From the NCBI RefSeq assembly GCF_001280565.1, contig NZ_LGRO01000001.1, positions 2,914,001 through 2,978,000 of the forward strand: DNA of 64,000 bases. The letters are read 5' to 3'. The notes beneath the pieces are model-generated. The model worked only from the letters and a program-made list of their open reading frames with translations, ran no database searches and was not told where the DNA came from. Of the stretch, positions 1 through 64,000 are shown piece after piece. The DNA is from Sulfobacillus thermosulfidooxidans (GTDB lineage Bacteria; Bacillota; Sulfobacillia; Sulfobacillales; Sulfobacillaceae). Both the position numbers and the translations under genes were made by a program. Position 1 is the first letter of the stretch; each line of letters opens with the position of its first letter.

Positions 1-117
1 AGCGCCGTTTCCTGAGAGCTGTCTCAGTGCGTTGTTTTTCGGCTTCTGCAGGTAATTTCTGCCGCGCGTCCGCCTCGGACTACAGTTTTTCCATAGACAT
101 TTGACTGAAATACCCCC

Positions 118-718
118 GGGGAACGCGGCGGACTCCGCGGAGGCCTTGGATGACAAGATGCCGCAGAAAGGCGGTTCAGATGGGGCCCTCTTCACGGAGA
201 CCGAAGTCAAACCCCAAGTTCTCGTGGCCCCCCGACGGGGTGACGCCAGTCGCGACTACGAAGGCCATGCTGACGACACGGTCGCCGTCGCGCACTTTCA
301 GATGGGTACGGCCCCTCCCAAGGACGTTGTTTGAACTGAGTGAGGCACTCGTCGAGACCTTGGCACAGCGAGGACACCTGTGATTGGCTGATGCCCATCA
401 TGCCCAATAATTGCACCAACTGATCCCCTGTGCGTGTCCTGACGCACGTAGGTCTCTTGAATGATCCCGACGAGGGTTTTCCCCACTGCGCCGCCGGGAT
501 TCGAGAAATTCGGAATAGTCGGTCCCCTGCAGGAGCTTGGGAATGGCGAATCGAATCGTGCCGACGCGGGTATCCCACGTCCGGGAGCGATAGCCATTTC
601 GACGGTTGGTGCGGGTTTCGGTCCGCTCATGCGGACCGGCGCCCATGTGCAGCGTTCCAACGCCTCGCGCAGGAATCCGTATGGTCGGATAGACGCCTTG
701 CGTAATAGATCGAGTCAT
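118..718 (-). pseudogene. Decayed IS256-family (mutator-type) transposase
   Basis: Three minus-strand frames together spell the middle of an IS256-type transposase. One frame gives 'ERTETRTNRRNGYRSRTWD' followed by a 'RVGTIRFAIPKL' stretch. The next gives 'VGKTLVGIIQETYVR' and 'GISQSQVSSLCQGLDE'. The third gives 'LKVRDGDRVVSMAF' and 'VVATGVTPSGG'. At least two frameshifts separate these blocks, and the catalytic C-terminal half is missing or unrecognisable towards the window start. It is therefore a dead fragment. The family identity rests on the order and wording of these blocks; the outer limits are approximate. Confidence 0.8.
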
Positions 719-735
719 GGCACACTAGGGGTAGT

Positions 736-794
736 CATCCCATTCGGAATCTCCTTATAGATTTTCACCGATCTCTAGGAAACCGAATGGGATG
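736..794. repeat. 12-bp inverted repeat
   Basis: CATCCCATTCGG at 736-747 is repeated as its exact reverse complement CCGAATGGGATG at 783-794, with 35 nt between. It lies just upstream of the start of the IS256-type remnant, so it may be a leftover terminal or regulatory structure of that element. No gene fits the interval. Confidence 0.5.
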
Positions 795-841
795 CCGTAT
801 TGTCCAAACAAAATCTGGAAACGCAGGTGATTCAGTCCGCG

Positions 842-871
842 CCTGCCCCTCGGCTGCGCATTCGGGGCAGG
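842..871. terminator. GC-rich hairpin after the nitrate transporter gene
   Basis: CCTGCCCC (842-849) and GGGGCAGG (864-871) form a perfect 8-bp stem with a 14-nt loop, 36 nt beyond the stop of the minus-strand transporter gene. No clear U-tract follows, so a terminator role is only a suggestion. Confidence 0.35.
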
Positions 872-906
872 ATCCCCAAATTTACACCTTGTCAGTATGC
901 GGGATA

Positions 907-2145
907 TTACGATTCTAAATCGAGATCCAATGCCGTTTCGGATTTTAACACAGGTGATGCGTTTAGGGATGGCCGGTTGAGGTAGACCAACGCTCCAAGA
1001 CCCATCAGCGCTAAAATTGTGAGAATGATAAAACTGGTAGGGGCGTGATGCACACCACCGACCATCGCCATCACTGGTGGGATAATAAATCCTCCTAGTG
1101 CACCGAGTCCGCCAATAATCCCGGCGGCTCCGCCCACGGCATGGGGAATTCGGAAGGGAACAATTTTGAAAACAGCTCCGTTTTGAATTCCCATCCCTAC
1201 AGCAATAATCAGAATGCTTATCATGGCATCCGTTACGGTTCCACTTTGTGTAACAAATGCGGCACCAAATGCGATAGCCAATAACGAGCCTGCAATAACG
1301 AACATGGGAGAGATTCGATCAGCTAACCAACCTCCTACGATTCGGATTAGGGATGTCGTTAAAGTAAACAGTAAAGTAAATAGCCCTGCTTTGACTAATG
1401 GAACATGAAATGTGCCGACCCAGAAGGATGGTAACCAGGCGACGAGAGCTAGAAATCCACCAAAACTAATGAAATAAAGATATGTGAGAGGCCATGTGGC
1501 TGCTGTGCGCAATGCTGTTAAGAAAGGACTGGTGGTTTTGTTGGGCTTAAGCAATGCGACAGAGGGAGATTCACGCGCGTAAATCCCTATGCCGATAACC
1601 ATCAATAGCGCCCAAAGACTATAGGCAGGAATCAGTCCAATATGGGCAAAAGCAAACGGCAATAACAGGGCAAAAATGCCGGGGGCGAGATTACCGAGGC
1701 CAGCATATAATGCGAGAGCTGTTCCTTGGCGAGTGTGTGGTGCCGCTTGTGATACTTGGGCAATACCTACGGGAAATGTGGCAATGCCAGCGCCGACAAG
1801 AAATCCTAAAATTAATAATAACGGAAACAGACCGTTCATATGATGTGGATAGTGTGTGGCCATGACCCAAACAATACCTAATAGTCCGAGAACTGCCGCT
1901 GTCAGCAATGTTAAGAAGGGGATTTTAAAGCCGCGACGATCAGCCCATGCTCCAAAAGGTAAACGAAGGAGAGAACCCGATAAATTCGCAACAGCCGCCA
2001 AAAGCCCCGCGTCTAATGGGGTGAGATGCATGAGGTGAACGAACTTCGGAACAAGAGGGCCATAGATGGATAACCCGGCAAATCCTATGAAAAATCCTAA
2101 AGTCGGCCACGCTAACGTTTTGGCAAATGAATTTTGGTTCACCAT
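907..2145 (-). CDS. narK: Nitrate/nitrite transporter (NNP family, MFS)
   Basis: A 412-residue, 12-helix major facilitator protein that probably imports nitrate (or exchanges nitrite) at the cytoplasmic membrane. The MFS motif 'RLPFGAWADRRG' is at residues 61-72. Two glycine-rich NNP-type signatures occur, 'AGLGNLAPG' (148-156) and 'GGLGALGGF' (346-354), together with 'GIQNGAVFKIVP' (320-331), a stretch typical of NarK-type proteins. It is the last gene of a minus-strand run of nitrate reductase, precorrin-2 dehydrogenase and transporter, which supports nitrate uptake for assimilation. The start ATG at 2145 has a GGAGGA ribosome site. Substrate direction (nitrate in or nitrite out) cannot be told from sequence alone. 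Confidence 0.85.
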   Translation of the reverse strand: MVNQNSFAKTLAWPTLGFFIGFAGLSIYGPLVPKFVHLMHLTPLDAGLLAAVANLSGSLLRLPFGAWADRRGFKIPFLTLLTAAVLGLLGIVWVMATHYPHHMNGLFPLLLILGFLVGAGIATFPVGIAQVSQAAPHTRQGTALALYAGLGNLAPGIFALLLPFAFAHIGLIPAYSLWALLMVIGIGIYARESPSVALLKPNKTTSPFLTALRTAATWPLTYLYFISFGGFLALVAWLPSFWVGTFHVPLVKAGLFTLLFTLTTSLIRIVGGWLADRISPMFVIAGSLLAIAFGAAFVTQSGTVTDAMISILIIAVGMGIQNGAVFKIVPFRIPHAVGGAAGIIGGLGALGGFIIPPVMAMVGGVHHAPTSFIILTILALMGLGALVYLNRPSLNASPVLKSETALDLDLES

Positions 2146-2261
2146 GAACCGTCCTCCTCAAAATTAGAAAAGTCAGGATACTCTTCGTTTTCCACACGAA
2201 CAGATTGAGGTTTTATCTCTAAAGATTGTCGGACCTAGCGAAGTATTACGAACTAGTGAAG

Positions 2262-2840
2262 TTATATGGAAATATTTTTAGAGGGGGTTTGCGCAATGAT
2301 TTCCGATAACTCCTGTGCTCGGTGTTTTATTGCTGAGATCGGATAGCCTGCCCTGCGTAGTTGAGAAATTTCCTGAATGAACTCTGCCCATTCAGGTCCA
2401 ATCATATCTTCTAGCTGTTGCCGTAAGGCTTGTGCCAAGGCAGGAGCCTTACCGGATGTTGAAATGCCGATGACTAAGTCTTGCCGACGAAAGTGGCTTG
2501 TTGAGTAAAAATCACACATCGTGGGTCGGTCAACGACGTTGACTAAGTTGCGATATTGTTTAGCCCATTGCCATGCCTGTTCTGCTTCTGTGGGGTCAGG
2601 TGTGGCGATAAAAACAATCTGGAAAGACTGAAAATCGGAGTGCGTAACTTGTCGAGGAATCCATGTAATTTTTCCGATTTTTGCCCATTGTTCGATAGGC
2701 AGGGTGACTATCGGGCTTATGACGGTGATGTTGGCATCCGAAGCCAGAAGAACGTTGATTTTCCATTCAGCTTGTTGTTCTCCACCGACGATAAGAACAG
2801 GGAGTCGATTCATCTCCAACATGATTGGAAATAAAGCCAT
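2262..2840 (-). CDS. Precorrin-2 dehydrogenase / sirohydrochlorin ferrochelatase-like (CysG N-terminal type)
   Basis: A 192-residue protein that matches the NAD-binding half of CysG or Met8/SirC, which oxidises precorrin-2 on the way to sirohaem, the cofactor of nitrite and sulfite reductases. The N-terminus has 'VLIVGGEQQAEWK', a Rossmann-type loop in which the last Gly of the usual GGG is replaced by Glu. The conserved catalytic-Asp region is 'NVVDRP', and the C-terminal part has 'ISTSGKAPALAQALR'. It lies 18 nt after the nitrate reductase gene and is evidently co-transcribed, so its likely task is to supply sirohaem to a nitrite reductase. That reductase is not encoded in this window. Confidence 0.85.
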   Translation of the reverse strand: MALFPIMLEMNRLPVLIVGGEQQAEWKINVLLASDANITVISPIVTLPIEQWAKIGKITWIPRQVTHSDFQSFQIVFIATPDPTEAEQAWQWAKQYRNLVNVVDRPTMCDFYSTSHFRRQDLVIGISTSGKAPALAQALRQQLEDMIGPEWAEFIQEISQLRRAGYPISAIKHRAQELSEIIAQTPSKNISI

Positions 2841-2858
2841 GTCACCACCTCCTAAGGC

Positions 2859-4994
2859 TTAAAGAGTGATTTCAAGATCGACGTCTTCAATGATTGTGGA
2901 CGCTTCTTCACTGAGGGATTGTAAGGGGCTTAGTGATACAACCGTGTGCTTGAATTCCGGCATGCCGGATAAGCTTAAAGGGCCGAGAGGAATGAGATGA
3001 TTGACAGCCGTGTCCAACTCGTTATGCATACTGACAAATACCGTGTCTTGGCGTATGTCTTGCGTAATGTGGGCAGTCAATGTCAGACTTGTGCCATGGG
3101 AGTTCGTGACTCTCACGGGTGAACCGTCAGAAATCGCTAGTTGTTGAGCTGTTTTTGGATGTATGGATAGGGTGTTAGGGGGAATCTTTTTGAGAGCTGG
3201 CATGAATCGAGTTTGCGCGCCGCTATTATAGTGAGCGCCTAAACGGCCTGTAATCAGATGAAACGGATATTCAGAATTTGTCAGTTCCGTGGCGGGGCCA
3301 GGCACGAGTGTACTGAATCGTGCTTTCCCATCCGGAAATGCAAAAGCGGTTTCATAAAGACGCGGGGTTCCCAAAGGAGCATCCTTGGTTAATGGCCAAT
3401 GGGCAATTTGGCCAGCCATAATCCTTTCCCAAGATGTCCCGGAGTAATCTGAAGGGGCACCTTGTGTCGCTTTTTGCATTTCTTCGAAAATCTCTTGCGT
3501 CGTTTGGTAGGGAAAATATTCCGCACAGCCTAGTCGCTTGGCCAGTTCTTGAAATGCTTGCCAATCTTGCCATGAATTTAGTGGCTGGAGATGAGAAGAA
3601 AGGGGGAATACTGGAACAATCCGCGCTTCGACATTGGTAATCGTGCCTTCAGCAACGCCAAACCCTCCAGCAGGAACGACAACGTCTGCTTCTTGTGCGG
3701 TTTCGGTAAGAATGGGATCGATGACGACTAAAAACTCAAGATTTTTCATGGCTCGATGGACTTCAGAAGTATCGGGCGCCGATAGTAGCGGATTGGCTCC
3801 AACAACCATAAGAGCTTTAATGTCCCCTCGATTGATCGCAGGAAAAAATTCGCTGGCAGTGAAGCGTCCAGCAGGAGGGATTGATTGTGGATCAACGCCC
3901 CATACACGGGCAACGGCTTGTCTATGACTTGGATCGGTTATGGGGCGGGAACCTGGGAGTTGGTCAGATTTCTGGCCGAGTTCTCGTCCACCTTGTCCAT
4001 TCGCCTGTCCCGTTAACATGACCGCGCCCGTCCCGGGACGGCCAATTTGCCCTGTGACCAAAACAACATTCAAAAATGCTGATACCGCTTCGACTCCGTG
4101 CTGATACTGTTCCATTCCACGACCATGAAGCAACATCGATCGGGAAGATGCGGCAAAGACACGCGAAATGGTTTCAATGATTTTTGGGGAAATTCCGGTT
4201 AGTAAAGAGACCACATGGGGCGAATAATGCCGAGCTTGCTGGGCCATTTCTTCAAATCCTCGTGTGCGATTGGCGACGAAATCATGGTTGACTAAGTTTT
4301 GTTGAATGATGCTATGCATCATCGCCCACGCAAGAAATCCGTCGGTTCCGGGACGGATGGCCAGATGATAATCGGCTGATTTGGCTAATCGTGTGCGCCG
4401 TGGATCAATGACAATAATGGTTGCACCACGGGTTTTGGCGTGTTGAATCGCACGCATAGCCATAGGGTGAGCGTCACTGAGATTACTGCCCACGATCAAA
4501 AGAGTTTCTGTTTGACGAATATCTTCAAAAGTACCGGTGGGACGATCGAGGCCTAACATGGTAATGTAGGCTTTTGCTGCTGATGACATGCAAAATCTTC
4601 CATTATAATCGATTTCGCGAGTGCCCAGGGCCAAACGGGCAAATTTTCCTAAGAGGTAAGCTGTCTCATTGGTCAGGGCTCCACTACCGTAAACAGCTAT
4701 GCTGTCCGGTCCCCAATTTTTTTTGATAGATTGCAGACGTTCCGCTATGGCGTCGAGGGCCGTCGTCCAACTGGTCGGCGTAAGGGGATGTTTACGATGG
4801 GGACGAAGCAGTGGGGCCTCGATTCGCTGGGGATGGTTGAGAACCTCGAGGCTAGCCAATCCCTTTCGGCAAAGATGTCCTTCGCTAATAGGATCATGGG
4901 GATTACCCACAATGCGCTGTCCCTTGGGGCTTTGCTTAATGGTTACCCCGCATTGCAGGGCGCAAAACGGGCAGGGGGTATAAACGGTAGACAT
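2859..4994 (-). CDS. nasC: Assimilatory nitrate reductase, catalytic subunit
   Basis: A 711-residue cytoplasmic molybdopterin oxidoreductase that reduces nitrate to nitrite; the length is close to Bacillus NasC. The N-terminal [4Fe-4S] ligands are C8, C11, C15 and C42, followed by the conserved Lys44 in 'LCRKG'. The Mo ligand is probably C135 in 'NGRFCMSSAA', as in Nas/Nap enzymes rather than Nar, which uses Asp. The C-terminal molybdopterin-binding domain includes 'HLITGRLGAHYNSGAQTR'. There is no C-terminal 2Fe-2S extension, so a separate electron donor is needed. No Tat signal is present. It is first in the operon with the sirohaem enzyme and the transporter, and is divergent from the globin gene. 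Confidence 0.9.
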   Translation of the reverse strand: MSTVYTPCPFCALQCGVTIKQSPKGQRIVGNPHDPISEGHLCRKGLASLEVLNHPQRIEAPLLRPHRKHPLTPTSWTTALDAIAERLQSIKKNWGPDSIAVYGSGALTNETAYLLGKFARLALGTREIDYNGRFCMSSAAKAYITMLGLDRPTGTFEDIRQTETLLIVGSNLSDAHPMAMRAIQHAKTRGATIIVIDPRRTRLAKSADYHLAIRPGTDGFLAWAMMHSIIQQNLVNHDFVANRTRGFEEMAQQARHYSPHVVSLLTGISPKIIETISRVFAASSRSMLLHGRGMEQYQHGVEAVSAFLNVVLVTGQIGRPGTGAVMLTGQANGQGGRELGQKSDQLPGSRPITDPSHRQAVARVWGVDPQSIPPAGRFTASEFFPAINRGDIKALMVVGANPLLSAPDTSEVHRAMKNLEFLVVIDPILTETAQEADVVVPAGGFGVAEGTITNVEARIVPVFPLSSHLQPLNSWQDWQAFQELAKRLGCAEYFPYQTTQEIFEEMQKATQGAPSDYSGTSWERIMAGQIAHWPLTKDAPLGTPRLYETAFAFPDGKARFSTLVPGPATELTNSEYPFHLITGRLGAHYNSGAQTRFMPALKKIPPNTLSIHPKTAQQLAISDGSPVRVTNSHGTSLTLTAHITQDIRQDTVFVSMHNELDTAVNHLIPLGPLSLSGMPEFKHTVVSLSPLQSLSEEASTIIEDVDLEITL

Positions 4995-5100
4995 AATCTC
5001 CTCCCTCTAAATGATTCATATACACGGTTAGAGCGCTTGGTGTGTTCTTATGCAATGGGGGTGTAAGATATGGGCGTATAATATCACAGAAATTTAGCAA

Positions 5101-5335
5101 TGTCTAACATAAATTCAATAAAATTATGTCAGAGTAAATTTTATTGTGTTAGCTATTTAACGAAGGGAAGTATATTTTTCAATCTAAGATGTTTAATTAA
5201 ATACAACGAAATGAAGGCAATTAGAAAATTGTGATGTCTGACAAATATATAACATAATCCATATTATTTCTGACAAGTTCTTGAAAAAATATTTCCTATG
5301 TCAGTATAATTATCCCAATTTACTTTTTATTAAGG
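5101..5335. promoter_or_regulatory. Divergent nitrate reductase / globin control region with repeated TGTC-GACA motifs
   Basis: The 351-bp AT-rich gap between the two genes carries several related sites. These are TGTCTAACA (5101), TGTCAG (5127), a perfect TGTC-T-GACA palindrome (5235-5243), TCTGACA (5269) and ATGTCAG (5298). A clear promoter towards the globin gene is TTGAAA (5281-5286), N18, TATAAT (5305-5310), and the last TGTCAG abuts its -10 box. AAGGAGG (5332) serves the globin ATG. The layout suggests a dimeric regulator controlling both directions. Its identity (NO- or nitrogen-responsive) is unknown. Confidence 0.6.
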
Positions 5336-5345
5336 AGGAATTGCC

Positions 5346-5711
5346 ATGAATCGCGAAGGTACACCAACACTCTATGAAAAATATGGTGTGGCTGTAGACG
5401 GGGTAGTTTCTCTTTTTTATCAAAAGGTTCTTGATGACGAAGATTTACAACCCTTTTTCCTAGGCGTAAACATGGAGCGTCAGAAAAAGCACATGTCCGC
5501 GTTTATTACCTACGCCTTAGGAGGACCGAATAACTATAACGGTAAAAATATGGAAGTGGCGCACCGAAAATTGAAAATAAATAATCACCACTTTCACGCA
5601 GTGAGCATGCATTTGTCCGACTCGTTAGAACAATTTGGTGTGGAAGACAGCGATAGAATGATTATATTGTCAACAATCGACCAATTGCGCGAAGCTATTG
5701 TAACCGCGTAA
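5346..5711 (+). CDS. glbN: Truncated haemoglobin, group I-like
   Basis: A 121-residue cytoplasmic globin of the short 2-over-2 type. The B10 tyrosine is Y25 in 'LFYQKV', and the probable proximal haem ligand is H73 in 'VAHRKLKI'. 'FITYALGGP' and 'HHFHAV' also match the family. Proteins of this type bind O2 and NO and often detoxify NO produced when nitrite accumulates. It stands divergent from nitrate reductase and 77 nt before cyanase, which fits protection during nitrate or cyanate use. A strong AAGGAGG precedes the ATG. Confidence 0.85.
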   Translation: MNREGTPTLYEKYGVAVDGVVSLFYQKVLDDEDLQPFFLGVNMERQKKHMSAFITYALGGPNNYNGKNMEVAHRKLKINNHHFHAVSMHLSDSLEQFGVEDSDRMIILSTIDQLREAIVTA

Positions 5712-5788
5712 CCGTCTGTCCGATTCCGTCTTTTGTTGTTGAGACACCTTAAAACCACTCAGGGAACAAGTAGGAAAGGTAAGGGCCT

Positions 5789-6229
5789 ATGGATCGGAAT
5801 ATGGTAACCCAAAAAATTTTGGATGCGAAATGCCGCTTAAAACTCACTTGGGCTGACATAGCTCATGCCCTCGGACGTTCAGAGGTGTGGACAACGGCTG
5901 CGTGTCTCGGACAAGCGACATGTTCTGACGATGAAGTAATACGATTAGCGGGTATTTTAGACATCCCACCAGAAGATTTACGTGCCATGACTATCGTGCC
6001 CCACAGAGGAAATGTTCCCACGATTCCTCAAGATCCGACTATTTACCGTTTTTATGAAATTTTGTTAGTCTATGGCGACACCATCAAAGAGCTCATTCAT
6101 GAAAAATTTGGGGACGGCATCATGAGTGCGATTGATTTCACGATGGATATTGACCGGAAGCCCGATCCAGCAGGAGATCGTGTCGTGTTAACGATGAACG
6201 GTAAATTTTTGCCGTATAAAAAATGGTAA
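5789..6229 (+). CDS. cynS: Cyanase (cyanate hydratase)
   Basis: A 146-residue enzyme that converts cyanate and bicarbonate to ammonia and CO2. The three catalytic residues known from the E. coli enzyme are present: Arg and Glu in 'YRFYE' (R87, E90) and Ser in 'GIMSAIDF' (S113). The N-terminal helical part and the C-terminal 'LTMNGKFLPYKKW' dimerisation tail are complete, so the gene is intact. It follows the globin gene on the same strand in a nitrogen-acquisition setting and would yield ammonia from cyanate. The ATG at 5789 is preceded by a weak AAAGGTAAGGG ribosome site. Confidence 0.95.
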   Translation: MDRNMVTQKILDAKCRLKLTWADIAHALGRSEVWTTAACLGQATCSDDEVIRLAGILDIPPEDLRAMTIVPHRGNVPTIPQDPTIYRFYEILLVYGDTIKELIHEKFGDGIMSAIDFTMDIDRKPDPAGDRVVLTMNGKFLPYKKW

Positions 6230-6551
6230 TGTGATTTCAGTGCTCTCATCAAGACAATCAATAACACGACCCGAATCGTCTCAGTTCATTCCCGTCTATA
6301 TTCCGGCAGTCTGATTAAAATACGTTTTTGTCCTTAATACACCCGGTTGCGGTCCTCTGTAACGAATCCACAGACAGGATCGTTACACCCTCGCTGATAT
6401 AACACCGATCGCGATGATTGTTGTTATTTATTACAGAGTTTCACGAACGATATTACAAAATGTTATCGATTATGATAAAAAAATAACATTAACGGTGAAA
6501 GAAAAACGAATAAGACAGTGATGTTTAGCAAAACACGAAAGAGGGAGATCT
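6230..6551. other. Intergenic region before the APC permease
   Basis: No convincing gene. The distal part is AT-rich and contains an inverted repeat, AATGTTAT (6459-6466) and ATAACATT (6483-6490), which could be an operator for the downstream permease. A GAGGGAG ribosome site lies at 6541-6547. Confidence 0.4.
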
Positions 6552-7937
6552 ATGAAGTCATTGTCTTCGACATTGAAATCGAATTATCTCGGTTATTTTG
6601 AGGTGGCGGCTCTGTCCTTGGCGATGATTGCTCCCACCATGGCGATTTCCTTTAACACGCCGTATGCCGCCCAAGCTGATGGCGCAGCGGTGCCTCTCGC
6701 CTTTCTCGCTGCTTTTGTCGGTATTGGCTTAGTGGCGGTGTCGTTTTTCGAATTTTCAAAAGTGCGGCCTCATGCTGGCTCTCTATATGCGTATAATTCT
6801 TTAGGTCTGGGATTAAAGGCCGGATTTTTGTCGGGATGGCTTCTTTTAGGAACCTATGTGACGTTTACTGCAAGCACGGCGGCGATGTTTGGCTATATTG
6901 CTCAAGTTCTCTTACAAAATTTTGGCCTGAAGCCGCCATGGTATTTAATGACTTTGGGTGCTCTTGGTTTATCAACTTATCTTGCCTATAAAGATATTCG
7001 CTTATCGGCACGGTTTGCCTTGATCATGGAAGGCCTTTCGGTACTTATTATTACGGCTTTATCCCTTGTCATTGTGGTGCACGGGGGTGCTGGGGGCAAT
7101 TCCTTTAAACCATTCGAGCCGAATTTGAAAGGATGGTCAGGTGTCGGCTTCGCAACCGTTTTTGGTCTTTTGTCATTCGCCGGTTTTGAAGGCGGGGCGA
7201 CACTTGGCGAAGAGGCTAAAAACTCGCGCAAATTGGTGCCGTGGGCACTCTTTGGAACTGTTATCGTAGCTGGAACATTTTTTACGTTCGGCAGCTATGC
7301 GCAGACCATTGGATTCGGACTTAATCATATTAAAGCCTTTCAAACGTCAGGAGCGCCGCTTAATGATCTTGCCCATCGGTATTTAGGAGATGTGGCGGCC
7401 ATTGCGGTCGATGTGGGGACGACCATTTCAGCATTTGCGTGTGTGCTGGGGTCCCTAAATGCCTCGGGGCGTGTGTTGTTTGCTCTGACACGGGACGGCA
7501 CAGTAGGAACATCTTTTAGCGTAACGCATCCAGTGCACCGAACCCCTTATAAAGCGATTTTTCTTGTCAGTGCTGTCTCTTTTGTGATTATCACGGCGAT
7601 GTATAATGTGGGTCCGAGCAATATCTATGGAGAAGTCGCAACGTTAGGCACATTAATGTTGTTAGTGGGATATGTTTTGATCAATATTTCGGCCATCCGC
7701 TATTTCCGTACCCACTTTAGTTGGATTCGTCACCGGATTATTCCGGTGCTCGGGGCCTTGGCGATGTTCTGGCCCATTTACAGTTCACTCTATCCGGTTC
7801 CAGCCTATCCCTATAATATTTTGCCCTATATCGCCTTAGTCTGGGGTGTGCTGGGCTATGGGATTGTCCATCTTAAGCTCAAAAAAGATCCCGCTCATGC
7901 TGAACGCATGTTGCAATTGGAAGAAGAAGCAGGCTGA
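6552..7937 (+). CDS. APC-superfamily amino acid permease
   Basis: A 461-residue membrane protein with about 12 helices. It starts with the family-typical 'LSLAMIAPTMAISFN' followed by 'AFVGIGLVAVSFFEF' and a 'HAGSLYAYNS' segment, as in amino acid/polyamine/organocation transporters. 'SFAGFEGGATLGEEAKNS' in the middle matches the conserved APC helix 6 region. It probably moves an amino acid or amine across the cytoplasmic membrane by proton symport or exchange. It is monocistronic, with a strong terminator 24 nt after the stop. A link with the glutamate decarboxylase at 18 kb (as a glutamate/GABA exchanger) is conceivable, but nothing in the sequence demonstrates it. Confidence 0.8.
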   Translation: MKSLSSTLKSNYLGYFEVAALSLAMIAPTMAISFNTPYAAQADGAAVPLAFLAAFVGIGLVAVSFFEFSKVRPHAGSLYAYNSLGLGLKAGFLSGWLLLGTYVTFTASTAAMFGYIAQVLLQNFGLKPPWYLMTLGALGLSTYLAYKDIRLSARFALIMEGLSVLIITALSLVIVVHGGAGGNSFKPFEPNLKGWSGVGFATVFGLLSFAGFEGGATLGEEAKNSRKLVPWALFGTVIVAGTFFTFGSYAQTIGFGLNHIKAFQTSGAPLNDLAHRYLGDVAAIAVDVGTTISAFACVLGSLNASGRVLFALTRDGTVGTSFSVTHPVHRTPYKAIFLVSAVSFVIITAMYNVGPSNIYGEVATLGTLMLLVGYVLINISAIRYFRTHFSWIRHRIIPVLGALAMFWPIYSSLYPVPAYPYNILPYIALVWGVLGYGIVHLKLKKDPAHAERMLQLEEEAG

Positions 7938-7960
7938 TGGAATACCGATAGACGTCTCAA

Positions 7961-8000
7961 CAAAGCCTCTCACCATGATTCCGTGAGAGGCTTTGTTGTT
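7961..8000 (+). terminator. Rho-independent terminator of the APC permease gene
   Basis: ACAAAGCCTCTCAC (7961-7974) pairs perfectly with GTGAGAGGCTTTGT (7984-7997): 14 bp with a 9-nt loop, followed by a short T-rich stretch. Confidence 0.85.
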
Positions 8001-8243
8001 GGCTGCGAGGAAGGGGCTAAATATTGATTGAGCGGAAGTTGTGACAAGACTCCGACAATATGGTTAACTAGATATATTAGAGAACCTTCACGCCTATCGT
8101 GCTGGTCGTCAGTGTAATTGAGAAGCCATACGGGGCCGCAAAATGGGAGATTTTCGATTTCTATGTCAGCTAGCTTACACGAACATAGATTGAAGTAGAT
8201 GAAGGATATGTCCAGTACTGGTTAAAGCGGAAAGGACCATCAT
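8001..8243. other. Leader region before the hydroxyacid dehydrogenase
   Basis: With the preceding terminator this makes a 306-bp gene-free gap. A half CRP-like site TTGTGA occurs at about 8039, but its second arm is not conserved. An AAAGGA ribosome site precedes the ATG at 8244. Nothing else is recognisable. Confidence 0.3.
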
Positions 8244-9173
8244 ATGATTTATGGGATGATCGGACTGGGTGCGATGGGACGAGCTATGGCAACCCGTTTA
8301 GTTGAAGCCGGATACAATCTGGTCGTGTATAATCGTACGCTGCCCAAAGCAGAAAAATTTGCTCAGCAGTATCCCTCGCAGGTGCAAGTGGCCTCATCTC
8401 CCCGTGAACTCGCCGAAAAGAGCCAGTGGATATTCTCGGTCGTCACCGATGATCTGGCGGTCGAACAGATTGCCGGGATGCAGCATGATGCTCACGGTCT
8501 TTTGTCAGCTCTGGGTCCTCAGCATATTTGGGTTGATTCGAGCACGATTAGTCCTCACTTAAGCCGCACAATGTCGGACATGGTGGCCCAAAGGGGTGCA
8601 GTGCGGCTAGAGGCACCGGTGGCTGGCAGTGTGGATGCGGCCAGGGCTGGAACGTTGCTCATGTTTATCGGAGGATCCCAAGATGTTCTGGAACAGGTTA
8701 GACCCGCATTAGAGCATTTAGCTGCACGCATTGAGTGGGTTGGTGAGGTGGGGCAAGCTTTAGCGTTAAAACTCGGAATGAATTTGAACCTGGCTCTTCA
8801 AATAGAAGGGTTTGTGGAGGGAATGATGATTGCGGAAAGTGCGGGACTTCCTCGTGAAAAAGTCATGCACTTCATGCTCAATTCGGTTATTGCCTCTCCG
8901 GCATTGAAATACCGAGTACCATTGGCTCAGAATCCGCCTGATGAACCGTGGTTTACGATCAAACTGATGTTGAAAGACTTGAATCTCGCATTAGAACTAG
9001 CCAATCAGCATGCGACGGCTATACCTTTAACCAGTATGACCGCCGATCTCCTGAGACTGGCCGTGCGTCACCGCGTAGGAGATGAAGATTTAGCCGAACT
9101 GATCAATTATATGTCAGCCCTTGTCGGCTCACCGGAAGGACATATGGCGCGAAAAGACGGGAATGACAAGTGA
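8244..9173 (+). CDS. NAD(P)-dependent 3-hydroxyisobutyrate / beta-hydroxyacid dehydrogenase family
   Basis: A 309-residue cytoplasmic oxidoreductase. The Rossmann loop 'GLGAMG' is at residues 7-12. The substrate-binding block 'EAPVAGSVDAARAGTL' (123-138) follows. The probable catalytic Lys is K176, with N180, in 'GQALALKLGMN', and the all-alpha C-terminal domain is complete. Members oxidise 3-hydroxyisobutyrate, tartronate semialdehyde or gamma-hydroxybutyrate, or act as imine reductases; the exact substrate is not recognisable. It sits 242 nt upstream of an enoyl-CoA isomerase, so a carboxylic-acid degradation role is plausible. Confidence 0.85.
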   Translation: MIYGMIGLGAMGRAMATRLVEAGYNLVVYNRTLPKAEKFAQQYPSQVQVASSPRELAEKSQWIFSVVTDDLAVEQIAGMQHDAHGLLSALGPQHIWVDSSTISPHLSRTMSDMVAQRGAVRLEAPVAGSVDAARAGTLLMFIGGSQDVLEQVRPALEHLAARIEWVGEVGQALALKLGMNLNLALQIEGFVEGMMIAESAGLPREKVMHFMLNSVIASPALKYRVPLAQNPPDEPWFTIKLMLKDLNLALELANQHATAIPLTSMTADLLRLAVRHRVGDEDLAELINYMSALVGSPEGHMARKDGNDK

Positions 9174-9414
9174 ATTGGGTGTACGCTAATAATTAAGAGA
9201 AGCCACGCAAAAGATTATGAGGATGTATCACCCTTTTTATGCGGGTTTAGTGATAACTTGCGGTTTTAGCCCATGTTACTAATGGGTCATTGAGGAGAAA
9301 ATTTATCATCATGGCAATGAATCAGTCATTGAAACAATGGATTATTTCCGTTTATGAATCCGCACCCCATTGTCAATAATTTGCTTTTTGTCCCTAACGA
9401 AAGGATTTAGTCCG

Positions 9415-10191
9415 ATGACATCTTCCTATCAATACCTGATTGTTGATATTCGCCATCACATATTGGACATTAGTCTCAATCGTCCCCAATACCTTAATGC
9501 ACTCAACGATGGTATGCTACAGGAATTAGCCGAAGCACTCGAACAAGCCCGTAATGATGATGATGTTCGAGTTGTTATTTTATCAGGAACTGGAAGGGGA
9601 TTTTGCTCAGGTCAGGACTTAAAGGAACTCGCTGCCCGCGGCGGTGAGGTCAATATTCGAGAGCATTTAACCCGTTATTATGATCCTGTCATCATGACGT
9701 TATATCACATGCCAAAACCGACTATCGCCAAGGTTCAGGGTATTGCTGCCGGAGCGGGAATGTCTTTAGCCTTGGCCTGTGACATTCGACTAGGATCGGA
9801 GAATGCGCAATTTGCACAATCCTTTGTGAAAATTGGCCTTGTTCCAGATTCCGGATCGACTTATTTTTTGCCTAAATTGGTTGGCTTGTCCAAGGCCATG
9901 GAATTAGCTCTCCTTGGAGATATCATTAGTGGAGAACAGGCATATAGCATGGGGTTATTGAATCGCTTGATTCCTGGTAAGGAGTTAGATAGTGTGACCT
10001 GGAGTTGGGCGGAGCGTCTGGCTCAACTGCCATCCGTCACGTTAGGCATGATTAAAGAGGCCATTCACCACAGTCTCGATCATTCTTTGTCTGAACAACT
10101 GCAAATTGAACAAGAGCTACAAGACCGAGCTGCGTCCACCCAAGCGCATCATATTGCGGTGCAATCATTTTTGGAGAAAACAAGATTTTAG
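9415..10191 (+). CDS. Enoyl-CoA hydratase/isomerase, PaaG-like
   Basis: A 258-residue crotonase-fold protein. The oxyanion-hole segments are 'GRGFCSGQDLKEL' and 'GIAAGAGMSLALACDIRLG'. 'FVKIGLVPDSGSTYFLP' carries an Asp where hydratases have a second Glu. This pattern is typical of PaaG, the ring-1,2-epoxyphenylacetyl-CoA isomerase, and other isomerases. The ATG at 9415 is preferred over an upstream in-frame TTG (9370) because AAAGGA lies 10 nt before it and the protein then begins at the usual family position. No other phenylacetate genes are nearby, so it may instead serve beta-oxidation. Confidence 0.8.
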   Translation: MTSSYQYLIVDIRHHILDISLNRPQYLNALNDGMLQELAEALEQARNDDDVRVVILSGTGRGFCSGQDLKELAARGGEVNIREHLTRYYDPVIMTLYHMPKPTIAKVQGIAAGAGMSLALACDIRLGSENAQFAQSFVKIGLVPDSGSTYFLPKLVGLSKAMELALLGDIISGEQAYSMGLLNRLIPGKELDSVTWSWAERLAQLPSVTLGMIKEAIHHSLDHSLSEQLQIEQELQDRAASTQAHHIAVQSFLEKTRF

Positions 10192-10230
10192 AATCAGCAT
10201 CTAAAGTTGTTCACCGAGTGTTAATCACAA

Positions 10231-11262
10231 TTAAGGAACGAGCACGGCACGCCCCATTATTTGTCCCCGGTCTAACATTTCTAAAACATGGGGAGCATCT
10301 TGCAAAGGAAACTGTGTGGCCGTAATTTTGACTTTTCCTTGGCGATTGAGTTCCATCAGTTCAGCCAGCTCGTTATAAGTTCCCACCAAGTTTCCAACAA
10401 TATTGATTTCCCGGTTGACAAATTCTAGGGTTGGAACGTTTACGGAACCGCCATAACCCACTACTGAATAAGTCCCCCCTTTGGCGAGCATAGCGAGAGC
10501 AGTTTGAGGCGTCCCCGATTCTCCAACAAAATCCAATACGACATTGACACCATCTTTGGCCAGTGACCGCACGCCCGATACTCCACCATCCGTTCCGGCT
10601 AAGACGGTGTAATGGGCTCCAATTTCTTCGGCGAATTGCAGGCGGTCTCTTTGGCTGTCTACCGCAATAATGGTTGCAGGGGTGAGGGCGCGTAAAATTT
10701 GTACCGCAAAATGACCTAATCCGCCGATACCGATGACAACAACGCGGGTTCCCGGCACCGTTAACGGCACCAATTTTTTTACGGCGTGATATGCTGTGAT
10801 GCCGGCATCGGCAAAGGGGGCTAGAGGAACAGGATCGGTTCCGGGCGCTAAGGGTATAACGGCACGCACCGAAGTTTTCAAATATTCTGCGTAGCCGCCA
10901 TCTGTGCCGTCCAGTCCCGGAAAATGGCTATTCGTACAGTGCATATCTTGTCCCGCCCGGCACGCTGGGCAAATGCCACAAGACATGAGTGGGTGCAAAA
11001 TGACGGGATCACCTTTGTGCAGGTGTTTCACTCCCGAACCTACCGCTTCAATCCATCCGGCATTTTCATGTCCAATGGTGTAAGGGAGGGGAGGATTTCC
11101 CAACGCATCTTTCCAAATCCCATCGACAATGTGCAGGTCGGTGCGACAAACTCCTGCGCCGCCGATTTTGATAATGACGTCGGTGTCAGACTCAATTCGC
11201 GGCTCTTCGATATCATCGATGGTAATGGGTTCATGATAGGCATGAATACGTCCAGCTTTCAT
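10231..11262 (-). CDS. Zinc-dependent alcohol dehydrogenase (MDR family)
   Basis: A 343-residue medium-chain dehydrogenase that interconverts alcohols and aldehydes or ketones with NAD(P). Catalytic zinc ligands are C39 ('GVCRTDLH') and the 'GHE' at H65/E66. The structural zinc site is C95, C98, C101 and C109 in 'CGICPACRAGQDMHC'. The cofactor loop is 'GIGGLG'. All parts are present and the length is standard. It lies convergent to the PaaG-like gene with 39 nt between stop codons. The start ATG has a weak ribosome site, AAAGGAC, close upstream. The substrate is unknown. Confidence 0.9.
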   Translation of the reverse strand: MKAGRIHAYHEPITIDDIEEPRIESDTDVIIKIGGAGVCRTDLHIVDGIWKDALGNPPLPYTIGHENAGWIEAVGSGVKHLHKGDPVILHPLMSCGICPACRAGQDMHCTNSHFPGLDGTDGGYAEYLKTSVRAVIPLAPGTDPVPLAPFADAGITAYHAVKKLVPLTVPGTRVVVIGIGGLGHFAVQILRALTPATIIAVDSQRDRLQFAEEIGAHYTVLAGTDGGVSGVRSLAKDGVNVVLDFVGESGTPQTALAMLAKGGTYSVVGYGGSVNVPTLEFVNREINIVGNLVGTYNELAELMELNRQGKVKITATQFPLQDAPHVLEMLDRGQIMGRAVLVP

Positions 11263-11550
11263 TTGTAGCCCCGTCCTTTACGTGAAAGATGTGAACGATG
11301 ATAATTAGCCTATTTCACGACAAACAATTCAATGAATTGCGACAATGGTTGACAAATCAATATGTCTGTGAGAATCTCAATAAATTTATTTTTGCTTAAA
11401 AGGCTTAGGGTTGAAAGAAATGCCTTTCTCCCAAACCCACCTACGATCATTATACAAAATAAAGGAACATTTTTTATCAAACAATCTTCATGAGTATACA
11501 GGGGAATCATCTAACCCAAGTGAAGAACACCCCATTATTTTAATTAATCA

Positions 11551-12489
11551 TTAAGCCCCGCGGGAATGAGAGAGCACCGACTCCCTGGAGATGTCCGAGT
11601 CTGAGGCTGTCGCGTGAGGTGTAAAAGACAGGTTCATCGCAAGGATTAAAAGTATCCATAAAGGTGCTGAATTGGGATCGGTGGCAACGGAGCCCCAAAA
11701 TCCAAAATCCATTCCGACCACCCACCATAATACCCACCATAAGACGGAGAGGCTTATGAGTAAACGAGATAGGGGCATGACCAACCATAAGAGCGTGAAC
11801 ACAAGAAATGCGGTAAGAAGCAGTGCGTTACTGAGTTGAGGATTATGGCTGGTGAAGATGATGACATGTTGAATCAGGGTGTTTAGTGAGGAAATCGGCA
11901 ATGACGTTTGATTCATTTGCAGACTCAAAGCTAGTTGCCGGGGATAATCAAATGTCATGCGCATTTGCATGATGCTAGCCAATGTCCATAGACCAATCAG
12001 AATCCAGCGTGTGCGGGATAGGAAGCGGGCTTGTGTCCAATCGGAATCGGGGCGCCATAACAAATAGGCAAAGAGGGCATAGAAAAATACCGATCCGGGA
12101 CTGCCGGTGATGGCATTCGCTAAGGGAGTCAAAATCATGCCCATGCCTTCTCCCCAAATCCATACAACTAGACTCCACACCAAAGATAGTCCTAAGCCCG
12201 TTTTTTCCCAATGTTTTATCGGCAATGCGATGAGGAGCCCAATAATAATTTGGATAATGGCAGCGAGCAGATTGGCGATTACGGCATGTTGGGCCCATAG
12301 ATTGATGCCCCAATGCATAATGGGATGAAGCCACTTGGGCTGGTCAAAAAGATTTGGTAAGAAGACTTGAGTGATCAAAGAGTTTGTGAACATGGCGGGC
12401 TTTAATTGCAAGAACCCATCGAAAATCCACAAACCACTGACAGCGTACTTGATAAGCAAACGTCCTTGCATCAATCCCACGTCCTTCAA
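11551..12489 (-). CDS. Conserved multi-pass membrane protein, DoxX/DoxD-like
   Basis: A 312-residue hydrophobic protein with about eight membrane segments. The N-terminal half ('LWIFDGFLQLKPAMF', then 'GLLIALPIKHWEKTGLGLSL') resembles DoxX/DoxD-type quinone-linked membrane proteins. The C-terminal motif 'DFGFWGSVATDPNSAPL' recurs in uncharacterised actinobacterial and Sulfobacillus-type membrane proteins, as far as I recall. No cofactor-binding motif is obvious. It stands divergent from the heme-copper-oxidase-like gene at 12.8 kb and shares its upstream region. The function is unknown. The DoxX similarity is a pattern judgement, not a firm assignment. Confidence 0.6.
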   Translation of the reverse strand: MKDVGLMQGRLLIKYAVSGLWIFDGFLQLKPAMFTNSLITQVFLPNLFDQPKWLHPIMHWGINLWAQHAVIANLLAAIIQIIIGLLIALPIKHWEKTGLGLSLVWSLVVWIWGEGMGMILTPLANAITGSPGSVFFYALFAYLLWRPDSDWTQARFLSRTRWILIGLWTLASIMQMRMTFDYPRQLALSLQMNQTSLPISSLNTLIQHVIIFTSHNPQLSNALLLTAFLVFTLLWLVMPLSRLLISLSVLWWVLWWVVGMDFGFWGSVATDPNSAPLWILLILAMNLSFTPHATASDSDISRESVLSHSRGA

Positions 12490-12809
12490 TGCCTTTTTGT
12501 AGAAAGATACGTAACGTGTTGTGACACAGATCTCTCAGGATGAAAGACTCCGAGGAATTGTTGCAACGAAAATGGACTTTTCTTCCTTTGCTCTTCCTTT
12601 CGTTGGATTTAACACCAAATCCTAGCTGAATTGAGGTTGAAGGACAAGCCAAGATTTTTTGATTTATGCCAAATATGAGGGCCAGTGATTTTTGTCACAG
12701 TTGATTGGTACGTGAACCTGTACATTGATTGCGAAGCGACTGATGAAGGATTTTAAGAACCCGGAGAAATCAAACGTCCTTATGCGCTCTTTGAAGGGAA
12801 GGGATTAAT
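12490..12809. other. Divergent intergenic region with a CRP-type box
   Basis: No gene. It separates the DoxX-like gene from the heme-copper-oxidase-like gene and holds the GTGA-N6-TCAC box listed separately. A GAAGGGAAGGG ribosome site precedes the ATG at 12810. Confidence 0.4.
12684..12699. promoter_or_regulatory. CRP/FNR-type box 1
   Basis: GTGA-TTTTTG-TCAC (12685-12698) fits the CRP-type consensus GTGA-N6-TCAC and lies 111 nt upstream of the membrane protein gene at 12810. The CRP-family regulator at 19.5 kb has the matching recognition residues RETxxR. Confidence 0.6.
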
Positions 12810-14135
12810 ATGCATCGATTTCCTGAATCTCAATGGACCATGCATTATTTTACGGTTAGTATGATTTCATTGTTGCTGGCTGAGATCGGCTGGTTTATGG
12901 GCTGGGGAAATCCTCTTAAGAATTTGGGGACGCCCTCAGTATTAGTTCTAGTTCATTTGACTACTATTGGTTTTTTGAGTCTAGCTATGTTAGGCGCTTT
13001 GCATCAGTTTTTGCCTATCATCACGCAAACCGAATTATCCAGTCAACGCGGTTCCGCTTTCACACTAGGGAGCATCATATTGGGGTTAGCCGTAATGATT
13101 GTGGGATTTTTAGCATCGCCCGGCGGAACGCTGCCTCAAGTTCCCTGGATTTTACCCCTAGGCGGGACCATCGTCATTATTGGCGTTCTTGTAGCATTAA
13201 AAACTCTGGGAACCATTCTCCAACGATCATGGCCTTGGACACTGCCTACGTGGTTTGTGGCTACGGGACTAGGATTTTTGATATTAACGATATTTGCTGG
13301 CGTGTTTTTATCCTTTTCTCTAGTGGTTCCTTCATGGTTTAGCTCTTCGGCTCTATACGTAATCGGTGGGAGAGGGTTGGCTGCTCACGTGATCGGAGGC
13401 ATGGGCGGCTGGTTAACATTAACGGCCATGGGTGTAAGCTATAGACTGTTAGGGATGTTTACGTTATCCAATGACCCTAGGGGATGGTGGGGATGGACTG
13501 CCTACGTGTTCACAGCAGTAGGGATTTTGGCTGTGTGGATATCCCGTTGGGTTGGCGCGAATATCGTCGCCGAAGTGGCATGGCTTGTGGTGCTTGTGGG
13601 TTTAGCCACTTACTTGGTGGATATTGGAAGGTTGTATCATCGACGTAAACGTCGGAAATTAGAGTTAAACGCGCGCTATGCTGTGGGTCCATTTATTTTT
13701 CTGAGTATTTTGCTAATATCGGCAATTTTTATTCCCATAAGTGGTCAGTTTACCGCCTTTGATTTGGGTGTGGTATTTCTAGGGCTTTATGGCTGGTTAG
13801 GAGGACTAGTCTTGACCCAGCTCTATAAAATTGTGCCGTTTCTCACTTGGATACACGTTTTCGGAAACCAAATAGGTCAAGGGAAGATGCCGCGGGTTCA
13901 AGATTTAGTTGACGAGAAGCGTGATCATTATGCCTTTTTTCTCTATTTCATTGCGACATTTGTGGCCGCTGTGGCTCTCGCACTGGGATGGTTTGCGCTT
14001 TTTCGGATTTTCATGTTTGGAATGTGGATTGCAACCTTGGATATCACTCGTGCGTTATATCATGCATCTTTGCCCTATCGGAATGCCAAACGGAAAAATG
14101 ATTCGACAAACTCGCTATCAAGATCGTTCTTCTAA
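12810..14135 (+). CDS. Heme-copper-oxidase subunit I-like / NnrS-like membrane protein
   Basis: A 441-residue, roughly 12-helix membrane protein. 'VHLTTIGFLSLAMLGALHQF' in helix 2 and 'HVIGGMGGWLTLTAMGVSYR' near helix 6 give histidines placed as in distant relatives of heme-copper oxidase subunit I and NnrS. The full set of CuB ligands of a true oxidase is not seen. It is a paralogue of the minus-strand gene at 15.7-16.9 kb. Nearby DUF2249 genes and a CRP-type regulator with matching boxes suggest a role in nitric-oxide or low-oxygen respiration. That role is inference; no reaction can be assigned. Confidence 0.55.
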   Translation: MHRFPESQWTMHYFTVSMISLLLAEIGWFMGWGNPLKNLGTPSVLVLVHLTTIGFLSLAMLGALHQFLPIITQTELSSQRGSAFTLGSIILGLAVMIVGFLASPGGTLPQVPWILPLGGTIVIIGVLVALKTLGTILQRSWPWTLPTWFVATGLGFLILTIFAGVFLSFSLVVPSWFSSSALYVIGGRGLAAHVIGGMGGWLTLTAMGVSYRLLGMFTLSNDPRGWWGWTAYVFTAVGILAVWISRWVGANIVAEVAWLVVLVGLATYLVDIGRLYHRRKRRKLELNARYAVGPFIFLSILLISAIFIPISGQFTAFDLGVVFLGLYGWLGGLVLTQLYKIVPFLTWIHVFGNQIGQGKMPRVQDLVDEKRDHYAFFLYFIATFVAAVALALGWFALFRIFMFGMWIATLDITRALYHASLPYRNAKRKNDSTNSLSRSFF

Positions 14136-14214
14136 TCACGAGAGCCTTGGCAGCAGCGATCCTTGTCATCGGCAACTATTCAAGTACAATCTACCAGTGG
14201 TCTAATTCTCACGG

Positions 14215-15247
14215 ATGGCGGGAACGGCCCGTTTTGCTTACAACTGGGCCTTGAATCAATGGCAGCAGCAGTCTGAGGCATGGAAGGCGGATTCCTCGTT
14301 GCCCAAGCCGTCGGACGTCGCTTTACGGCGTCAACTGAATGCGATTCAGCGCGAGCAGTTTCCTTGGATGCTAGATATCACCAAAAATGCGCCCCAGATG
14401 GCGATCATCCACTTGGGCCAAGCGTTTAAGAATTTCTTCGCCGGGACAGCCGCATATCCCGAAGCTGGGGTGGGTGTGAATGCATGAAACGTTGCGGTTC
14501 GTCGGGAAAGTCGTGGAGGGAACTATCTCACGCACCGCGGATCGCTGGTTTCTGAGTATCACCGTGGAGATTCCCGATCGGCACAGTGTCCGCCGCGAAA
14601 ACCAAGCGGTGGTCGGAGTGGATGTGGGTGCGTCCGCGTTGGCTACCCTCTCGACCGGAGAGAAGGTTGTGGGACCGAAAGCTTATGCCGCGACGTTGAA
14701 GAAACTCCGCCATGTATCTCAACACTTCAGTCGCCAGATGGAAGCCGCTAAAGTCCGCGCCGGACTGAAGCCCGGCGAACCCATTCCGAAAGGAATGCGC
14801 ATCCCCCGGTCGGAGACCATGCGGAAAACCCAACGGCGCATCGCTCGGCTCCATGCCCGGATTGCGAATATTCGGGCCAATACGTTGCATCAACTGACGA
14901 CCGATCTCGTCGAACGTTTCGATGTCATTGCCATCGAGGATCTGAACGTGGCCGGGATGCTCAAAAATCACCCGCTAGCCCGGTCCATTGCCTTTGGCGC
15001 ATTCCGACGCCAACTCGAATACAAAGCGGCCCAACGCGGCAAGATGGTGGTTGTGGTGAGCCGCTGGTATCCCAGCAGCAAAACGTGTTCGTCGTGTGGA
15101 TACAAACTGCCGAAAATGCCGCTCGCTATGCGGGAGTGGACGTGCCCAGAATGTCATACGCGCCACGACCGCGACGTGAACGCGGCGATCAATTTACGTC
15201 GAGTGGCCGAGAGTTCGGTGAGGGGCTCCTCACCCGTTCCGGCGTAA
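14215..15247 (+). pseudogene. tnpB: Decayed TnpB (IS200/IS605-type RNA-guided nuclease)
   Basis: Two frames together encode a degraded TnpB. The first part (14215-14487) holds 'AGTARFAYNWALNQW' but lacks the usual first 20-30 residues. The second part (14480-15247) holds the RuvC domain: Asp in 'VGVDVGASALATLS', Glu in 'VIAIEDLNVAGML', Asp in 'HDRDVNAAINL', plus the zinc ribbon 'CSSCG' and 'CPEC'. At the joint an internal deletion has removed the basic segment normally between them, and an in-frame TGA follows 'IPKLGWV' just before the second part. It is therefore inactive. GC content is higher than in the neighbouring genes, which suggests it was acquired. No TnpA is present. Confidence 0.88.
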
Positions 15248-15253
15248 GCCGGA
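15218..15253 (+). ncRNA. Possible omega-RNA hairpins at the end of the dead TnpB gene
   Basis: GGTGAGG/CCTCACC and CCGGC-GTAA-GCCGG form two compact hairpins overlapping the last codons and the stop of the TnpB remnant, the usual place of the guide-RNA scaffold of IS200/IS605 elements. The exact element end could not be located. Confidence 0.35.
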
Positions 15254-15651
15254 CTGCTCGGTGATAGTCTGGGGAGCGCCCTCCGGTGGACGACCGGCCA
15301 ATGACCCTAAGAAGCCGTGGCGCGATGAACCAGAAAGGTGGCAATAGAATTGATCAGGAATGGTCAGAAATGAATAAGTCCATCGGAACGGTACGAAGGA
15401 TTGTGGCATCAAGCCTCTCATCTGTTATGTTTCTTTCGTGAGGTAAAACAAAGAAATTTGGTCTATGGAGATTAGGGGCTTAATATCGAGTGCCTATTGA
15501 AAGTCAGATGACATTGACACCTTAAAATCGGAAATTCATCTTGTAGGATACTTCAGTACGATAAGTTAGGATATTTCAGTACGATAAGTCAGTTAAAGCG
15601 AAGACAAAAGAGATGGTTATCGGGCAATAGGCCTTGGCGATATTCCTTAAA
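15248..15651. other. Gene-free region after the TnpB remnant
   Basis: About 400 bp between the dead TnpB and the heme-copper-like gene. It holds the element's unrecognised right end and a tandem 23-bp repeat (listed separately). No supportable coding frame was seen. Confidence 0.4.
15544..15589. repeat. Tandem 23-bp direct repeat
   Basis: Two adjacent 23-bp units (15544-15566 and 15567-15589) differ at one base. The shared core is TTCAGTACGATAAGT. The repeat lies 63 nt beyond the stop of the minus-strand membrane protein gene. Its purpose is unknown; it could be a regulator site or slippage product. Confidence 0.7.
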
Positions 15652-16932
15652 TTACGCTCGATGACGGGAGAGGAAGAAGCCTCGTTGGACAATAATCTGG
15701 TATCCCATTAAGGCTACATGGATTAATGGCCAGAAAACAATTACAATTCCCGCGATGGCTATAGGTTCCCGGATTTGTTGCATCATGCCCCAAACTATTA
15801 GGGCACTGATGACAAATGCCAATGAAGCGTTGATAATTGGCAGTAAATGGGAATTAAATCGCTGGGCCATAAAAAATGCGGAAAATTCTTTATGACGAAT
15901 CTGCCTGACCATGACAAGGGAGAGAAGAAATGGAACAATGCGCGATTGATAAGTGAAAACGAAAGTGGTTGCACCGAGAACTAGTAGGGCAATTGTTAAG
16001 GAGGGGTCGTATAATAATTCTATTGCGGCCATTAGCCACAAAAGCCATCCTAATGCGACGCCGATGAAAACCGTATCCCACTTAGGAGATTGATGGTGTT
16101 TCGACAAAGAATAGATTTGCCACAATACCACAAGTGCGGTAAGGGTCCAAATCAGAGTGATGGGGAGTGCAAGAGTCGGTATCCATCTTCTTGCAAATTG
16201 CAAAATCCATCCAGTTAAAGCAAGAACGATGGGTAGCCACGGTCTGAGAGTATGCATTTTGGCCAGAGAAAACATGGGAAGTAATTTGATTTGAACGGCT
16301 AATACGAGCATAATAATCCAGCCGACCCAGGCTGCATTCAAGTGCTCTGGCAATAGGTGTAGGTAGCTCGTGAGCCCACTTAAACCTAAAACCATGGCCA
16401 AGCCGAAAATCCATGTGAGATTAATCGAAAATAATGCGATACAGACAGTCCATGTTAACTCATCCCAAGGACGTGTTGAGCTCATGATGCGATTTAGAGC
16501 GAAAATCGTAAAAATCACAATACTAAGAGCCATCAGCAATGCTCCGAAAGGGAGCAGCATTGCGTGATGAGCAGAGAAGCCTAAGAGAAACAACAGCAGA
16601 CCAACTCCATAGACAAGAAAGTGAGCAATCATGAATGAAGGCGATGCAGATACCACGTCAAAGACGACCGGTAACCATTGATAGAGCACTCCAAACATGG
16701 TCATGGTGAGGAATCCTAATGTAAGCATGTGTACGGTAACAATGGTAAAATTTGTCGTTAAAGCGTTCTCCAACAACTGCGAAGGTCTTAACCATAAACT
16801 CAAGCCCACCGCACAAATGCTCAACCATGCGGCCACAAAAAATAAGGCGGGTCCTATTAAGTGAGGGGACTGGCGAATATTGATGGTCGGTTTATATTCT
16901 CCAGCATGTTTCTTCATTGTCTCAATGTCCAT
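15652..16932 (-). CDS. Heme-copper-oxidase subunit I-like / NnrS-like membrane protein, second paralogue
   Basis: A 426-residue membrane protein with about 12 helices. It shares with the protein at 12.8 kb the helix 2 block, here 'VHMLTLGFLTMTMFGVLYQW', and the 'LPEHLNAAWVGWIIMLVLAV' helix. Histidines in these helices could bind haem, but a complete CuB site is not visible. The upstream gap to the divergent DUF2249 gene holds two CRP-type boxes. The setting suggests nitrosative or anaerobic respiration stress, but the catalytic role is unknown. The ATG at 16932 has no strong ribosome site (GAGGTTAAG). Confidence 0.55.
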   Translation of the reverse strand: MDIETMKKHAGEYKPTINIRQSPHLIGPALFFVAAWLSICAVGLSLWLRPSQLLENALTTNFTIVTVHMLTLGFLTMTMFGVLYQWLPVVFDVVSASPSFMIAHFLVYGVGLLLFLLGFSAHHAMLLPFGALLMALSIVIFTIFALNRIMSSTRPWDELTWTVCIALFSINLTWIFGLAMVLGLSGLTSYLHLLPEHLNAAWVGWIIMLVLAVQIKLLPMFSLAKMHTLRPWLPIVLALTGWILQFARRWIPTLALPITLIWTLTALVVLWQIYSLSKHHQSPKWDTVFIGVALGWLLWLMAAIELLYDPSLTIALLVLGATTFVFTYQSRIVPFLLSLVMVRQIRHKEFSAFFMAQRFNSHLLPIINASLAFVISALIVWGMMQQIREPIAIAGIVIVFWPLIHVALMGYQIIVQRGFFLSRHRA

Positions 16933-16996
16933 GACTTAACCTCAACTTCCTTCAGTATTCGACTACTTTTATCTTATTGTCTGAAGCGATGGAGAC

Positions 16997-17012
16997 TGTG
17001 TCATTTATCACA
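16997..17012. promoter_or_regulatory. CRP/FNR-type box 2
   Basis: TGTGT-CATTTA-TCACA differs by one base from TGTGA-N6-TCACA. It is 64 nt upstream of the minus-strand membrane gene start. Confidence 0.55.
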
Positions 17013-17163
17013 TTGCTAGATGGAAAACAAAAAATATGAATTCTGATGTAACAGCCTATTCGTTGCGAATGAAAGCAGAGACTAAATGGTCAGCGATAGC
17101 GCTTGCTCTTTTTTAGAAATTTATTTGAGTGCTCTGAATTTGTGAATTGAGGTATCTTTAGCC

Positions 17164-17181
17164 TTGTGATCAGAGTCACAA
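17164..17181. promoter_or_regulatory. CRP/FNR-type box 3 (perfect palindrome)
   Basis: TTGTGA-TCAGAG-TCACAA is a perfect 6+6 inverted repeat with the canonical 6-nt spacer, 82 nt upstream of the tandem DUF2249 gene. Together with box 2 it suggests that the divergent pair is controlled by one CRP-type activator. Confidence 0.7.
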
Positions 17182-17263
17182 CCGCGTGCGCAATGTTCGT
17201 GTAATGTTGTCGTAAAGATTATTGAGTTATCGATAGCATTTCAGAATAATGGGGGGAAAGGTT

Positions 17264-17770
17264 ATGGAACCCGTGGTGGTCGAAGTTAAAAGTATTTTAA
17301 AACAAGGTCTGTCATTATTTGGATATATGATGAATACCGTTAATCAGCTTGAGCCCGGCCAAAGTTTGATTGTTAAATCTTCGTTTAATCCGCGTCCTTT
17401 GGTTTCCCAAATGCGTCGACGCGGCTATCGCATTGAGCAAGAAAAGATTGGCAAAATGATGATTACCACTTTTATTCCCCAAAATCTGAGTCATGATCAG
17501 AATCGTTCTCATTCGGGTAACTTATCACGCTATGAGATCCGTGTGGATGGACCCGAAGTATTGTTAGACAACCGGGGACTGGTTCCACCAGAACCCATGC
17601 AGCGAACCTTGGCGACTCTTGAGGAAGTGCCTTTAAACAGTGTCGTTGTTATTCACAATGATCGCATTCCGGTATTCTTATTGGAATATCTCGATGATCA
17701 TGGTTTTCCGTATGAAACCATGGCCCAAGACGATGACTCGGCGATAGTCCGCATACTCAAAGTTCATTAA
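17264..17770 (+). CDS. Tandem DUF2249 protein
   Basis: A 168-residue cytoplasmic protein made of two DUF2249 (TusA-like alpha/beta) units. The first is the segment with 'VNQLEPGQSLIVKSSFNPRP'. The second begins with 'LDNRGLVPPEPMQRTL' and ends with 'DSAIVRI'. DUF2249 proteins are often encoded beside NO-handling and anaerobic respiratory genes; their function is not established. The ATG at 17264 is chosen over the ATG at 17249 because the purine-rich GGGGGGAAAGG lies between them as a ribosome site. A perfect CRP-type box lies upstream. Confidence 0.75.
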   Translation: MEPVVVEVKSILKQGLSLFGYMMNTVNQLEPGQSLIVKSSFNPRPLVSQMRRRGYRIEQEKIGKMMITTFIPQNLSHDQNRSHSGNLSRYEIRVDGPEVLLDNRGLVPPEPMQRTLATLEEVPLNSVVVIHNDRIPVFLLEYLDDHGFPYETMAQDDDSAIVRILKVH

Positions 17771-17940
17771 ACCCAAGACATCACGGTGACGGAAAACGCT
17801 ATATCACAAATATTGAAAGGGAAATGGGCCAATTCTGTTATCGCCTGAACCTCGCTTCTAGGCAATCAGGTTCCGGCGTGCTCATTGCTTGTCGCCGTGG
17901 CGAAAAAGTAAAGATGGCCTTTGTCGGCCTTGCGGGGTGT

Positions 17941-17963
17941 TATAATATTATTTAGAAAATAAT
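17941..17963 (+). promoter_or_regulatory. Putative glutamate decarboxylase promoter -10 box and inverted repeat
   Basis: A perfect TATAAT (17941-17946) is followed at once by the inverted repeat ATTATTT-AGA-AAATAAT (17947-17963), which overlaps the expected transcription start. The -35 box is unclear. The distance to the TTG start is about 70 nt. Confidence 0.5.
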
Positions 17964-18017
17964 CCCTTTCAGAAAAATTTCCCCGTGCCATTGTACCGAA
18001 GAAAAGGAGAGGATGTC

Positions 18018-19418
18018 TTGAGTTGGCGTTCCGAACGAAAGAGCAAAACCATCTCAGAGGAAGTCGCCATCAACCCCCTGTTTGCGCGCCGGGGAGAAGA
18101 ATCGGTTCCCCGATACCATCTGGCGGAAGAAGGCCTATTGCCGGAAACTGCCTATCAAATTGTCCATGATGAATTGACGTTAGACGGCAGTGCCCGTTTA
18201 AACTTAGCAACTTTTGTGGGCACCTGGATGGAAGTGGAAGCGCAGAAACTGTATGTGGAAGCGGCCAACAAAAATATCATTGATAAAGATGAATATCCTG
18301 AAACCGCGGCCATTGAGGAACGGTGTCTCAAGATCCTTGCTAATTTGTGGAATGCTCCAAATCCTGAAGAAAGTCTTGGGGTTTCCACTACCGGTTCATC
18401 AGAAGCCTGTATGTTAGGCGGTTTGGCTCTAAAAAGACGATGGCAGCTATCTCGTCGGCAACAGGGAAAGGATACCCTTCATCCTAATATTGTCTTTAGT
18501 TCTGCGGTGCAAGTGGTTTGGGAGAAGTTTGCTAATTATTTTGAAGTGGAACCGCGTTATGTCGATATTACCCCTGAACATCCCTATTTGACGCCAGAAG
18601 GTGTGCTGGATGCAGTAGACGAAAATACTATCGGCGTGGTACCAATTTTAGGGGTGACATATACGGGGAGTTATGAACCTGTTGCCAGTATTGCGCATGC
18701 TTTAGACGATTTAGAGAAACGTACGGGCATGTCTGTTCCCATTCATGTGGATGCCGCATCGGGAGGATTTGTGGCGCCTTTTTTGCAACCCGATCTGCTA
18801 TGGGATTTTAGACTTCCTCGAGTGCATTCTATCAATACTTCGGGCCACAAATATGGATTAGTTTACCCCGGATTAGGATGGATTCTCTGGCGTGATCAGA
18901 CGCTATTACCAAAAGAATTAATCTTTAATGTGTCCTATTTAGGAGGGAGTATGCCCACTTTTGGGCTCAATTTTTCTCGACCCGGTGCCCAAGTTCTCCT
19001 GCAATATTATAATTTTCTGCGCTTGGGACGTCAGGGCTATCACATGGTGCAAAAGGCCTGTCAGGATGTGGCCCATTTTTTGTCACAAGAAATTGGAGCC
19101 ATGGATCCTTTTGAACTAATAACTGACGGATCAGATTTACCCGTTTTCGCATGGCGAAAAAAACCGGAAGAGCATCCTTTATGGACATTGGAAGACTTGT
19201 CTTTTGTGCTGCGCGAACGAGGATGGCAAGTTCCCGCTTATCCCTTACCCGCAAAGATGCAAGATATTACGATTATGCGCGTTGTGGTTCGAAACAGTTT
19301 TTCCATGGACATGGCACAGCTCTTTTTAGATGATTTAAAACGGGCTGTGGGGTATTTGGAAGGGCTCGATCATCCGTTTCCGCAAGCACTGCGACAACAC
19401 AAAGCATTTCATCCTTAG
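18018..19418 (+). CDS. gadB: Glutamate decarboxylase
   Basis: A PLP enzyme that converts glutamate to GABA and CO2 while consuming a proton, a cytoplasmic acid-resistance reaction. The PLP lysine is K278 in 'TSGHKYGLVYPG'. 'HVDAASGGFVAPF' supplies the cofactor Asp region, and the C-terminus 'HKAFHP' resembles the pH-sensitive tail of Gad enzymes. A TTG at 18018, 8 nt after AAGGAG, is preferred. It gives 466 residues, the same length as E. coli GadB, whereas the frame open from 17985 has no ribosome site. The gene is alone on its strand; no antiporter is adjacent. Confidence 0.9.
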   Translation: MSWRSERKSKTISEEVAINPLFARRGEESVPRYHLAEEGLLPETAYQIVHDELTLDGSARLNLATFVGTWMEVEAQKLYVEAANKNIIDKDEYPETAAIEERCLKILANLWNAPNPEESLGVSTTGSSEACMLGGLALKRRWQLSRRQQGKDTLHPNIVFSSAVQVVWEKFANYFEVEPRYVDITPEHPYLTPEGVLDAVDENTIGVVPILGVTYTGSYEPVASIAHALDDLEKRTGMSVPIHVDAASGGFVAPFLQPDLLWDFRLPRVHSINTSGHKYGLVYPGLGWILWRDQTLLPKELIFNVSYLGGSMPTFGLNFSRPGAQVLLQYYNFLRLGRQGYHMVQKACQDVAHFLSQEIGAMDPFELITDGSDLPVFAWRKKPEEHPLWTLEDLSFVLRERGWQVPAYPLPAKMQDITIMRVVVRNSFSMDMAQLFLDDLKRAVGYLEGLDHPFPQALRQHKAFHP

Positions 19419-19471
19419 ATAGTCCTGGTCAGATGGAGGTCAATGGGTAAGTGTAGAAAATCGTCCCGGCT

Positions 19472-20122
19472 CTATAAGCCATCAAGAACTGTCCAATTTT
19501 TGAGGTGTGTGGCATCAAGAACGGTGATGTAACCATGACCATGGCTAATGAGATGATTGGAGGAGAGTAAATGGAGCGTTCGCGTAATCGTTTCTCGTTG
19601 AACACCAAGCATCCGTGCAAGTTCTTCGTGTGTAATGCGAATATGTGGACCCATTCGTTCTGTCAAGAGACTTAAAATGCCCGCAACTTGGGCGGCAACC
19701 GGGCGGCCTTTGGTATCAGCTATGGTTTCTTGAACAAGTCTTAAACGTGTTGCTAGCGTGCGGCACAGGGCTATGGAAAATTCAGGGATTTGATGTTGGA
19801 GATTCGTTACGTGATCTCTTGATATCCACAAGATGCTCGTTGGGGTTTCCATCGCTTTGGCCGTAGCAGGGTAGGGACTTTTATCCCAAAGACCGGCGAT
19901 GCCAATAATGTCTCCGGGTAACCAAATTCCAGTCGCAAAAACGTAGCCGTCAGAACTAGTTCGTTCCACCGAAATCCGTCCTTCTAAGACAATCCAAAGA
20001 CCAGTAGTTTCCTCTCCTTGATAAAATATTACTTCTCCTGTGGTAAATTTTCGGGTCAGGCTTGACGCTTCTAAGATGGGAACAGGGATAGAAGATAATA
20101 ACGGGATTTGATTCGGTAACAC
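19472..20122 (-). CDS. CRP/FNR-family transcription regulator
   Basis: A 216-residue regulator. The N-terminal cyclic-nucleotide-binding-type beta barrel ('FTTGEVIFYQGEETTGLWIV') and the long dimer helix ('IALCRTLATRLRLVQETI') precede a C-terminal winged helix ('ITHEELARMLGVQRETITRTL'). The recognition helix has RETITR, the same R-E-x3-R pattern by which CRP reads GTGA. This matches the three boxes at 12.7, 17.0 and 17.2 kb. There is no cysteine cluster as in FNR, so it is probably not an Fe-S oxygen sensor; the effector could be a nucleotide, haem or NO. It lies 134 nt downstream of the broken diguanylate cyclase gene. Confidence 0.85.
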   Translation of the reverse strand: MLPNQIPLLSSIPVPILEASSLTRKFTTGEVIFYQGEETTGLWIVLEGRISVERTSSDGYVFATGIWLPGDIIGIAGLWDKSPYPATAKAMETPTSILWISRDHVTNLQHQIPEFSIALCRTLATRLRLVQETIADTKGRPVAAQVAGILSLLTERMGPHIRITHEELARMLGVQRETITRTLHLLSSNHLISHGHGYITVLDATHLKNWTVLDGL

Positions 20123-20256
20123 GCGTCATCCCTCCGGCATTTATATCCATTGATATGCGATAATTAGCGAGCGGATCAGTTTTGATACCCTTATCAGGAC
20201 TTGCTTTTAAGAATAACACGCGAATCGACGATTGCGCAGGATGGGTCGTTTACCAA

Positions 20257-20770
20257 TCACAAGGTTGTCGAGTAGTGATGGTGTCCAGTCTTTTGCTGGT
20301 ACATGGCATGATCCGAGCGTATTACCGCTTCATCAAAGTGCCCACCCATGGGCTCCCAACTCCAAACCACACTGATGCCGAGATTTATAACATGCCCTGG
20401 AGAGATGGTGAAGGGGACTGTTTCAATAGCCTCTTGAATACGCGAAAGGATTTGGGCACCATCATCAGAGTCTGTGCCAGGAAAAATCATCACAAACTCA
20501 TCACCGCCAAGGCGAATGATTTGATCCTCTGGGCGGCAAATATTTTTTAAACGAGCAACGGTTTGACGCAAAATATTATCGCCGGCTGCATGTCCAAACT
20601 GATCGTTAACCTCTTTAAATCGGTCGAGATCACAAAACAAAAGTCCTAGAGATGTCGATTGGAGTAGGGATGTCGCATAAATCTGTCCGAAGCTGCGAGT
20701 CATTGCCCCGGTTAATTCGTCGACTGTCAGTTGTTGATGGGTACGTTTGACTTGTTGGCGCAGTTCAAAC
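20257..20770 (-). pseudogene. 3' fragment of a diguanylate cyclase (GGDEF domain), cut off by an IS element
   Basis: The frame stays open from the IS right end (about 20770) through 'QLTVDELTGAMTR', 'LFCDLDRFKEVNDQFGH' and 'IIRLGGDEFVMIFPG'. The GGDEF active site is intact, and an inhibitory c-di-GMP site RxxD ('RPED') lies five residues before it. The linker upstream of the domain runs straight into the IS. The N-terminal sensor half is found on the far side at 22.6-23.3 kb. An internal ATG at 20703 could allow a bare GGDEF domain to be made, but it has no good ribosome site and would lose part of the domain's first helix. Confidence 0.85.
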
Positions 20771-20950
20771 CTTGAACCTCCCCGCCCTAAAGGACGGAGA
20801 TTCTGGGGGAACCCCCGTGGCTGCGTCGCGGGTCGTGAGACCCTCGGAGTGACCCTCCTGACTCGCCACCGCTTATCCCGCCAGCAATTTCCCGGGGCTC
20901 AGCCGGACTACGCCTTAACGCCCTTTTGAGAAGGACGGGACGGCGATACG
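20771..20950 (-). ncRNA. Predicted omega-RNA scaffold of the IS605-type element
   Basis: The right-end hairpin and the GC-rich sequence overlapping the last codons of tnpB correspond to the usual site of the guide RNA for TnpB. The guide would be the flanking target sequence downstream of TTCAA, that is, the GGDEF gene itself. This is inference from element architecture. Confidence 0.5.
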
Positions 20951-22097
20951 TGATCCGTTGGGGTACCAAGAACTCCCCGGGGCGAATCGCCCCATGCATC
21001 CCCTTGTTGAGGATGTTCACCGCCCCGACGCCGTCGCGGTGCGCCCGATAGCCACAGGCGCGACAACGGTAGGTGCGGCCCGCCACCTTGGTGAGATGGC
21101 CACAATGCGGACACGTTTGGGACGTGTACGCCTCACGGATTTTTACGAGCTGGATGCCATGTCGACGAAGCTTGTATTCCAAGTATTGTTCTAACCGCCC
21201 GAACTCCAGCGCCCCCACCTCTTGGTTGGTCCGCCGGGATCGACGGTGTCGTTGGTGGTGGTTGAGGGTCCCAAGATCCCCCACGTACAAGAGGGTGATG
21301 CCGTAAGCGAGACAAAACGCGACGATCTGATTGGCTGCATGATGCAAGGCGTTGCGGGCGACCCGTTCGGCTTTCTGGCTGGTGCGGTATTGGGCGCGGT
21401 TCAGACGCTGGCGTCGTCGTGACCCGGGTTGCGTGCGAGCCCGTTTCTTGCGGAGTTTGGCTTGGGCCTTGGCCCGACCCTGCTTCACGGACCGCAAGCC
21501 CCGCCCGGAAATCGCCAAGGCTTCTTGGCCATCCGTTACCATGCCCAAATGAATCACGCCGATATCCAGCCCTCCGGCTTTGCCAGACGCCATGGGCACG
21601 GGATCGGGAATCTCACGGGTGATGGTGATGTAGAGTTCCCCAAAGCCCAACTCGGCCTGGACCACCCGCCCGGGAGGCATCGCCTCCGGAAGATGCACCC
21701 GAATGGGTTCACGCCCCCGTCCGCGGGGTAAAAGCAGATGCGGGCCTTGCCTCTTAAGCGCTTGGCCCTTAAAGATGGGGTTAAAGTATCGGCGGAACCG
21801 CCAGGGATACCGGGCCTGCTGATCCCCGTTCTGCCGTTTGGTGCGCACGCCGTCAATCGTCGCGCAGAATTTCTCGATGAGGGCTTGGACGATTTGCGAG
21901 TGGAGCGGGAAGCGTTGCTTGAAATGCGCCTTGAGTTGGGATTCCGTCGGCCACGGCCAATGCCGCCGCCGACAGAAACGATGAATCTTGACCAAACGCG
22001 TCCACAAGTCCCCCGCGGCGCGGCGCGCTGCCGACGCTTTGTCCCATTCCGTGGGGGACAGAGCAACCCGATAGGTGAAGACCGTCGTCTCTTGCAC
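20787..22097 (-). CDS. tnpB: TnpB RNA-guided nuclease, variant active site
   Basis: A 436-residue TnpB, complete from a GTG start with an AAAGGGGGGG ribosome site. RuvC-I Asp is in 'GGLDIGVIHLG' and RuvC-III Asp in 'AHRDGVGAVNIL'. The zinc ribbon is 'CPHCG' and 'CRACG'. The RuvC-II position reads 'LLYVGDLGTL', with Gly where the catalytic Glu normally stands (compare 'VIAIEDL' in the other TnpB here). A conserved-looking Glu in 'VKIREAYTSQTC' may replace it, as reported for TnpB clades with relocated RuvC-II residues. The last 65 or so residues overlap the predicted omega-RNA and are low-complexity. It would cut DNA at guide-matched sites. Confidence 0.85.
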   Translation of the reverse strand: MQETTVFTYRVALSPTEWDKASAARRAAGDLWTRLVKIHRFCRRRHWPWPTESQLKAHFKQRFPLHSQIVQALIEKFCATIDGVRTKRQNGDQQARYPWRFRRYFNPIFKGQALKRQGPHLLLPRGRGREPIRVHLPEAMPPGRVVQAELGFGELYITITREIPDPVPMASGKAGGLDIGVIHLGMVTDGQEALAISGRGLRSVKQGRAKAQAKLRKKRARTQPGSRRRQRLNRAQYRTSQKAERVARNALHHAANQIVAFCLAYGITLLYVGDLGTLNHHQRHRRSRRTNQEVGALEFGRLEQYLEYKLRRHGIQLVKIREAYTSQTCPHCGHLTKVAGRTYRCRACGYRAHRDGVGAVNILNKGMHGAIRPGEFLVPQRITYRRPVLLKRALRRSPAEPREIAGGISGGESGGSLRGSHDPRRSHGGSPRISVL

Positions 22098-22150
22098 GGA
22101 GCACCCCCCCCTTTCTTGACGAACCGTTACGGTAATTATACGCGTGGTCT

Positions 22151-22566
22151 ATGGTGAAAACAAACGATGACCGAACGGGCCGGCATGGTGTGTTTCACTG
22201 ACATGTTCACTGGGTCTTTGTGGCCCAGTATCGGCGGTGGGTCTTGACGCAAGACATCGTGGAGGACCTGCGGACCATGTTTGCCGATGTGTGCCGGGAC
22301 TTTGAAGCCCCTTGAGAGGAATTCGACGGCGAGCGGGACCATGGGCATTTGCTGATCACCTACCCACCTAAGGTCGCCCTGTCTCGACGGGTGAATAGCC
22401 TCCAAGGCGTCTCATCCCGCCTGATCCGCCAAAAACATGACCCCCTATCGAGCGAGCGCTATGGGGCGGCAGCCTCTGGTCCCCCAGTTATTTTGCCGGA
22501 TCCGCAGGCGGAGCACCTTTGTCGATCATCAAACAATACATCGAACAGCAGGAAACCCCGGATTGA
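22151..22566 (+). pseudogene. tnpA: TnpA Y1 transposase of the IS605-type element, inactivated
   Basis: The frame starts 'VKTNDDRTGRHGVFH' and continues 'VAQYRRWVLTQDIVEDL', the HUH-like region 'GERDHGHLLITYPPK', then 'NSLQGVSSRLIRQ'. After a frameshift near 22455 it ends with 'PLSIIKQYIEQQETPD', which contains the catalytic Tyr. Two in-frame TGA codons (after 'GVFH' and after 'DFEAP') and the frameshift make it non-functional. HUH reads HGH, which is also abnormal. It diverges from tnpB. Confidence 0.85.
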
Positions 22567-22569
22567 CCC

Positions 22570-23283
22570 CTACGGGGTCAGCGCCTGATATCTCCGCCCT
22601 GCAGTCCGGAGTTTTACGGCGCATCCCGATAAAATCGCCCAAAGAAATAATCCGCCAATCCAAATTGTCGGATAATCAGTACGGTGATGTTGAATCCACC
22701 AAATGTCATGCACGAAAAGTGCAGTGGTCAATAATCCAGCTAACATGTAGATTACGCTTTGTTTCCGTGGCCGTTTCCAAAACGAATAGATACTCAACCC
22801 CACAATGGCTGTGGCACCGCCACCATAAATCAGAACTTTGACGACGATAATCGCCCAACTAGGATGAACGATGGCGATCCAAAACCCGTCGGGAATGGGT
22901 TTGAGAACAGGATTCCATGCAAGTCCGGGGAGATTAAGGAGAATGAAAAAAGCTATGCCAATAACCCAGAGGACAGCAAAATGGCGCCATTTACGCAGGT
23001 GTAATAATGCCAGTTGGGCATCAATGACAGCGACTTCGGTAAGATAGGCAGTGGGGAGAAAAAACCGGCTCCAGATGCGAGCACTCTCTTCGTCTTGGCT
23101 CATCAACAACAAGGCGAATACCGCCCAAAAGATACTCCCTAAAAACATAATCAGAACCACTGGCCTGGCGATACGGTCCCAAAAGCTACCCCAATAGCTT
23201 GAAATTAAGGCTCCGGATACTAAGTAAACCAAAGACGTCGCCCAAAGAGGAACGATAGCCCAAGGCATCGATAAGTGATCCAT
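22570..23283 (-). pseudogene. 5' fragment of a 7TM-GGDEF diguanylate cyclase (membrane sensor half)
   Basis: A 237-residue frame with seven predicted membrane helices at about residues 9-28, 39-60, 73-93, 102-120, 139-165, 174-192 and 200-220, like the N-terminal 7TM sensor of histidine kinases and diguanylate cyclases. After the last helix comes a charged linker 'KLRTAGRRYQ'. The stop codon (22570-22572) lies inside the left-end hairpin of the IS, so the native gene did not end here. On the other side the linker resumes as 'ELRQQVKRTHQQ' and leads to the GGDEF domain. A truncated membrane protein may still be made. Confidence 0.75.
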
Positions 23284-23380
23284 GACACTTCTCCCGCGTC
23301 TATCAAATCGTTTTCATAATGCCATTCTTTCGAATAAACATCTACTACACAATCACAAAAATGTTGAAACATTCTTGATG

Positions 23381-23635
23381 TCAAAGAAGTGGCATGGGTT
23401 TTTCAAAATCCTCTTGCCATTTTACAAGACGAAAAATCCAGCGTTTAGGCCCTTCTTCATCCATATGAACACGTCCACCTGGCCGCAGTTGTTGAAATTC
23501 CTGGATGAAGGGAGCGGGATTGTGATTGGCTTCTAAAATGAGCGTGTCGCCAATTGTGAGATTGTCAAAGGCTTTAAGTAAATGCCAATGACGGTGTTTA
23601 GCGGGAAATTGAGATACTTTTTTCTGGTAAATCAT
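23381..23635 (-). CDS. DUF2249 protein, single domain
   Basis: An 84-residue protein, start ATG at 23635 with AAGAAGGGG ribosome site; the longer open frame upstream has no family similarity. The DUF2249 pattern is visible: 'HWHLLKAFDNLTIGDTLIL', 'NHNPAPFIQEF' and a closing 'EGPKRWIFRLVKW'. It is divergent from the cytochrome b gene and near the broken 7TM-GGDEF gene. The function is unknown; DUF2249 proteins recur with NO and anaerobic respiratory genes, and this is one of three such genes in the window. Confidence 0.75.
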   Translation of the reverse strand: MIYQKKVSQFPAKHRHWHLLKAFDNLTIGDTLILEANHNPAPFIQEFQQLRPGGRVHMDEEGPKRWIFRLVKWQEDFEKPMPLL

Positions 23636-23914
23636 GAAGCACCCCTTCTTTGGTAATTTGTGGGAAGTTTTTCTCATCCCTTGTCTTTTCAATTTTATGT
23701 CTTGTTGTGCCTGGACACATCGGCCATTTGGGATGCCTAAATGAAGCAATGCCAAAGAGCTACCAAAATTTCGTAAAAATAATACATTTGTTATCAAGAT
23801 TTGATACGTTATAACTATCTCGGCACGATGATTCGATTTCAAAAAAGTCGGCCTGCGCCAAGTTTGTTCTGATATCGATAATGAATGCAAAAATGATGGC
23901 AGGGAGGGAAGCTG

Positions 23915-24574
23915 ATGAATTTAACACTGATTTTACGACAAAAGATGGGGAAATTGTTTTCGCTTGATACCTGGCTTCCCACAGAATTGCCAGAGTATGC
24001 TACGGGCTTTATGTATACTTTAGGATCTTTAACCGCCTCCAGTTTTGTGATCCTCTTGCTTTCTGGGATTGTGATGGCAGCGAATGGACCACAGTGGTGG
24101 ACTATTTCTCATCTGGGGTTTTTTGTCCGGGGTGTTCATTTTTGGTCTGTGCAAGCGTTCTTTTTCTTTATGGTTATGCATCTATTGCGCGTATTCTTTT
24201 CCGGAGCCTGGCGAGGAGGACGGGAGAGAACCTGGTTATTAGGTACCCTTGCTCTTCTTGTTGCGATACCTACGGCATTTACAGGCTATCTTATGCGCGG
24301 TGATTTTTATTCCCAATGGAATGCGGTTCAGGCTAAAGACGGGCTCAATGCGTTGGGCTTCGCTTGGTTTAACACCTTAAATGCCGGTCAAATGTATGGA
24401 CTGCATGTGATTGTGTTTCCGTTTGTTTTGGGCTACATCATCGCGGTGCATATTGCTATGGTGCGTATTAAAGGCGTCGTGCCGCCCTATCCGACTCATG
24501 AAGAGTTGATCGCCCAAGGGGTTATTAAACCATCCTCACCTAAGGAGGTGCCTCATGTACCATCCGGACATTGA
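23915..24574 (+). CDS. Cytochrome b (b6-type N-terminal subunit)
   Basis: A 219-residue integral membrane protein that carries the two b haems of a quinol-oxidising complex. The four haem ligands are H75 and H89 (13 residues between) and H164 and H179 (14 residues between). The second spacing is that of cytochrome b6 and Gram-positive QcrB, not mitochondrial cytochrome b. Four membrane helices are evident. The gene overlaps the next by 20 nt, so translation is coupled. A GGAGGGAAG ribosome site precedes the ATG. No Rieske gene is adjacent. Confidence 0.88.
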   Translation: MNLTLILRQKMGKLFSLDTWLPTELPEYATGFMYTLGSLTASSFVILLLSGIVMAANGPQWWTISHLGFFVRGVHFWSVQAFFFFMVMHLLRVFFSGAWRGGRERTWLLGTLALLVAIPTAFTGYLMRGDFYSQWNAVQAKDGLNALGFAWFNTLNAGQMYGLHVIVFPFVLGYIIAVHIAMVRIKGVVPPYPTHEELIAQGVIKPSSPKEVPHVPSGH

Positions 24575-25499
24575 TGTAACTCACCGCTATAAATATATTC
24601 CGGCCGATTTTGCCAAGCACTTGCTGAGCACCACGATTGTAATAGCGATTTTGACCATCTTGTTGTCGGCAATTTTTCATGAACCCGTCCGACCAGCGAT
24701 AAAAATTAGCCAATATGCCAGAGAGCATCCCTTAGGTTTCGTCAAGGTGGCGATGGGTGACTTAGATGGGCAAGGCGAAATTGCCAATTATGGGCCGCCT
24801 TACAATAATGGAAATGGTTCAGTCCAGGATTTTGTGCAACGATGGGTCGGCATCTTGCACCCCGTTTATCCGCGGGAAGATTTTATTCTCAAACCATTAC
24901 AATATGCTGCGTCTATCAATCCCCATTTCAATCCGCCACTGCAGCAATTTTTAGCGGCCAGTCCCAGTCAACAAACACAGTGGGAAAGGGCTTACAATCA
25001 GGTGTTGCCTAAAGCAAAATACATCAATGGTCAGATCATTGTACCTCCAGCTCCTTATGGTCCGGTTGCATCGTTAATGCAGGATCTTTTGCAATTGGGA
25101 CAAAGTGGATTAATGACGGGAGCCTTAGACCGGAGCCCGGCAGACTACCAGTTTGATAATCAGAACTCGCTGCTGTTTTTGCAAGGCAAACCGCTTCATG
25201 ATGCCGCGGCAAAATTGGAACTCAAAGGCAACCAATGGGGCATTATTCATGAAGAAGATGCGCCATATCCGGGGCCTTGGTGGATGACAATTGTCACCGC
25301 TATCTATCAGATTCCTTTTATTGCCAATGCCTCGGCAGCTGACGCCTTGGCTTTAGGATCCGGTTTAGTCCTCTTCTTATTTCTTATGTTTGCCCCATGG
25401 ATTCCTGTATTGAACCGGCTTCCGAGGTACTTAGGTGTTCACCGATTGATATGGCGGGATTATTACAAAAAATATCATGCTAAGGATTTTCAATTGTAA
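24555..25499 (+). CDS. Cytochrome b-associated membrane subunit with large external domain (subunit IV-like, divergent)
   Basis: A 314-residue partner of the cytochrome b gene. It has one N-terminal helix (about 22-42, 'HLLSTTIVIAILTILLSAIF') and C-terminal helices (about 250-295). Between them is a polar stretch of about 200 residues without Cys or a c-type haem motif, probably outside the membrane. The PEWY quinol-site motif of normal subunit IV is absent. 'AIFHEPVRPAIKISQYAREHP' resembles the start of b6f-like subunit IV from acidophilic Gram-positives. A strong terminator follows. The role as quinol-complex subunit follows from the overlap; the external domain is unexplained. Confidence 0.6.
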   Translation: MYHPDIDVTHRYKYIPADFAKHLLSTTIVIAILTILLSAIFHEPVRPAIKISQYAREHPLGFVKVAMGDLDGQGEIANYGPPYNNGNGSVQDFVQRWVGILHPVYPREDFILKPLQYAASINPHFNPPLQQFLAASPSQQTQWERAYNQVLPKAKYINGQIIVPPAPYGPVASLMQDLLQLGQSGLMTGALDRSPADYQFDNQNSLLFLQGKPLHDAAAKLELKGNQWGIIHEEDAPYPGPWWMTIVTAIYQIPFIANASAADALALGSGLVLFLFLMFAPWIPVLNRLPRYLGVHRLIWRDYYKKYHAKDFQL

Positions 25500-25526
25500 A
25501 CGAGTCCACAGTATTTGGGAATGGAT

Positions 25527-25566
25527 GGGGAGAAATCGTTCAGCCGTGGGATTTCTCCCCGTTTTT
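25527..25566. terminator. Terminator between cytochrome b operon and flavoprotein gene
   Basis: GGGGAGAAATC (25527-25537) pairs with GATTTCTCCCC (25550-25560), followed by GTTTTT. It ends the plus-strand cytochrome operon. Confidence 0.85.
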
Positions 25567-25578
25567 GACCTTCGCCAT

Positions 25579-26751
25579 TTAAGGCATGATGGGCATCCAT
25601 CCCGCAAAAATGCGGTAACTCCAATTGAATACGGATTTCGAGGCGGCAGCCATCCGTCCGACATTGACCCATTGTCGTTTACCTCCATAGAGGGTATCAC
25701 TTAACGTGAAAATACCCTTACCGTGTCCGAGCCACATGACGTGAAGAATATAGGGGTTGTAAGGCTTGCTGGTTTTATGTTTGCGTTCTGCCCAAAAGGC
25801 ATGGACAGCAGTCCTAGCTTGCAACATGGCTATATGACCCAGTTTAGGCAATGCGGAGCGATTCACGTCGCCCACCGCATAGATGTTAGGCCACCTTTCG
25901 TGACGGCAGTATTCATTGGTTGGCATCCATCCATAACCATCATCAAGTCCACTTAAACGCAGGAGTTCGGATCCGGGATAAGGGGGGACCCAAATCATTC
26001 GGTCAGCTTCCAGGGTCACTCGATTCTTTAAGATTATGCTCGACCGGGTCACCCGGTCATATTGGGCATGGGTGATAAGATGAATGTCGCGCCGTTTTAA
26101 TTCCTTTAGCAGAAATTCTTGACTTTTTGGCCCGAGGGATTCTCCTGGTACGCCGGCTGGCGTCAGTATGGTAATCGCTGTGCCTTTCCGGCGGTTTTGC
26201 TTGGCTAACCAGGCATCGAGCAAAAATCCCACTTCAAAACCGGGCACGTCTAAAGATGCTTGCAGTTGAATCGGATCATAAGGACTTTGATGTAAACAGC
26301 CAATCCCGATGACAATATGATGAATGGGATTGTGCACGGCATATCCCGTGTTGCGGGCCAGGTAATCTTCGCACACCCCGCTTCGTTGGGGCCCTAGCCC
26401 TTTGATGGTTGCCCAACCGGGATCGGACCCTGTGGCCACAAATAAGGTGTCATAGGTCAGTGGGGGATGTCCCGTTAAAATGACCTGCTGCGAACTCGGA
26501 TCAATTTTGAAAATCGTGTCCCGAATAAAGTGAAACCCTGCTTGTTCATATTTTCTGGCCATATGAATGTGCCATTGATCCGCAATGTGAGGATGACCGG
26601 CTGCTGCCATCACCATGGCAGGCCGGTATGTCATCATGGGCCATTGATCCACAATGGTCACATCAATTTCATGATGGGAAAACAGTTTGTGTAACCAATA
26701 GGCGGTGGCAGAGCCGCCAAAACGGGAACCGAGAACGACGACTTTATGCAT
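25579..26751 (-). CDS. FAD-dependent NAD(P)H/sulfide:quinone oxidoreductase-like protein
   Basis: A 390-residue flavoprotein of the NDH-2/SQR family. The N-terminal FAD loop is 'VVLGSRFGGSATAYWL', and the second dinucleotide region contains 'TLFVATGSDPG'. The FAD-binding end motif is 'NIYAVGDVN'. Cysteines in 'GVCEDY' and 'GIGCLHQ' lie near positions used by SQR, but the third typical C-terminal Cys is not seen, so sulfide oxidation is uncertain. The C-terminus has an amphipathic membrane-binding look. It overlaps the upstream FMN protein gene by 8 nt, so the two are made together and probably work in one electron-transfer pathway. Confidence 0.7.
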   Translation of the reverse strand: MHKVVVLGSRFGGSATAYWLHKLFSHHEIDVTIVDQWPMMTYRPAMVMAAAGHPHIADQWHIHMARKYEQAGFHFIRDTIFKIDPSSQQVILTGHPPLTYDTLFVATGSDPGWATIKGLGPQRSGVCEDYLARNTGYAVHNPIHHIVIGIGCLHQSPYDPIQLQASLDVPGFEVGFLLDAWLAKQNRRKGTAITILTPAGVPGESLGPKSQEFLLKELKRRDIHLITHAQYDRVTRSSIILKNRVTLEADRMIWVPPYPGSELLRLSGLDDGYGWMPTNEYCRHERWPNIYAVGDVNRSALPKLGHIAMLQARTAVHAFWAERKHKTSKPYNPYILHVMWLGHGKGIFTLSDTLYGGKRQWVNVGRMAAASKSVFNWSYRIFAGWMPIMP

Positions 26752-28219
26752 GGAACATCATCTCTTGAGGGGCATTCAATAAACGATATTGTCGTAGTAG
26801 TAACTGGTTGAGCACTTGATATTCGGCGACGACGCGGTCTAATTGCGCAGCCAGACTATGGTTTTTGTGATTCAAGGGCAAATTCAGATTTAATAACCTG
26901 GCCGCCTCTTCGGTTTTGGGTATCAATGACACGGTTCGTAATTGCTTGACGTTGGTGAGGCCCATGGCTTCTAACATGATGCGTAATTCCGAGGCCGTAG
27001 CATTAAACCAATTTACGCCATGTTCTACGGCTTCGCCTACGTCAAACCGGGGTTTTGTGTGATGGGAACTGTCGGCAAAAACCAGGGCGCTAGCTCCTTC
27101 AAGCGTCGTTGACATGAAAGGGGAGAGCTGCATGTGGCTCATCGCAAACAAAATGGCCGATCCCACTGCTACGGCATCAGCACCGAGTGCAAGTAATTTG
27201 GCCATATCGGCAGCGCCTTTGATGCCCCCTGACGCAATCAGAGAGATATGATGAATGCCATGGTCATCTAACCAGCTCCTTGCTCTTTTGATGGCAATGG
27301 CTGTGGAAATGCCAAAGTGGTCAGAAATTACCGCGGGACTTCCTGAACTTCCGGCTTCTTGGCCATCTAAGGTAATGACATCGATCGGCCACGAGGCTAA
27401 AATGGCCAGATCCCGTTCAACGTGGTTAGTCGCGGGCAGTTTGACTCCAACAGGGATATCAGGATTAAGAGATTTGATGTGATATAACATCTGGGGAAGG
27501 GACGGGGTCCCCGAATGAATCACGATATGCTGCTTATGGGCTATGCGTTTGAGACGCTTGGGCAAGTGTTTGTGTTTCGAAATGCGAATAGCGGCTTCCG
27601 CTCCTTGACCGAGGTGAATTTCGATCATATCGGCTAAAAAGATCATCGGATTTTGATGGTTCCAAGGACCTTGTGACCACTGTAGAATCCAGCGGTAAGC
27701 ATAGGCCCGTTCTTCAGGGAGAAAAGGACCTTCACCTGAAGACGTGGCAGTTCCGGCTAACGATGAAATTTGAGCCAAGGCCAATTTAGCATCGGCACTA
27801 AGAGCCATGCCATATGCCATGGGGGCAATGAGCACCGGCAATTCCAGTTGTAGCGGTTTTTTGGCGCGAGGCCCGATGGTTACCGCCAAGGAGATGTCTT
27901 GAGTGCGTGGTTCCCTAAATTCCAGGGTTGCCGGATCAAAGGCTAGTTGATCAAGCAAGCTTGGCTGAAAAACAAATGACCCCATAGGATGTTCTGCCGC
28001 TTTGCCATTCTGGGCACGTTGCAGGAGTAAGAAAATTTCTCGCCAAGACCAGGCTTGGAGAGCAAAAAACACTTCGGTCAGATGGGTGCGGGGGGAAGAA
28101 CCCGCCAGTTTTTCTGCTCCATGCCCCACCCAGCGAATGAGCCACCATAAAACAGCGATTCCGGCTATGAACAGCACCATGATAACGATCAAAACGGTCC
28201 ATATCACTGTTGGTAACAT
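26744..28219 (-). CDS. Membrane-anchored FMN-binding glutamate-synthase-like protein
   Basis: A 491-residue protein. Residues 5-30 form one membrane helix. The rest is the FMN-binding TIM barrel of glutamate synthase ('PVLIAPMAYGMAL', 'SSGEGPFLPEE', 'VGVKLPATNHVE', 'DVITLDGQEAGSSGSP', 'ASGGIKGAADMAKLLALGADAVAVG'). It lacks the amidotransferase and Fe-S parts of GltB, like the stand-alone Bacillus YerD type, whose role is unclear. The 8-nt overlap with the flavoprotein gene downstream suggests a two-protein membrane redox pair. True glutamate synthesis is doubtful. Confidence 0.75.
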   Translation of the reverse strand: MLPTVIWTVLIVIMVLFIAGIAVLWWLIRWVGHGAEKLAGSSPRTHLTEVFFALQAWSWREIFLLLQRAQNGKAAEHPMGSFVFQPSLLDQLAFDPATLEFREPRTQDISLAVTIGPRAKKPLQLELPVLIAPMAYGMALSADAKLALAQISSLAGTATSSGEGPFLPEERAYAYRWILQWSQGPWNHQNPMIFLADMIEIHLGQGAEAAIRISKHKHLPKRLKRIAHKQHIVIHSGTPSLPQMLYHIKSLNPDIPVGVKLPATNHVERDLAILASWPIDVITLDGQEAGSSGSPAVISDHFGISTAIAIKRARSWLDDHGIHHISLIASGGIKGAADMAKLLALGADAVAVGSAILFAMSHMQLSPFMSTTLEGASALVFADSSHHTKPRFDVGEAVEHGVNWFNATASELRIMLEAMGLTNVKQLRTVSLIPKTEEAARLLNLNLPLNHKNHSLAAQLDRVVAEYQVLNQLLLRQYRLLNAPQEMMFHA

Positions 28220-28267
28220 AATAAATTCTCCTTTAGAGCCCTGTCATTTGAAGTCTTCGGCGATTTA

Positions 28268-29335
28268 TCAGGCCAGATGATGTTTGGCGTGCAGGGCGTT
28301 AGCAATCAACCGAATGAGAATGGAACTCACCAGGACAATCAAGCTGACACTTAAGTCGACGGGATTGAAAAAATCTAATAATAAATGGGTTGCGGTGGTC
28401 GGTGTGGGAATAAAAAAGGTAATTAGGATTTCCAAAATGGAAAAAATCCATACCGCCATGGGAGTCAGATTATAGGATTTCGTAAATAATTTAGATGAAT
28501 TGACGCCCATACAAAATAAATGGGCTGCCAAATAAAAGACAATGGCGCCTGTCCAAATCAGCAAAATTATCAGTCCCGGCCGGCTCAAATAAAATGTGTG
28601 GCTTGATTGGTTGCTCAAGACGTAAACAAGCGGCCAGCGCAGACGGAGAACGGCATAAGGCCCAATGGATCCTACGGTAATCACATAAATCAAAGAAATA
28701 ACTATCCCTTGGAAGAGAATCGCTCCTAACGTTAGTTTACGAATGAGCATCTGAGTGGGAGAGCGGACAAAATGAGCCACGGTCACCGAGACTTCATTTT
28801 GTTTCCACAAAAACCAAGTACTCAATATGGCTTGGAGGAGGGGATGGACGACAATATGAGTGGAGGGACGGAGTGCCCACCAACAATGGACATTTGTCCA
28901 TTCGATCGTAATGAGCAAAAACAGGAGCAGCATCAGCACAGGAAACCAAAACTGAATATTACGAGCGAGCACGTGAAAGGAGCGACTGGCAAACCAGGCG
29001 GATTCCGCAGCTATCATCAATTTCATGGCCCAAAGCGGGGTGAGCGGGTAGAAAACAGCGGACAGCATTTGCGCAAAGAGTGCCAGCATCGTGGCATCAA
29101 GAATCAAACATAAGGTGATATGAATGAACAAAATCGGCCAGGCAAAACCATGCCACGTCTGACGCATCCGGTCCGTAAGAATCCCCGGGGGCGTAATCTT
29201 CATCCAGATGAGTGCCAAGGAGCTCATCACGATAGCCATGGCAATGCTGGCTAATATGGCCCACGGCGTGTCATCTCCTGCCAACAGCAAAATGGCTTGG
29301 GGCCAAATGAAGATGGCCCCTGTGACAATGGACAT
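28268..29335 (-). CDS. gerB: Spore germination receptor permease subunit (GerB/GerAB family)
   Basis: A 355-residue (as counted from the first ATG) APC-like membrane protein, the B subunit of a nutrient germinant receptor. About ten helices are predicted, with 'GAIFIWPQAILLLAG' at the start. Upstream of the ATG the frame stays open for about 20 codons and encodes 'PIGATEYVLYIA', which completes the first helix as in other GerAB proteins. No ATG, GTG or TTG exists there, so either a rare ATT start or a truncated first helix must be assumed. It is third in the order gerA, gerC, gerB. Confidence 0.85.
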   Translation of the reverse strand: MSIVTGAIFIWPQAILLLAGDDTPWAILASIAMAIVMSSLALIWMKITPPGILTDRMRQTWHGFAWPILFIHITLCLILDATMLALFAQMLSAVFYPLTPLWAMKLMIAAESAWFASRSFHVLARNIQFWFPVLMLLLFLLITIEWTNVHCWWALRPSTHIVVHPLLQAILSTWFLWKQNEVSVTVAHFVRSPTQMLIRKLTLGAILFQGIVISLIYVITVGSIGPYAVLRLRWPLVYVLSNQSSHTFYLSRPGLIILLIWTGAIVFYLAAHLFCMGVNSSKLFTKSYNLTPMAVWIFSILEILITFFIPTPTTATHLLLDFFNPVDLSVSLIVLVSSILIRLIANALHAKHHLA

Positions 29336-29385
29336 GGCAATATAAAGAACATATTCTGTAGCCCCAATCGGCTCAATCGCTGTGC

Positions 29386-30477
29386 TTACCGTAAAATCCC
29401 TTCTCCTTTAACAGAAATCGTCACCGTAATTTGTGCCTGAATAGGCATAAACGATGAAGAATGTGTGCCAAACCACAAAATTCGTTCGCCGTAGCCAAAT
29501 GGGTCGACCTTGGTGACATTGGCCCGGTGAATAGCATCGAGACAGGACTGGAGAATCTGATGTTCTGCTTCCGTAATCACCGTCTGTTGACTAGACAGCT
29601 GCATGATTTGATGTCCTGACACCTCGTCGATATATCCGGATAAGCGAATATTTTCTTTGACATCCAAAGTATGTCCCATTTGGTGAATACTTAATGCGCG
29701 GTGCTCATGCATCGTGGTTACGTTGACTGTTTCGTGATTCCAGGAAAAGGACAAAGACGTTTTTTGCACCCGTCCGGTTAAATAGCCAAATCCTTGGGTC
29801 TCTTGATGGGTAAATATCACAGGACGTCCTTCAGTCGGGTAAACGGCGATGTGCCGAATCCGAAAATCTTTTCCAGTGAGAGACACTAATGGGGTGAAGG
29901 GGCTGATTCCGGCACTCACGCCATTAGACCAAAATTGCCAACCGCTTTGTCGGAGACGAATGGGCTGACAGTTTTTGCATTCAAAGTACGCCGATAAGAA
30001 GGTGCGGGGCGGAACCACTTGGGGAGAAACATATTCCACGATCGGTTCCAGTGGCACTTTGGCAGCCATTGTCCAATAGGTTTTGGGAACGGTGCCTTCC
30101 GCATTGATGGCATTGATGATGGGCCACAGTTGTGGCCAAGAAAGATGGCAGGACCAGACCAGAGTTTGCAATTGCCCTAAATATAGCGCACGGCTTGATT
30201 TTTCTTGGGCCCGCATGAGGGCTTGAGGAAAGGTGCTGGCATGAACGCTGACGGTGTAATATTCCTGATTAGGCTTGATGCTACTGAGTGAACTAGGAGA
30301 TAAGGTGACGTTGGGAAACACAAAGATCCATTGGTACTCATTAGGCGCTTGAGTTTTGTCGACACCAACAGCCAAAACAATACCACGGTGTTCCAGCGCT
30401 TTCGAATCCCAACAACCAGTTAAGGAAAGAGACAGCATGATGACAACGAGAAAATGACTCAGAATTCTCTTATTCAC
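29386..30477 (-). CDS. gerC: Spore germination lipoprotein (Ger(x)C family)
   Basis: A 363-residue lipoprotein subunit of the germinant receptor. The signal peptide ends in the lipobox 'LTGC' at residues 19-22, followed by 'WDSKALEHRGIVLAVGVDK', the family's hallmark start. The C-terminal domain has 'HQIMQLSSQQTVITEAEH'. It overlaps gerA by 8 nt. The final position of its stop lies within the upstream open extension of gerB, pointing to tight coupling in the operon. Confidence 0.92.
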   Translation of the reverse strand: MNKRILSHFLVVIMLSLSLTGCWDSKALEHRGIVLAVGVDKTQAPNEYQWIFVFPNVTLSPSSLSSIKPNQEYYTVSVHASTFPQALMRAQEKSSRALYLGQLQTLVWSCHLSWPQLWPIINAINAEGTVPKTYWTMAAKVPLEPIVEYVSPQVVPPRTFLSAYFECKNCQPIRLRQSGWQFWSNGVSAGISPFTPLVSLTGKDFRIRHIAVYPTEGRPVIFTHQETQGFGYLTGRVQKTSLSFSWNHETVNVTTMHEHRALSIHQMGHTLDVKENIRLSGYIDEVSGHQIMQLSSQQTVITEAEHQILQSCLDAIHRANVTKVDPFGYGERILWFGTHSSSFMPIQAQITVTISVKGEGILR

Positions 30478-32083
30478 CGGCTTCCATGCGCCCCCGCTGT
30501 AAATGTGCTGGTTCCTTCACCTTTTCATGCTCGCTGCTTACAATGACCAAGGGACGTGCGGCCGAGAGGCGGGTCCGCAATAAAGTCCAGGGAACGCGGA
30601 TCAAGTAGTCTTTCCAGTCAGTTCGTCTAAAAGGTGTTGCCGGTTCAAAATAGGGGGTGCCAAATGAAGTCATGGCGCTTAACATGCCAATTAAGAGTAG
30701 CGTGACTAACACAATGCCCAGAATTCCCATGACAGCCGATACCAGAAGCATGACCACATTGACAATCCGCCACGTACCCGTGAGCTCATAAACGGGCACG
30801 GTATAAAAACTTAATGCGGTTAACGTGATGACCACAATAATTTGAGGGCTCACGAATCCGGCTTTGACTACAGCGGTTCCCACCACAATTGCCCCAACCG
30901 TCCCAATCGTGGTACTCATCGATTTGGGAAGGCGCAAAGCCGCTTCGCGTAAGATCTCAACAATGACCACCATTAAGATGGCTTCGACAAATGGTGAAAA
31001 GGGCAGGGCAGCATGATCACCTAAAGTAATGACGAGCAACGTGGAAGGAATTAAATTGGGATTGACTTCAGTAAGGGCAATATATAACGCGGGAAAATAA
31101 ATCCCCAAAATCCATCCCAATAAGCGGATTGTTCGCACAAACGAGGTATCATACCAGGCCCCTGAATAGTCCATGGCTGTACGGTAAAAATCGCCTAAGG
31201 GGGCAGGAGCAATGAGGACAAAGGGATCTCCATCGACCAAAATCACAACTTTACCCTCGAGAAGCCTCCAACAGGCAATATCGACTCGTTCGGTGGCGCG
31301 AATGGTCGGAAAAATAGAGCGGGGATGGTCGCGAATGAGCCCCGCAATCAATGTGGAATTGGCGTGACCACTGATTTTGACGTGTTCTAAGCGATTCAAG
31401 CAGGTTTCAATCAAAGACGGGTTGGCCACGCCTTCTAAATAGGCCAGGGCCACCGTGGTGTGTTGGCGGGTTCCTACCGTCAGTTTGTGAAAACGCAATT
31501 GAGGATCTAAAATACGCTGACGTAATTGATTCATTTGGGTTAGGATTACTTCATTAAAAGCTTCTTCTGGTCCTCTTACGCTGAGTTCAGTTTGAGGCCG
31601 TCCGATGCTGCGTTGACGGTATTTTACGGTGTCTACTACCCAGACCTTATCTAGTCCGGGGGCAAAGATGATGGTATTACCTGCCGCTAAGGCTTCAATA
31701 ATCTTATCCCACTGGGTTTCCGAATGAATGTGTCCGGGGGTGATGGTGGTTTCGCCCCATGACTCAGGGGGGGCCGTTGTCTTCAACAAAGGTGCAATAA
31801 TATCTTGATCGACCATTTGTGTATCTGACAGGCCGTCAATGCTGGCCACTAGTACTTTGTTGGGGGCGCAAGCCGGCACAATAATCCAGCGCAATAACAC
31901 ATCAGGACTAGAGCCGAATCCCGATTTGAGACGGTCATAGACCGCTGACAAATCCGGCGAATATTGGACGAGCGAATAAGGAGGTTTGGATAATAACGTG
32001 GTCCAGCCTTCCAATTCTTGGAGAAGCGGCTTCGCTAATTTGATTACATCTTTTACAGCATCAGCATTGAGCGGTTCGTCCAC
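30470..32083 (-). CDS. gerA: Spore germination receptor subunit A (GerA family)
   Basis: A 537-residue GerA-type protein. The N-terminal half is a soluble domain with 'VVDTVKYRQRSIGRPQTEL' and 'VRGPEEAFNEV', a block strongly conserved in GerA. Then follow membrane helices including 'LPFSPFVEAILMVVIVEILRE' and 'TIGTVGAIVVGTAVVKAGF'. The inner-membrane receptor senses germinants in dormant spores. It is the first gene of the operon, so a forespore-specific promoter is expected in the 190-nt gap upstream. That gap also serves anmK on the other strand. Confidence 0.92.
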   Translation of the reverse strand: MDEPLNADAVKDVIKLAKPLLQELEGWTTLLSKPPYSLVQYSPDLSAVYDRLKSGFGSSPDVLLRWIIVPACAPNKVLVASIDGLSDTQMVDQDIIAPLLKTTAPPESWGETTITPGHIHSETQWDKIIEALAAGNTIIFAPGLDKVWVVDTVKYRQRSIGRPQTELSVRGPEEAFNEVILTQMNQLRQRILDPQLRFHKLTVGTRQHTTVALAYLEGVANPSLIETCLNRLEHVKISGHANSTLIAGLIRDHPRSIFPTIRATERVDIACWRLLEGKVVILVDGDPFVLIAPAPLGDFYRTAMDYSGAWYDTSFVRTIRLLGWILGIYFPALYIALTEVNPNLIPSTLLVITLGDHAALPFSPFVEAILMVVIVEILREAALRLPKSMSTTIGTVGAIVVGTAVVKAGFVSPQIIVVITLTALSFYTVPVYELTGTWRIVNVVMLLVSAVMGILGIVLVTLLLIGMLSAMTSFGTPYFEPATPFRRTDWKDYLIRVPWTLLRTRLSAARPLVIVSSEHEKVKEPAHLQRGRMEAGE

Positions 32084-32141
32084 CAGTTTGTTGTCACCTC
32101 GATCCTAGTGTGATCGCCCAAAGATTTTTCCATGCAATGAC

Positions 32142-32147
32142 TATAAT
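32142..32147 (+). promoter_or_regulatory. Possible -10 box for anmK
   Basis: A TATAAT lies at 32142-32147 in the divergent gap, with a poor -35 region. AGGAGG (32261) serves the GTG start of anmK. Confidence 0.35.
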
Positions 32148-32274
32148 CACTACAGACTTTTGCTACCATTAACAATGAGAGTTTGTGGGAGTAAAGAAGT
32201 TCGAGGACTCTTGGTGAAGGATCTGAAGCGCATTTTGTCGACGTATCTGATGTACCGCGTTAGGAGGAATAATC

Positions 32275-33405
32275 GTGCACTCTTTTTGGGCGATTGGTCT
32301 GATGACGGGAACTTCTGCTGATGGCATAGACGCCGCTTTGGTGAAGATTATGGGAGATGATCCATGGCCAACATGTCAGCTGATTGCGTTTGACTATCAT
32401 CCCTTTTCGAAGAAATTGCGCCATGACATTTTTTCGCTTTTTCAAACTTCCATCTCTTTATGGCAATTGGGATACGTGCACTCTCAGTTGGCCCGGGATT
32501 CTGCTGACAGTGTTCAGAGACTTCTTGATTATCAAGGACTTCAAGCAGAGGATGTTCGTGTTATTGGGTTTCATGGACAGACCATCTCTCATTTCCCAGA
32601 AATTGGTTTTAGTCTTCAAATTGGCGATGCAACGCTCTTAGCGGCTTTGACCGGTATTCCTGTCGTCTCGAATTTTCGAGCGGGTGACTTGGCTGTAGGA
32701 GGTCAAGGCGCACCATTAATTCCGTATTTTGACTACGCCATGTTTCGATCTAAAGCCCGAACACGAGTCCTTTTGAATATTGGGGGCATAGCGAATATCA
32801 CCATCATTCCTCAGGATGCAGCTATCCAAGATGTCATAGGCTTTGATACAGGTCCAGGCAATATGCTAATAGACGGGACGATCGCATTAATTTCTCACGG
32901 AAAGCAGGCCTTTGATGAGGGCGGACACATTGCGGGATTGGGTCAGGCCAATGCGGTGTTGGTAAAAAAGTGGATGAGTCATCCATATTTCAAACAAGCG
33001 CCTCCTAAAAGTACCGGACGGGAAGTGTTTGGCTTGGATTTTTGTCAGCAACTTGTCAGTGAAATGCAGCGCCAGCACATGAGCCAGGAGGATAGTCTCA
33101 GGACAATAACAGCTTTCGTCGCGGAAAGTATCGCTCAATCTATTCGACAGTACGTTTTCGATCCCTATGATCTCATTGTTGCCGGAGGCGGAATGCACAA
33201 TCAGACCTTGATGACAGAATTATCCACTAGGCTCGGAAGAATTAATTGGCAGAAGACGGATGATTATTACATTCCGGGCGACGCCAAAGAGGCGATGGCT
33301 TTCGCCTATCTCGCTTGGCAATATCTTGAAGGACGGCCAACCAATGTGCCGTCTGTTACCGGTGCCAAGAAAGCAGTATGTTTGGGAAATTTATTTCTTC
33401 CCTAG
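32275..33405 (+). CDS. anmK: Anhydro-N-acetylmuramic acid kinase
   Basis: A 376-residue sugar kinase of the ASKHA fold that opens and phosphorylates 1,6-anhydro-MurNAc during cell-wall recycling. The ATP/substrate motif 'GLMTGTSADGIDAAL' is at the N-terminus. 'FHGQTISH', 'NIGGIANIT' and 'GFDTGPGNMLID' follow in family order. The start is GTG at 32275, seven nt after TAGGAGG. It is divergent from the germination operon. Cell-wall recycling fits a sporulating Gram-positive, although neighbouring recycling genes such as murQ are absent here. Confidence 0.95.
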   Translation: MHSFWAIGLMTGTSADGIDAALVKIMGDDPWPTCQLIAFDYHPFSKKLRHDIFSLFQTSISLWQLGYVHSQLARDSADSVQRLLDYQGLQAEDVRVIGFHGQTISHFPEIGFSLQIGDATLLAALTGIPVVSNFRAGDLAVGGQGAPLIPYFDYAMFRSKARTRVLLNIGGIANITIIPQDAAIQDVIGFDTGPGNMLIDGTIALISHGKQAFDEGGHIAGLGQANAVLVKKWMSHPYFKQAPPKSTGREVFGLDFCQQLVSEMQRQHMSQEDSLRTITAFVAESIAQSIRQYVFDPYDLIVAGGGMHNQTLMTELSTRLGRINWQKTDDYYIPGDAKEAMAFAYLAWQYLEGRPTNVPSVTGAKKAVCLGNLFLP

Positions 33406-33446
33406 AAATGTCAATGATGGTGGTAGGTTTCTTAGAGATCGCGATG

Positions 33447-34808
33447 CTAATCTTTAAGCTGAAAGACCCAAATAGGACCCTGATGGACTATCAGCATCCA
33501 ATATTGCGGATGGGTTTTGAGACGTCTTAGTGTTGCGTTAACTACAGATAGAGGGGTTAACCGGTTGGCCGGATTGACATTTTGGTTAAGAATGACGACA
33601 GTATGAAGCTGTAGAGCGGGCCGAGGAGGCAAGGGAAGGAACCGTACAACCGAACGTGATGATACCGTTGCCAAGGTGCTGTTTTGCCCATAGACCGGTA
33701 CTCCAGGGGGAATCTTGCTCAGACAATCCACCAAGGCTCTGGTCGGATTCTTGTTATACCAAATAAGGGGTTTTTCTTCCTTCGCCCATAAACCCACACT
33801 CAATGCGGCAAGACCCCAGGGAATCAGAAATGTGGCCGGACGAGAAGGCAGCTGCCTCCACAATAAAATCAGGCTGATAAACCAAAATGGAGCAATGGGT
33901 AGCGAGTATTGATTAAAAGCATTCATTTGCGCAGAGAATAACGAAAGCCCATTGAAGACAACCATAATCCATGCCGGCCAAGCCCACCCTCCTCGAATGA
34001 GACCCCATATTGTCGGGAGAAAGGCTAGCGGTGCTCCTAGCAGCAAAATATACAGAATATCGACGTGCCGGAAGGCTGCGGTCAAAAGAATCTCGGGGTG
34101 GAGGATTAGATTTTTTATGCCGGACAATGGCGTTGGACCAAGCCATCCGTAATATTGTTGCCATTGCGCCATTTGATGACCGGCCAATGCGGGAAAGAGC
34201 ACATCGACCTCAACATAGGCGAGAAGAACTCCTATTAAGAAAGTGGCTAGAGCCATTTTCCATTGTCGCCGTAAAAGCCATGGCGCTGCCAAACCTATTA
34301 TAATCAGTGCGGCCGTGACTTTAGTTAACAGCATCAACATACAAGAGAGCCAAAAGTGGCGGGTGTGGTGCGTTTCGATGGCCCACGCGGCATAAAAAAA
34401 TGCCGGAATGGCCAAGGTATCGGGATGCCAATCAAATAGCGCCGATCCCAATACCGCCGGATAGACTGAATAAAGACATAGAATTCCCCAAAAGGGTATG
34501 GAACCCACAGGATATTTTTTCATCCACCACGCCAAAAAAGGAATTCCTGATGCTAACGCTGCGGATTGAAGGAATAAGATCCCCGGAGAATGAAGAATTG
34601 AATAAGCCCAACCGATAGGATAGAGAATCCACGATCCGGCATCCGTCAGTGCGTCGTGTCCGTTGAGGGTCGATTTTGCCAGCCAATGTCCATGATTAAT
34701 CAGCCACAGAATTTGTGAATAATACCCAAAATCCCATGTCGTGGCTCGCTCCGAATACAAACGAATAAGCGCTGCTGTCCAATAGATTATGAAAACGATG
34801 AGTGTCAA
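33447..34808 (-). CDS. DUF2079 multi-pass membrane protein
   Basis: A 453-residue membrane protein with about ten helices. The N-terminal 'TTWDFGYYSQILWLINHGH' and 'HDALTDAGSWILYPIGWAY' match DUF2079 proteins, which share the look of GT-C type glycosyltransferases. The Asp in the first external loop ('WDFG') is the likely active-site-like residue. The C-terminal 100 residues are soluble. A role in transferring a lipid-linked sugar at the cell surface is a family-based guess. It is convergent with anmK and alone on its strand. Confidence 0.7.
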   Translation of the reverse strand: MTLIVFIIYWTAALIRLYSERATTWDFGYYSQILWLINHGHWLAKSTLNGHDALTDAGSWILYPIGWAYSILHSPGILFLQSAALASGIPFLAWWMKKYPVGSIPFWGILCLYSVYPAVLGSALFDWHPDTLAIPAFFYAAWAIETHHTRHFWLSCMLMLLTKVTAALIIIGLAAPWLLRRQWKMALATFLIGVLLAYVEVDVLFPALAGHQMAQWQQYYGWLGPTPLSGIKNLILHPEILLTAAFRHVDILYILLLGAPLAFLPTIWGLIRGGWAWPAWIMVVFNGLSLFSAQMNAFNQYSLPIAPFWFISLILLWRQLPSRPATFLIPWGLAALSVGLWAKEEKPLIWYNKNPTRALVDCLSKIPPGVPVYGQNSTLATVSSRSVVRFLPLPPRPALQLHTVVILNQNVNPANRLTPLSVVNATLRRLKTHPQYWMLIVHQGPIWVFQLKD

Positions 34809-35487
34809 TAACCATATTTTTTGGGTTGTCTTAGGATTTGTATAAAATGTCTGAACCGTGTTCTGACCTCCTCATTTCACAAATGTTGTTTAATTACCTA
34901 ACATACGACAAATTAAGGCAAAAACCCTTTCATAAAGGGAAAAGTTTGTCAAAACTTTACATGATCTCTGTGGAAAGATTCAGCGCATTGCATGTCAAAG
35001 CCTCGAAGGATGAAGTGATGTGTTGAATGTTCACGATGACCTATAAATCTTTTGGATTTTGGTGAACGACAAATGCACTGACGCAATCATCACCGACACA
35101 AGACTGTGTTGCAGTGTGATAATCCTTCATAAAAAGGGCATTGATGATTTGTGCTTTTCCCAAACACCATAAAGAAATTGTGATGTTGTGAATAACCGTT
35201 GATAGCGAAACGGTGCTGAACATAATCGACACGGTGATTGGAATGAAGGAAACATAATTGTCATTCATCTACTTCATTCGTTAAGCCATATTCGGACTTT
35301 ATTACTGGTTTACCGAATCGAAATGTGTTCAAACCAAGCTATCCTAGTTCCTTTGGAGGAACGGCTGAGGACCAATCGGACACGCGAAGCCGCCCCAGGT
35401 GCCCGTATTTCTTGCTCTCGCGAAATCTTACGCTAATAATATCCGGATTTGCCTATCAAGGCAGATCCCAATGTAAGGAGGGAGAAT
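34809..35487. other. Long intergenic region before cydA
   Basis: About 680 bp without a convincing gene; short frames on both strands lack ribosome sites and resemble nothing known. The region presumably holds the cyd promoter. A structured stretch at 35347-35392 is listed separately. Confidence 0.4.
35347..35392 (+). promoter_or_regulatory. Possible structured leader RNA of cydAB
   Basis: GTTCC-TTTGGA-GGAAC (35347-35362) is followed directly by a second possible stem, CGGCT (35362-35366) with AGCCG (35388-35392). The GC-rich, hairpin-prone block stands out in an AT-rich leader and ends about 95 nt before the cydA start. It matches no riboswitch that I can name. Confidence 0.3.
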
Positions 35488-36891
35488 ATGGATCAGTTGG
35501 GTTTGGCCCGTCTCCAATTTGGGGTCACCACAGTGTATCATTTCTTGTTTGTTCCCATTACCATTGGATTGGCTTTTCTTATCGCGATAATGGAAACGAT
35601 TTATGTCCGAACGGGCAAAGAAGAATATCGACCGCTCATTCAATTTTGGGGTCGGCTATTTTTGATTAACTTTGCTGTAGGGGTTGTAACAGGTTTATTG
35701 CAGGAGTTTCAATTTGGTATGGACTGGGCTAATTATTCCCGGTTTGTGGGAGATATCTTTGGAGCACCTTTGGCTGTCGAAGCATTGTTAGCCTTTTTTA
35801 TGGAATCGACATTCATCGGTGTATGGAATTTCGGATGGGATCGACTGTCGAAAAAAGTGCATTTGCTTGCCATTTGGTTGGTCGCTATCGGCACGATGAC
35901 TTCCGGTTTTTGGATTTTAACGGCGAATTCGTTTATGCAAGAGCCCGTTGGATATCAAATGGTCCATGGAACGGCGCAAATGGTGAGTTTTGGAGCGCTA
36001 TTGACCAATCCTCAGTTATGGGTGGAATTTCCACACACGATTTTGGCGTCGTATTTAACCGCATCGTTCTTTGTTTTGGCGATTAGTTCCTATCAATTAC
36101 TGCGCCATCACTATCCCGATTTATTCAAATTTTCATTTCGACTGGCATCAATTGTGGGATTAATTTCAGCCGTGTTGGTTATTGTTGTGGGGGATTTGCA
36201 AGCAACACACCTTGAAACGTCGCAGCCTATGAAGTTGGCCGCAGCAGAAGCGCTGTGGAATACCACATCGCAGCACGCTCCGTGGAGTGTCTTTGCGATT
36301 GTGGATGCAAAGGCGCAAAAGGATTATGCACAAATTCAAATTCCTGATATGTTGTCTATTTTGGCCTATAAACGTTTAAGTGGTGCCGTGGAAGGCATTC
36401 ATCAAGTGCAAGCCCAATACGTGAAAAAATATGGTCCGGGCAATTATGTGCCGCCTGTAGCTCCTGTTTATTACACGTTCCGTCTGATGATTTTCGCGGG
36501 AACAGCGATGTTAGCGTTAGCGGCCTATGCAGTGTATTTGTTGAAGAAGTCCCGATTTGCTGAAAAACGGTGGTTTCTTCGGGTTTTGGAATGGAGTCTG
36601 GTTCTGCCTTACTTAGCCAATTCTGCGGGATGGATTATGACAGAAGTTGGGCGTCAGCCGTGGGTCGTATATGGTTTACTCAGTACTGCCCATGGGGTAT
36701 CTTCACCCCAAAGTGTTTCAGCAACCGATATTGCATTGTCTCTTAGTGCGTTTGCATTGGTCTACGGATCTATGGCGATCGCCGCGATTTACCTATTTCG
36801 CAAGTACACGTTCATGGGTTTAGATCCCACAACGAATCAACCAGAATCGGTCACGGATAAAGACATTTTACTGGCGGGATCAAAATCATGA
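35488..36891 (+). CDS. cydA: Cytochrome bd quinol oxidase subunit I
   Basis: A 467-residue membrane subunit that carries haems b558, b595 and d and reduces O2 to water at high affinity. 'RLQFGVTTVYHFLFVPITIG' near the N-terminus holds the haem-ligand His (H18). 'GWIMTEVGRQPWVVYG' is the CydA hallmark. The Q-loop is short, as in Gram-positive and cyanide-insensitive forms. The ATG at 35488 is chosen because AAGGAGGGAGAAT stands directly before it; the longer frame has no ribosome site. cydB follows after 40 nt. Confidence 0.95.
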   Translation: MDQLGLARLQFGVTTVYHFLFVPITIGLAFLIAIMETIYVRTGKEEYRPLIQFWGRLFLINFAVGVVTGLLQEFQFGMDWANYSRFVGDIFGAPLAVEALLAFFMESTFIGVWNFGWDRLSKKVHLLAIWLVAIGTMTSGFWILTANSFMQEPVGYQMVHGTAQMVSFGALLTNPQLWVEFPHTILASYLTASFFVLAISSYQLLRHHYPDLFKFSFRLASIVGLISAVLVIVVGDLQATHLETSQPMKLAAAEALWNTTSQHAPWSVFAIVDAKAQKDYAQIQIPDMLSILAYKRLSGAVEGIHQVQAQYVKKYGPGNYVPPVAPVYYTFRLMIFAGTAMLALAAYAVYLLKKSRFAEKRWFLRVLEWSLVLPYLANSAGWIMTEVGRQPWVVYGLLSTAHGVSSPQSVSATDIALSLSAFALVYGSMAIAAIYLFRKYTFMGLDPTTNQPESVTDKDILLAGSKS

Positions 36892-36931
36892 CAGGTAGTA
36901 CTGGTACAAGGGGTACAAGGAGGGATTAGCG

Positions 36932-37933
36932 ATGCTCAATGTATTTTGGTTTATTTTAATCGCGGTGCTGTTCGTCGGTTATTTTATTCTCGAGGGATTT
37001 GACTACGGCGTGGGGATGATATATCCCCTAGTCAGTCGAAACGATCATGAACGACGCATGGCCATTAACACCATTGGACCTTTATGGTCTGGCAATGAAG
37101 TGTGGTTGATTACCGCGGGTGGAGCACTATTTGCGGCATTTCCTTTTTGGTATGCCACGCTCTTTAGTGGATTTTATCTGGCCCTGGTATTGATGCTAGT
37201 GGGTTTGATCTTTCGCGGTGTGGCTATTGAATATCGTAGTAAAATGGCCACCGAAAGTTGGCATCGAATCTGGGACATCTTATTAAGGACAGGCAGCTTT
37301 TTGCCGGCGTTGCTCTGGGGAGTCGCGTTCGCCAACTTGCTTCAAGGAGTTCCCATTAATGCCCAGATGAACGATGTCGGTGGCTTTTGGAGTTTACTTA
37401 CGCCTTATACCATATTAGGGGGTGTGCTAAGCCTTCTTCTCTTTCTGGCACAGGGAGCGTCTTTTTTAACGTTGAAGACGACTGGAGAATTGCGCGCTGC
37501 GTCATTACGTATGGCAAAAACCTTGTTAACATCAGTCTTGATTGTGGCTCTGGCGTTTGGGATATGGACGGCAAATTTACCGACGCTTGATCACCGGGCA
37601 ACTTACGACCTTTTGACGGGACTTGGATGGCTAAGTCTGTTTGCTGCACGGTGGATGATACAAAACCGCCAACAATGGGCATTTTTACTGCAATCTCTCA
37701 TGATTGCACTGAGTACTTCGGGATTTTTTGTTGGTTTGTTTCCGCATGTTATGATTTCAAGTGTTTCCTCTCACGACGACTTAACGATTTATAACGCGGC
37801 AGCTAATCCTTATACATTGCATGTCATGACCATCGTCGCATTGACCATGGTTCCCATCGTCCTCGCTTATCAAGTGTGGACATACTGGGTTTTTCGTAAA
37901 CGCATAACGCCACAAGAACATTTAGAATATTAA
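36932..37933 (+). CDS. cydB: Cytochrome bd quinol oxidase subunit II
   Basis: A 333-residue membrane subunit, partner of CydA. The N-terminal 'EGFDYGVGMIYPL' and 'NEVWLITAGGALFAAFP' are the family signatures, and eight to nine helices are predicted. ACAAGGAGGGA precedes the ATG at the proper distance. The pair would support respiration at low oxygen or when NO blocks other oxidases. No cydCD assembly transporter follows in this window. Confidence 0.95.
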   Translation: MLNVFWFILIAVLFVGYFILEGFDYGVGMIYPLVSRNDHERRMAINTIGPLWSGNEVWLITAGGALFAAFPFWYATLFSGFYLALVLMLVGLIFRGVAIEYRSKMATESWHRIWDILLRTGSFLPALLWGVAFANLLQGVPINAQMNDVGGFWSLLTPYTILGGVLSLLLFLAQGASFLTLKTTGELRAASLRMAKTLLTSVLIVALAFGIWTANLPTLDHRATYDLLTGLGWLSLFAARWMIQNRQQWAFLLQSLMIALSTSGFFVGLFPHVMISSVSSHDDLTIYNAAANPYTLHVMTIVALTMVPIVLAYQVWTYWVFRKRITPQEHLEY

Positions 37934-38063
37934 AAGACAGGTTATTACGTCTTGGGCGGTTCGTGATGAAATGCTCAAGGATTTTAACCCGGTCAACGTA
38001 AAGGGATTGGGCGATTGAGGTAATGATAGGGTTGCTTAACACGTAGAGAAAGAGGTGGCCAGA

Positions 38064-38405
38064 ATGAACGAGGAGCACAGGCACGCAAAAGGCAAATGGG
38101 AATCTTTCGATCCCGAAGAAATTCCGCCAATTGAAGATGATTTACCTCCGGGAGCACACCGCACGCCACCCAAAGGGTATCCTCTTGATCGGAATCAATA
38201 CGCTATTCCAGCATGGTATGCTTTACCAATTGATACGCCAGAACATGCTCGAAATGCGGCTAGCCGTTTTCCTCAAATGGATGTCTATGATCAATTGGGG
38301 CGCGCGGCAAAAGAGCGGATTTGGCGGCGCATTGTGGATGCCGAACGGGTGTTTGGGATTGAACCTAGCCGTGAAGTGTTAGAGCGTGCCGGATATTCAG
38401 AATGA
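38064..38405 (+). CDS. Conserved small protein of unknown function
   Basis: A 113-residue soluble, charged protein. 'DRNQYAIPAWYALPIDTPEH' and 'ARNAASRF' followed by 'AKERIWRRIVDAERVFGIEP' resemble a motif found in small proteins of phages and bacteria, where a 'YAxP...PIDTxEHxRxA' block precedes a helical part. I do not recognise a function. The ATG at 38064 is preferred over the GTG at 38055 because AGAGGTGG lies in front of it. It follows cydB by 130 nt and ends with its own terminator. Confidence 0.6.
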   Translation: MNEEHRHAKGKWESFDPEEIPPIEDDLPPGAHRTPPKGYPLDRNQYAIPAWYALPIDTPEHARNAASRFPQMDVYDQLGRAAKERIWRRIVDAERVFGIEPSREVLERAGYSE

Positions 38406-38423
38406 AATAAGTTGAAGGATTGG

Positions 38424-38468
38424 AGCGTCCGTCGCCACCTATTATGGCCGGTCGGACGCTTTTGTTTT
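38424..38468 (+). terminator. Terminator after the small protein gene
   Basis: AGCGTCCG (38424-38431) and CGGACGCT (38453-38460) form the stem, followed by TTTTGTTTT. Confidence 0.8.
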
Positions 38469-38601
38469 GCATCAAACGTCGGCAGCATCTTTTAGGGCTT
38501 TATCATAAATCTCATGGAGTTAAATGCATTGGGACATGATGATGTGCAATAAATATCGTATAAAACGATAATTGAAATGTGAGATATTTCGGGAGCGCCG
38601 T

Positions 38602-39633
38602 ATGCTGATACGGATATTTAAATTCTTTGGGATAATTGCCATCCTCTTCACGGGTCTGGGTATTTGGATGGAGTATTCATTAACAACGTGGATTGTGGGG
38701 AGTATTCTCTGGTTTGCTCTTCTCTGTGGCAGTATTTATTATGTTTACAATTATGCAATGCGGTGGTATATAGAGCGATCCGAACCAGAAAGTGCCGAAT
38801 CCAATCCCCTTGCTGCGGCTAATCTTTTTTATGAAACGGTCCATTTGAAAAGTGAGAATGGTTCCCCAATCGAAGGATGGTATATCCCGGCACGTCCAGA
38901 CGATGGATCGCAAGATCCGGCATTGACAGGTCCGGTTGTCATTTATTCTCATGGCTTCGGTAACTCTCGTGAATTGGCTAAAGACGTCACATATCGACAA
39001 ATGGTTCGACTTCATCATGAAGGTTACGCTATCCTGACTTTTGATTATCCTTATGGAAATAGACCTGGTGCCCATAAAGTATCAGCGGGCGTCTTAGAGA
39101 GTCTCGATTTGAAGGCCGCTATCGATTTTGCACGACATCAAAAGGGTCATCACTTTGTAATCGTCTGGGGTTTTTCTTATGGGGCAGGAGTGGCTTTATT
39201 GTTAGCCATAAATGCGCCGCATCATGGTATGGATGCTTTAGTTTGTGATTCGGCGTTTATTCCCCGTGAAAGAGTACTGGAACACATGCTAGAACGGTTT
39301 GCCGGATTACCTCGGTGGTTGTCTCGGCTGTTGTTGCCACATTTCTGGAAGAAGTTTTTAGGAGACAAATGGGAGCATCATCCCATTGAAGGTGTATTAG
39401 ACACGGATTTTCGCATTCCTATCTTGCTTCTTCATGGAACCGATGACCAGGATGCTCCGTTTACAGTTATGGAAGAATTGGCGACACGTCAAAGCCATAC
39501 CCAATTTCTTTGGATCCCGGTTCGTCATGGTCATCACATGGAATTACAAGACGTGTTAGGAGAAGAGGAGTACAACACCATGATTATACATTGGATAGCG
39601 ACGCAATATGTTTTGTCAGGTCTTTCAAGGTGA
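38602..39633 (+). CDS. Membrane-anchored alpha/beta hydrolase
   Basis: A 343-residue protein. Two hydrophobic helices (about residues 5-25 and 30-55) anchor it, and the rest is an alpha/beta-hydrolase. The oxyanion region is 'VIYSHGFGNSRE', the nucleophile elbow 'WGFSYGAG', the acid 'GTDDQDAP' and the catalytic His 'VRHGHHME'. The fold matches YqkD/BAAT-like esterases and peptidases of Firmicutes; the substrate is unknown. The ATG at 38602 with GGGAG 10 nt upstream is chosen over an in-frame TTG at 38572. Confidence 0.75.
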   Translation: MLIRIFKFFGIIAILFTGLGIWMEYSLTTWIVGSILWFALLCGSIYYVYNYAMRWYIERSEPESAESNPLAAANLFYETVHLKSENGSPIEGWYIPARPDDGSQDPALTGPVVIYSHGFGNSRELAKDVTYRQMVRLHHEGYAILTFDYPYGNRPGAHKVSAGVLESLDLKAAIDFARHQKGHHFVIVWGFSYGAGVALLLAINAPHHGMDALVCDSAFIPRERVLEHMLERFAGLPRWLSRLLLPHFWKKFLGDKWEHHPIEGVLDTDFRIPILLLHGTDDQDAPFTVMEELATRQSHTQFLWIPVRHGHHMELQDVLGEEEYNTMIIHWIATQYVLSGLSR

Positions 39634-39737
39634 TAATAATATATCGGATTTTATGGGATATCTTTTTCGTATCACGGCAAAGGATGAACGACAAAGCCAA
39701 GAGACTATTCGCTCTTGGCCAGAATTATGAGATGTCT

Positions 39738-39968
39738 TTATTTTTTGTGTACGAGGACGTTAAAGGTTTGATAATTGTTTTCGAACGTAATTGACTCAAA
39801 ATCGACTTGACCGGAAAATCCTTCAATGGTTTTTGGAATAGCCGTCCAAAAGTCTTCATGTTGAATAACTATAATGGCTGACTCTCCTGTTTGAAGTTGA
39901 TTGACTGCTTCCGCAATCCGTGGGCGTCTTTCGCTTGCGGGAAGCCCTTTTAAATCTAATACGACCAT
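39738..39968 (-). CDS. DUF2249-like small protein
   Basis: A 76-residue protein starting 'MVVLDLKGLPASERRPRIAE', the typical DUF2249 opening (hydrophobic strand, then LP and ER), followed by 'LQTGESAIIVIQHED'. The start ATG at 39968 is fixed by AAGGAG 8 nt upstream; the longer frame to 39989 overlaps that ribosome site. The third DUF2249-type protein in the window. No operon partner; its function is unknown. Confidence 0.65.
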   Translation of the reverse strand: MVVLDLKGLPASERRPRIAEAVNQLQTGESAIIVIQHEDFWTAIPKTIEGFSGQVDFESITFENNYQTFNVLVHKK

Positions 39969-40231
39969 AGTCCAGAACTCCTTAATCATGAGGTTTGATG
40001 TGAGAAGATGTCCACGGCTTTTACATTATCGGGAGCGGCAACGAGACACTATGCTTCCCCTGGGGAATTTTCCTCTGGACAACAAGGCGGAGCTGTTCAC
40101 TGTTATTGATCTGTGGGCTTAGCAAAAATTGTCGATCTCTTAAGAGCTAGAAAAGCCTTGCACAATGACTTTAATTACTATAACTTTTATAGTAACACAA
40201 TCACACGGCTTCACCCAGGGAAGGATGCCTC

Positions 40232-41503
40232 ATGCTCACAAAAACAGAGTTCCAAAAATCCGATTACAGTACGCAGCACCAACCCCCCCATCACTCAAGG
40301 TGGGCAGCCCTTTTTTGGATTACGCTTGCCGAATTGCTGGCGATGAGTGTGTGGTTTAGTGCATCCGCTGTAACAAAAACATTACAAGTCGAGTGGCATT
40401 TGTCGGCTACGCTGCTTAGTTGGCTTACAGCTACTGTACAACTTGGCTTTGTCGGAGGTGCTTTAATTAGTGCCACCCTGGGTTTGGCGGATCGCTTTCG
40501 TTTACGTACCTTGATGGCGTGGGGAGCATTCGGCGCTGCAACAACCACCGCGCTTTTGGTAGTTTTTCCTTACGGTGGCTGGGAACCTTTTGCTTTACGC
40601 ATCCTAACGGGAGCCTTTTTGGCTGTTGTCTATCCTACAGCTGTTCAGTGGATTGCGAGGTGGTTTCCCCGCCAACGCGGATTAGCCGTGGGGATTCTCA
40701 TTGGCGGTTTAACAATGGGATCAGCTATGCCTCATTTGCTAGTGGGTTTTCCCTTATTACGGCACTGGCAAGCGGTGTTAATGGGAAGCGCAACACTGGC
40801 TATTATTGCCTGGGGTGTGATTTTGTGGGTGGTTCCAGAACATCCTGGAACCTTTCCTGCGCCCGTATTTCGATGGAACCGCATCGGTGCAGTACTGCGT
40901 GACAGACCGGTGATGTGGGCGAACTTGGGATATTGGGGTCATATGTGGGAACTTTATGCCATGTGGACCTGGTTACCTGTATTTTTTGTTGCCAGTTGGT
41001 CTCGTGATTGGAATGGCAATACTCTGATTGGATTAGCGGGAACGGCCAGTTTTATCGCTATTGGATTGGCCGGATTTGCTGGAGCCCTATTTGGAGGATG
41101 GGCAGCTGACCGCTTTGGCCGAACGCGCGCCACAATGGGAGCCATGACCCTCAGTGGCACGATGGCGATTCTCATTGGATTTACCTTTCACAGGGCGCCT
41201 GCTTGGACATTTCTCATCGCTGTTATTTGGGGCATTACTGTGATTGCCGATTCAGCCCAATTTTCCGCAGCCGTAACAGAATTAAGTGCCCATGATTTGC
41301 AGGGGAGCGCCTTAACCTTGCAAATGGCGGTCGGATTTCTCATTACCATTGGCTCAATTGAATTGGTCGGCATGCTTGAGCCGGTTTGGGGTTGGCATTA
41401 TGTACTGGCGGTTCTTGCAATCGGTCCGGCAATAGGAGTGTGGGCCATGGCGCGATTGAGACGGCGTCCCGAAGCCGTGCGGTTAGCTCAAGGCCGGCGT
41501 TGA
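40232..41503 (+). CDS. Major facilitator superfamily transporter
   Basis: A 423-residue 12-helix MFS protein. 'ADRFRLRTLMAWG' and 'GGWAADRFGRTRATMGAMT' are the two MFS loop motifs. 'RILTGAFLAVVYPTAVQWIARWFP' fits the helix 4-5 region of anion/cyanate-type carriers (NNP/CynX-like). A GGAAGG ribosome site precedes the ATG. It lies upstream of a LysR gene on the same strand with 127 nt between. The substrate is unknown; an anionic compound is plausible. Confidence 0.75.
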   Translation: MLTKTEFQKSDYSTQHQPPHHSRWAALFWITLAELLAMSVWFSASAVTKTLQVEWHLSATLLSWLTATVQLGFVGGALISATLGLADRFRLRTLMAWGAFGAATTTALLVVFPYGGWEPFALRILTGAFLAVVYPTAVQWIARWFPRQRGLAVGILIGGLTMGSAMPHLLVGFPLLRHWQAVLMGSATLAIIAWGVILWVVPEHPGTFPAPVFRWNRIGAVLRDRPVMWANLGYWGHMWELYAMWTWLPVFFVASWSRDWNGNTLIGLAGTASFIAIGLAGFAGALFGGWAADRFGRTRATMGAMTLSGTMAILIGFTFHRAPAWTFLIAVIWGITVIADSAQFSAAVTELSAHDLQGSALTLQMAVGFLITIGSIELVGMLEPVWGWHYVLAVLAIGPAIGVWAMARLRRRPEAVRLAQGRR

Positions 41504-41596
41504 AATTGTCAGCAATAACTGTGATCGGATTCATTTTTGATCAGGATTGATAAACTTTTCCTCATTCGTTGGATTAGGTAAAATATTGCTTGAGAA

Positions 41597-41615
41597 CTAT
41601 GCATTTTTTGCATAG
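41597..41615 (+). promoter_or_regulatory. LysR-type operator upstream of the regulator gene
   Basis: CTATGCA-TTTTT-TGCATAG is a perfect 7-bp inverted repeat containing the T-N11-A pattern of LysR boxes. It lies 16 nt before the LysR ATG, which suggests autoregulation. Confidence 0.6.
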
Positions 41616-41630
41616 GGAAGGACGACCTTA

Positions 41631-42530
41631 ATGACCGATGAGGATCTGCATATTTTTCGCACGATTGCTATGACCGGAAATTTATCCCGTGCGGCCTTGC
41701 TGTTGCAAACCAGTCAACCGACGATTTCTCGTCATTTACAACATCTTGAACAGGAATTAGGCACGACATTAATGGATCGGTCTAGCGGTACTATTCAGTT
41801 GACCCCGGCAGGAATGCAAGTGCTGGAGTTTGCGCAACGGGTTCTGGGGGAATGGGAGGCCTTAAAGCAATCTTTTAATCACTATGAACCTATTAGGGGA
41901 TTCATAGAAATCGCCTCCAGTACGGTGCCTGCGAAAATCCTGGTGTTACCGGCGGTAGCAACTTTTCTGCGTCAATATCCTCACATTCACATCCACGTAT
42001 CCATCATGAATTCCCAGATGGTTTTTCACGCCCTTGAACAGGACCGTGCTGCAATGGGTTTTGTCGGACTTGAACCCCTGTCTAAATCGTGGCGTAGTGA
42101 ATTGATAGGCCGAGACGAAGTGATATTGGTTGTCCCCAATCTGCCACAATATGAAAAATGGTCGACATCCATTCCCTTAAAAGATCTTGCGCAGCTGCCT
42201 TTTGTTCAGCGTAAAGAGGGATCGGGCACTCAACTGACAGCGATTACTGCTTTGAGAGAGCGGGGATTAGAACAGGATTGGCGTGTGGTCTGCGAAGTGG
42301 ATTCTCATGAAGCCTTGATTGAAACGGTGGCCACGGGTATTGGAGTGGGTTTTGCTTCCCGGCAAATTGCGGCAATGATGACTAATCGCCACGTGAGAAT
42401 TCTATCCGTGGAAGGAGGGCCGATATTGCGTCATCTATACTTGATTCGCAAACAGGATATGGATAACGATAGTGCGTCACAGTTATTTCTGCAGCATATT
42501 ATGCAACATGACATCTTGAAAAGCCCTTGA
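41631..42530 (+). CDS. LysR-family transcription regulator
   Basis: A 299-residue LTTR. The N-terminal winged helix has 'NLSRAALLLQTSQPTISRHL' followed by 'QHLEQELGTTLMDR'. The C-terminal effector domain has the 'FVQRKEGSGTQLTA' loop and 'ETVATGIGVGFASRQIA', similar to CysL/CbbR-like members. It probably controls itself and possibly the MFS gene upstream. A GAAGGACGACC ribosome site precedes the ATG. The effector is unknown. Confidence 0.88.
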   Translation: MTDEDLHIFRTIAMTGNLSRAALLLQTSQPTISRHLQHLEQELGTTLMDRSSGTIQLTPAGMQVLEFAQRVLGEWEALKQSFNHYEPIRGFIEIASSTVPAKILVLPAVATFLRQYPHIHIHVSIMNSQMVFHALEQDRAAMGFVGLEPLSKSWRSELIGRDEVILVVPNLPQYEKWSTSIPLKDLAQLPFVQRKEGSGTQLTAITALRERGLEQDWRVVCEVDSHEALIETVATGIGVGFASRQIAAMMTNRHVRILSVEGGPILRHLYLIRKQDMDNDSASQLFLQHIMQHDILKSP

Positions 42531-42573
42531 TGTAACGAATGGGAAGGGTACGCGACCTAATGGGGATTATTGT

Positions 42574-44436
42574 TTAAGGTATTTCAAATAGTGCATGGGA
42601 ACCATTGTCAAAACTCATCCAAGCTTCAGAAGACGATAAGAAATTGACAAAGGACAGGGCTGTGCTCTGGGGAAAAGAAATTTGATTCCAACTCCTTCCG
42701 CCATTGTCTGTCACGAAAATTTTATTGGCAGTCCAAAAATATCCCAGTTGCGGAGAACGGAAAAATAGACCGCGTGGCGGATTTAACGTGGATACAGTAT
42801 CAGGAAGGTTGTAACGAATCCACTGACCCCGAGTATTCTTATGATAGAGAAATAACTGTAAAGGATGCTGCATCTTATAAAGAGCAATCGCTTTGGGACT
42901 GGGATGGGACTGGCTAAATTGTGCCGACGCTTGGGACTGCGCCAGGTTCGTCCCTAATGCCCAAATATCATGGGCACGAGGTTCAGCTATCCACTGGGGA
43001 CTGACCGGCCAGTGCAAAATTTGCCAGTGAAATTTTGCGCCAGAATATACTGGGTATCTAAAACGCATCGGAACAAAGCCATGCGGTGTCTTCACCGCAG
43101 CCAAGATCGATTGGGCACTGGTTGTGAGTGTGCTAATGCGGTCATGAGGTAGAGCCGTGATGTGATAAAACGTGCGTCCCTGATTAAGGCTATACCACAA
43201 ATTGCCCTTAAGAGTTGTCATCCATAAGCTATGATGAGGTCCAAAGTCTAGCGTTCCCACTAGTGTAGGAAATTTGTGTTGTATCGACCATGACATGCCG
43301 TCATTGTGGCTGATTAAAAGATCGGATTGGTAACTTTGAGTGCTAATGCCTACGCCCATATGGGAAGTCAATACTATCGGTCCATTAGGAGTTACGGGAG
43401 GATAAATGGCGGACCAGGTTTTCCCTCTATTGCTGGTTCGCCATAACATATTCATCCCTTGAAAAGAGGAAAGAACGAACCCGGTTGGGGGTGAGGGAAA
43501 TGATATCGAGAGAATGATTTGATTACCAGGCACAAAATTTTTCGACCAAACCGGTGTGAATTGACGTCCTCCATCCCTTGTCATCAAGATTGGCCCACGG
43601 ATTAATGGCAAATAGCCGACAAGATGGCTGAGGAAAAGAAGACCGGCTCCTTCTCCATCTACATACCCCGTTAAAGGAATAGGGGGATGTGATAACGGCA
43701 TGGATAAAGATCCTGTACTGGCTAACAATTGCCAGGTTTGACCTCCATCATGAGTGGAATACAAGGATTTGCTTTCAGCTCCAGCTCCCATTTGGTGTCC
43801 TACTAAAAGCCAACCGGTATGGGCTGTAAGAAAATCCACGGCATTTATCAGGATGCCTGGATGGTTAAGTGGTGAATTGAGAGGGAACCAATTTTTTCCT
43901 TCGTTGTTGGTGCGCATTAAATCCGTTGTTAAAGTCTTATAATCCGTTTCGACTATGTATCCAGTGGTCGCCGAAAGAAAATCGGGCGCGCCTAAACTGA
44001 CATCAGAAGGAGCCTGATAAATGAGTTGCCAGGTTTTTCCGCCGTTTAAGGTTTTCATTAATTGATTGGCATTTGAACATGCGGTATCAGAACATGTGGT
44101 TAACCATCCATCTTGAGGATTAAGCATATTGAGGTGAGTGATATGAGGATGATGAAAAATCTGTTGCCAAGTATGGCCACCATTGGTGGTTTGAAATATC
44201 CCGTCAACTGGGCCAATGACCCCAATGGCTTCGCCGTCTTGGACAGTGAAAAATTGCACTGAGGCTAGGGACAGTGTTGCATGTGCAAGGACTGGCCGGA
44301 TACTTGAGGCCGTTTGATTGAGACGAAAGGGCTGAACCTGAAACGATAAGGGTTTAGACATCGAGTGTTTGATGCCACAACTGGCCAAAGTCAGTAAACT
44401 GATACTGCCAAAAATGAGAACCTGCCCACGCTTCAT
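42574..44436 (-). CDS. Lipoprotein with Asp-box (BNR) beta-propeller
   Basis: A 620-residue secreted lipoprotein; the signal peptide ends in lipobox 'LASC'. The body has nine Asp-box motifs: 'TTNGGHTW', 'TLNGGKTW', 'TNNEGKNW', 'THDGGQTW', 'TRDGGRQF', 'TSNRGKTW', 'SHNDGMSW', 'SLNQGRTF' and 'TDNGGRSW'. These are hairpin turns of sialidase-like or Ycf48-like propellers. The usual sialidase arginine triad is not evident, so the protein may be a binding or structural factor on the cell surface. The ATG at 44436 follows GAAGGAGAG; an upstream TTG overlaps that site. It is convergent with the LysR gene. Confidence 0.75.
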   Translation of the reverse strand: MKRGQVLIFGSISLLTLASCGIKHSMSKPLSFQVQPFRLNQTASSIRPVLAHATLSLASVQFFTVQDGEAIGVIGPVDGIFQTTNGGHTWQQIFHHPHITHLNMLNPQDGWLTTCSDTACSNANQLMKTLNGGKTWQLIYQAPSDVSLGAPDFLSATTGYIVETDYKTLTTDLMRTNNEGKNWFPLNSPLNHPGILINAVDFLTAHTGWLLVGHQMGAGAESKSLYSTHDGGQTWQLLASTGSLSMPLSHPPIPLTGYVDGEGAGLLFLSHLVGYLPLIRGPILMTRDGGRQFTPVWSKNFVPGNQIILSISFPSPPTGFVLSSFQGMNMLWRTSNRGKTWSAIYPPVTPNGPIVLTSHMGVGISTQSYQSDLLISHNDGMSWSIQHKFPTLVGTLDFGPHHSLWMTTLKGNLWYSLNQGRTFYHITALPHDRISTLTTSAQSILAAVKTPHGFVPMRFRYPVYSGAKFHWQILHWPVSPQWIAEPRAHDIWALGTNLAQSQASAQFSQSHPSPKAIALYKMQHPLQLFLYHKNTRGQWIRYNLPDTVSTLNPPRGLFFRSPQLGYFWTANKIFVTDNGGRSWNQISFPQSTALSFVNFLSSSEAWMSFDNGSHALFEIP

Positions 44437-44526
44437 TGTTTGACTCTCCTTCAACGACGCCCCACTTCAGTCCTACTTAACTTAACGTAATGCGCGTCAA
44501 AAGGTCACATTTTCAAACAATAAATG

Positions 44527-44552
44527 AGGGTCACCTCGTTTAAGATGACCCT
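44527..44552 (-). terminator. Probable terminator after the disulfide oxidoreductase-like gene
   Basis: AGGGTCA (44527-44533) pairs with TGACCCT (44546-44552). Read on the minus strand it lies 35 nt after the stop; the T-run lies on the far side only, so its strength is uncertain. Confidence 0.4.
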
Positions 44553-44586
44553 ATCAAAAAGCAATCCTTCAGATTGGGAAATTGCC

Positions 44587-45237
44587 TTAGTGCAACGCGG
44601 CATTCAATAGGCCTTTAAGATAGTCATTTTCGGGAACGGCTCCCAAAATTTCTACATGACCATTGAAAATGGATTTCGGCACACTAGAGACGTCATACCG
44701 GGCTGCAAGCTCGTTGAAGGTTCCGGAATCGATGAGGTCGGCGGTAATTTGCGGTTGAACGAGCGCCATGTCATGGGCCAGGCGGACCGCTCTGGGGCAC
44801 CACCGGCATGTCGGCGTCGTAAAAACCTGAATATGGACAGGTTGCCCTAGTTGTTTTAACGTTTCTTGAGCCTTTTCGCTCAGCGTCACATGATGAGTGG
44901 AAAGTGCCTTGATATCTTCTAAAAACGTGCCAAATTCTAGACCACTAGGAATTCCGACATAGCGAATGCCCGTTTGCTGATGATCTTTATTGGCCAATAT
45001 GCCAATAGGACCCGTGATACTTTGCCCCGTCTCATGTCCGGGTTCTAGTTCCGGAGCACTTTCCAATGTAGTCACCGAGAACAGAGGGGTCAGCTGGGCG
45101 ACTTCTTGAGAAATATCCCAAAACACCTGAAAATACTCGGCTTGGGGGCCAGGATAAATGAAAAGTTGGACGGGATCTTGGAGGTCTTGAAGAAATTCAG
45201 AAACTTGTTGTTGAAGTTTTTCATCTAAATATGCCAT
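44587..45237 (-). CDS. Thioredoxin/glutaredoxin-like protein (PDO type) with a single CxxC
   Basis: A 216-residue protein with two consecutive thioredoxin-fold units, like archaeal and thermophilic protein disulfide oxidoreductases. The C-terminal unit has the active site 'TTPTCRWCPRAV' and the cis-Pro region 'SVPKSIFNG'. The N-terminal unit reads 'LFIYPGPQAEYFQV' where the first CxxC would be, so that site is lost. It may reduce disulfides or peroxides in the cytoplasm. The ATG at 45237 is taken; a GTG three codons upstream is an alternative. Confidence 0.8.
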   Translation of the reverse strand: MAYLDEKLQQQVSEFLQDLQDPVQLFIYPGPQAEYFQVFWDISQEVAQLTPLFSVTTLESAPELEPGHETGQSITGPIGILANKDHQQTGIRYVGIPSGLEFGTFLEDIKALSTHHVTLSEKAQETLKQLGQPVHIQVFTTPTCRWCPRAVRLAHDMALVQPQITADLIDSGTFNELAARYDVSSVPKSIFNGHVEILGAVPENDYLKGLLNAALH

Positions 45238-45288
45238 ATCTGTCACCCACTGAGAAGATTTCGGTCAAGGTCATGATAAGCCCGATGC

Positions 45289-45301
45289 TGTTACGGTAAC
45301 A
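45289..45301. promoter_or_regulatory. Palindrome upstream of the disulfide oxidoreductase-like gene
   Basis: TGTTAC-G-GTAACA is a perfect 13-nt palindrome, 52 nt before the gene start; a possible operator. Confidence 0.4.
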
Positions 45302-45472
45302 CCTGAGCTCAAAGAGTCAATGCATCATTAGGCCTAAGCTAGCACATCGTGGAATACGCGATGTCTTACAGTCAGAAAGGATGATTAAAATAGGGTGAAA
45401 AGATGTCTGGTGGGAATTTGACGAAAGTAGGTGGATGGAACCATGGGAAGGCATACTGGGTTATGAATGAAA

Positions 45473-45508
45473 AAAAGACCGTTTCGACGGAACTTAAAAC
45501 GGTCTTTT
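45473..45508. terminator. Terminator of the threonate gene cluster
   Basis: AAAAGACCGTTT (45473-45484) and AAACGGTCTTTT (45497-45508) form a perfect 12-bp stem; on the minus strand it is followed by a run of T. It ends the deoR-kinase-pdxA2 transcript. Confidence 0.88.
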
Positions 45509-45526
45509 GGCCTGCTGTTTAGAAGA

Positions 45527-46543
45527 TTAAATACGAGAGAGTTTGAGCAAGGTTAATTCCTTGGCGACCCGGAGCGCTTCGGATTGTCCATGAGCATCTG
45601 CAATGCCCTGTCCCGCAATATCAAAAGCCGTACCGTGGTCCACTGACGTTCGTATCACAGGCAAACCTAATGTTACACTAACGGTGCCGTTAAAATCTAA
45701 GGTTTTGGTGGCAATATGACCTTGGTCATGGTAAAGGGATAAGACCCCATGATACCGGCCCATGCGGGCTTGATAAAAGACCGCGTCGGCGGGGATGGGA
45801 CCCTCCACCGAAAGACCGTCATGTTGTGCTTTTTTAATAGCGGGAATGAGGATCTCTTGTTCTTCTGACCCAATTAACCCGTTTTCTCCTGCATGAGGAT
45901 TTAACGCAGCAACGGCTAAAATGGGATGAGCAAATCCGAGTTCCACTAGGTATTGGATGCTTTGGCGAATTCCCTCATATACCCGGTCCACTGTTAAAAG
46001 CTCAATGGCATCTTTTAGAGGATGATGCCGGGTTAAAAAAAATACGCGAAGATTCCCTACCACAAACATGGTTATCACATGGGAGGCAGAAAATAGTTCA
46101 GCCAGCATTTCAGTGTGGCCAGGATAATGGTAACCTGCCGTGCGTACCGCTTCTTTGTTGATGGGTGCGGTATTGATTGCATCAATCTCTCCGCGTAATG
46201 CCGCGTGAATAGCGGCGCCAATGGCTTGAACCGCCATCTCTCCCGCTTTGGGATTCACTTGGCCTAATTCAGGCGTGGAATTCACCTGTGTGGTCGGCAC
46301 AATCTCTAATGTCCCGTGCAGTCCTTGAGCGGAAAGAGGGTCTTTGATGACGCGTAATTGCAACGAAGTTTTTGTCCGGGCTAAGGTTTCTTTAAAAACC
46401 AGGGGATCCCCATAAATCACAGGAATCATCCCTTCATAATGAGAATGGTCGGTTAAGGCTTTGGTAATAATTTCGGGACCGATTCCTGCTGGATCGCCCA
46501 TCGTGATGCCTACCCGTATGGGGCGCATTGTCAATTGATTCAT
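45527..46543 (-). CDS. pdxA2: D-threonate/4-hydroxythreonine 4-phosphate dehydrogenase (PdxA2 type)
   Basis: A 338-residue PdxA-family dehydrogenase. Metal and substrate residues are in 'YPGHTEMLAELF', 'LNPHAGENGLIG' and 'SLYHDQGHIATK'. The N-terminal 'ITMGDPAGIGPEII' is a family hallmark. It lies 2 nt after a four-carbon acid-sugar kinase gene and in a cluster with a DeoR repressor and a transporter. This context points to oxidation and decarboxylation of 4-phospho-D-threonate to dihydroxyacetone phosphate, not to vitamin B6 synthesis. The distinction is by context; sequence alone is ambiguous. Confidence 0.88.
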   Translation of the reverse strand: MNQLTMRPIRVGITMGDPAGIGPEIITKALTDHSHYEGMIPVIYGDPLVFKETLARTKTSLQLRVIKDPLSAQGLHGTLEIVPTTQVNSTPELGQVNPKAGEMAVQAIGAAIHAALRGEIDAINTAPINKEAVRTAGYHYPGHTEMLAELFSASHVITMFVVGNLRVFFLTRHHPLKDAIELLTVDRVYEGIRQSIQYLVELGFAHPILAVAALNPHAGENGLIGSEEQEILIPAIKKAQHDGLSVEGPIPADAVFYQARMGRYHGVLSLYHDQGHIATKTLDFNGTVSVTLGLPVIRTSVDHGTAFDIAGQGIADAHGQSEALRVAKELTLLKLSRI

Positions 46544-46545
46544 GA

Positions 46546-47739
46546 TTAAACTCTCCTTTTGTTTTTTTTCCTCATTTTTCTTATTGGATATTTGTGTGCC
46601 ACTAATTTGGGACTTAAGGATAATAGGTATAAGAGGTTGTCTTCTCCTACCAGTCCACCTTTGGTGATGAGTTCGCAGTGATCGAATATCCCACCCTCGA
46701 TGATGCCGTGGGAGACCAAGGGAGCGACAAGCCTGTAGTTATTCACATGAAGTGCTTGGGATTTAATCAGAAACGCTTGCGCCATTTCTCCGCCGGTAAC
46801 AATCAAGCGTTCAGGAATCCATCCGCTATCTTGTAACGCGCTGAGATGGGTCAGGGCTCGTTCGGCTAAATATTGACTGATGGGTTGGCGCTGCATCTCC
46901 TTTAAGGGTTCAAGACCCGAGTGTAGGACAACAATGGAGCTTTGTGGCCGGTGATAATCCGTCGAGTTTTCTAAAGAAATACACTGAACGGAATGAACAT
47001 GATGATTTTGGATATAGTTGACTTGACGAATGTTGGTGGGTGTGGGACTTCCCATGATGATCGCGGTGGTTGTTGGCGGGCTCGTCATATAATAGGGCAA
47101 AATGCTTCCACTGCTAACAGTCACAAGAGGCGCAGAAAGATAACCGCGAATTTGGTCAAGAATAGCGCCAATGTGACAGAGGTCGCCTTCCGAAGCGGCA
47201 TCAAAAATGACGGTGGAATAGGTTTTAACAAGCTCCTTAACCCATGTAGTATTCGCTATCTCTCGTTCTTGCTGTGTTACAATATGCACACTTTGGTCTC
47301 CATCAAAAAGGTAGTCCACTAAAACGTCGGTTGTTAGTTCCGGTAGAGTCTCCGTTAAGGGACGGCCATAAAGATATTGGCGACCTTGCCTTGTGGTGCG
47401 CCCGGCCCCAGGATACGCTGCAATAACCGCCAACCAGGGACGTTCGGGAAGGGCCTTTATGAGGAGTTCCAATTCTAAAGAACATGGCCCGCGTAGTGTG
47501 GTGTCAATGCGTTTATCAAAATGACGATAACCGTGTTGCCACAATTTCCGAGTCCATTTTGATACTAGCACACTCCGTGAAGGATCTTCCCGGCTTTGGG
47601 TATTTAACACGACAGGACCGTGGGGGCGGGGTGGTAAATCATGATAAACTCGAATAGGTCTGCCGAGACCCTCAGCAAGCGCACCGGCCGAAGCATTAGC
47701 TCCAGTTAAATCATCGGCAAAGACGGCGATGGCTGCCAT
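46546..47739 (-). CDS. dtnK: Four-carbon acid sugar kinase (D-threonate/erythronate kinase, DUF1537)
   Basis: A 397-residue two-domain kinase. The N-terminal domain has the hallmark 'VFADDLTGANASAGALAEG' and 'KRIDTTLRGPC'. The C-terminal nucleotide-binding domain has 'LIVTGGEMAQAF' and the 'ITKGGLVGEDNLL' loop. It phosphorylates a C4 sugar acid at O4, feeding the adjacent PdxA2 enzyme. The gene is followed almost immediately by pdxA2, as in known dtnK-pdxA2 modules. It may act on D-threonate or on D-erythronate; the partner PdxA2 favours threonate. Confidence 0.85.
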   Translation of the reverse strand: MAAIAVFADDLTGANASAGALAEGLGRPIRVYHDLPPRPHGPVVLNTQSREDPSRSVLVSKWTRKLWQHGYRHFDKRIDTTLRGPCSLELELLIKALPERPWLAVIAAYPGAGRTTRQGRQYLYGRPLTETLPELTTDVLVDYLFDGDQSVHIVTQQEREIANTTWVKELVKTYSTVIFDAASEGDLCHIGAILDQIRGYLSAPLVTVSSGSILPYYMTSPPTTTAIIMGSPTPTNIRQVNYIQNHHVHSVQCISLENSTDYHRPQSSIVVLHSGLEPLKEMQRQPISQYLAERALTHLSALQDSGWIPERLIVTGGEMAQAFLIKSQALHVNNYRLVAPLVSHGIIEGGIFDHCELITKGGLVGEDNLLYLLSLSPKLVAHKYPIRKMRKKNKRRV

Positions 47740-47845
47740 TTCTCGATTCCTTCTTTCTCTATGCTTACTGTTGTTCTGTCCTTATGTTGTTCTTGCCCCG
47801 GTTTAAACGTTTGCGCCTAAGCATAAGGATAGGCTATCAATCGGT

Positions 47846-48637
47846 TTACGCAGACCCTTCGTGATGTGCATCTAATAATTCATCGGCTGAGACAATATTC
47901 CAGTGCCTATCATGAAATTTTTTGGCGATAGTGCTATCGACGGTTTTTTCCGTAATCACGGTTACGCCATGGGGCAAAGGAGTAACATGCGAAAAACTCA
48001 CCGAAAATTTGCTACTGTCTGCGAGAATATAAACTTTGTTAGCTGCCTCCGCCATTTTTCGTTTTAGAAACGCTTGGGGTGCTGTAGGTGAGGTGAGACC
48101 TACCCCGGGATCAAGTCCAAAGGCCCCCAAAAAGCAGGCATCCACGTGATAGGTTTGAAGCTGCATAATGGCGCTATCACCAATAAAAGCTTGATTAAGA
48201 TGGCGTAAACTCCCCCCTAACGCGATTAAATCAATTTGGTCTTGATAGGCTAAATCCATGAGAATATTGAGACCATTAGTGATCACCGTCAGAGAAACAT
48301 CGCTGGGAATTAAGCGAGCTAAGCGTCCTGTGGTTGTTCCGGCATCTAATATGACGGTTTGTGATGCTAACAATAACGGGAGGGCTGCTTGGGCAATGTG
48401 CTCTTTGGCCTCGAGATGGGTTAACGCACGTTTTTGCAAACTCAATTCAGTGGAGGAAGGGGCTGAAACGGCTCCTCCAAAAGTGCGCAGAATCTGCCCT
48501 TGCTTTTCTAGATAGGTCAAATCGCGGCGAATGGTGGCGAGGGAAGCATGTAATTCTTGCGCCAGGTCCTCAACTTTGACTGCCGAATTTTTCATGATGA
48601 TGTCCACAATGCGTGCGCGCCTCAGCTCTTGATTCAT
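47846..48637 (-). CDS. DeoR-family transcription regulator
   Basis: A 263-residue regulator. The N-terminal winged helix contains 'KVEDLAQELHASLATIRRDL' and the C-terminal sugar-phosphate sensor 'VILDAGTTTGRLARLIP' and 'LIALGGSLRHLNQAFIG'. The ATG at 48637 with GAGGGAAAAG upstream is taken; the frame is open further upstream but there it has no family similarity. It is co-directional with kinase and pdxA2 and probably represses the cluster until a phosphorylated four-carbon acid accumulates. The operator candidates are at 48.7 and 50.2 kb. Confidence 0.88.
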   Translation of the reverse strand: MNQELRRARIVDIIMKNSAVKVEDLAQELHASLATIRRDLTYLEKQGQILRTFGGAVSAPSSTELSLQKRALTHLEAKEHIAQAALPLLLASQTVILDAGTTTGRLARLIPSDVSLTVITNGLNILMDLAYQDQIDLIALGGSLRHLNQAFIGDSAIMQLQTYHVDACFLGAFGLDPGVGLTSPTAPQAFLKRKMAEAANKVYILADSSKFSVSFSHVTPLPHGVTVITEKTVDSTIAKKFHDRHWNIVSADELLDAHHEGSA

Positions 48638-48701
48638 CGCTTTTCCCTCACTCGTTCTCGACTTATTAGCTCTTGATTGTTTATGCATGATTCTATCCTT
48701 T

Positions 48702-48725
48702 GGATAGCTGGATAGCTGGATAGCT
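48702..48725. repeat. Three tandem copies of an 8-bp repeat upstream of deoR
   Basis: GGATAGCT occurs three times head to tail (48702-48725). The stretch is preceded by CTATCC-TTT, so a hairpin CTATCC/GGATAG also forms. It lies 65-90 nt before the DeoR start, where a promoter for the deoR-kinase-pdxA2 unit is expected, and may be an operator array. Confidence 0.65.
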
Positions 48726-48767
48726 TGCGTGCGCTTCGATAAAAATTTCACAAGAGTGACGGCAAAA

Positions 48768-48802
48768 CAGGTGATTGCCCTAAAAGTTAAGGCAATCACC
48801 TG
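48768..48802. terminator. Terminator after the threonate transporter gene
   Basis: CAGGTGATTGCC (48768-48779) and GGCAATCACCTG (48791-48802) form a perfect 12-bp stem six nt beyond the transporter stop, with TTTTG following on the minus strand. It separates the transporter from the deoR unit. Confidence 0.8.
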
Positions 48803-48807
48803 ACATC

Positions 48808-50103
48808 TTAATGGAGAACAGGTTTTGTTGTGACTTTACCTACACGGGGGGCATGAACGGGTAACGAAAAGACCAAAAGTCCGGCCACAATTAACACACC
48901 GGTTAACGTGACAAGTCCTGCAAACGTGGAATGGGTGGCTGTGATTAATGCACCTACGATAAAAGGCCCAAAAAACCCTCCGAGATTGCCAATCCCGTTA
49001 ATAAGCCCCATTGTGGGCCCAAGACCTTCGGCTGTGACTAATAAGGGAGGTAGGGTCCAAAAAACACCAATATACGGCAACATAAACGCTTCAGTCAGAA
49101 TCAAAAAGATTAATGAAATGAAAATATTTTGGGTGGTCAACGTCGAACCTAACAACGCCAACCCGCCAAAAATGAGCGGTAAGGCAACATGAGCTTTACG
49201 TTCACCTGTTTTATCCGAATGATTGGCATTAATCCACATCACAATCAATGCGGCTAAATAAGGTAAAGCCGTGACGAGGCCCGTTTCGGTAAATCCTGTC
49301 TTGGTTAAATTTTTAATGACGGTGGGTAGCCATAAAGCAAACCCATAAAAGCCGACTTGAACCAAGAAATAAATTCCCACTAATAACCAGACTTTGGGAT
49401 TGCTAAAAGCTTTCTTCCAACTGGGGGAAATATCTTGAGCGGCAGCCCGATCTTCTTGAAATTTCTTTTGGAGGTATGCACGCTCTTCGGGACTGATAAA
49501 TGATGCGGTTTCAGGAGAGTCGTCAATAAAGATCCACCATACGATAGCCCAGATAAAAGGAGGAATGCCTTCTAAAACAAAAAGATAACGCCATGATAGA
49601 TGTTGCACAATGAGACCGGATAACGGTGCCATAATAATCGCAGCAGCGGGTAAACAGAACATCCAGTACATATTGGCTCGAGCTCTTTCATCTTGAGGAA
49701 ACCAATGCGAAAGAAGAACAAGCGTTGCAGGCCATACTCCGCCTTCTGCGACGCCTAATAAAAAGCGCACGATAAGCAGTTCGGTCTTGTTTTGAACGAG
49801 ACCCGTTAGCACAGCGAAAACACCCCACACTAATAAAGAGGCAAAAACAAACTTTTTGGCACTAAATTTTGAAGCGATATAGCCCCCTGGAATCTGCAAA
49901 AAGAGATAACCGAAAAAGAAAATACCTCCTGCAAGTCCTGCGGTAGATGCGGAGATATGAAGACCTTTTTCCATCCCGTCAAAACCAAATCCGACATTGA
50001 TCCGGTCCATATAGGCGATGGTATACATTAAAAATGCGACAGGAATAATGCGGCGCCATCGAGTGCGTCCGGATGATGATGTCACATTAGCCGTGTTGGT
50101 CAT
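48808..50103 (-). CDS. MFS transporter, anion:cation symporter (ACS) type
   Basis: A 431-residue 12-helix carrier. 'YMDRINVGFGFDGM' at helix 1 and 'RFLLGVAEGGVWPATLVLLSHWFP' at helices 4-5 are typical of the ACS family (hexuronate, phthalate, tartrate carriers). The large middle loop is 'IDDSPETASFISPEERAYL', also a family feature. Clustered with a C4 acid-sugar kinase, PdxA2 and DeoR, it probably imports D-threonate or a related sugar acid. The promoter and a perfect palindrome lie upstream. Confidence 0.85.
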   Translation of the reverse strand: MTNTANVTSSSGRTRWRRIIPVAFLMYTIAYMDRINVGFGFDGMEKGLHISASTAGLAGGIFFFGYLFLQIPGGYIASKFSAKKFVFASLLVWGVFAVLTGLVQNKTELLIVRFLLGVAEGGVWPATLVLLSHWFPQDERARANMYWMFCLPAAAIIMAPLSGLIVQHLSWRYLFVLEGIPPFIWAIVWWIFIDDSPETASFISPEERAYLQKKFQEDRAAAQDISPSWKKAFSNPKVWLLVGIYFLVQVGFYGFALWLPTVIKNLTKTGFTETGLVTALPYLAALIVMWINANHSDKTGERKAHVALPLIFGGLALLGSTLTTQNIFISLIFLILTEAFMLPYIGVFWTLPPLLVTAEGLGPTMGLINGIGNLGGFFGPFIVGALITATHSTFAGLVTLTGVLIVAGLLVFSLPVHAPRVGKVTTKPVLH

Positions 50104-50200
50104 GATATCCCTCCTTAATTAAAGACTCTTTCTATCTGTTGGAAGAATTCATAAAACAATAACGAATGAATCATCATGGGTCGAGTCAAGAAAAATTTGG

Positions 50201-50236
50201 TGATTGTTTCAATCATCATCATAATTGAAACAATCA
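50201..50236 (-). promoter_or_regulatory. 13-bp inverted-repeat operator across the -10 box
   Basis: TGATTGTTTCAAT (50201-50213) and ATTGAAACAATCA (50224-50236) are perfect inverted repeats with a 10-nt spacer. On the minus strand the -10 hexamer TATGAT (50218-50223) lies in that spacer. The site is about 100 nt upstream of the transporter start. A repressor here, most likely the cluster's DeoR protein, would block RNA polymerase. Confidence 0.75.
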
Positions 50237-50247
50237 ATGTGAGTCAA
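50218..50247 (-). promoter_or_regulatory. Promoter of the threonate transporter gene
   Basis: On the minus strand TTGACT (plus 50242-50247), 18-nt spacer, TATGAT (plus 50218-50223). Confidence 0.7.
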
Positions 50248-50715
50248 TAAAATATATTCTATTAAAAAGAAAATAATCCGAAAAATGAGAAGAGTGTTGT
50301 TTCGAATCGACTATTAAATCTTTATCGTGTAACAAGTGCTGATTGACAATCAAAGGAGGTGTAGGCATCGTAAAAAGTTTTGGGCGAGGATGATTTAATT
50401 GAAAAATGTAGGGAAATCACTCTAATCTTAACTAATTTGGAATGCTGTGATTAATAATCATATGTTGGCCTTTGTTTTCTTGAAGTTGGAAATTTTCTCG
50501 AGGTTGTGGTTTCTAACATTTTTCGATATTGATATCGACGCAGGGATAATATCTTTGCCGCTTTTTTAGCAAGGAGTTATGAAGGCTAAAACCGAGGTGA
50601 CTTTATAGATTAAGATTGAATACTCCTATATGATGGCACGATGCTGGATGATGTTTTTTGAAGCTCTTTAATGATGACGATGAGATTAGGCTGTCATTTG
50701 TGTTTTCTAGTTAGT

Positions 50716-51549
50716 CTATGAATGTTTTTGTATCCAAAAATATCCGCTGGTTTGTGACAATTTGAGATATCCTTCATTTTGAAAATGAGGTCGCACTAAT
50801 TCAGCCATAATCTCAAGCAATTGGCTACGTATTTCGGGACGATGATATTCAATGGGGATACCACTCCAACAAAATCCTGAGCCATAATACGCTAAATACG
50901 GCGCCAAAGTCGGAAAACGAAGTCCGCCCATCAATTCAACTTTCTTGGGGGAGAGCGGGAAAAAATCCGCCCCATTTTGTAGAGAAAACCGATCACCACG
51001 GCTATCAGGCCAATAGGGTAGCAATAATGTCTTTACCGCACTTTCATGATAATGAATCATTTCAGAATAACTGTTGGCGCCATTCGTGGCGGTTAATAGT
51101 AGACCGCCAGGACGTAAGAGATTCCATGCTGTTTCTAAGGCGCTGCCGATATTGGGAACATGGTATAACATGAAATGCATTCCGATCCAATCAAAAGATT
51201 CGGGGGCATAAGAAAGAGTGGCCACGTCGGCGATGTAAACTTTACTAAGTGGGTCATTTTTCAGTTTTGTTTCAAGATGCTTTACCATACCCGGGGCTTG
51301 ATCGATAGCTTCATAAAGGCAGGAAGTACCGGCATATTTCCTAATCCATGGGTACCATGCCCCGGTTCCGGCGCCAATATCTAGTATGCTTTGCGGTTGA
51401 ACTAGGGTTATGGCATGTTCCGTCATCGAGTCAAAAATATTGCGCGGCTGAAGATTATATCGCTGTTGAGCCTCAATACGAATCATGAGACCTTCTTCGG
51501 TACCATACGCCTCTCGAAGAAATTCAGGATCTGAAAAATGATAGGACAT
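50716..51549 (-). CDS. Class I SAM-dependent methyltransferase
   Basis: A 277-residue cytoplasmic enzyme. The SAM-binding motif I is 'ILDIGAGTGAWYPW', the acidic loop 'YEAIDQAPGM', motif II 'FDWIGMHFMLYHV' and motif III 'LLRPGGLLLTATNG'. The family (Methyltransf_11/25 type) modifies small molecules, lipids or proteins; no closer assignment is possible. It stands alone on the minus strand between the threonate cluster and a divergent GH1 gene. Confidence 0.82.
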   Translation of the reverse strand: MSYHFSDPEFLREAYGTEEGLMIRIEAQQRYNLQPRNIFDSMTEHAITLVQPQSILDIGAGTGAWYPWIRKYAGTSCLYEAIDQAPGMVKHLETKLKNDPLSKVYIADVATLSYAPESFDWIGMHFMLYHVPNIGSALETAWNLLRPGGLLLTATNGANSYSEMIHYHESAVKTLLLPYWPDSRGDRFSLQNGADFFPLSPKKVELMGGLRFPTLAPYLAYYGSGFCWSGIPIEYHRPEIRSQLLEIMAELVRPHFQNEGYLKLSQTSGYFWIQKHS

Positions 51550-51816
51550 AATACCACAACCCCCTAATTTTTTTCATGTTACCAAAAAATTTCAGACAAT
51601 AGCGATGGTAGCCGGATAATATGTATGAAATGACGAATGTTCGTAGCAATCTTGAGCGTGATATGAGACGTTGATGATCAATATCTAGTTCTTCGTTTAA
51701 AATCCCCAAATGAGACAGCGCTTGTGATATTTGGATGACTGGATTATGGCATTATATAACCAATTGGGCGTTAGCCTCCGGGGAAAATATAGCAATATGT
51801 AGAGAGGTTAAGAATC

Positions 51817-53163
51817 ATGACATCATTAGTGAAACGCTTTCCGGCAAACTTTGTTTGGGGGGTCGCCACCGCCGCTTATCAAATTGAGGGGGCTGTGACT
51901 GAAGACGGACGAGGAGCCTCTATTTGGGATATATTTTCCCATACGCCAGGTAAAATTCTTCATGGAGATACCGGCGATATTGCTTGCGACCATTATCACC
52001 GTATGCCCGAGGATATCCATTTGATGAGCCAATTAGGCATCGCGCATTACCGGTTTTCAATCAGTTGGCCCCGCGTTTTTCCTATGGGATATGGCCAGAA
52101 AAATAGTCGGGGTCTAGACTTTTATGATCAATTGATTGACCAGTTATTGCAGGAAAATATTGAGCCCTTAGTAACGTTATATCATTGGGATTTACCTCAA
52201 GGCCTTCAAGATAAAGGAGGATGGATGAACCGAGATACGGCCTTTTATTTTAGGGATTATGCCGAGGCAGTATTTGATAAATTAGGCGACCGGGTTCACG
52301 CTTGGATTACCCATAATGAACCGTGGGTGACGACTGTCGCAGGGCATGTTCAAGGGCGGCATGCCCCAGGTCTCAAGCAAGCACATGTAGCTCGTAAAGT
52401 TGCCCATCATTTGTTGCTTTCTCATGGATTGGCCGTCGAAGCTTACCGCGGCATGGGCAAAGGGCGTATTGGTATTACGTTAAATCTTCATCCCGTTTAC
52501 CCCGCTTCTTCTCAAGAGGAGGACCTTAGAGCGCAACGACTGCATGATGCATTTCATAATACCTGGTTTTTAGACCCTGTTTTTAAAGGGACGTATCCTC
52601 AAGAACTTGATGAAATCTTACCGCCAGACGACAAATTTATTGTGGAGGGTGATCTTAACCTCATTCGGCAGCCTTTAGACTTTTTGGGTGTGAATTACTA
52701 TGCTCCCCACCGCGTTCGCTGGAATACGGAAGAAATCTCTCATACCTCGTTAGTAATATTACCTGAAGAGCCGATTACCGCGATGGGCTGGCCGGTGGAC
52801 GCAAAAGGTTTAACGGATCTTCTTACCCGAATCCATCACGATTATGGACCCATTCCCATTGTCATCACGGAGAATGGCGCCGCTTATGATGATGTGGTTC
52901 AAGATGGACAGGTTCATGATACCTCGCGTCAACACTATTTAGAGATGCACTGGAATGCTCTAGCGGCTAGTCTTGACCAAGGTGTGCCAGTTGAAGGCTA
53001 TTATTTGTGGTCATTTTTGGATAATTTCGAATGGGCTTTAGGTTATTCCAAACGCTTTGGTATTGTCTATGTTGATTATCCGACGCAACAACGCATCGTC
53101 AAGGATAGCGGTTTGGCCTATAGCCGGTTTCTTCGCGATTTCCAAGAATATCATCATCGTTAA
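51817..53163 (+). CDS. bglA: Beta-glucosidase, glycoside hydrolase family 1
   Basis: A 448-residue retaining glycosidase, cytoplasmic (no signal peptide). 'FVWGVATAAYQIEGAVTEDG' is the GH1 start. The acid/base Glu is in 'WITHNEPW', the nucleophile Glu in 'IVITENGAAYDD', and 'YYLWSFLDNFEWALGYSKRF' is the family C-terminal signature. It probably hydrolyses cellobiose or other beta-glucosides. Length is normal for GH1, and a AGAGAGG ribosome site precedes the ATG. No PTS or sugar ABC transporter is adjacent. Confidence 0.95.
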   Translation: MTSLVKRFPANFVWGVATAAYQIEGAVTEDGRGASIWDIFSHTPGKILHGDTGDIACDHYHRMPEDIHLMSQLGIAHYRFSISWPRVFPMGYGQKNSRGLDFYDQLIDQLLQENIEPLVTLYHWDLPQGLQDKGGWMNRDTAFYFRDYAEAVFDKLGDRVHAWITHNEPWVTTVAGHVQGRHAPGLKQAHVARKVAHHLLLSHGLAVEAYRGMGKGRIGITLNLHPVYPASSQEEDLRAQRLHDAFHNTWFLDPVFKGTYPQELDEILPPDDKFIVEGDLNLIRQPLDFLGVNYYAPHRVRWNTEEISHTSLVILPEEPITAMGWPVDAKGLTDLLTRIHHDYGPIPIVITENGAAYDDVVQDGQVHDTSRQHYLEMHWNALAASLDQGVPVEGYYLWSFLDNFEWALGYSKRFGIVYVDYPTQQRIVKDSGLAYSRFLRDFQEYHHR

Positions 53164-53266
53164 GCCGGATGTGTATCATGGTTTGTTTATGAGTAGTGCA
53201 TTGATGCGTATGGTTTAACTCATCTGTTCCGAAAAAGAATCGAGGCTATGACAAACATTGTGGCGC

Positions 53267-53611
53267 TTATTTAGTGACGGGCTTACCCTCACGTTTCCAA
53301 CGATCCATACTGCCTTGAAGATGAGAAATATTTGTGTAACCCAGTTTAAAGGCCGTCGCTGCAGCCGCTTGACTTCTGTGCCCTGTTTTGCAGATGAAAA
53401 TCAAAGGAGCATCTTGCGGCCACCGGCTGGCGATAATGCTTTCATGTCCTAGGGGAATAGGGATAGCGCCTTTAATATGCCCTGATTGAAATTCACGGGG
53501 AGTGCGCACATCAATAATGATGGTGTCCGGATCATTTAAACGCACTTCGAGCTCATCAGGAGTTAAATCGGCGAGGTTCTTGGGATGGCGAAATAGGTTC
53601 AACAGATTCAC
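53267..53611 (-). CDS. Rhodanese-domain sulfurtransferase
   Basis: A 114-residue single-domain rhodanese. 'IIIDVRTPREFQSGHIKGA' is the N-terminal CH2A motif, and the catalytic Cys is C74 in 'FICKTGHRSQAAA', which forms the six-residue anion loop. Such proteins transfer sulfane sulfur or act as phosphatase/arsenate relatives. It is divergent from the zinc-ribbon gene at 53.8 kb and stands alone otherwise. Confidence 0.9.
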   Translation of the reverse strand: MNLLNLFRHPKNLADLTPDELEVRLNDPDTIIIDVRTPREFQSGHIKGAIPIPLGHESIIASRWPQDAPLIFICKTGHRSQAAAATAFKLGYTNISHLQGSMDRWKREGKPVTK

Positions 53612-53825
53612 GACTTTGATATCCTTTCCGTTGAGTCTGGTCTATCCATACATGGTTCATTGAGATTTTCAACTTTATTTTTATTCCTGTTGACGGCAGG
53701 TCACTGAAGGCGGGAATATTTTCAGAAAAATCCCCCCCATTGTCTCTCGCCTTTTTCGAGATCATGATCAACAATAGTACCAATAATATGCGCTGAGTCC
53801 TAACAATTGATGAGAGGGGTTGTCG

Positions 53826-54206
53826 ATGATGCCCGACTGGAAGAGCCTGAAAGACAAAGCATTATCAGCGGTTAACAATGCAGCGCAAGAAGTCGACTAT
53901 CAACTTACGTTGACCAAATTGCGAGCCCAAGTAAAGTCCGATCAAAATAGGTTGGCGGAAGCCTATCAACACTTAGGCAGGGCTTGTCATGAACTTTTAG
54001 TGAAAACGGGAAGTGTGAGTCGACAAAGCGAAACAGTTGCACCCCTTCTCATGACCATTGCGCAGTGTGAAGAAACCCTGAAGCAATCCCAAAAATCATT
54101 AGAAGATGCATTATCAGTCGAGAACAAAACCACGTGTCCTGCCTGCGGTGCAGCAATCAGTCAATCCGCTCGTTTTTGCCCGAGTTGTGGCAATCCTCTT
54201 ACCTAA
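53826..54206 (+). CDS. Coiled-coil protein with C-terminal zinc ribbon
   Basis: A 126-residue protein. Residues about 20-95 form a helical, coiled-coil-prone segment. The C-terminus is a zinc ribbon with Cys pairs in 'CPACGAAISQSARFCPSCG', four ligands spaced C-x2-C-x11-C-x2-C. No catalytic motif is seen. The start is ATG at 53826, eight nt after GAGAGGGG. It lies 200 nt upstream of the formate dehydrogenase genes on the same strand. Its function is unknown. Confidence 0.7.
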   Translation: MMPDWKSLKDKALSAVNNAAQEVDYQLTLTKLRAQVKSDQNRLAEAYQHLGRACHELLVKTGSVSRQSETVAPLLMTIAQCEETLKQSQKSLEDALSVENKTTCPACGAAISQSARFCPSCGNPLT

Positions 54207-54336
54207 GGTTTGTGATGAACTGTAGACATTTAAGACGATTTATATGGGCGCCAAGAAAAAATTTTGAAAATACCGAGTGTTATGTGAATGGTATGATGTT
54301 CGTAGGTATTTCGTAGGACATTACATTATTAAAAGC

Positions 54337-54352
54337 AAGTGTCATGACACTT
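54337..54352. promoter_or_regulatory. 16-bp palindrome upstream of formate dehydrogenase
   Basis: AAGTGTCATGACACTT is a perfect 16-bp palindrome, 53 nt before the start of the catalytic gene; likely operator or activator site for the operon. Confidence 0.6.
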
Positions 54353-54404
54353 CTCAAATAATGGGCTCTTAGGCTGTTATGGGAGACTAAGGAAGGTGAT
54401 AGAA

Positions 54405-56363
54405 ATGGCAACTGTTTCACGGCAAATATTGACGAGACTGACCACGCCTTTGATTCGTGTAAACGGACATCTTGAACCCACAACATGGGAAGAGGCTTTG
54501 AATGTGGCAGCGAAAGGATTCCAACAGATTAAATCGCAATATGGATCAAAAGGTCTGGGGGTGTTTAGTTGTTCGAAATCTACGAATGAATTAAACTACT
54601 TAGCCTCAAAATTTTCTCGTGTGGTCTTTGGTACGAATAATGTAGACTCGTGTAACCGCACGTGACATGCTCCCTCCGTCGCGGGTCTCGCGACAGTCTT
54701 TGGCAGTGGTGCGGGAACGAATTCGTATGATGAATTTCATCATACCGATTTTATTATGTTGGTGGGGTCAAATGCGGCGGAAGCTCATCCGATTATTTTT
54801 CACCATATTATGAAAGGGGTTCATAATGGTGCGACATTGGTCGTGGTCGATCCCAGACGGACCTTAACGGCTCAAAAAGCCCATACGCATTTGGCTATTG
54901 CGATTGGATCCGATATTGCCTTGCTCAATGCGATGGCCCATGTCATTATCCGCGATGGTTTATGGGATCAAGATTTTGTCAAACGGGCGACCACAGGATT
55001 TGAGGAATTCGCTGCTAGCGTGGCTTCATGGACCCCAGAGAGGGCCTCACTCATTACCGGTATTGCTGCTGACGAGATTGAACGTGTTGCTAAAGACTAT
55101 GCTAAAGCTCATCGCGCAATGATCGGTTGGACTTTAGGAATTACCGAACATCATAATGCCGTAGATAATGTGTTTGCTTTGATCAATCTGGCTTTGCTGA
55201 CAGGCCATGTGGGGCGAGAAGGATGCGGTTTGAATCCCTTGCGCGGGCAAAATAATGTCCAGGGCGGCGGAGATATGGGCGCCTTACCGGACCGTTTACC
55301 CGGATTTCAAGACATTCGTCAAGATGCTGTGCGCGCACGGTTTGAAAGCGCCTGGGGAGTAAAAATTTCTGGCACTCCGGGATTTAATCAAACGCAGATG
55401 TTTGAAGCGATGGAACAAGGAGAACTGAAAGGGCTCTACGTTATTGGCGAGAATCCTGTCGATTCGGATGCCAATGGCCATCATGTCCGTCAGTTACTGC
55501 AGCAGTTAGACATGCTGGTGGTTCAGGACATCTTTTTAACGGCGACAGCACAAATGGCGGATGTGGTGCTGCCAGCCAAGGCCTCATTTGCCGAAAGCGA
55601 TGGCACTTATACGAATAGTGAACGGCGGGTGCAGCGCGTGCGTGCCGCACGAAAGGCACCTGGTGATGCTCAAGATGATCTATGGATTGTGACCCATTTA
55701 GCTAATGCTATGGGCTATTCCTGGGCCGAGATGACCGCTGAGCAAGTGTTCGATGAGATGCGTCAACTGGCCCCGAATTTTCATGGTATGACCTATGCGC
55801 GCCTCACCAAGGAGAAAGGAATTCAGTGGCCCTGTCCCGACGAAAATCATCCTGGGACCCGCACATTACACACCCGTTTATGGGAAGAGAACGTCGGAAA
55901 TCCGGCGCCATTTACTCCCGTAGACTGGCAACCTCCTGTGGAACTCCCCACGGAGGATTACCCCTTTTTACTGACCACAGGCAGGCGTCTAGGATTCTTC
56001 AATACTGGCGTGCAATCAGAAATTTACCCCCATCCCCACCGTGGAGAATGGATGGAAATTCATCCAGATGATGCGAACCGACTTGGGTTAACCGATAACG
56101 AGATGGTGCGCGTGACATCCAGACGAGGACAAGTTCACGTGCCTATTCAGATTAGCGAGACGGTACAGCCCGGAACGGTCTTTATGACATTTCATTTTCC
56201 CGATATTGTCGACACCAATCAGTTAACCATTGATGCGACCGATCCGGTTTCCGGTACCGCGGAATTTAAAGCCTGTGCGGTGCGCGTCGAACCCGTGGAT
56301 AGGGTTGAAGAGTCGGGTCATCAGATCCATGCCGTGGTGCCTGCACAAATTCAGGATAGATAA
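54405..56363 (+). CDS. fdhA: Selenocysteine-containing formate dehydrogenase, catalytic subunit (split type)
   Basis: Read through TGA 54663-54665 as Sec87, this is one gene of 652 residues. 'NNVDSCNRT', then Sec, then 'HAPSVAGLATVF' aligns with the E. coli FdhF region around Sec140 ('VDCCARV', Sec, 'HGPSVAGL'). Two separate frames would leave a 30-codon Sec-flanking gap that is open and family-like. Downstream are 'GSNAAEAHPIIFHHIMKG', 'LNPLRGQNNVQGGGDMG' and the C-terminal MGD domain. The usual N-terminal [4Fe-4S] domain is missing; the protein starts at 'RLTTPLIRVNGHLEPTTWEE', just after it. ATG at 54405 follows AAGGAAGGTGAT. It oxidises formate to CO2 with the NuoE/F-like subunits that follow. 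Confidence 0.9.
54663..54694 (+). promoter_or_regulatory. Selenocysteine TGA codon and SECIS hairpin
   Basis: The in-frame TGA (54663-54665) is followed after 12 nt by GTCGCG-GGTCT-CGCGAC (54678-54694), a perfect 6-bp stem with pentaloop GGTCT. The apical GGUCU loop, about 18 nt from the UGA, matches the SelB-binding bacterial SECIS element of fdhF. Confidence 0.88.
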
Positions 56364-56380
56364 AATCGAGGTGGCAGGTT

Positions 56381-56830
56381 ATGAGAGACCAAGAATTATC
56401 TGTGGCAATCAAGATTGAGCAGCTTTTGGAGTCTATCCCCAAAACACGTGACCAGCTATTACCGGCTTTATGGCGCGTTTATGAGCATTTTCATTATTTA
56501 AATCCTGACATCATTGGCGAACTATCTCGCCAGATGTCAATTCCCTATGCAGAAGTCTATGGGGTTGCATCCTTTTATGCACTGTTTTCCTGGGAGCAGC
56601 CGGCTCGTGTACCGGTACAAATATGTCACGATGTGATTTGTCAGTTATATGGGGCAGATGCCTTAAGCCAAAAGGTGGCGGAAGGGGTAGACCCGCACAC
56701 TGTTAAGGTCACATCCACCTTGTGCTTAGGGCAGTGTGATCATGCGCCTGCAGCTTTGGTGGGCGATCATGTGATGACAAAAGCCACTGTGGAAAAAATT
56801 CAGTCTCAACTGAAAGGAGGGCAAGCATGA
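56381..56830 (+). CDS. NuoE-like [2Fe-2S] subunit of NAD-linked formate dehydrogenase
   Basis: A 149-residue thioredoxin-like ferredoxin, equivalent to NuoE or FdsG. The four cluster ligands are in 'QICHDVICQLYG' (two Cys) and 'STLCLGQCDHAPA' (two Cys). The N-terminal helices carry 'YAEVYGVASFYALF', a family hallmark. It lies 17 nt after the catalytic gene, and its TGA overlaps the next ATG (ATGA). It passes electrons between the NuoF-like subunit and the rest of the complex. Confidence 0.93.
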   Translation: MRDQELSVAIKIEQLLESIPKTRDQLLPALWRVYEHFHYLNPDIIGELSRQMSIPYAEVYGVASFYALFSWEQPARVPVQICHDVICQLYGADALSQKVAEGVDPHTVKVTSTLCLGQCDHAPAALVGDHVMTKATVEKIQSQLKGGQA

Positions 56831-58050
56831 TCTCGGTACGTAGGTTACTGCCGGATAATCCTAAGACGCCCCCTGTCAGTATTGAACGCCTGAGAGAGCG
56901 TGGATTTGATAAGGCTTATGAGCGCATATTGAAAGCCGATGTCGACCAAGTCATTGCCGAACTAGAAGCCAGTGGAATTACGGGAAGAGGAGGAGCTGCA
57001 TTTCCGACCGGCCGCAAGTGGCGCAGTGTGAAAGAGGCACCGGGTTCAATCAAATATGCCATCATGAATGCAGATGAAAGTGAATTAGGAACATTTAAAG
57101 ATCGGGTGCTGATTGAACAAGACCCTCTGGGACCGTTGGTGGGACTCATTTTGGCGGCTAAAACCGTCGGAGCCACTCACGCTTATTGCTATATTCGGGG
57201 CGAATATCGCCAAGAGGAAAAACTGTTAACGGAGGCCGTCGACCTGTTGCAAAAACATGGATGGGTCGGGCCAGAGAGCGGCGTGGATATTGAGATTCGA
57301 CGCGGTGCTGGAGCCTATGTAGCGGGAGAAGAAACCGCCCTTTTTAACAGCATTGAGGGAAAACGGCCAGAACCGCGCGTGAAACCACCATTTCCTACGG
57401 TGCATGGTGTCTTTGGCGCTCCCACGCTGATTCAAAATGTTGAGACGTTGGCGAATGTTGCTTTGTTGTTGGGTCATGATGTGAACTGGTTTCGTGAAGT
57501 AGGGACCCAACAAAATCCCGGAACCAAGTTGGTTGCTTTAAGTGGGCATATCAAACATCCTGGCGTTTATGAAGTGCCATTTGGTACGGCCTTGTCTGAT
57601 ATTTTATTGGCGTCAGAACTCGGTGGTGGTGTAGGTGGAAGCGAAAAGTTGGGAGCTGTGTTGATTGGGGGAGCTGCTGGAACATTTTTGACTCCGGATG
57701 AAATTGCGGAAGCGACTTTGGATTATCCTTCGTTGGCCCGTTACGGAGCAAGTATTGGCTCTGGGGCCATGATGGTCTTTGATGACACCGTCGATCTCCT
57801 TGGCGTGGTTGAACGATTGGCACGTTTTTTTGCCGACGAATCCTGCGGACAATGTGTGCCATGCCGGATTGGCACACAGCGCATCAAAGAGTTCGTTCGT
57901 CATCCGCAAATTTTCGAGGAGGCGCAAAATATCCGTTCATTAGGCATGGCCATGCGGGATGCCTCGATTTGCGGATTAGGGCAGACGGCTCCTATAGCAT
58001 TACTATCGCTACTGGACCGACCCCAATTAATTCATGCCGAGACCCTGTAA
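56827..58050 (+). CDS. NuoF-like NADH-binding subunit of formate dehydrogenase
   Basis: A 407-residue flavoprotein equivalent to NuoF or FdsB. The NAD loop is 'GRGGAAFPTGRKW' and the FMN loop 'GAGAYVAGEETALFNSIEG'. The N3-type [4Fe-4S] ligands are in 'ESCGQCVPCRIGTQ' plus 'ASICGLGQTAP'. It receives electrons from formate and reduces NAD+. It overlaps the NuoE-like gene by 4 nt. It lacks the additional N-terminal [2Fe-2S] domain found in some HoxF/FdsB forms. Confidence 0.95.
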   Translation: MISVRRLLPDNPKTPPVSIERLRERGFDKAYERILKADVDQVIAELEASGITGRGGAAFPTGRKWRSVKEAPGSIKYAIMNADESELGTFKDRVLIEQDPLGPLVGLILAAKTVGATHAYCYIRGEYRQEEKLLTEAVDLLQKHGWVGPESGVDIEIRRGAGAYVAGEETALFNSIEGKRPEPRVKPPFPTVHGVFGAPTLIQNVETLANVALLLGHDVNWFREVGTQQNPGTKLVALSGHIKHPGVYEVPFGTALSDILLASELGGGVGGSEKLGAVLIGGAAGTFLTPDEIAEATLDYPSLARYGASIGSGAMMVFDDTVDLLGVVERLARFFADESCGQCVPCRIGTQRIKEFVRHPQIFEEAQNIRSLGMAMRDASICGLGQTAPIALLSLLDRPQLIHAETL

Positions 58051-58079
58051 TTCAGACGGGGAAGGAGGAATCAACGTTT

Positions 58080-58913
58080 ATGGCAAACACCGTTTCGATT
58101 GTGATTGATGGACAACCTGTAGAAGTTTTAGCCGGCACGACCATCCGTGCGGCCTGTGAACAGGTTGGCATATCCATTCCGACTTTGTGCTGGCATCCTA
58201 ATCTCACGCCCGCCAATGCTTGCCGCGCCTGTGTGGTGGAAGTAGAGGGTTCACGGGCGCTTGTGGCGTCCTGTTCACGACCTGTCGAAGATCAGATGAA
58301 GATTCATACCGATACCGAACGGGTCAAAAATGCTCGCAAAACCGTTGCTGAATTATTAGCATCGGCGGTGGATATTGGGTTGGCTCCGGATGTACAAAAT
58401 TTGATTGTTCAAACACAAGCTGATATCCACCGCTTCTACGATGCCCAACAAGAACATGTCGGTCTCAAAGATGACAATGATTTGTATATCCGCGACCTCG
58501 ATAAATGTATTTTATGCTACCGCTGCGTTAACACCTGTGGAAGTGACGCCCAAAACACATTTGCCATTGCTGTCGCAGGTCGAGGTCTCGATGCCCATAT
58601 CGATCCGGGTACGGACCGACTGCTTACGGATTCTGATTGTGTCTTTTGTGGAAATTGTGTAGCGGTTTGTCCTACGGGTGCCCTGATGGGCAAGAAGGAA
58701 TGGCAACTGCGCCAAGAGGGACAATGGGATGAAGCTCAAATCCATGTGACCGAAACGATTTGTACGTACTGTGGGGTCGGATGTGATTTGGAGTTACATG
58801 TTTTAGGTAATGATATCGTCAAAGTGACATCACCATTTGATCATCCCGTGACCCACGGCATGTTGTGTGTTAAAGGACGCTACGGGTATGATTTTGTGCA
58901 GCAGGAAGACTGA
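58080..58913 (+). CDS. Fe-S subunit with the displaced [4Fe-4S]/MGD domain of formate dehydrogenase
   Basis: A 277-residue protein that equals the N-terminal part of FdsA/NuoG-type alpha subunits. Order: [2Fe-2S] ferredoxin ('LCWHPNLTPANACRACVVEV', with a last Cys in 'VASCSRPV'), two [4Fe-4S] sites ('CILCYRCVNTC' and 'CVFCGNCVAVCPTGA'), and a C-terminal 'CTYCGVGC' then 27 residues then 'CVKGRYGYDF'. The last is the cluster domain normally fused ahead of the molybdopterin domain, and the protein stops right there. It should dock on the catalytic subunit 54405-56363 and complete its cofactor site. Strong GAAGGAGG ribosome site. Confidence 0.92.
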   Translation: MANTVSIVIDGQPVEVLAGTTIRAACEQVGISIPTLCWHPNLTPANACRACVVEVEGSRALVASCSRPVEDQMKIHTDTERVKNARKTVAELLASAVDIGLAPDVQNLIVQTQADIHRFYDAQQEHVGLKDDNDLYIRDLDKCILCYRCVNTCGSDAQNTFAIAVAGRGLDAHIDPGTDRLLTDSDCVFCGNCVAVCPTGALMGKKEWQLRQEGQWDEAQIHVTETICTYCGVGCDLELHVLGNDIVKVTSPFDHPVTHGMLCVKGRYGYDFVQQED

Positions 58914-58940
58914 CTAAAAAGGATATATCGCTTGAAAAAT

Positions 58941-58980
58941 GCTTGATGCTGCAATGTGTTGTGGCATCAAGCTTTGTGAT
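58941..58980 (+). terminator. Terminator of the formate dehydrogenase operon
   Basis: GCTTGATGC (58941-58949) pairs with GCATCAAGC (58964-58972), followed by TTTGTGATTT, 28 nt after the last stop. Confidence 0.65.
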
Positions 58981-59033
58981 TTCGGGGCAGGCACCGTGTC
59001 CATTACTTTAAAGCTAGGAGAAAAATTGGTGAA

Positions 59034-59064
59034 TAGACCAATCCTTTTAAAGGATGGTGGTCTA
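59034..59064. promoter_or_regulatory. Long palindrome upstream of the amidohydrolase gene
   Basis: TAGACCA-ATCCTTT-T-AAAGGAT-GG-TGGTCTA: two nested perfect arms of 7 bp each, with only two unpaired bases on one side. It lies 44 nt before the start and looks like a regulator operator; an RNA hairpin is also possible. Confidence 0.55.
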
Positions 59065-59107
59065 TCATGATCCTAGTATGCAAGCTTAGGACAAGGAGAA
59101 ATAACCC

Positions 59108-60355
59108 ATGCCCGTGTTATATCGGGTTCATTTAGTGGATAATCCCCGAGAATTGGTGAATATTCGGTGGAATGATGACGGGCAGATCACCCAGATTGAG
59201 CCTTACCATGAAAAGCCTGAAAATGTGCCCTCGATATGGGCTTCAGATATCAAAGGCGAGGGAATATGGGATGGAGAAGAAGGGCTCGTACTTCCTGGGC
59301 TGGTGGATGCTCACACGCATTTGGATAAGGCGAAAACTTATCAAGCTTCTATGACGTCAGATGGCACGGTACAAGCGGCCATTCGCGAATTTAGGCAAGT
59401 GCCTCCCCAAACACCAGACGGTGTTTATGAGCGCGTGATGTCCATTCTTAAACAAATGGTGTCCTATGGAACCACCCTCGTCAGAACCCATATTGATTCC
59501 TATTATCCGGATTTGGTTCGGCTCAGTGGAATATTCAGTGCGATGATGGCCGCCAAAGAGGCCATGAAAGACAAAATTGAGGTACAATTCGTCTTAATGT
59601 GCCCCGGTGAAATCGATGCGACCTGGTCAAAACATTTATGTGAGATGCGGGGTAATTTGTCGGCGTTAGGGGGAGCTCCTTGGCTGTCTCCCGATCCGGT
59701 GAAGAATATCCAGTGGATTTTAGACCAAGCGACCCGGTTAGGCTTAGGAGTGGATTTGCATATTGATGAAACATTGGATCCTGAGGTCAAGACGTTAGAA
59801 TGGCTAACCGATGAGGTCTTGCGGCGATCATTTTCCGGATCTGTCGTGGCGAGCCATGTTCTGGCCATAGGAACCCAAGATCAGGCCATACAACGCCGCA
59901 TTGCCCGTGCTGTGGGCGAAGCGGAAATTCACATTGTGAGTTTGCCCCAAACCAATTGCTATCTCCAAGGGCGCGAGTCACCATATTTAACCTGGCGAGG
60001 CATAACGCCCATGAGGGTGTGGAAAGACATGGGGGTCAATGTGGCTTTGGCTTCTGATAATATGCAAGATCTGTTTCATCCCTGGGGTAATGGGGATCTG
60101 TTACAGGTTGCTTCTTTGGCTCTTTATGCGGCGCAATTACAGCCGAGAGATGAAATCGATGTGTTACGGGCTATTTCTTATATTCCCCGCCTGTGGTTAA
60201 AGGGTGATGAAAATCCTCTTGTACCCTCTCGCCTAGCCGATTTGCTGGTTTTGCCTGTCTCTTCAGCTCATCAAGTGTTCTCAGACATGCCAGCAGCACG
60301 GGCTGTGTTTAAACAAGGACGCTTGATTAGCCGCCGCAGGGTCATTGTTGATTAA
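59108..60355 (+). CDS. Cytosine-deaminase-like amidohydrolase
   Basis: A 415-residue metal-dependent hydrolase of the CodA/N-isopropylammelide branch. Metal ligands are in 'DAHTHLDKA', 'DLHIDETLD', 'ASHVLA' and 'ASDNMQDLF'. The substrate-side pattern 'TNCYLQGRESPYLTWRGITP' then 'HPWGNGDLLQV' follows the CodA layout. It probably deaminates or hydrolyses an N-heterocycle. The convergent ABC transporter of the Liv/Urt type could supply the substrate, but they are on opposite strands. An ACAAGGAGAAAT ribosome site precedes the ATG. Confidence 0.8.
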   Translation: MPVLYRVHLVDNPRELVNIRWNDDGQITQIEPYHEKPENVPSIWASDIKGEGIWDGEEGLVLPGLVDAHTHLDKAKTYQASMTSDGTVQAAIREFRQVPPQTPDGVYERVMSILKQMVSYGTTLVRTHIDSYYPDLVRLSGIFSAMMAAKEAMKDKIEVQFVLMCPGEIDATWSKHLCEMRGNLSALGGAPWLSPDPVKNIQWILDQATRLGLGVDLHIDETLDPEVKTLEWLTDEVLRRSFSGSVVASHVLAIGTQDQAIQRRIARAVGEAEIHIVSLPQTNCYLQGRESPYLTWRGITPMRVWKDMGVNVALASDNMQDLFHPWGNGDLLQVASLALYAAQLQPRDEIDVLRAISYIPRLWLKGDENPLVPSRLADLLVLPVSSAHQVFSDMPAARAVFKQGRLISRRRVIVD

Positions 60356-60430
60356 CCCTTCGCATCAGCAATCCCGAGGCTGTCATGGCTAATAAGGTTC
60401 TGCCATGAGATGCCGCGTCACCATCCGGCA

Positions 60431-60469
60431 TAAAGAGTCAGATCCCGATAGCTGAGATCTGACTCTTTA
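60431..60469. terminator. Bidirectional terminator between amidohydrolase and ABC genes
   Basis: TAAAGAGTCAGATC (60431-60444) and GATCTGACTCTTTA (60456-60469) form a perfect 14-bp stem flanked by T on both strands, serving both convergent units. Confidence 0.9.
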
Positions 60470-60512
60470 TTGCGCGATGTCTTGTTATTCCGAAAAAATA
60501 GTAACGACGAGG

Positions 60513-61217
60513 TTAATTCAACCCAAAGTACGCCGATTTCACATGGGCATCGGCATCCAGATCCCCGGGAGTGCCGTGAAAACGAATCTGCCCGTTGTCT
60601 AAAACATAAACATCATCGGTTCCCTCTAAAAATTTAATGTTTTGTTCGGCAATGAGAAACGCCGGGCCAGAAGACCGGTAGGTTTTAAGCATGTTAATCA
60701 TTTCATTCACCATGACCGGAGCCAGCCCAGAAGACGGTTCATCCATCAATATAAGCCGCGGCTTGCCCATTAAGACTTTGGCAAAGCCTAGAATTTTCCT
60801 TTGGCCACCACTGAGACTCCCCGCTGGGTCCTTACGTTTGTCATATAACAGCGGTAGTTGTTCAAGGAGTCTTTGCCGTTGCTTGCGGCGTTCTTGGCGG
60901 CTTAAATAGTAGCCGCCGATATTTAAGTTGTCTTCCACGCTTAAACTGGCAATGACCCCTACCTCGGAAAGATAGGCGAGTCCCGCTTTGACCCGTTCGC
61001 TGGGAGCCCAATGGGTGATATCGTGATCGGACCAGGTGACGTGTCCGGATGAGGTGGGAATAAGACCAATAAGACATTTTAATAGTGTGGTTTTCCCTGC
61101 GCCGTTGGCTCCTAACAGAACCACTTGTTGTCCGGGTTGCACGTCTAGATGAATGTCGTGTAACACATTCAGTGAATGATACCCAGCATGAAGCGCTGAA
61201 ACCTGTAAGAGGGCCAT
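60513..61217 (-). CDS. ABC transporter ATP-binding protein, LivF/UrtE type
   Basis: A 234-residue ATPase. Walker A is 'GANGAGKTTLL', signature 'LSGGQRKILGFA', Walker B 'LILMDEPSSGL', H-loop region 'IAEQN'. It groups by length and wording with LivF, the second ATPase of branched-chain amino acid, amide or urea transporters. It is the last gene of the operon. Confidence 0.9.
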   Translation of the reverse strand: MALLQVSALHAGYHSLNVLHDIHLDVQPGQQVVLLGANGAGKTTLLKCLIGLIPTSSGHVTWSDHDITHWAPSERVKAGLAYLSEVGVIASLSVEDNLNIGGYYLSRQERRKQRQRLLEQLPLLYDKRKDPAGSLSGGQRKILGFAKVLMGKPRLILMDEPSSGLAPVMVNEMINMLKTYRSSGPAFLIAEQNIKFLEGTDDVYVLDNGQIRFHGTPGDLDADAHVKSAYFGLN

Positions 61218-61263
61218 TTTGCATCGACGCCTTTCTTAGAAAAATAACCGGAGCAGAAAATTT

Positions 61264-61977
61264 TTACGTTCCCGTTCCCAAATAGACGGCAGCTACCGTG
61301 GGATCTTGAGCTGCTTGACTTAATGAACCTTGAAAAATTTCTTTGCCAGCATTCATGACAATGACGCGCTCCGTTAATTGATTAACAAATCCGAGGTGAT
61401 GTTCAACAACAATCAAAGCGATGCCCTGCTTTGATAAACTCTTTAAATGATTGGCGACAGTCTCGAGTTCTTGATGATTAAGTCCTGCTGCCAATTCATC
61501 GATTAGAAGCAATTTCGGTCCCGTCGTCAATGCGCGGGCGAGATCTAATAATTTCTGCTGGCTGCTGTTCAATTGGGATGCCAAATGATCCCGGTAATCG
61601 ATCAAATTGACGAATTCGAGCGCCTCGTCCGGAGTCATGACGGACTTTTTACTATAGTGATAGGCTAAATTTACATTTTCTTGCACTGTCAAGGACTTAA
61701 AAGGTTTGGGAATTTGAAAGGTCCGATTAATGCCTAAACCCGCGCGTTTATGCATGGGAACGCGCGCGATGTCAACCCCTTGAAAAAGAATGGACCCGTA
61801 ATCCGGATAGTAAAGCCCCGATATGACATTGATCAGCGTGGTTTTTCCCGAACCATTGGGTCCGACCAGTCCCAGAATTTCTCCGGGTTGCACGTCCAGG
61901 CTAATGCCATCTAACGCACGAAAACCGCCAAACTTCTTAATAATATTGGTCACGGTCATTAAGGGTTCATGGGACAT
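61264..61977 (-). CDS. ABC transporter ATP-binding protein, LivG/UrtD type
   Basis: A 237-residue ATPase. Walker A is 'GPNGSGKTTLINVISG', the Walker B region 'LLLIDELAAGLNHQE', H-loop 'VVEHHLGFV'. The ABC signature reads 'LNSSQQKLLDLARAL', a departure from LSxGQ since Ser replaces the usual Gly. 'NRTFQIPKPFKSLTVQENV' is typical LivG. It overlaps the permease gene upstream by 11 nt. It pairs with the LivF-like ATPase. Confidence 0.88.
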   Translation of the reverse strand: MSHEPLMTVTNIIKKFGGFRALDGISLDVQPGEILGLVGPNGSGKTTLINVISGLYYPDYGSILFQGVDIARVPMHKRAGLGINRTFQIPKPFKSLTVQENVNLAYHYSKKSVMTPDEALEFVNLIDYRDHLASQLNSSQQKLLDLARALTTGPKLLLIDELAAGLNHQELETVANHLKSLSKQGIALIVVEHHLGFVNQLTERVIVMNAGKEIFQGSLSQAAQDPTVAAVYLGTGT

Positions 61978-62923
61978 AATTTCCCCTCCGCTGAATTAAC
62001 GATACGACGCCGCCTGGTAAGAACAAAACGAGCGCCATAATGAGCAGCCCATAGATCAATTGAAAATATTGCGGTTCAGAAATTCCGATCGCGTTATAGA
62101 GCCCATAAAGGACAATAGACCCCAAAACAGGACCGGTTACGGTGCCAGAACCCCCAAATAATGTGAAGACAATCGCCAAAATACTAATATTCAAATCAAA
62201 TACCGTGCTGGGGTAAAAGACGGACAAATGCCACCCGAATATCGCTCCGGTGAGCCCGGCGATTAAGGCGGAAAGGAGCCAAACCACAGATCGCGAGCGT
62301 ACTACAGCGATTCCCGCCATAGCCGCGCTTACTGGATCCTCGCGAATGGCCATGAGGGCGCGACCAAAAGGTGCATTACGTATCACAATTAACAGAACAG
62401 TTGTTAATACTAGTACTACTACCATGGCGACATACGAAGTAAGAGGATGATAACTCTGTGTCAGAGATTCCCCATAAGGGCCGCCGGTGAGATGCGTCAA
62501 CTGCGAATTGGACACGACATTGCTCAGCACTTCTGAAGCTGCTAAAGAACTAATCGCGAAATAGGCTCCTGATAGACGTAAAAGCGGTGAAAAGATAATC
62601 GCGATGATAACCGATAAGAGGCCACCCATCAGCACGGCCAAGAGGCCGGGAAAATGCCACAATTGAATACTCATGGCCATGCCATAAGCCCCAATACCAA
62701 AGAATCCAACATATCCAAAAGGTAAATAGCCTGTGAAACCATAAAGTAAATTTACCCCTTGTGCGAGCGCCATAAAGGCCATCATTTGAAATAAAATGGT
62801 ATGGTTTGCGTACACCAAAGGGGATAAAGAAAATCCTGCCAAGACTAGCAAAGGGACAAGGCTGTTTGCCAAAAGTCTTTTGGAGGCGTTTTGTTTTGAA
62901 CGGGAAGCTAACGAATTAAGCAT
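61967..62923 (-). CDS. ABC transporter permease, LivM/UrtC type
   Basis: A 318-residue membrane protein with about nine helices. 'LLYGFTGYLPFGYVGFFGIGAY' and the cytoplasmic coupling loop 'GRALMAIREDPVSAAMAGI' are LivM hallmarks. It overlaps the LivH-like gene by 8 nt. It forms the membrane channel of the complex with the LivH-like permease. Confidence 0.9.
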   Translation of the reverse strand: MLNSLASRSKQNASKRLLANSLVPLLVLAGFSLSPLVYANHTILFQMMAFMALAQGVNLLYGFTGYLPFGYVGFFGIGAYGMAMSIQLWHFPGLLAVLMGGLLSVIIAIIFSPLLRLSGAYFAISSLAASEVLSNVVSNSQLTHLTGGPYGESLTQSYHPLTSYVAMVVVLVLTTVLLIVIRNAPFGRALMAIREDPVSAAMAGIAVVRSRSVVWLLSALIAGLTGAIFGWHLSVFYPSTVFDLNISILAIVFTLFGGSGTVTGPVLGSIVLYGLYNAIGISEPQYFQLIYGLLIMALVLFLPGGVVSLIQRRGNYVP

Positions 62924-63791
62924 GGCGTACCCCCTTACCTAATAAGCCTGAGGGCTTCACTAACACAATGATGAGTAAGAGTAGATAAGGGACGAGAACG
63001 GACCATGATGATAAATAGGTTTGCATCAACATTAATGAGATGCCGTAAACAAGCCCGCCGAGAACGGATCCCAAAGGATTGCCCAAGGAGCCGATAACCA
63101 CAATGGCAAAGGCAATGGTTGTAAGTCCGAGTCCCGAGGTAGGATCAAGACTTCCTATCATAAAAGGGCTGAGTACCCCGGACATCGCAGCGAGAGCTAG
63201 ACCTAACGAGAAAATAATGGCCGATGTCCGTTTGACGGGCAATCCGCTAGCCATGGCTTCGTCACGGTTACCCATGACAGCGCGGACGGCTTGCCCGGTA
63301 CGCGTGTAGTATAAAAAGAGATAAGTGAGGGCAATCATCAAAAGACTGACACCCGCGGTAATAACCCAAACGATTTGGTAACTTTGTCCGAGAAAATGCC
63401 ACGGGGCATTTCCGAAAATCGACAAGGGCAGCGACCGGGGATTGTCGCCAAAGCCGATAACCATTAAGGCTTCGAGGACTTGGGACAAGCCGAAAAACAA
63501 AATTAATGAAAGCATTTCGGGATCCCGGGAATTTGATAGACGTGGGATAAGCGGGAAAAACAAGAGAAGGCCTACAACAAAAAACAACAGCAGCGCAACC
63601 ACTAAGCTCACAACCGGATTCAGATGCAGTGAAGAATAAAGAACCACGGCCAAATAGCCCCCTAATACCACAAAATCGCCATGAGCTAAATTGACCATTT
63701 GCATGACGCCAAAGATCAAATTGAGTCCTAAGGCCATAAATCCAAAAAACAGGCCGAATAGGATTCCGGAAATGAGACTGTAAGTGAACAT
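62916..63791 (-). CDS. ABC transporter permease, LivH/UrtB type
   Basis: A 291-residue permease. 'LNLIFGVMQMVNLAHGDFVVLG' and the coupling loop 'VRAVMGNRDEAMASGLPV' match LivH. 'GSLGNPLGSVLGGLVYGI' near the end is also family-typical. It follows the substrate-binding protein gene after 85 nt, interrupted by a hairpin that may lower downstream expression. Confidence 0.9.
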   Translation of the reverse strand: MFTYSLISGILFGLFFGFMALGLNLIFGVMQMVNLAHGDFVVLGGYLAVVLYSSLHLNPVVSLVVALLLFFVVGLLLFFPLIPRLSNSRDPEMLSLILFFGLSQVLEALMVIGFGDNPRSLPLSIFGNAPWHFLGQSYQIVWVITAGVSLLMIALTYLFLYYTRTGQAVRAVMGNRDEAMASGLPVKRTSAIIFSLGLALAAMSGVLSPFMIGSLDPTSGLGLTTIAFAIVVIGSLGNPLGSVLGGLVYGISLMLMQTYLSSWSVLVPYLLLLIIVLVKPSGLLGKGVRHA

Positions 63792-63811
63792 AAAATCCTC
63801 CTACTGAGGGC

Positions 63812-63863
63812 TCCTGCAATCCCCAGTGCGCAGATATTGCGATTTGATAGGATGATTGCAGGA
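63812..63863 (-). terminator. Hairpin between the binding-protein and permease genes
   Basis: TCCTGCAATC (63812-63821) and GATTGCAGGA (63854-63863) form a perfect 10-bp stem, extendable by GGG/CCC after one mismatch. It lies in the gap after the binding-protein stop, where partial termination or mRNA processing usually gives more binding protein than permease. Confidence 0.6.
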
Positions 63864-63876
63864 ACCCTTTGGTCCA

Positions 63877-64000
63877 TTAAGAATTGGGGGATGTGACAAA
63901 CTTGACCGAAACTTGTCCTTGAGGTGTCGTGGTGATTTTGCCGACTGGCAATGTTTCCCCAACCTGAGCCCCTTCGGAATTAATCTTGAAAGTCCCATCC
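63877..64000 (-). CDS. ABC transporter substrate-binding protein, C-terminal end (LivK type), partial
   Basis: Only the last 40 residues lie in the window, a minus-strand frame ending 'TTTPQGQVSVKFVTSPNS', preceded by 'FKINSEGAQVGETLPVG'. The fragment has the plain, polar look of the end of a periplasmic-type binding protein, and its place as first gene before LivH/M/G/F-type genes supports a LivK-like secreted receptor. Substrate and full length lie outside the window. Confidence 0.65.
   Translation of the reverse strand, partial: DGTFKINSEGAQVGETLPVGKITTTPQGQVSVKFVTSPNS

What the first reader, a model, noticed from the sequence alone, without database searches (positions are those of the whole stretch)
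20257..23283. A 7TM diguanylate cyclase gene is interrupted by an IS605-type element in its linker
The membrane-sensor half (22570-23283) ends with a stop codon inside the IS left-end hairpin, and the GGDEF half (20257-20770) is open right up to the IS right end. The linkers 'KLRTAGRRYQ' and 'ELRQQVKRTHQQ' meet in the same direction, and the GGDEF and RxxD sites are intact. An ancestral strain would have had a c-di-GMP sensor gene just upstream of the CRP-type regulator.
Basis: partly seen in the sequence, partly recalled or inferred. Interest (0 to 1): 0.62.

Follow-up and report, generated by a model that had tools for sequence, protein, structure and literature searches.

The report
Jumping element splits signalling enzyme gene
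A common type of bacterial jumping DNA element (IS605 type) has landed inside a gene for a membrane-bound c-di-GMP-making enzyme and cut it in two; a relative that lacks the element shows the unsplit site, so this is a clear but ordinary gene disruption.

Summary
The split is real. On the minus strand, a 1,857-bp IS605-type element (20772-22628) lies inside a 7TM-GGDEF diguanylate cyclase gene. A same-genus genome (G003) carries the same gene at the same syntenic place without the element; its sequence is continuous across the site (CATTTTGT|GGTTTGAATTG against window GATTTTAT|IS|GGTTTGAACTG). No base was gained or lost. More distant relatives carry intact 7TM-GGDEF genes, mostly about 390-440 codons. 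First, the insertion lies in the last transmembrane helix (WAIL|WFELRQQ), not between two linkers: 'SGCAVKLRTAGRRYQALTP' is element DNA. Second, the neighbouring CRP-type gene is not part of a conserved pair: it is absent beside the gene in G003 and sits elsewhere in other relatives. The element's own transposase gene is dead (two stops, one frameshift), while tnpB is intact and under purifying selection. That TnpB fits the described 'alternative glutamate' (Ealt, D-Phi-G) class. Its predicted guide is the first bases of the GGDEF half, as expected for this family. The G003 copy also carries a one-base frameshift, so the gene may be dispensable. Ordinary biology, well documented here.

The parts
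22629..23283 (-). N-terminal, membrane half of the 7TM-GGDEF gene (218 codons, ending WAIL plus one base)
   Evidence: AF2 model has seven helices, TM7 starting at residue 207
22570..22628 (-). Element-encoded tail added to the membrane ORF (SGCAVKLRTAGRRYQALTP, then TAG)
   Evidence: lies inside the left end as defined by the G005 copy and by the empty site
20772..22628 (-). IS605-type element, 1857 bp; left end at 22628 after TTTAT, right end at 20772 ending GTTCAA
   Evidence: empty site in G003; intact homologous element in G005; ends compared among copies
22629..22633 (-). Target / presumed TAM sequence TTTAT flanking the left end
   Evidence: TTTAT before the left end in six of six distinct well-aligned copies
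20787..22097 (-). tnpB, intact, 436 aa, RNA-guided nuclease family with alternative catalytic glutamate (D178, E322, D355)
22150..22565 (+). tnpA (Y1/HUH transposase) pseudogene: two in-frame TGA codons, one frameshift, HUH motif reads HGH
   Evidence: G005 copy is intact, 138 aa
20772..20950 (-). Predicted right-end (omega/re) RNA region, strongly conserved and structured
   Evidence: conservation with G005, fold; weak sub-threshold Rfam matches only
20752..20771 (-). Predicted TnpB guide: first 20 bases of the GGDEF half
   Evidence: position next to right end; its first 16 bases are unique in the genome; inferred from ISDra2 (PMC8612924)
20257..20771 (-). C-terminal GGDEF half of the interrupted gene; first in-frame start is ATG at 20703, inside the GGDEF domain
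19472..20122 (-). CRP/FNR-type regulator downstream; not a conserved neighbour of the cyclase

Best explanation
An IS200/IS605-family element with divergent tnpA and tnpB inserted 3' of a TTTAT (inside TTTTAT) on the coding strand of an accessory 7TM-GGDEF diguanylate cyclase gene, cutting it in TM7, without target duplication or loss. Shown: the split, the empty site, the boundaries, the tnpA lesions and the intact tnpB. Inferred: the membrane half is a dead-end 237-aa protein; the GGDEF half has no usable start outside the domain, so no normal cyclase is made and the membrane sensor is uncoupled; the element cannot now excise by its own transposase; its TnpB with a right-end RNA, if expressed, would recognise TTTAT plus the GGDEF-half sequence, that is, an allele without the element, and so favour keeping the insertion.
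For: Syntenic uninterrupted locus in G003. Intact 7TM-GGDEF proteins in relatives. Homologous intact element in G005 ending at matching places. TTTAT flank and TTCAA right end in other copies, matching the IS608 layout TTAC / TCAA (PMC5934647). tnpA broken, tnpB open with dN/dS 0.11-0.14 and a branch change ratio like the other elements. Both gene halves show dN/dS 0.08-0.15 against G003, so the gene was constrained for most of that divergence and the insertion is comparatively late.
Against: No strain of the same species without the element could be examined; G003 is another species of the genus and its site reads TTTGT, not TTTAT. The G003 copy has a one-base frameshift in a T tract, real or a sequencing error. 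Expression and TnpB activity are not tested.
Confidence: 0.95

Rival explanations
1. The two halves are separate functional genes that happen to flank the element, for example a stand-alone 7TM protein and a stand-alone GGDEF protein.
For: Both halves are free of further stops or frameshifts in the window.
Against: G003 and more distant relatives encode the two parts as one continuous unit; the join is base-exact; the GGDEF half has its first start inside the domain.
Confidence: 0.02
2. After the insertion the GGDEF half is still translated from the internal ATG (20703) or by read-through from the element and gives an unregulated, soluble cyclase.
For: Open frame continues 126 bases into the element; GGDEF and RxxD motifs intact.
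Against: No ATG/GTG/TTG upstream of 20703 in that frame; starting there removes the DELTG motif at the domain's start.
Confidence: 0.1
3. The gene was already dispensable and decaying in this lineage before the insertion.
For: Found in only 2 of 8 genus genomes, G003 copy frameshifted, 18 GGDEF matches in this genome.
Against: Window halves carry no other lesion, and dN/dS is low in both.
Confidence: 0.3

Closest known systems
IS200/IS605 family elements (IS608, ISDra2, IS605)
   Same: Y1 transposase gene plus tnpB, hairpin ends, insertion 3' of a short T-rich target kept on the left flank, no target duplication, right end ending TCAA (PMC5934647, PMC8612924)
   Different: Target is TTTAT rather than TTAC or TTGAT; tnpA is a pseudogene in this copy
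Ealt, D-Phi-G class of TnpB (NAR 2023, PMC10711439)
   Same: Fits the published motif ExxxxxxCxxC...CxxC...D with D-I-G at RuvC-I; canonical glutamate replaced by glycine
   Different: Not the DPG 'pro-Fanzor' clade; partner is a Y1 transposase, not an IS607 serine recombinase
Membrane-bound GGDEF diguanylate cyclases with a seven-helix N-terminal sensor
   Same: Seven helices then a short linker and a GGDEF domain with RxxD
   Different: The membrane part matches no Pfam or NCBIfam model convincingly; the gene is interrupted here

Membership tests
IS200/IS605 family | HUH/Y1 transposase gene (PF01797) | tested here: met
   Remnant detected at window 22190-22551 (78.1 and 35.2 bits); intact in G005 homologue
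IS200/IS605 family | Insertion 3' of a fixed short target, no target-site duplication | tested here: met
   TTTAT in six of six well-aligned copies; base-exact empty site in G003
IS200/IS605 family | Subterminal hairpins at both ends | tested here: met
   Folds of left and right ends
IS200/IS605 family | Functional transposase in this copy | tested here: not met
   Two TGA codons and a frameshift in tnpA. This lowers the mobility of the copy; it is not a condition of family membership, as the intact G005 relative shows
TnpB, Ealt D-Phi-G class | Glutamate six residues before the zinc finger, D-Phi-G at RuvC-I | tested here: met
   Published motif matches at D178, E322; aligns with the glutamate of viral TnpB-like protein L79
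TnpB, Ealt D-Phi-G class | RNA-guided DNA cleavage | not testable with these tools
   Needs an assay
GGDEF diguanylate cyclase | GGDEF active site motif and Pfam domain | tested here: met
   PF00990 E=2.4e-30, RLGGDEF, RPED
GGDEF diguanylate cyclase | One continuous reading frame with its sensor in this genome | tested here: not met
   Interrupted by the element
GGDEF diguanylate cyclase | Makes c-di-GMP | not testable with these tools
   Needs an assay

The most novel reading that the evidence does not exclude
The transposase-dead element persists because its alternative-glutamate TnpB, guided by the interrupted cyclase gene, cuts incoming intact alleles, making the loss of this c-di-GMP sensor self-enforcing in the population.
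Probability: 0.08. Interest if true: 0.5.

Novelty: new member of a known kind. Interest (0 to 1): 0.2.

Why it matters
It is a clean example, with an empty site in a relative, of an IS605-type element inactivating a signalling gene. It also gives a defined target motif (TTTAT) and a predicted guide for a TnpB of the Ealt D-Phi-G class. Beyond that it corrects the annotation of one locus.

Tried and rejected
Naming the organism through genome contigs: two scans used, the first found nothing and the second found only distant GGDEF proteins; near relatives seem to be left out. Alignment A1 was too diverse for that search. Rfam gave only sub-threshold matches at the right end, HgcC and sot0042, not used as evidence. 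PDB fold search of the membrane half gave generic 7TM bundles with no match at E<=0.001; no sensor family is claimed.

Full report
Observation. Reading the minus strand, the region holds a 237-codon membrane ORF (22570-23283), a tnpB gene (20787-22097), and a GGDEF-domain frame (20257-20771 and onward into the element). Pfam gives GGDEF at E=2.4e-30 for the last, TnpB domains for the middle ORF, and nothing for the membrane half. The opposite strand between the membrane ORF and tnpB carries a Y1 transposase remnant.

Empty site. A search of 61 genomes found one close relative of the membrane half, in a same-genus genome, G003, at about 85% identity. In that locus the sequence runs without interruption from the membrane part into the GGDEF part. 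The window's left flank aligns at 86% up to the insertion point and its right flank at 83% from the next base on. The site reads GGGCCATTTTGT|GGTTTGAATTGCG in G003 and GGGCGATTTTAT|element|GGTTTGAACTGCG in the window. More distant relatives in the family and order encode single open frames of 388 to 501 codons (stop to stop), most about 390-440, holding both parts.

Boundaries. The G005 genome carries a homologous element of 1,854 bp whose tnpA is intact (138 aa); aligned with it, the window's element is 20772-22628, 1,857 bp. In six distinct copies whose left ends align well, the bases before the element are TTTAT, and right ends mostly read GTTCAA. IS608 uses TTAC on the left and TCAA on the right and inserts 3' of its target (PMC5934647). 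The layout is therefore that of the IS200/IS605 family. It follows that SGCAVKLRTAGRRYQALTP is encoded by the element and that the break falls after WAIL in the seventh helix. An AlphaFold2 model of the membrane half, from an 11-sequence alignment, has seven helices, the last beginning at residue 207 (mean pLDDT 81.4).

State of the element. tnpA has two in-frame TGA codons, a frameshift, and its HUH motif reads HGH. tnpB is open; dN/dS is 0.14 against G005 and 0.11 against G002, and its branch carries 42 nonsynonymous to 70 synonymous changes, between the ratios of the other two. The canonical RuvC-II glutamate is a glycine (YVGDLG), and a glutamate stands six residues before the zinc finger (E322); the published regular expression for such proteins matches at D178 with a DIG motif. 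This places it in the Ealt, D-Phi-G class described in PMC10711439. By the ISDra2 precedent (PMC8612924), the target sequence also serves as the TAM and the guide is the DNA next to the right end; here that is GGTTTGAACTGCGCCAACAA, whose first 16 bases occur once in the genome. Guide and TAM are inferred, not shown.

State of the gene. Between the window and G003, dN/dS is 0.12 and 0.15 for two parts of the membrane half and 0.08 for the GGDEF half, against 0.05 for the neighbouring decarboxylase. The gene was under constraint for most of that divergence, so the insertion is comparatively recent. G003 has a one-base difference in a T tract that breaks its frame; it may be real or an assembly error. 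The gene is found in 2 of 8 genus genomes, and this genome has 18 GGDEF matches, so loss of this one may be tolerated. The GGDEF half could only start at the ATG at 20703, after the DELTG motif, so an active free cyclase is unlikely.

Neighbourhood. In G003 the gene lies between the decarboxylase and DUF2249/cytochrome b genes as in the window, but without the CRP-type gene; its CRP homologue sits at 1.086 Mb beside relatives of window genes 12795-14135, 15652-16935 and 17237-17770. In G005, G006 and G002 the CRP gene is on a different contig from the decarboxylase locus, and the cyclase is absent there. The proposed ancestral link with the CRP-type regulator is therefore not supported, although the CRP gene may already have been in place here when the element inserted. 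The name cytochrome b for the gene at 23915-24574 rests on the look of its sequence, not on a family search.

Verdict. A real, well-bounded insertion of a known kind of element into a signalling gene.

Noticed in passing
L010 (G003), about 1896-1944: The uninterrupted G003 homologue has one T fewer in a T tract than the window, which breaks its frame upstream of the GGDEF part; real decay or sequencing error.
   Followed up: partly
window 12795-17770 and 19472-20122; L089: Genes at 12795-14135, 15652-16935, 17237-17770 and the CRP-type gene surround the decarboxylase here but lie together at another place in G003, which points to a rearrangement or transfer of that cluster.
   Followed up: partly
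L007 (G000 C1:1739364-1739851) and L002/L006 (C1:954345-954801): Short derivatives with both ends of this element but little between them, so this family has also produced small non-autonomous forms in the genome.
   Followed up: no
window 17249-17770 and 23381-23890: Two DUF2249 proteins lie on either side of the decarboxylase, CRP and cyclase genes.
   Followed up: no

Follow-up and report, generated by a model that had tools for sequence, protein, structure and literature searches.

A putative NAD-linked selenocysteine formate dehydrogenase of Sulfobacillus thermosulfidooxidans with an alpha subunit predicted to be encoded as two proteins

Which enzyme is encoded where a catalytic gene with an in-frame UGA precedes three complex I-like genes, and how are its domains shared out among the chains? 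Such a four-gene unit lies at positions 54405-58913 of a stretch of 64,000 nucleotides from S. thermosulfidooxidans (hereafter the window; G000:C1:2914001-2978000, host genome 3.83 Mb), where genes for a catalytic chain (cat) and for NuoE-like, NuoF-like and NuoG-N-like proteins (E, F and G) follow one another in one direction. Putative cytoplasmic selenocysteine (Sec) formate dehydrogenases (FDHs) beside NuoEFG-like genes, which may couple formate oxidation to NADH, have been described in all Sulfobacillus genomes (Justice et al., 2014; PMC4378227, in excerpt). The enzyme family and the proposed NADH coupling are the same here. The excerpted text mentions neither a split subunit nor a permuted gene order, and the conserved, permuted and split architecture is what the present analysis adds to the published proposal.

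The four genes and their predicted activity

The first-pass annotation of this DNA had placed NuoE-, NuoF- and NuoG-N-like parts beside a Sec catalytic gene, which domain scans bear out, cat lying directly upstream of 56381-58913. Its reading as an NAD-linked Sec FDH is still the best one on sequence grounds and, as stated above, was already in print; it had overlooked that the alpha subunit is split and that the Fe4S4 domain resides on the NuoG-like chain. The features of the locus are as follows.

54405-56363, plus strand: catalytic chain cat, 652 codons, with Mo/W-bis-MGD domains PF00384 and PF01568 and Sec at codon 87
54663-54665, plus strand: in-frame UGA, with strong support for reading as Sec, in the context NNVDSCNRT-U-HAPS
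54678-54694, plus strand: SECIS-like hairpin, 6-bp stem (54678-54683 with 54689-54694), loop GGUCU, 12 nt past the UGA
56381-56830, plus strand: E subunit, NuoE/FdsG-like [2Fe-2S] thioredoxin fold (PF01257, E 2e-28)
56827-58050, plus strand: F subunit, NuoF/FdsB-like, with FMN and NAD(H) site and [4Fe-4S] motif (PF01512, PF10589)
58080-58913, plus strand: G subunit, NuoG-N-like, 277 aa, with a [2Fe-2S] site, two ferredoxin-type [4Fe-4S] sites and then an Fe4S4 domain (Fer2_4 and ferredoxin domains)
58743-58901, plus strand: relocated Molybdop_Fe4S4 domain, G residues 222-274 (PF04879, E 3e-19), with predicted ligands of the Mo-proximal cluster
58941-58972, plus strand: terminator-like hairpin of 14 pairs, directly 3' of G (hairpin scan)

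The ATG of cat at 54405 is preceded by AGGAAGG (54390-54396); the mechanical list of open reading frames has GTG 54396 as the start and is interrupted at the UGA. The genes are closely packed, with 17 bases from the end of cat to the ATG of E, 4 bases shared by E and F, and 29 bases between F and G, for which ATG 58080, after a GGAAGGAGGA site, was taken as the start instead of the mechanical 57852. The hairpin at 58941-58972 is a plausible end of the operon, for which the seven terminator-like hairpins found against 5.6 expected are weak evidence. No Rfam family was matched anywhere in the window, and a sigma-70 promoter scan gave fewer sites than in shuffled sequences. Downstream of the operon lies a gene for a cytosine deaminase-kind amidohydrolase (59108-60355), which adjoins the FDH in only one (L057) of the 34 further loci fetched from the order.

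The four genes very probably encode a soluble NAD+-linked FDH of the FdsABG kind, presumably cytoplasmic, whose alpha subunit is made as two proteins. In this enzyme the C-terminal domain of G would join cat in trans to form one FdsA-like unit, formate would be oxidised at the metal (Mo or W) bound by Se in cat, and electrons would pass through the Fe4S4 cluster of G (A1), A2, A3 and the [2Fe-2S] cluster (A5) to the cluster of F, FMN and finally NAD+, E and F making up a complex I-type diaphorase. The same domains and the predicted chain A1-A2-A3-A5-B6-FMN are found in FdsABG(D) of Rhodobacter capsulatus (PDB 6tg9; PMC7171172, in excerpt), which likewise has a NuoE plus NuoF type of diaphorase; in the S. 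thermosulfidooxidans operon, chains of the FdsB and FdsG types are encoded beside cat. The alpha subunit of Fds is listed with Cys as the metal ligand (PMC10100899, in excerpt), in contrast to Sec here. An FdhD-type gene, for which the first-pass annotation had suggested looking nearby, does occur in the genome, on a different contig (G000:C2:385397) from the operon.

Instead of NAD+, the same split complex might reduce NADP+ or ferredoxin, or it might act mainly as a CO2 reductase; the best phmmer matches of F are bifurcating hydrogenases, in which NuoF-like folds are likewise found, and the sequence does not distinguish NAD from NADP use. However, the operon has neither an extra ferredoxin-type chain nor a second flavin module, its four-gene make-up parallels FdsG-B-A, and alignment of F with complex I, hydrogenase and FDH beta chains shows that the motifs taken as those for FMN and NADH, and the cluster motifs, are kept. 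These alternatives are thus considered unlikely.

Cytochrome bd (35449-37933) and a nitrate-assimilation-like gene (2859-4994), which had been brought in as context for formate use, lie about 17 kb and about 50 kb from it, separated by many unrelated genes, and are therefore uninformative on the operon. Formate use in aerobic, acid surroundings and detoxification, both raised in the first-pass annotation, are candidate roles. The window also holds two open reading frames (14480-15247 and 20787-22097) with zinc-ribbon ends which, judged by eye, we take to be TnpB-like transposon genes.

Division of the alpha subunit and its spread among bacteria

Domain scans, tiling of a known alpha subunit and comparison with unsplit relatives all indicate that an FdsA-type chain has been cut at a domain boundary and its halves placed at opposite ends of the operon, cat-E-F-G as against E-F-(G+cat). 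First, PF00384 and PF01568 are matched in cat, where the scan did not find PF04879; the latter is matched in G instead. Profile TIGR01591 is divided in the same way, positions 1-52 being covered by G and 52-672 by cat, and cat by itself scores 715.7 bits, above the curated cut-off of 666.25, although the N-terminal Fe4S4 domain is not in the same chain. Second, R. capsulatus FdsA (6tg9_A) is tiled by the two chains, 24-304 by G and 308-932 by cat. Third, in all 18 unsplit relatives the G and cat matches abut in one frame, nearly always with residue 277 of G meeting residue 14 of cat, and they abut likewise in five further unsplit chains from Acidobacteriota. A structural model of cat (mean pLDDT 73.9) aligns to FdsA from 304 on and to E. 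coli FDH-H over 55-701 (Z 39.4, rmsd 3.5, 603 aligned), that is, as a full-length FDH fold starting just past the Fe4S4 domain; the AlphaFold2 model of G was of low quality (pLDDT 57). No description of a split alpha subunit was found in the open-access literature searched, and the excerpted texts of PMC10100899, PMC5736913, PMC5029168 and PMC13397495 do not mention the form.

A total of 120 split loci were gathered: the window, 34 at the level of the order, 80 from a species scan and 5 from a phylum draw, three pairs among them being duplicate retrievals of a single sequence. All 106 loci in which the four genes were found keep them in the order cat-E-F-G on one strand, so that the arrangement is more than chance; the remaining 14 lack one or more parts, in most cases at a contig end. 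The species scan, with an alignment of G as query, covered 84,980 species by one genome each; it gave at least 591 relatives, of which the best 80 were kept, a choice made by similarity to split G proteins in which the split form is over-represented. By record title, these best 80 of at least 591 come from Bacillota, Actinomycetota, Acidobacteriota, Chloroflexota, Dormiibacterota, Eremiobacterota, Gemmatimonadota, Rokuibacteriota, Planctomycetota and a Myxococcales bin, several of the phyla being represented by one metagenome bin only. The idea of a layout private to this genus was accordingly discarded. The earlier remark that Sec enzymes with such modules are known in anaerobes also proves too narrow, relatives with the same layout occurring in Streptomyces, Acidobacteria, Chloroflexi and others.

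Two draws from phyla complement the scan. The draw from Acidobacteriota (the phylum of G437, genome of L116), which is an unbiased sample as opposed to the scan selected by similarity to split G, was searched with cat and gave matches in 64 of 149 genomes. Nine matches had at least 56% identity, with frames of 644-743 aa containing one TGA, and are of split length; three of them (L219, L220 and L222) were fetched and checked. The next-best match, at 50% identity, is fused, and none falls between 50% and 56%. Among 398 genomes of the home phylum, eight have split-class G matches at E < 1e-119. Matches of G at E around 1e-80 were not accepted as split, since the fetched loci revealed their frames of about 355 aa to belong to ordinary fused Sec chains that the UGA interrupts (273 + ~77 residues).

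Three loci raise the possibility that the diaphorase is not bound to a single catalytic chain. At L058 (G021:C46), cat is accompanied by a broken E and by neither F nor G, and the genome has a second, complete operon (L064); L139 and L152 carry split-type E-F-G with no cat within at least 3.2 kb upstream. Hence G might also serve another complex, and cat might use the E-F-G of a paralogous operon. These are only three of the 120 loci, however, two of them (L139 and L152) in metagenome bins, and with its broken E, L058 may simply be decaying, which makes sharing improbable as a general explanation. L058 is the closest same-genus relative after L057, and either decay or sharing of E-F-G could account for it.

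A division produced by annotation or assembly, with cat really starting upstream and carrying its own Fe4S4 domain, is conceivable in so far as Sec genes are often mis-called near the UGA, but it is highly improbable. In addition to the missing PF04879 match in cat, stops close the reading frame upstream of 54405, the same kind of boundary recurs in the 34 order-level loci, and G stops 0-26 aa past its matched domain in all 80 further loci (the best 80 of at least 591 relatives). A mis-called start of cat was rejected on the grounds of the closed frame and the recurring boundary.

Reading of the UGA

In table 11 UGA is a stop codon, and TGA closes other genes of the window; taken as a true stop, the codon at 54663-54665 would make the catalytic gene a pseudogene or two open reading frames. 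Conservation, the RNA element and the Sec machinery speak together against this, so that a stop or pseudogene was rejected as scarcely credible and decoding of the codon as Sec is strongly supported by sequence comparison. Some match to cat is present in 39 of the 42 genomes of the order, and copies of at least 55% identity number 36, in 31 genomes; all 36 have the in-frame TGA with coding conserved on both sides, and SCNRT-U-HAPS is read in every one of the 34 loci fetched from among them.

The six-pair SECIS stem forms in all 35 of these sequences (the window and the 34 order-level loci). For a wider set, the motif was present in 105 of the 120 split loci, from which 66 distinct Sec and 32 distinct Cys sequences were obtained. 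All six pairs are found in 65 of the 66 Sec sequences and in none of the Cys ones, and the loop GGTCT in 63 and 3, respectively. The Cys forms are a less suitable control than synonymous recoding because their protein differs (HAPSVAGLSAA/HAPSVAGLSAV) and a Ser codon breaks one pair; when the same peptides were recoded synonymously, the full stem arose in 2575 and the loop in 1009 of 13200 resamplings. A single-sequence fold of the SECIS region of cat was not exceptional (z -1.07). A 9-pair hairpin also occurs within cat at 54725-54745, about 60 bases past the UGA.

E. coli formate dehydrogenase H (FdhF) resembles cat in having Sec at the same site, the same fold and, in its SECIS element, a GGUCU-containing loop (AGGUCU) 11-12 nt past the UGA; its stem is presumably as drawn for this comparison. 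Unlike cat, FdhF carries an N-terminal Fe4S4 domain itself and is not known to have partners of the NuoEFG type.

The genome contains selA (E 2e-167 to the selA equivalog), selB (361 bits against a cut-off of 242), selD (E 2e-108) and a tRNA-Sec gene scoring 64.5 bits with RF01852 (gathering score 47), which stays a candidate because a second locus, at 49.9 bits, is also above the gathering score; these genes are scattered. The selD gene (G000:C1:2149778-2150713) itself carries an in-frame TGA and probably encodes a selenoprotein. Among 12 genomes with split FDH, selA was found in 9 of the 10 with the Sec form; it was not found in the Streptomyces but is present in the Streptosporangium (L151), which has the Cys form despite it.

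Origin and relatives of the split form

Split and unsplit forms fall on either side of one branch with an SH-aLRT value of 100 in each of two trees, both of which were quick ones with SH-aLRT as their support measure. Tree 1 contained 104 split and 18 unsplit rows after 16 split loci with cat absent or short were dropped. Tree 2 contained 82 and 20 rows; long branches (L091, L094 and L096), duplicates (L154/L110/L115), most of the Cys Actinomycetes (22 of 34) and E. coli FdhF, which was fetched only in part, were left out and Acidobacteriota were added. A single origin of the split is not contradicted, since the two forms separate on one branch in both trees, and the split layout probably arose once. 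In both trees the Cys forms, from Streptomyces and Streptosporangiaceae, are one clade nested in the Sec forms; this nested Sec-to-Cys change could be used for comparing Sec and Cys enzymes.

The A4 cluster motif (His-X3-Cys-X2-Cys-X5-Cys) is present in 17 of 18 unsplit chains and in none of 118 split G chains. Its loss as a mark of the split branch is weakened by the five further unsplit chains from Acidobacteriota, only one of which has the motif, lost or altered in the other four. In R. capsulatus FdsA, A4 lies off the direct electron chain at the dimer interface (PMC7171172, in excerpt). Split G could therefore still pass electrons without A4, but the loss speaks against a dimer contact of the FdsA type. 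Two unsplit Sec FDH chains from the Acidobacteriota draw (L217 and L221) lack the A4 ligands and have the unusual motif HQCAAT-U-HAPT.

FdsA is a single chain, described as a fusion with an iron-sulfur module (PMC10100899, in excerpt), in contrast to the two chains here, and the R. capsulatus operon is ordered fdsGBACD (PMC7171172, in excerpt), that is, E, F and alpha, of which cat-E-F-G is a circular permutation. The nearest relatives of cat found, with up to 50% identity and many with Sec, are unsplit FdhA proteins with NuoE/NuoF-like partners from Clostridia-type Bacillota and Acidobacteriota (L191-L205, L215-L218 and L221). Their G and catalytic parts are in one frame and their gene order varies (E-F-Gcat, Gcat-E-F or F-Gcat-E); E-F-(G+cat) is the order in all three Acidobacteriota unsplit loci where every part was found (L217, L218 and L221). 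The permutation from E-F-(G+cat) could have come about, for example, if the cluster was duplicated in tandem and its outer parts were lost, a new gene start arising at the domain boundary. As a tentative and rather doubtful extension, an ancient permutation of single origin may have founded a phylum-spanning FDH branch with a two-protein active-site unit, in which Sec at about codon 87 of the first gene, as against some 350 codons into a fused chain, would let translation abort early when selenium is short, with E-F-G remaining whole as a diaphorase open to sharing by several catalytic chains.

If the chains do assemble in trans, this would be a naturally split metal-dependent FDH whose catalytic half could be exchanged, mutated or expressed apart from the half that bears the clusters, something difficult to do with FdsA. 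The layout also marks a separate branch of predicted NAD-linked FDHs, in soil and acid-environment bacteria among others, and annotation domain by domain would show these enzymes as separate proteins. Another MopB enzyme made as two polypeptides is formylmethanofuran dehydrogenase FwdB/FwdD, in which the separate part is the C-terminal molybdopterin dinucleotide-binding domain and not the N-terminal Fe4S4 domain.

The genome also encodes a second, unsplit FDH-like protein of about 1000 aa (G000:C2:102043-103914; L091, similarly L094 and L096), with NNVD..YCQ in place of [U/C]H and followed by a 163-aa protein; our guess is that it is perhaps of the B. subtilis YjgC/ForC type rather than of the FdsA type.
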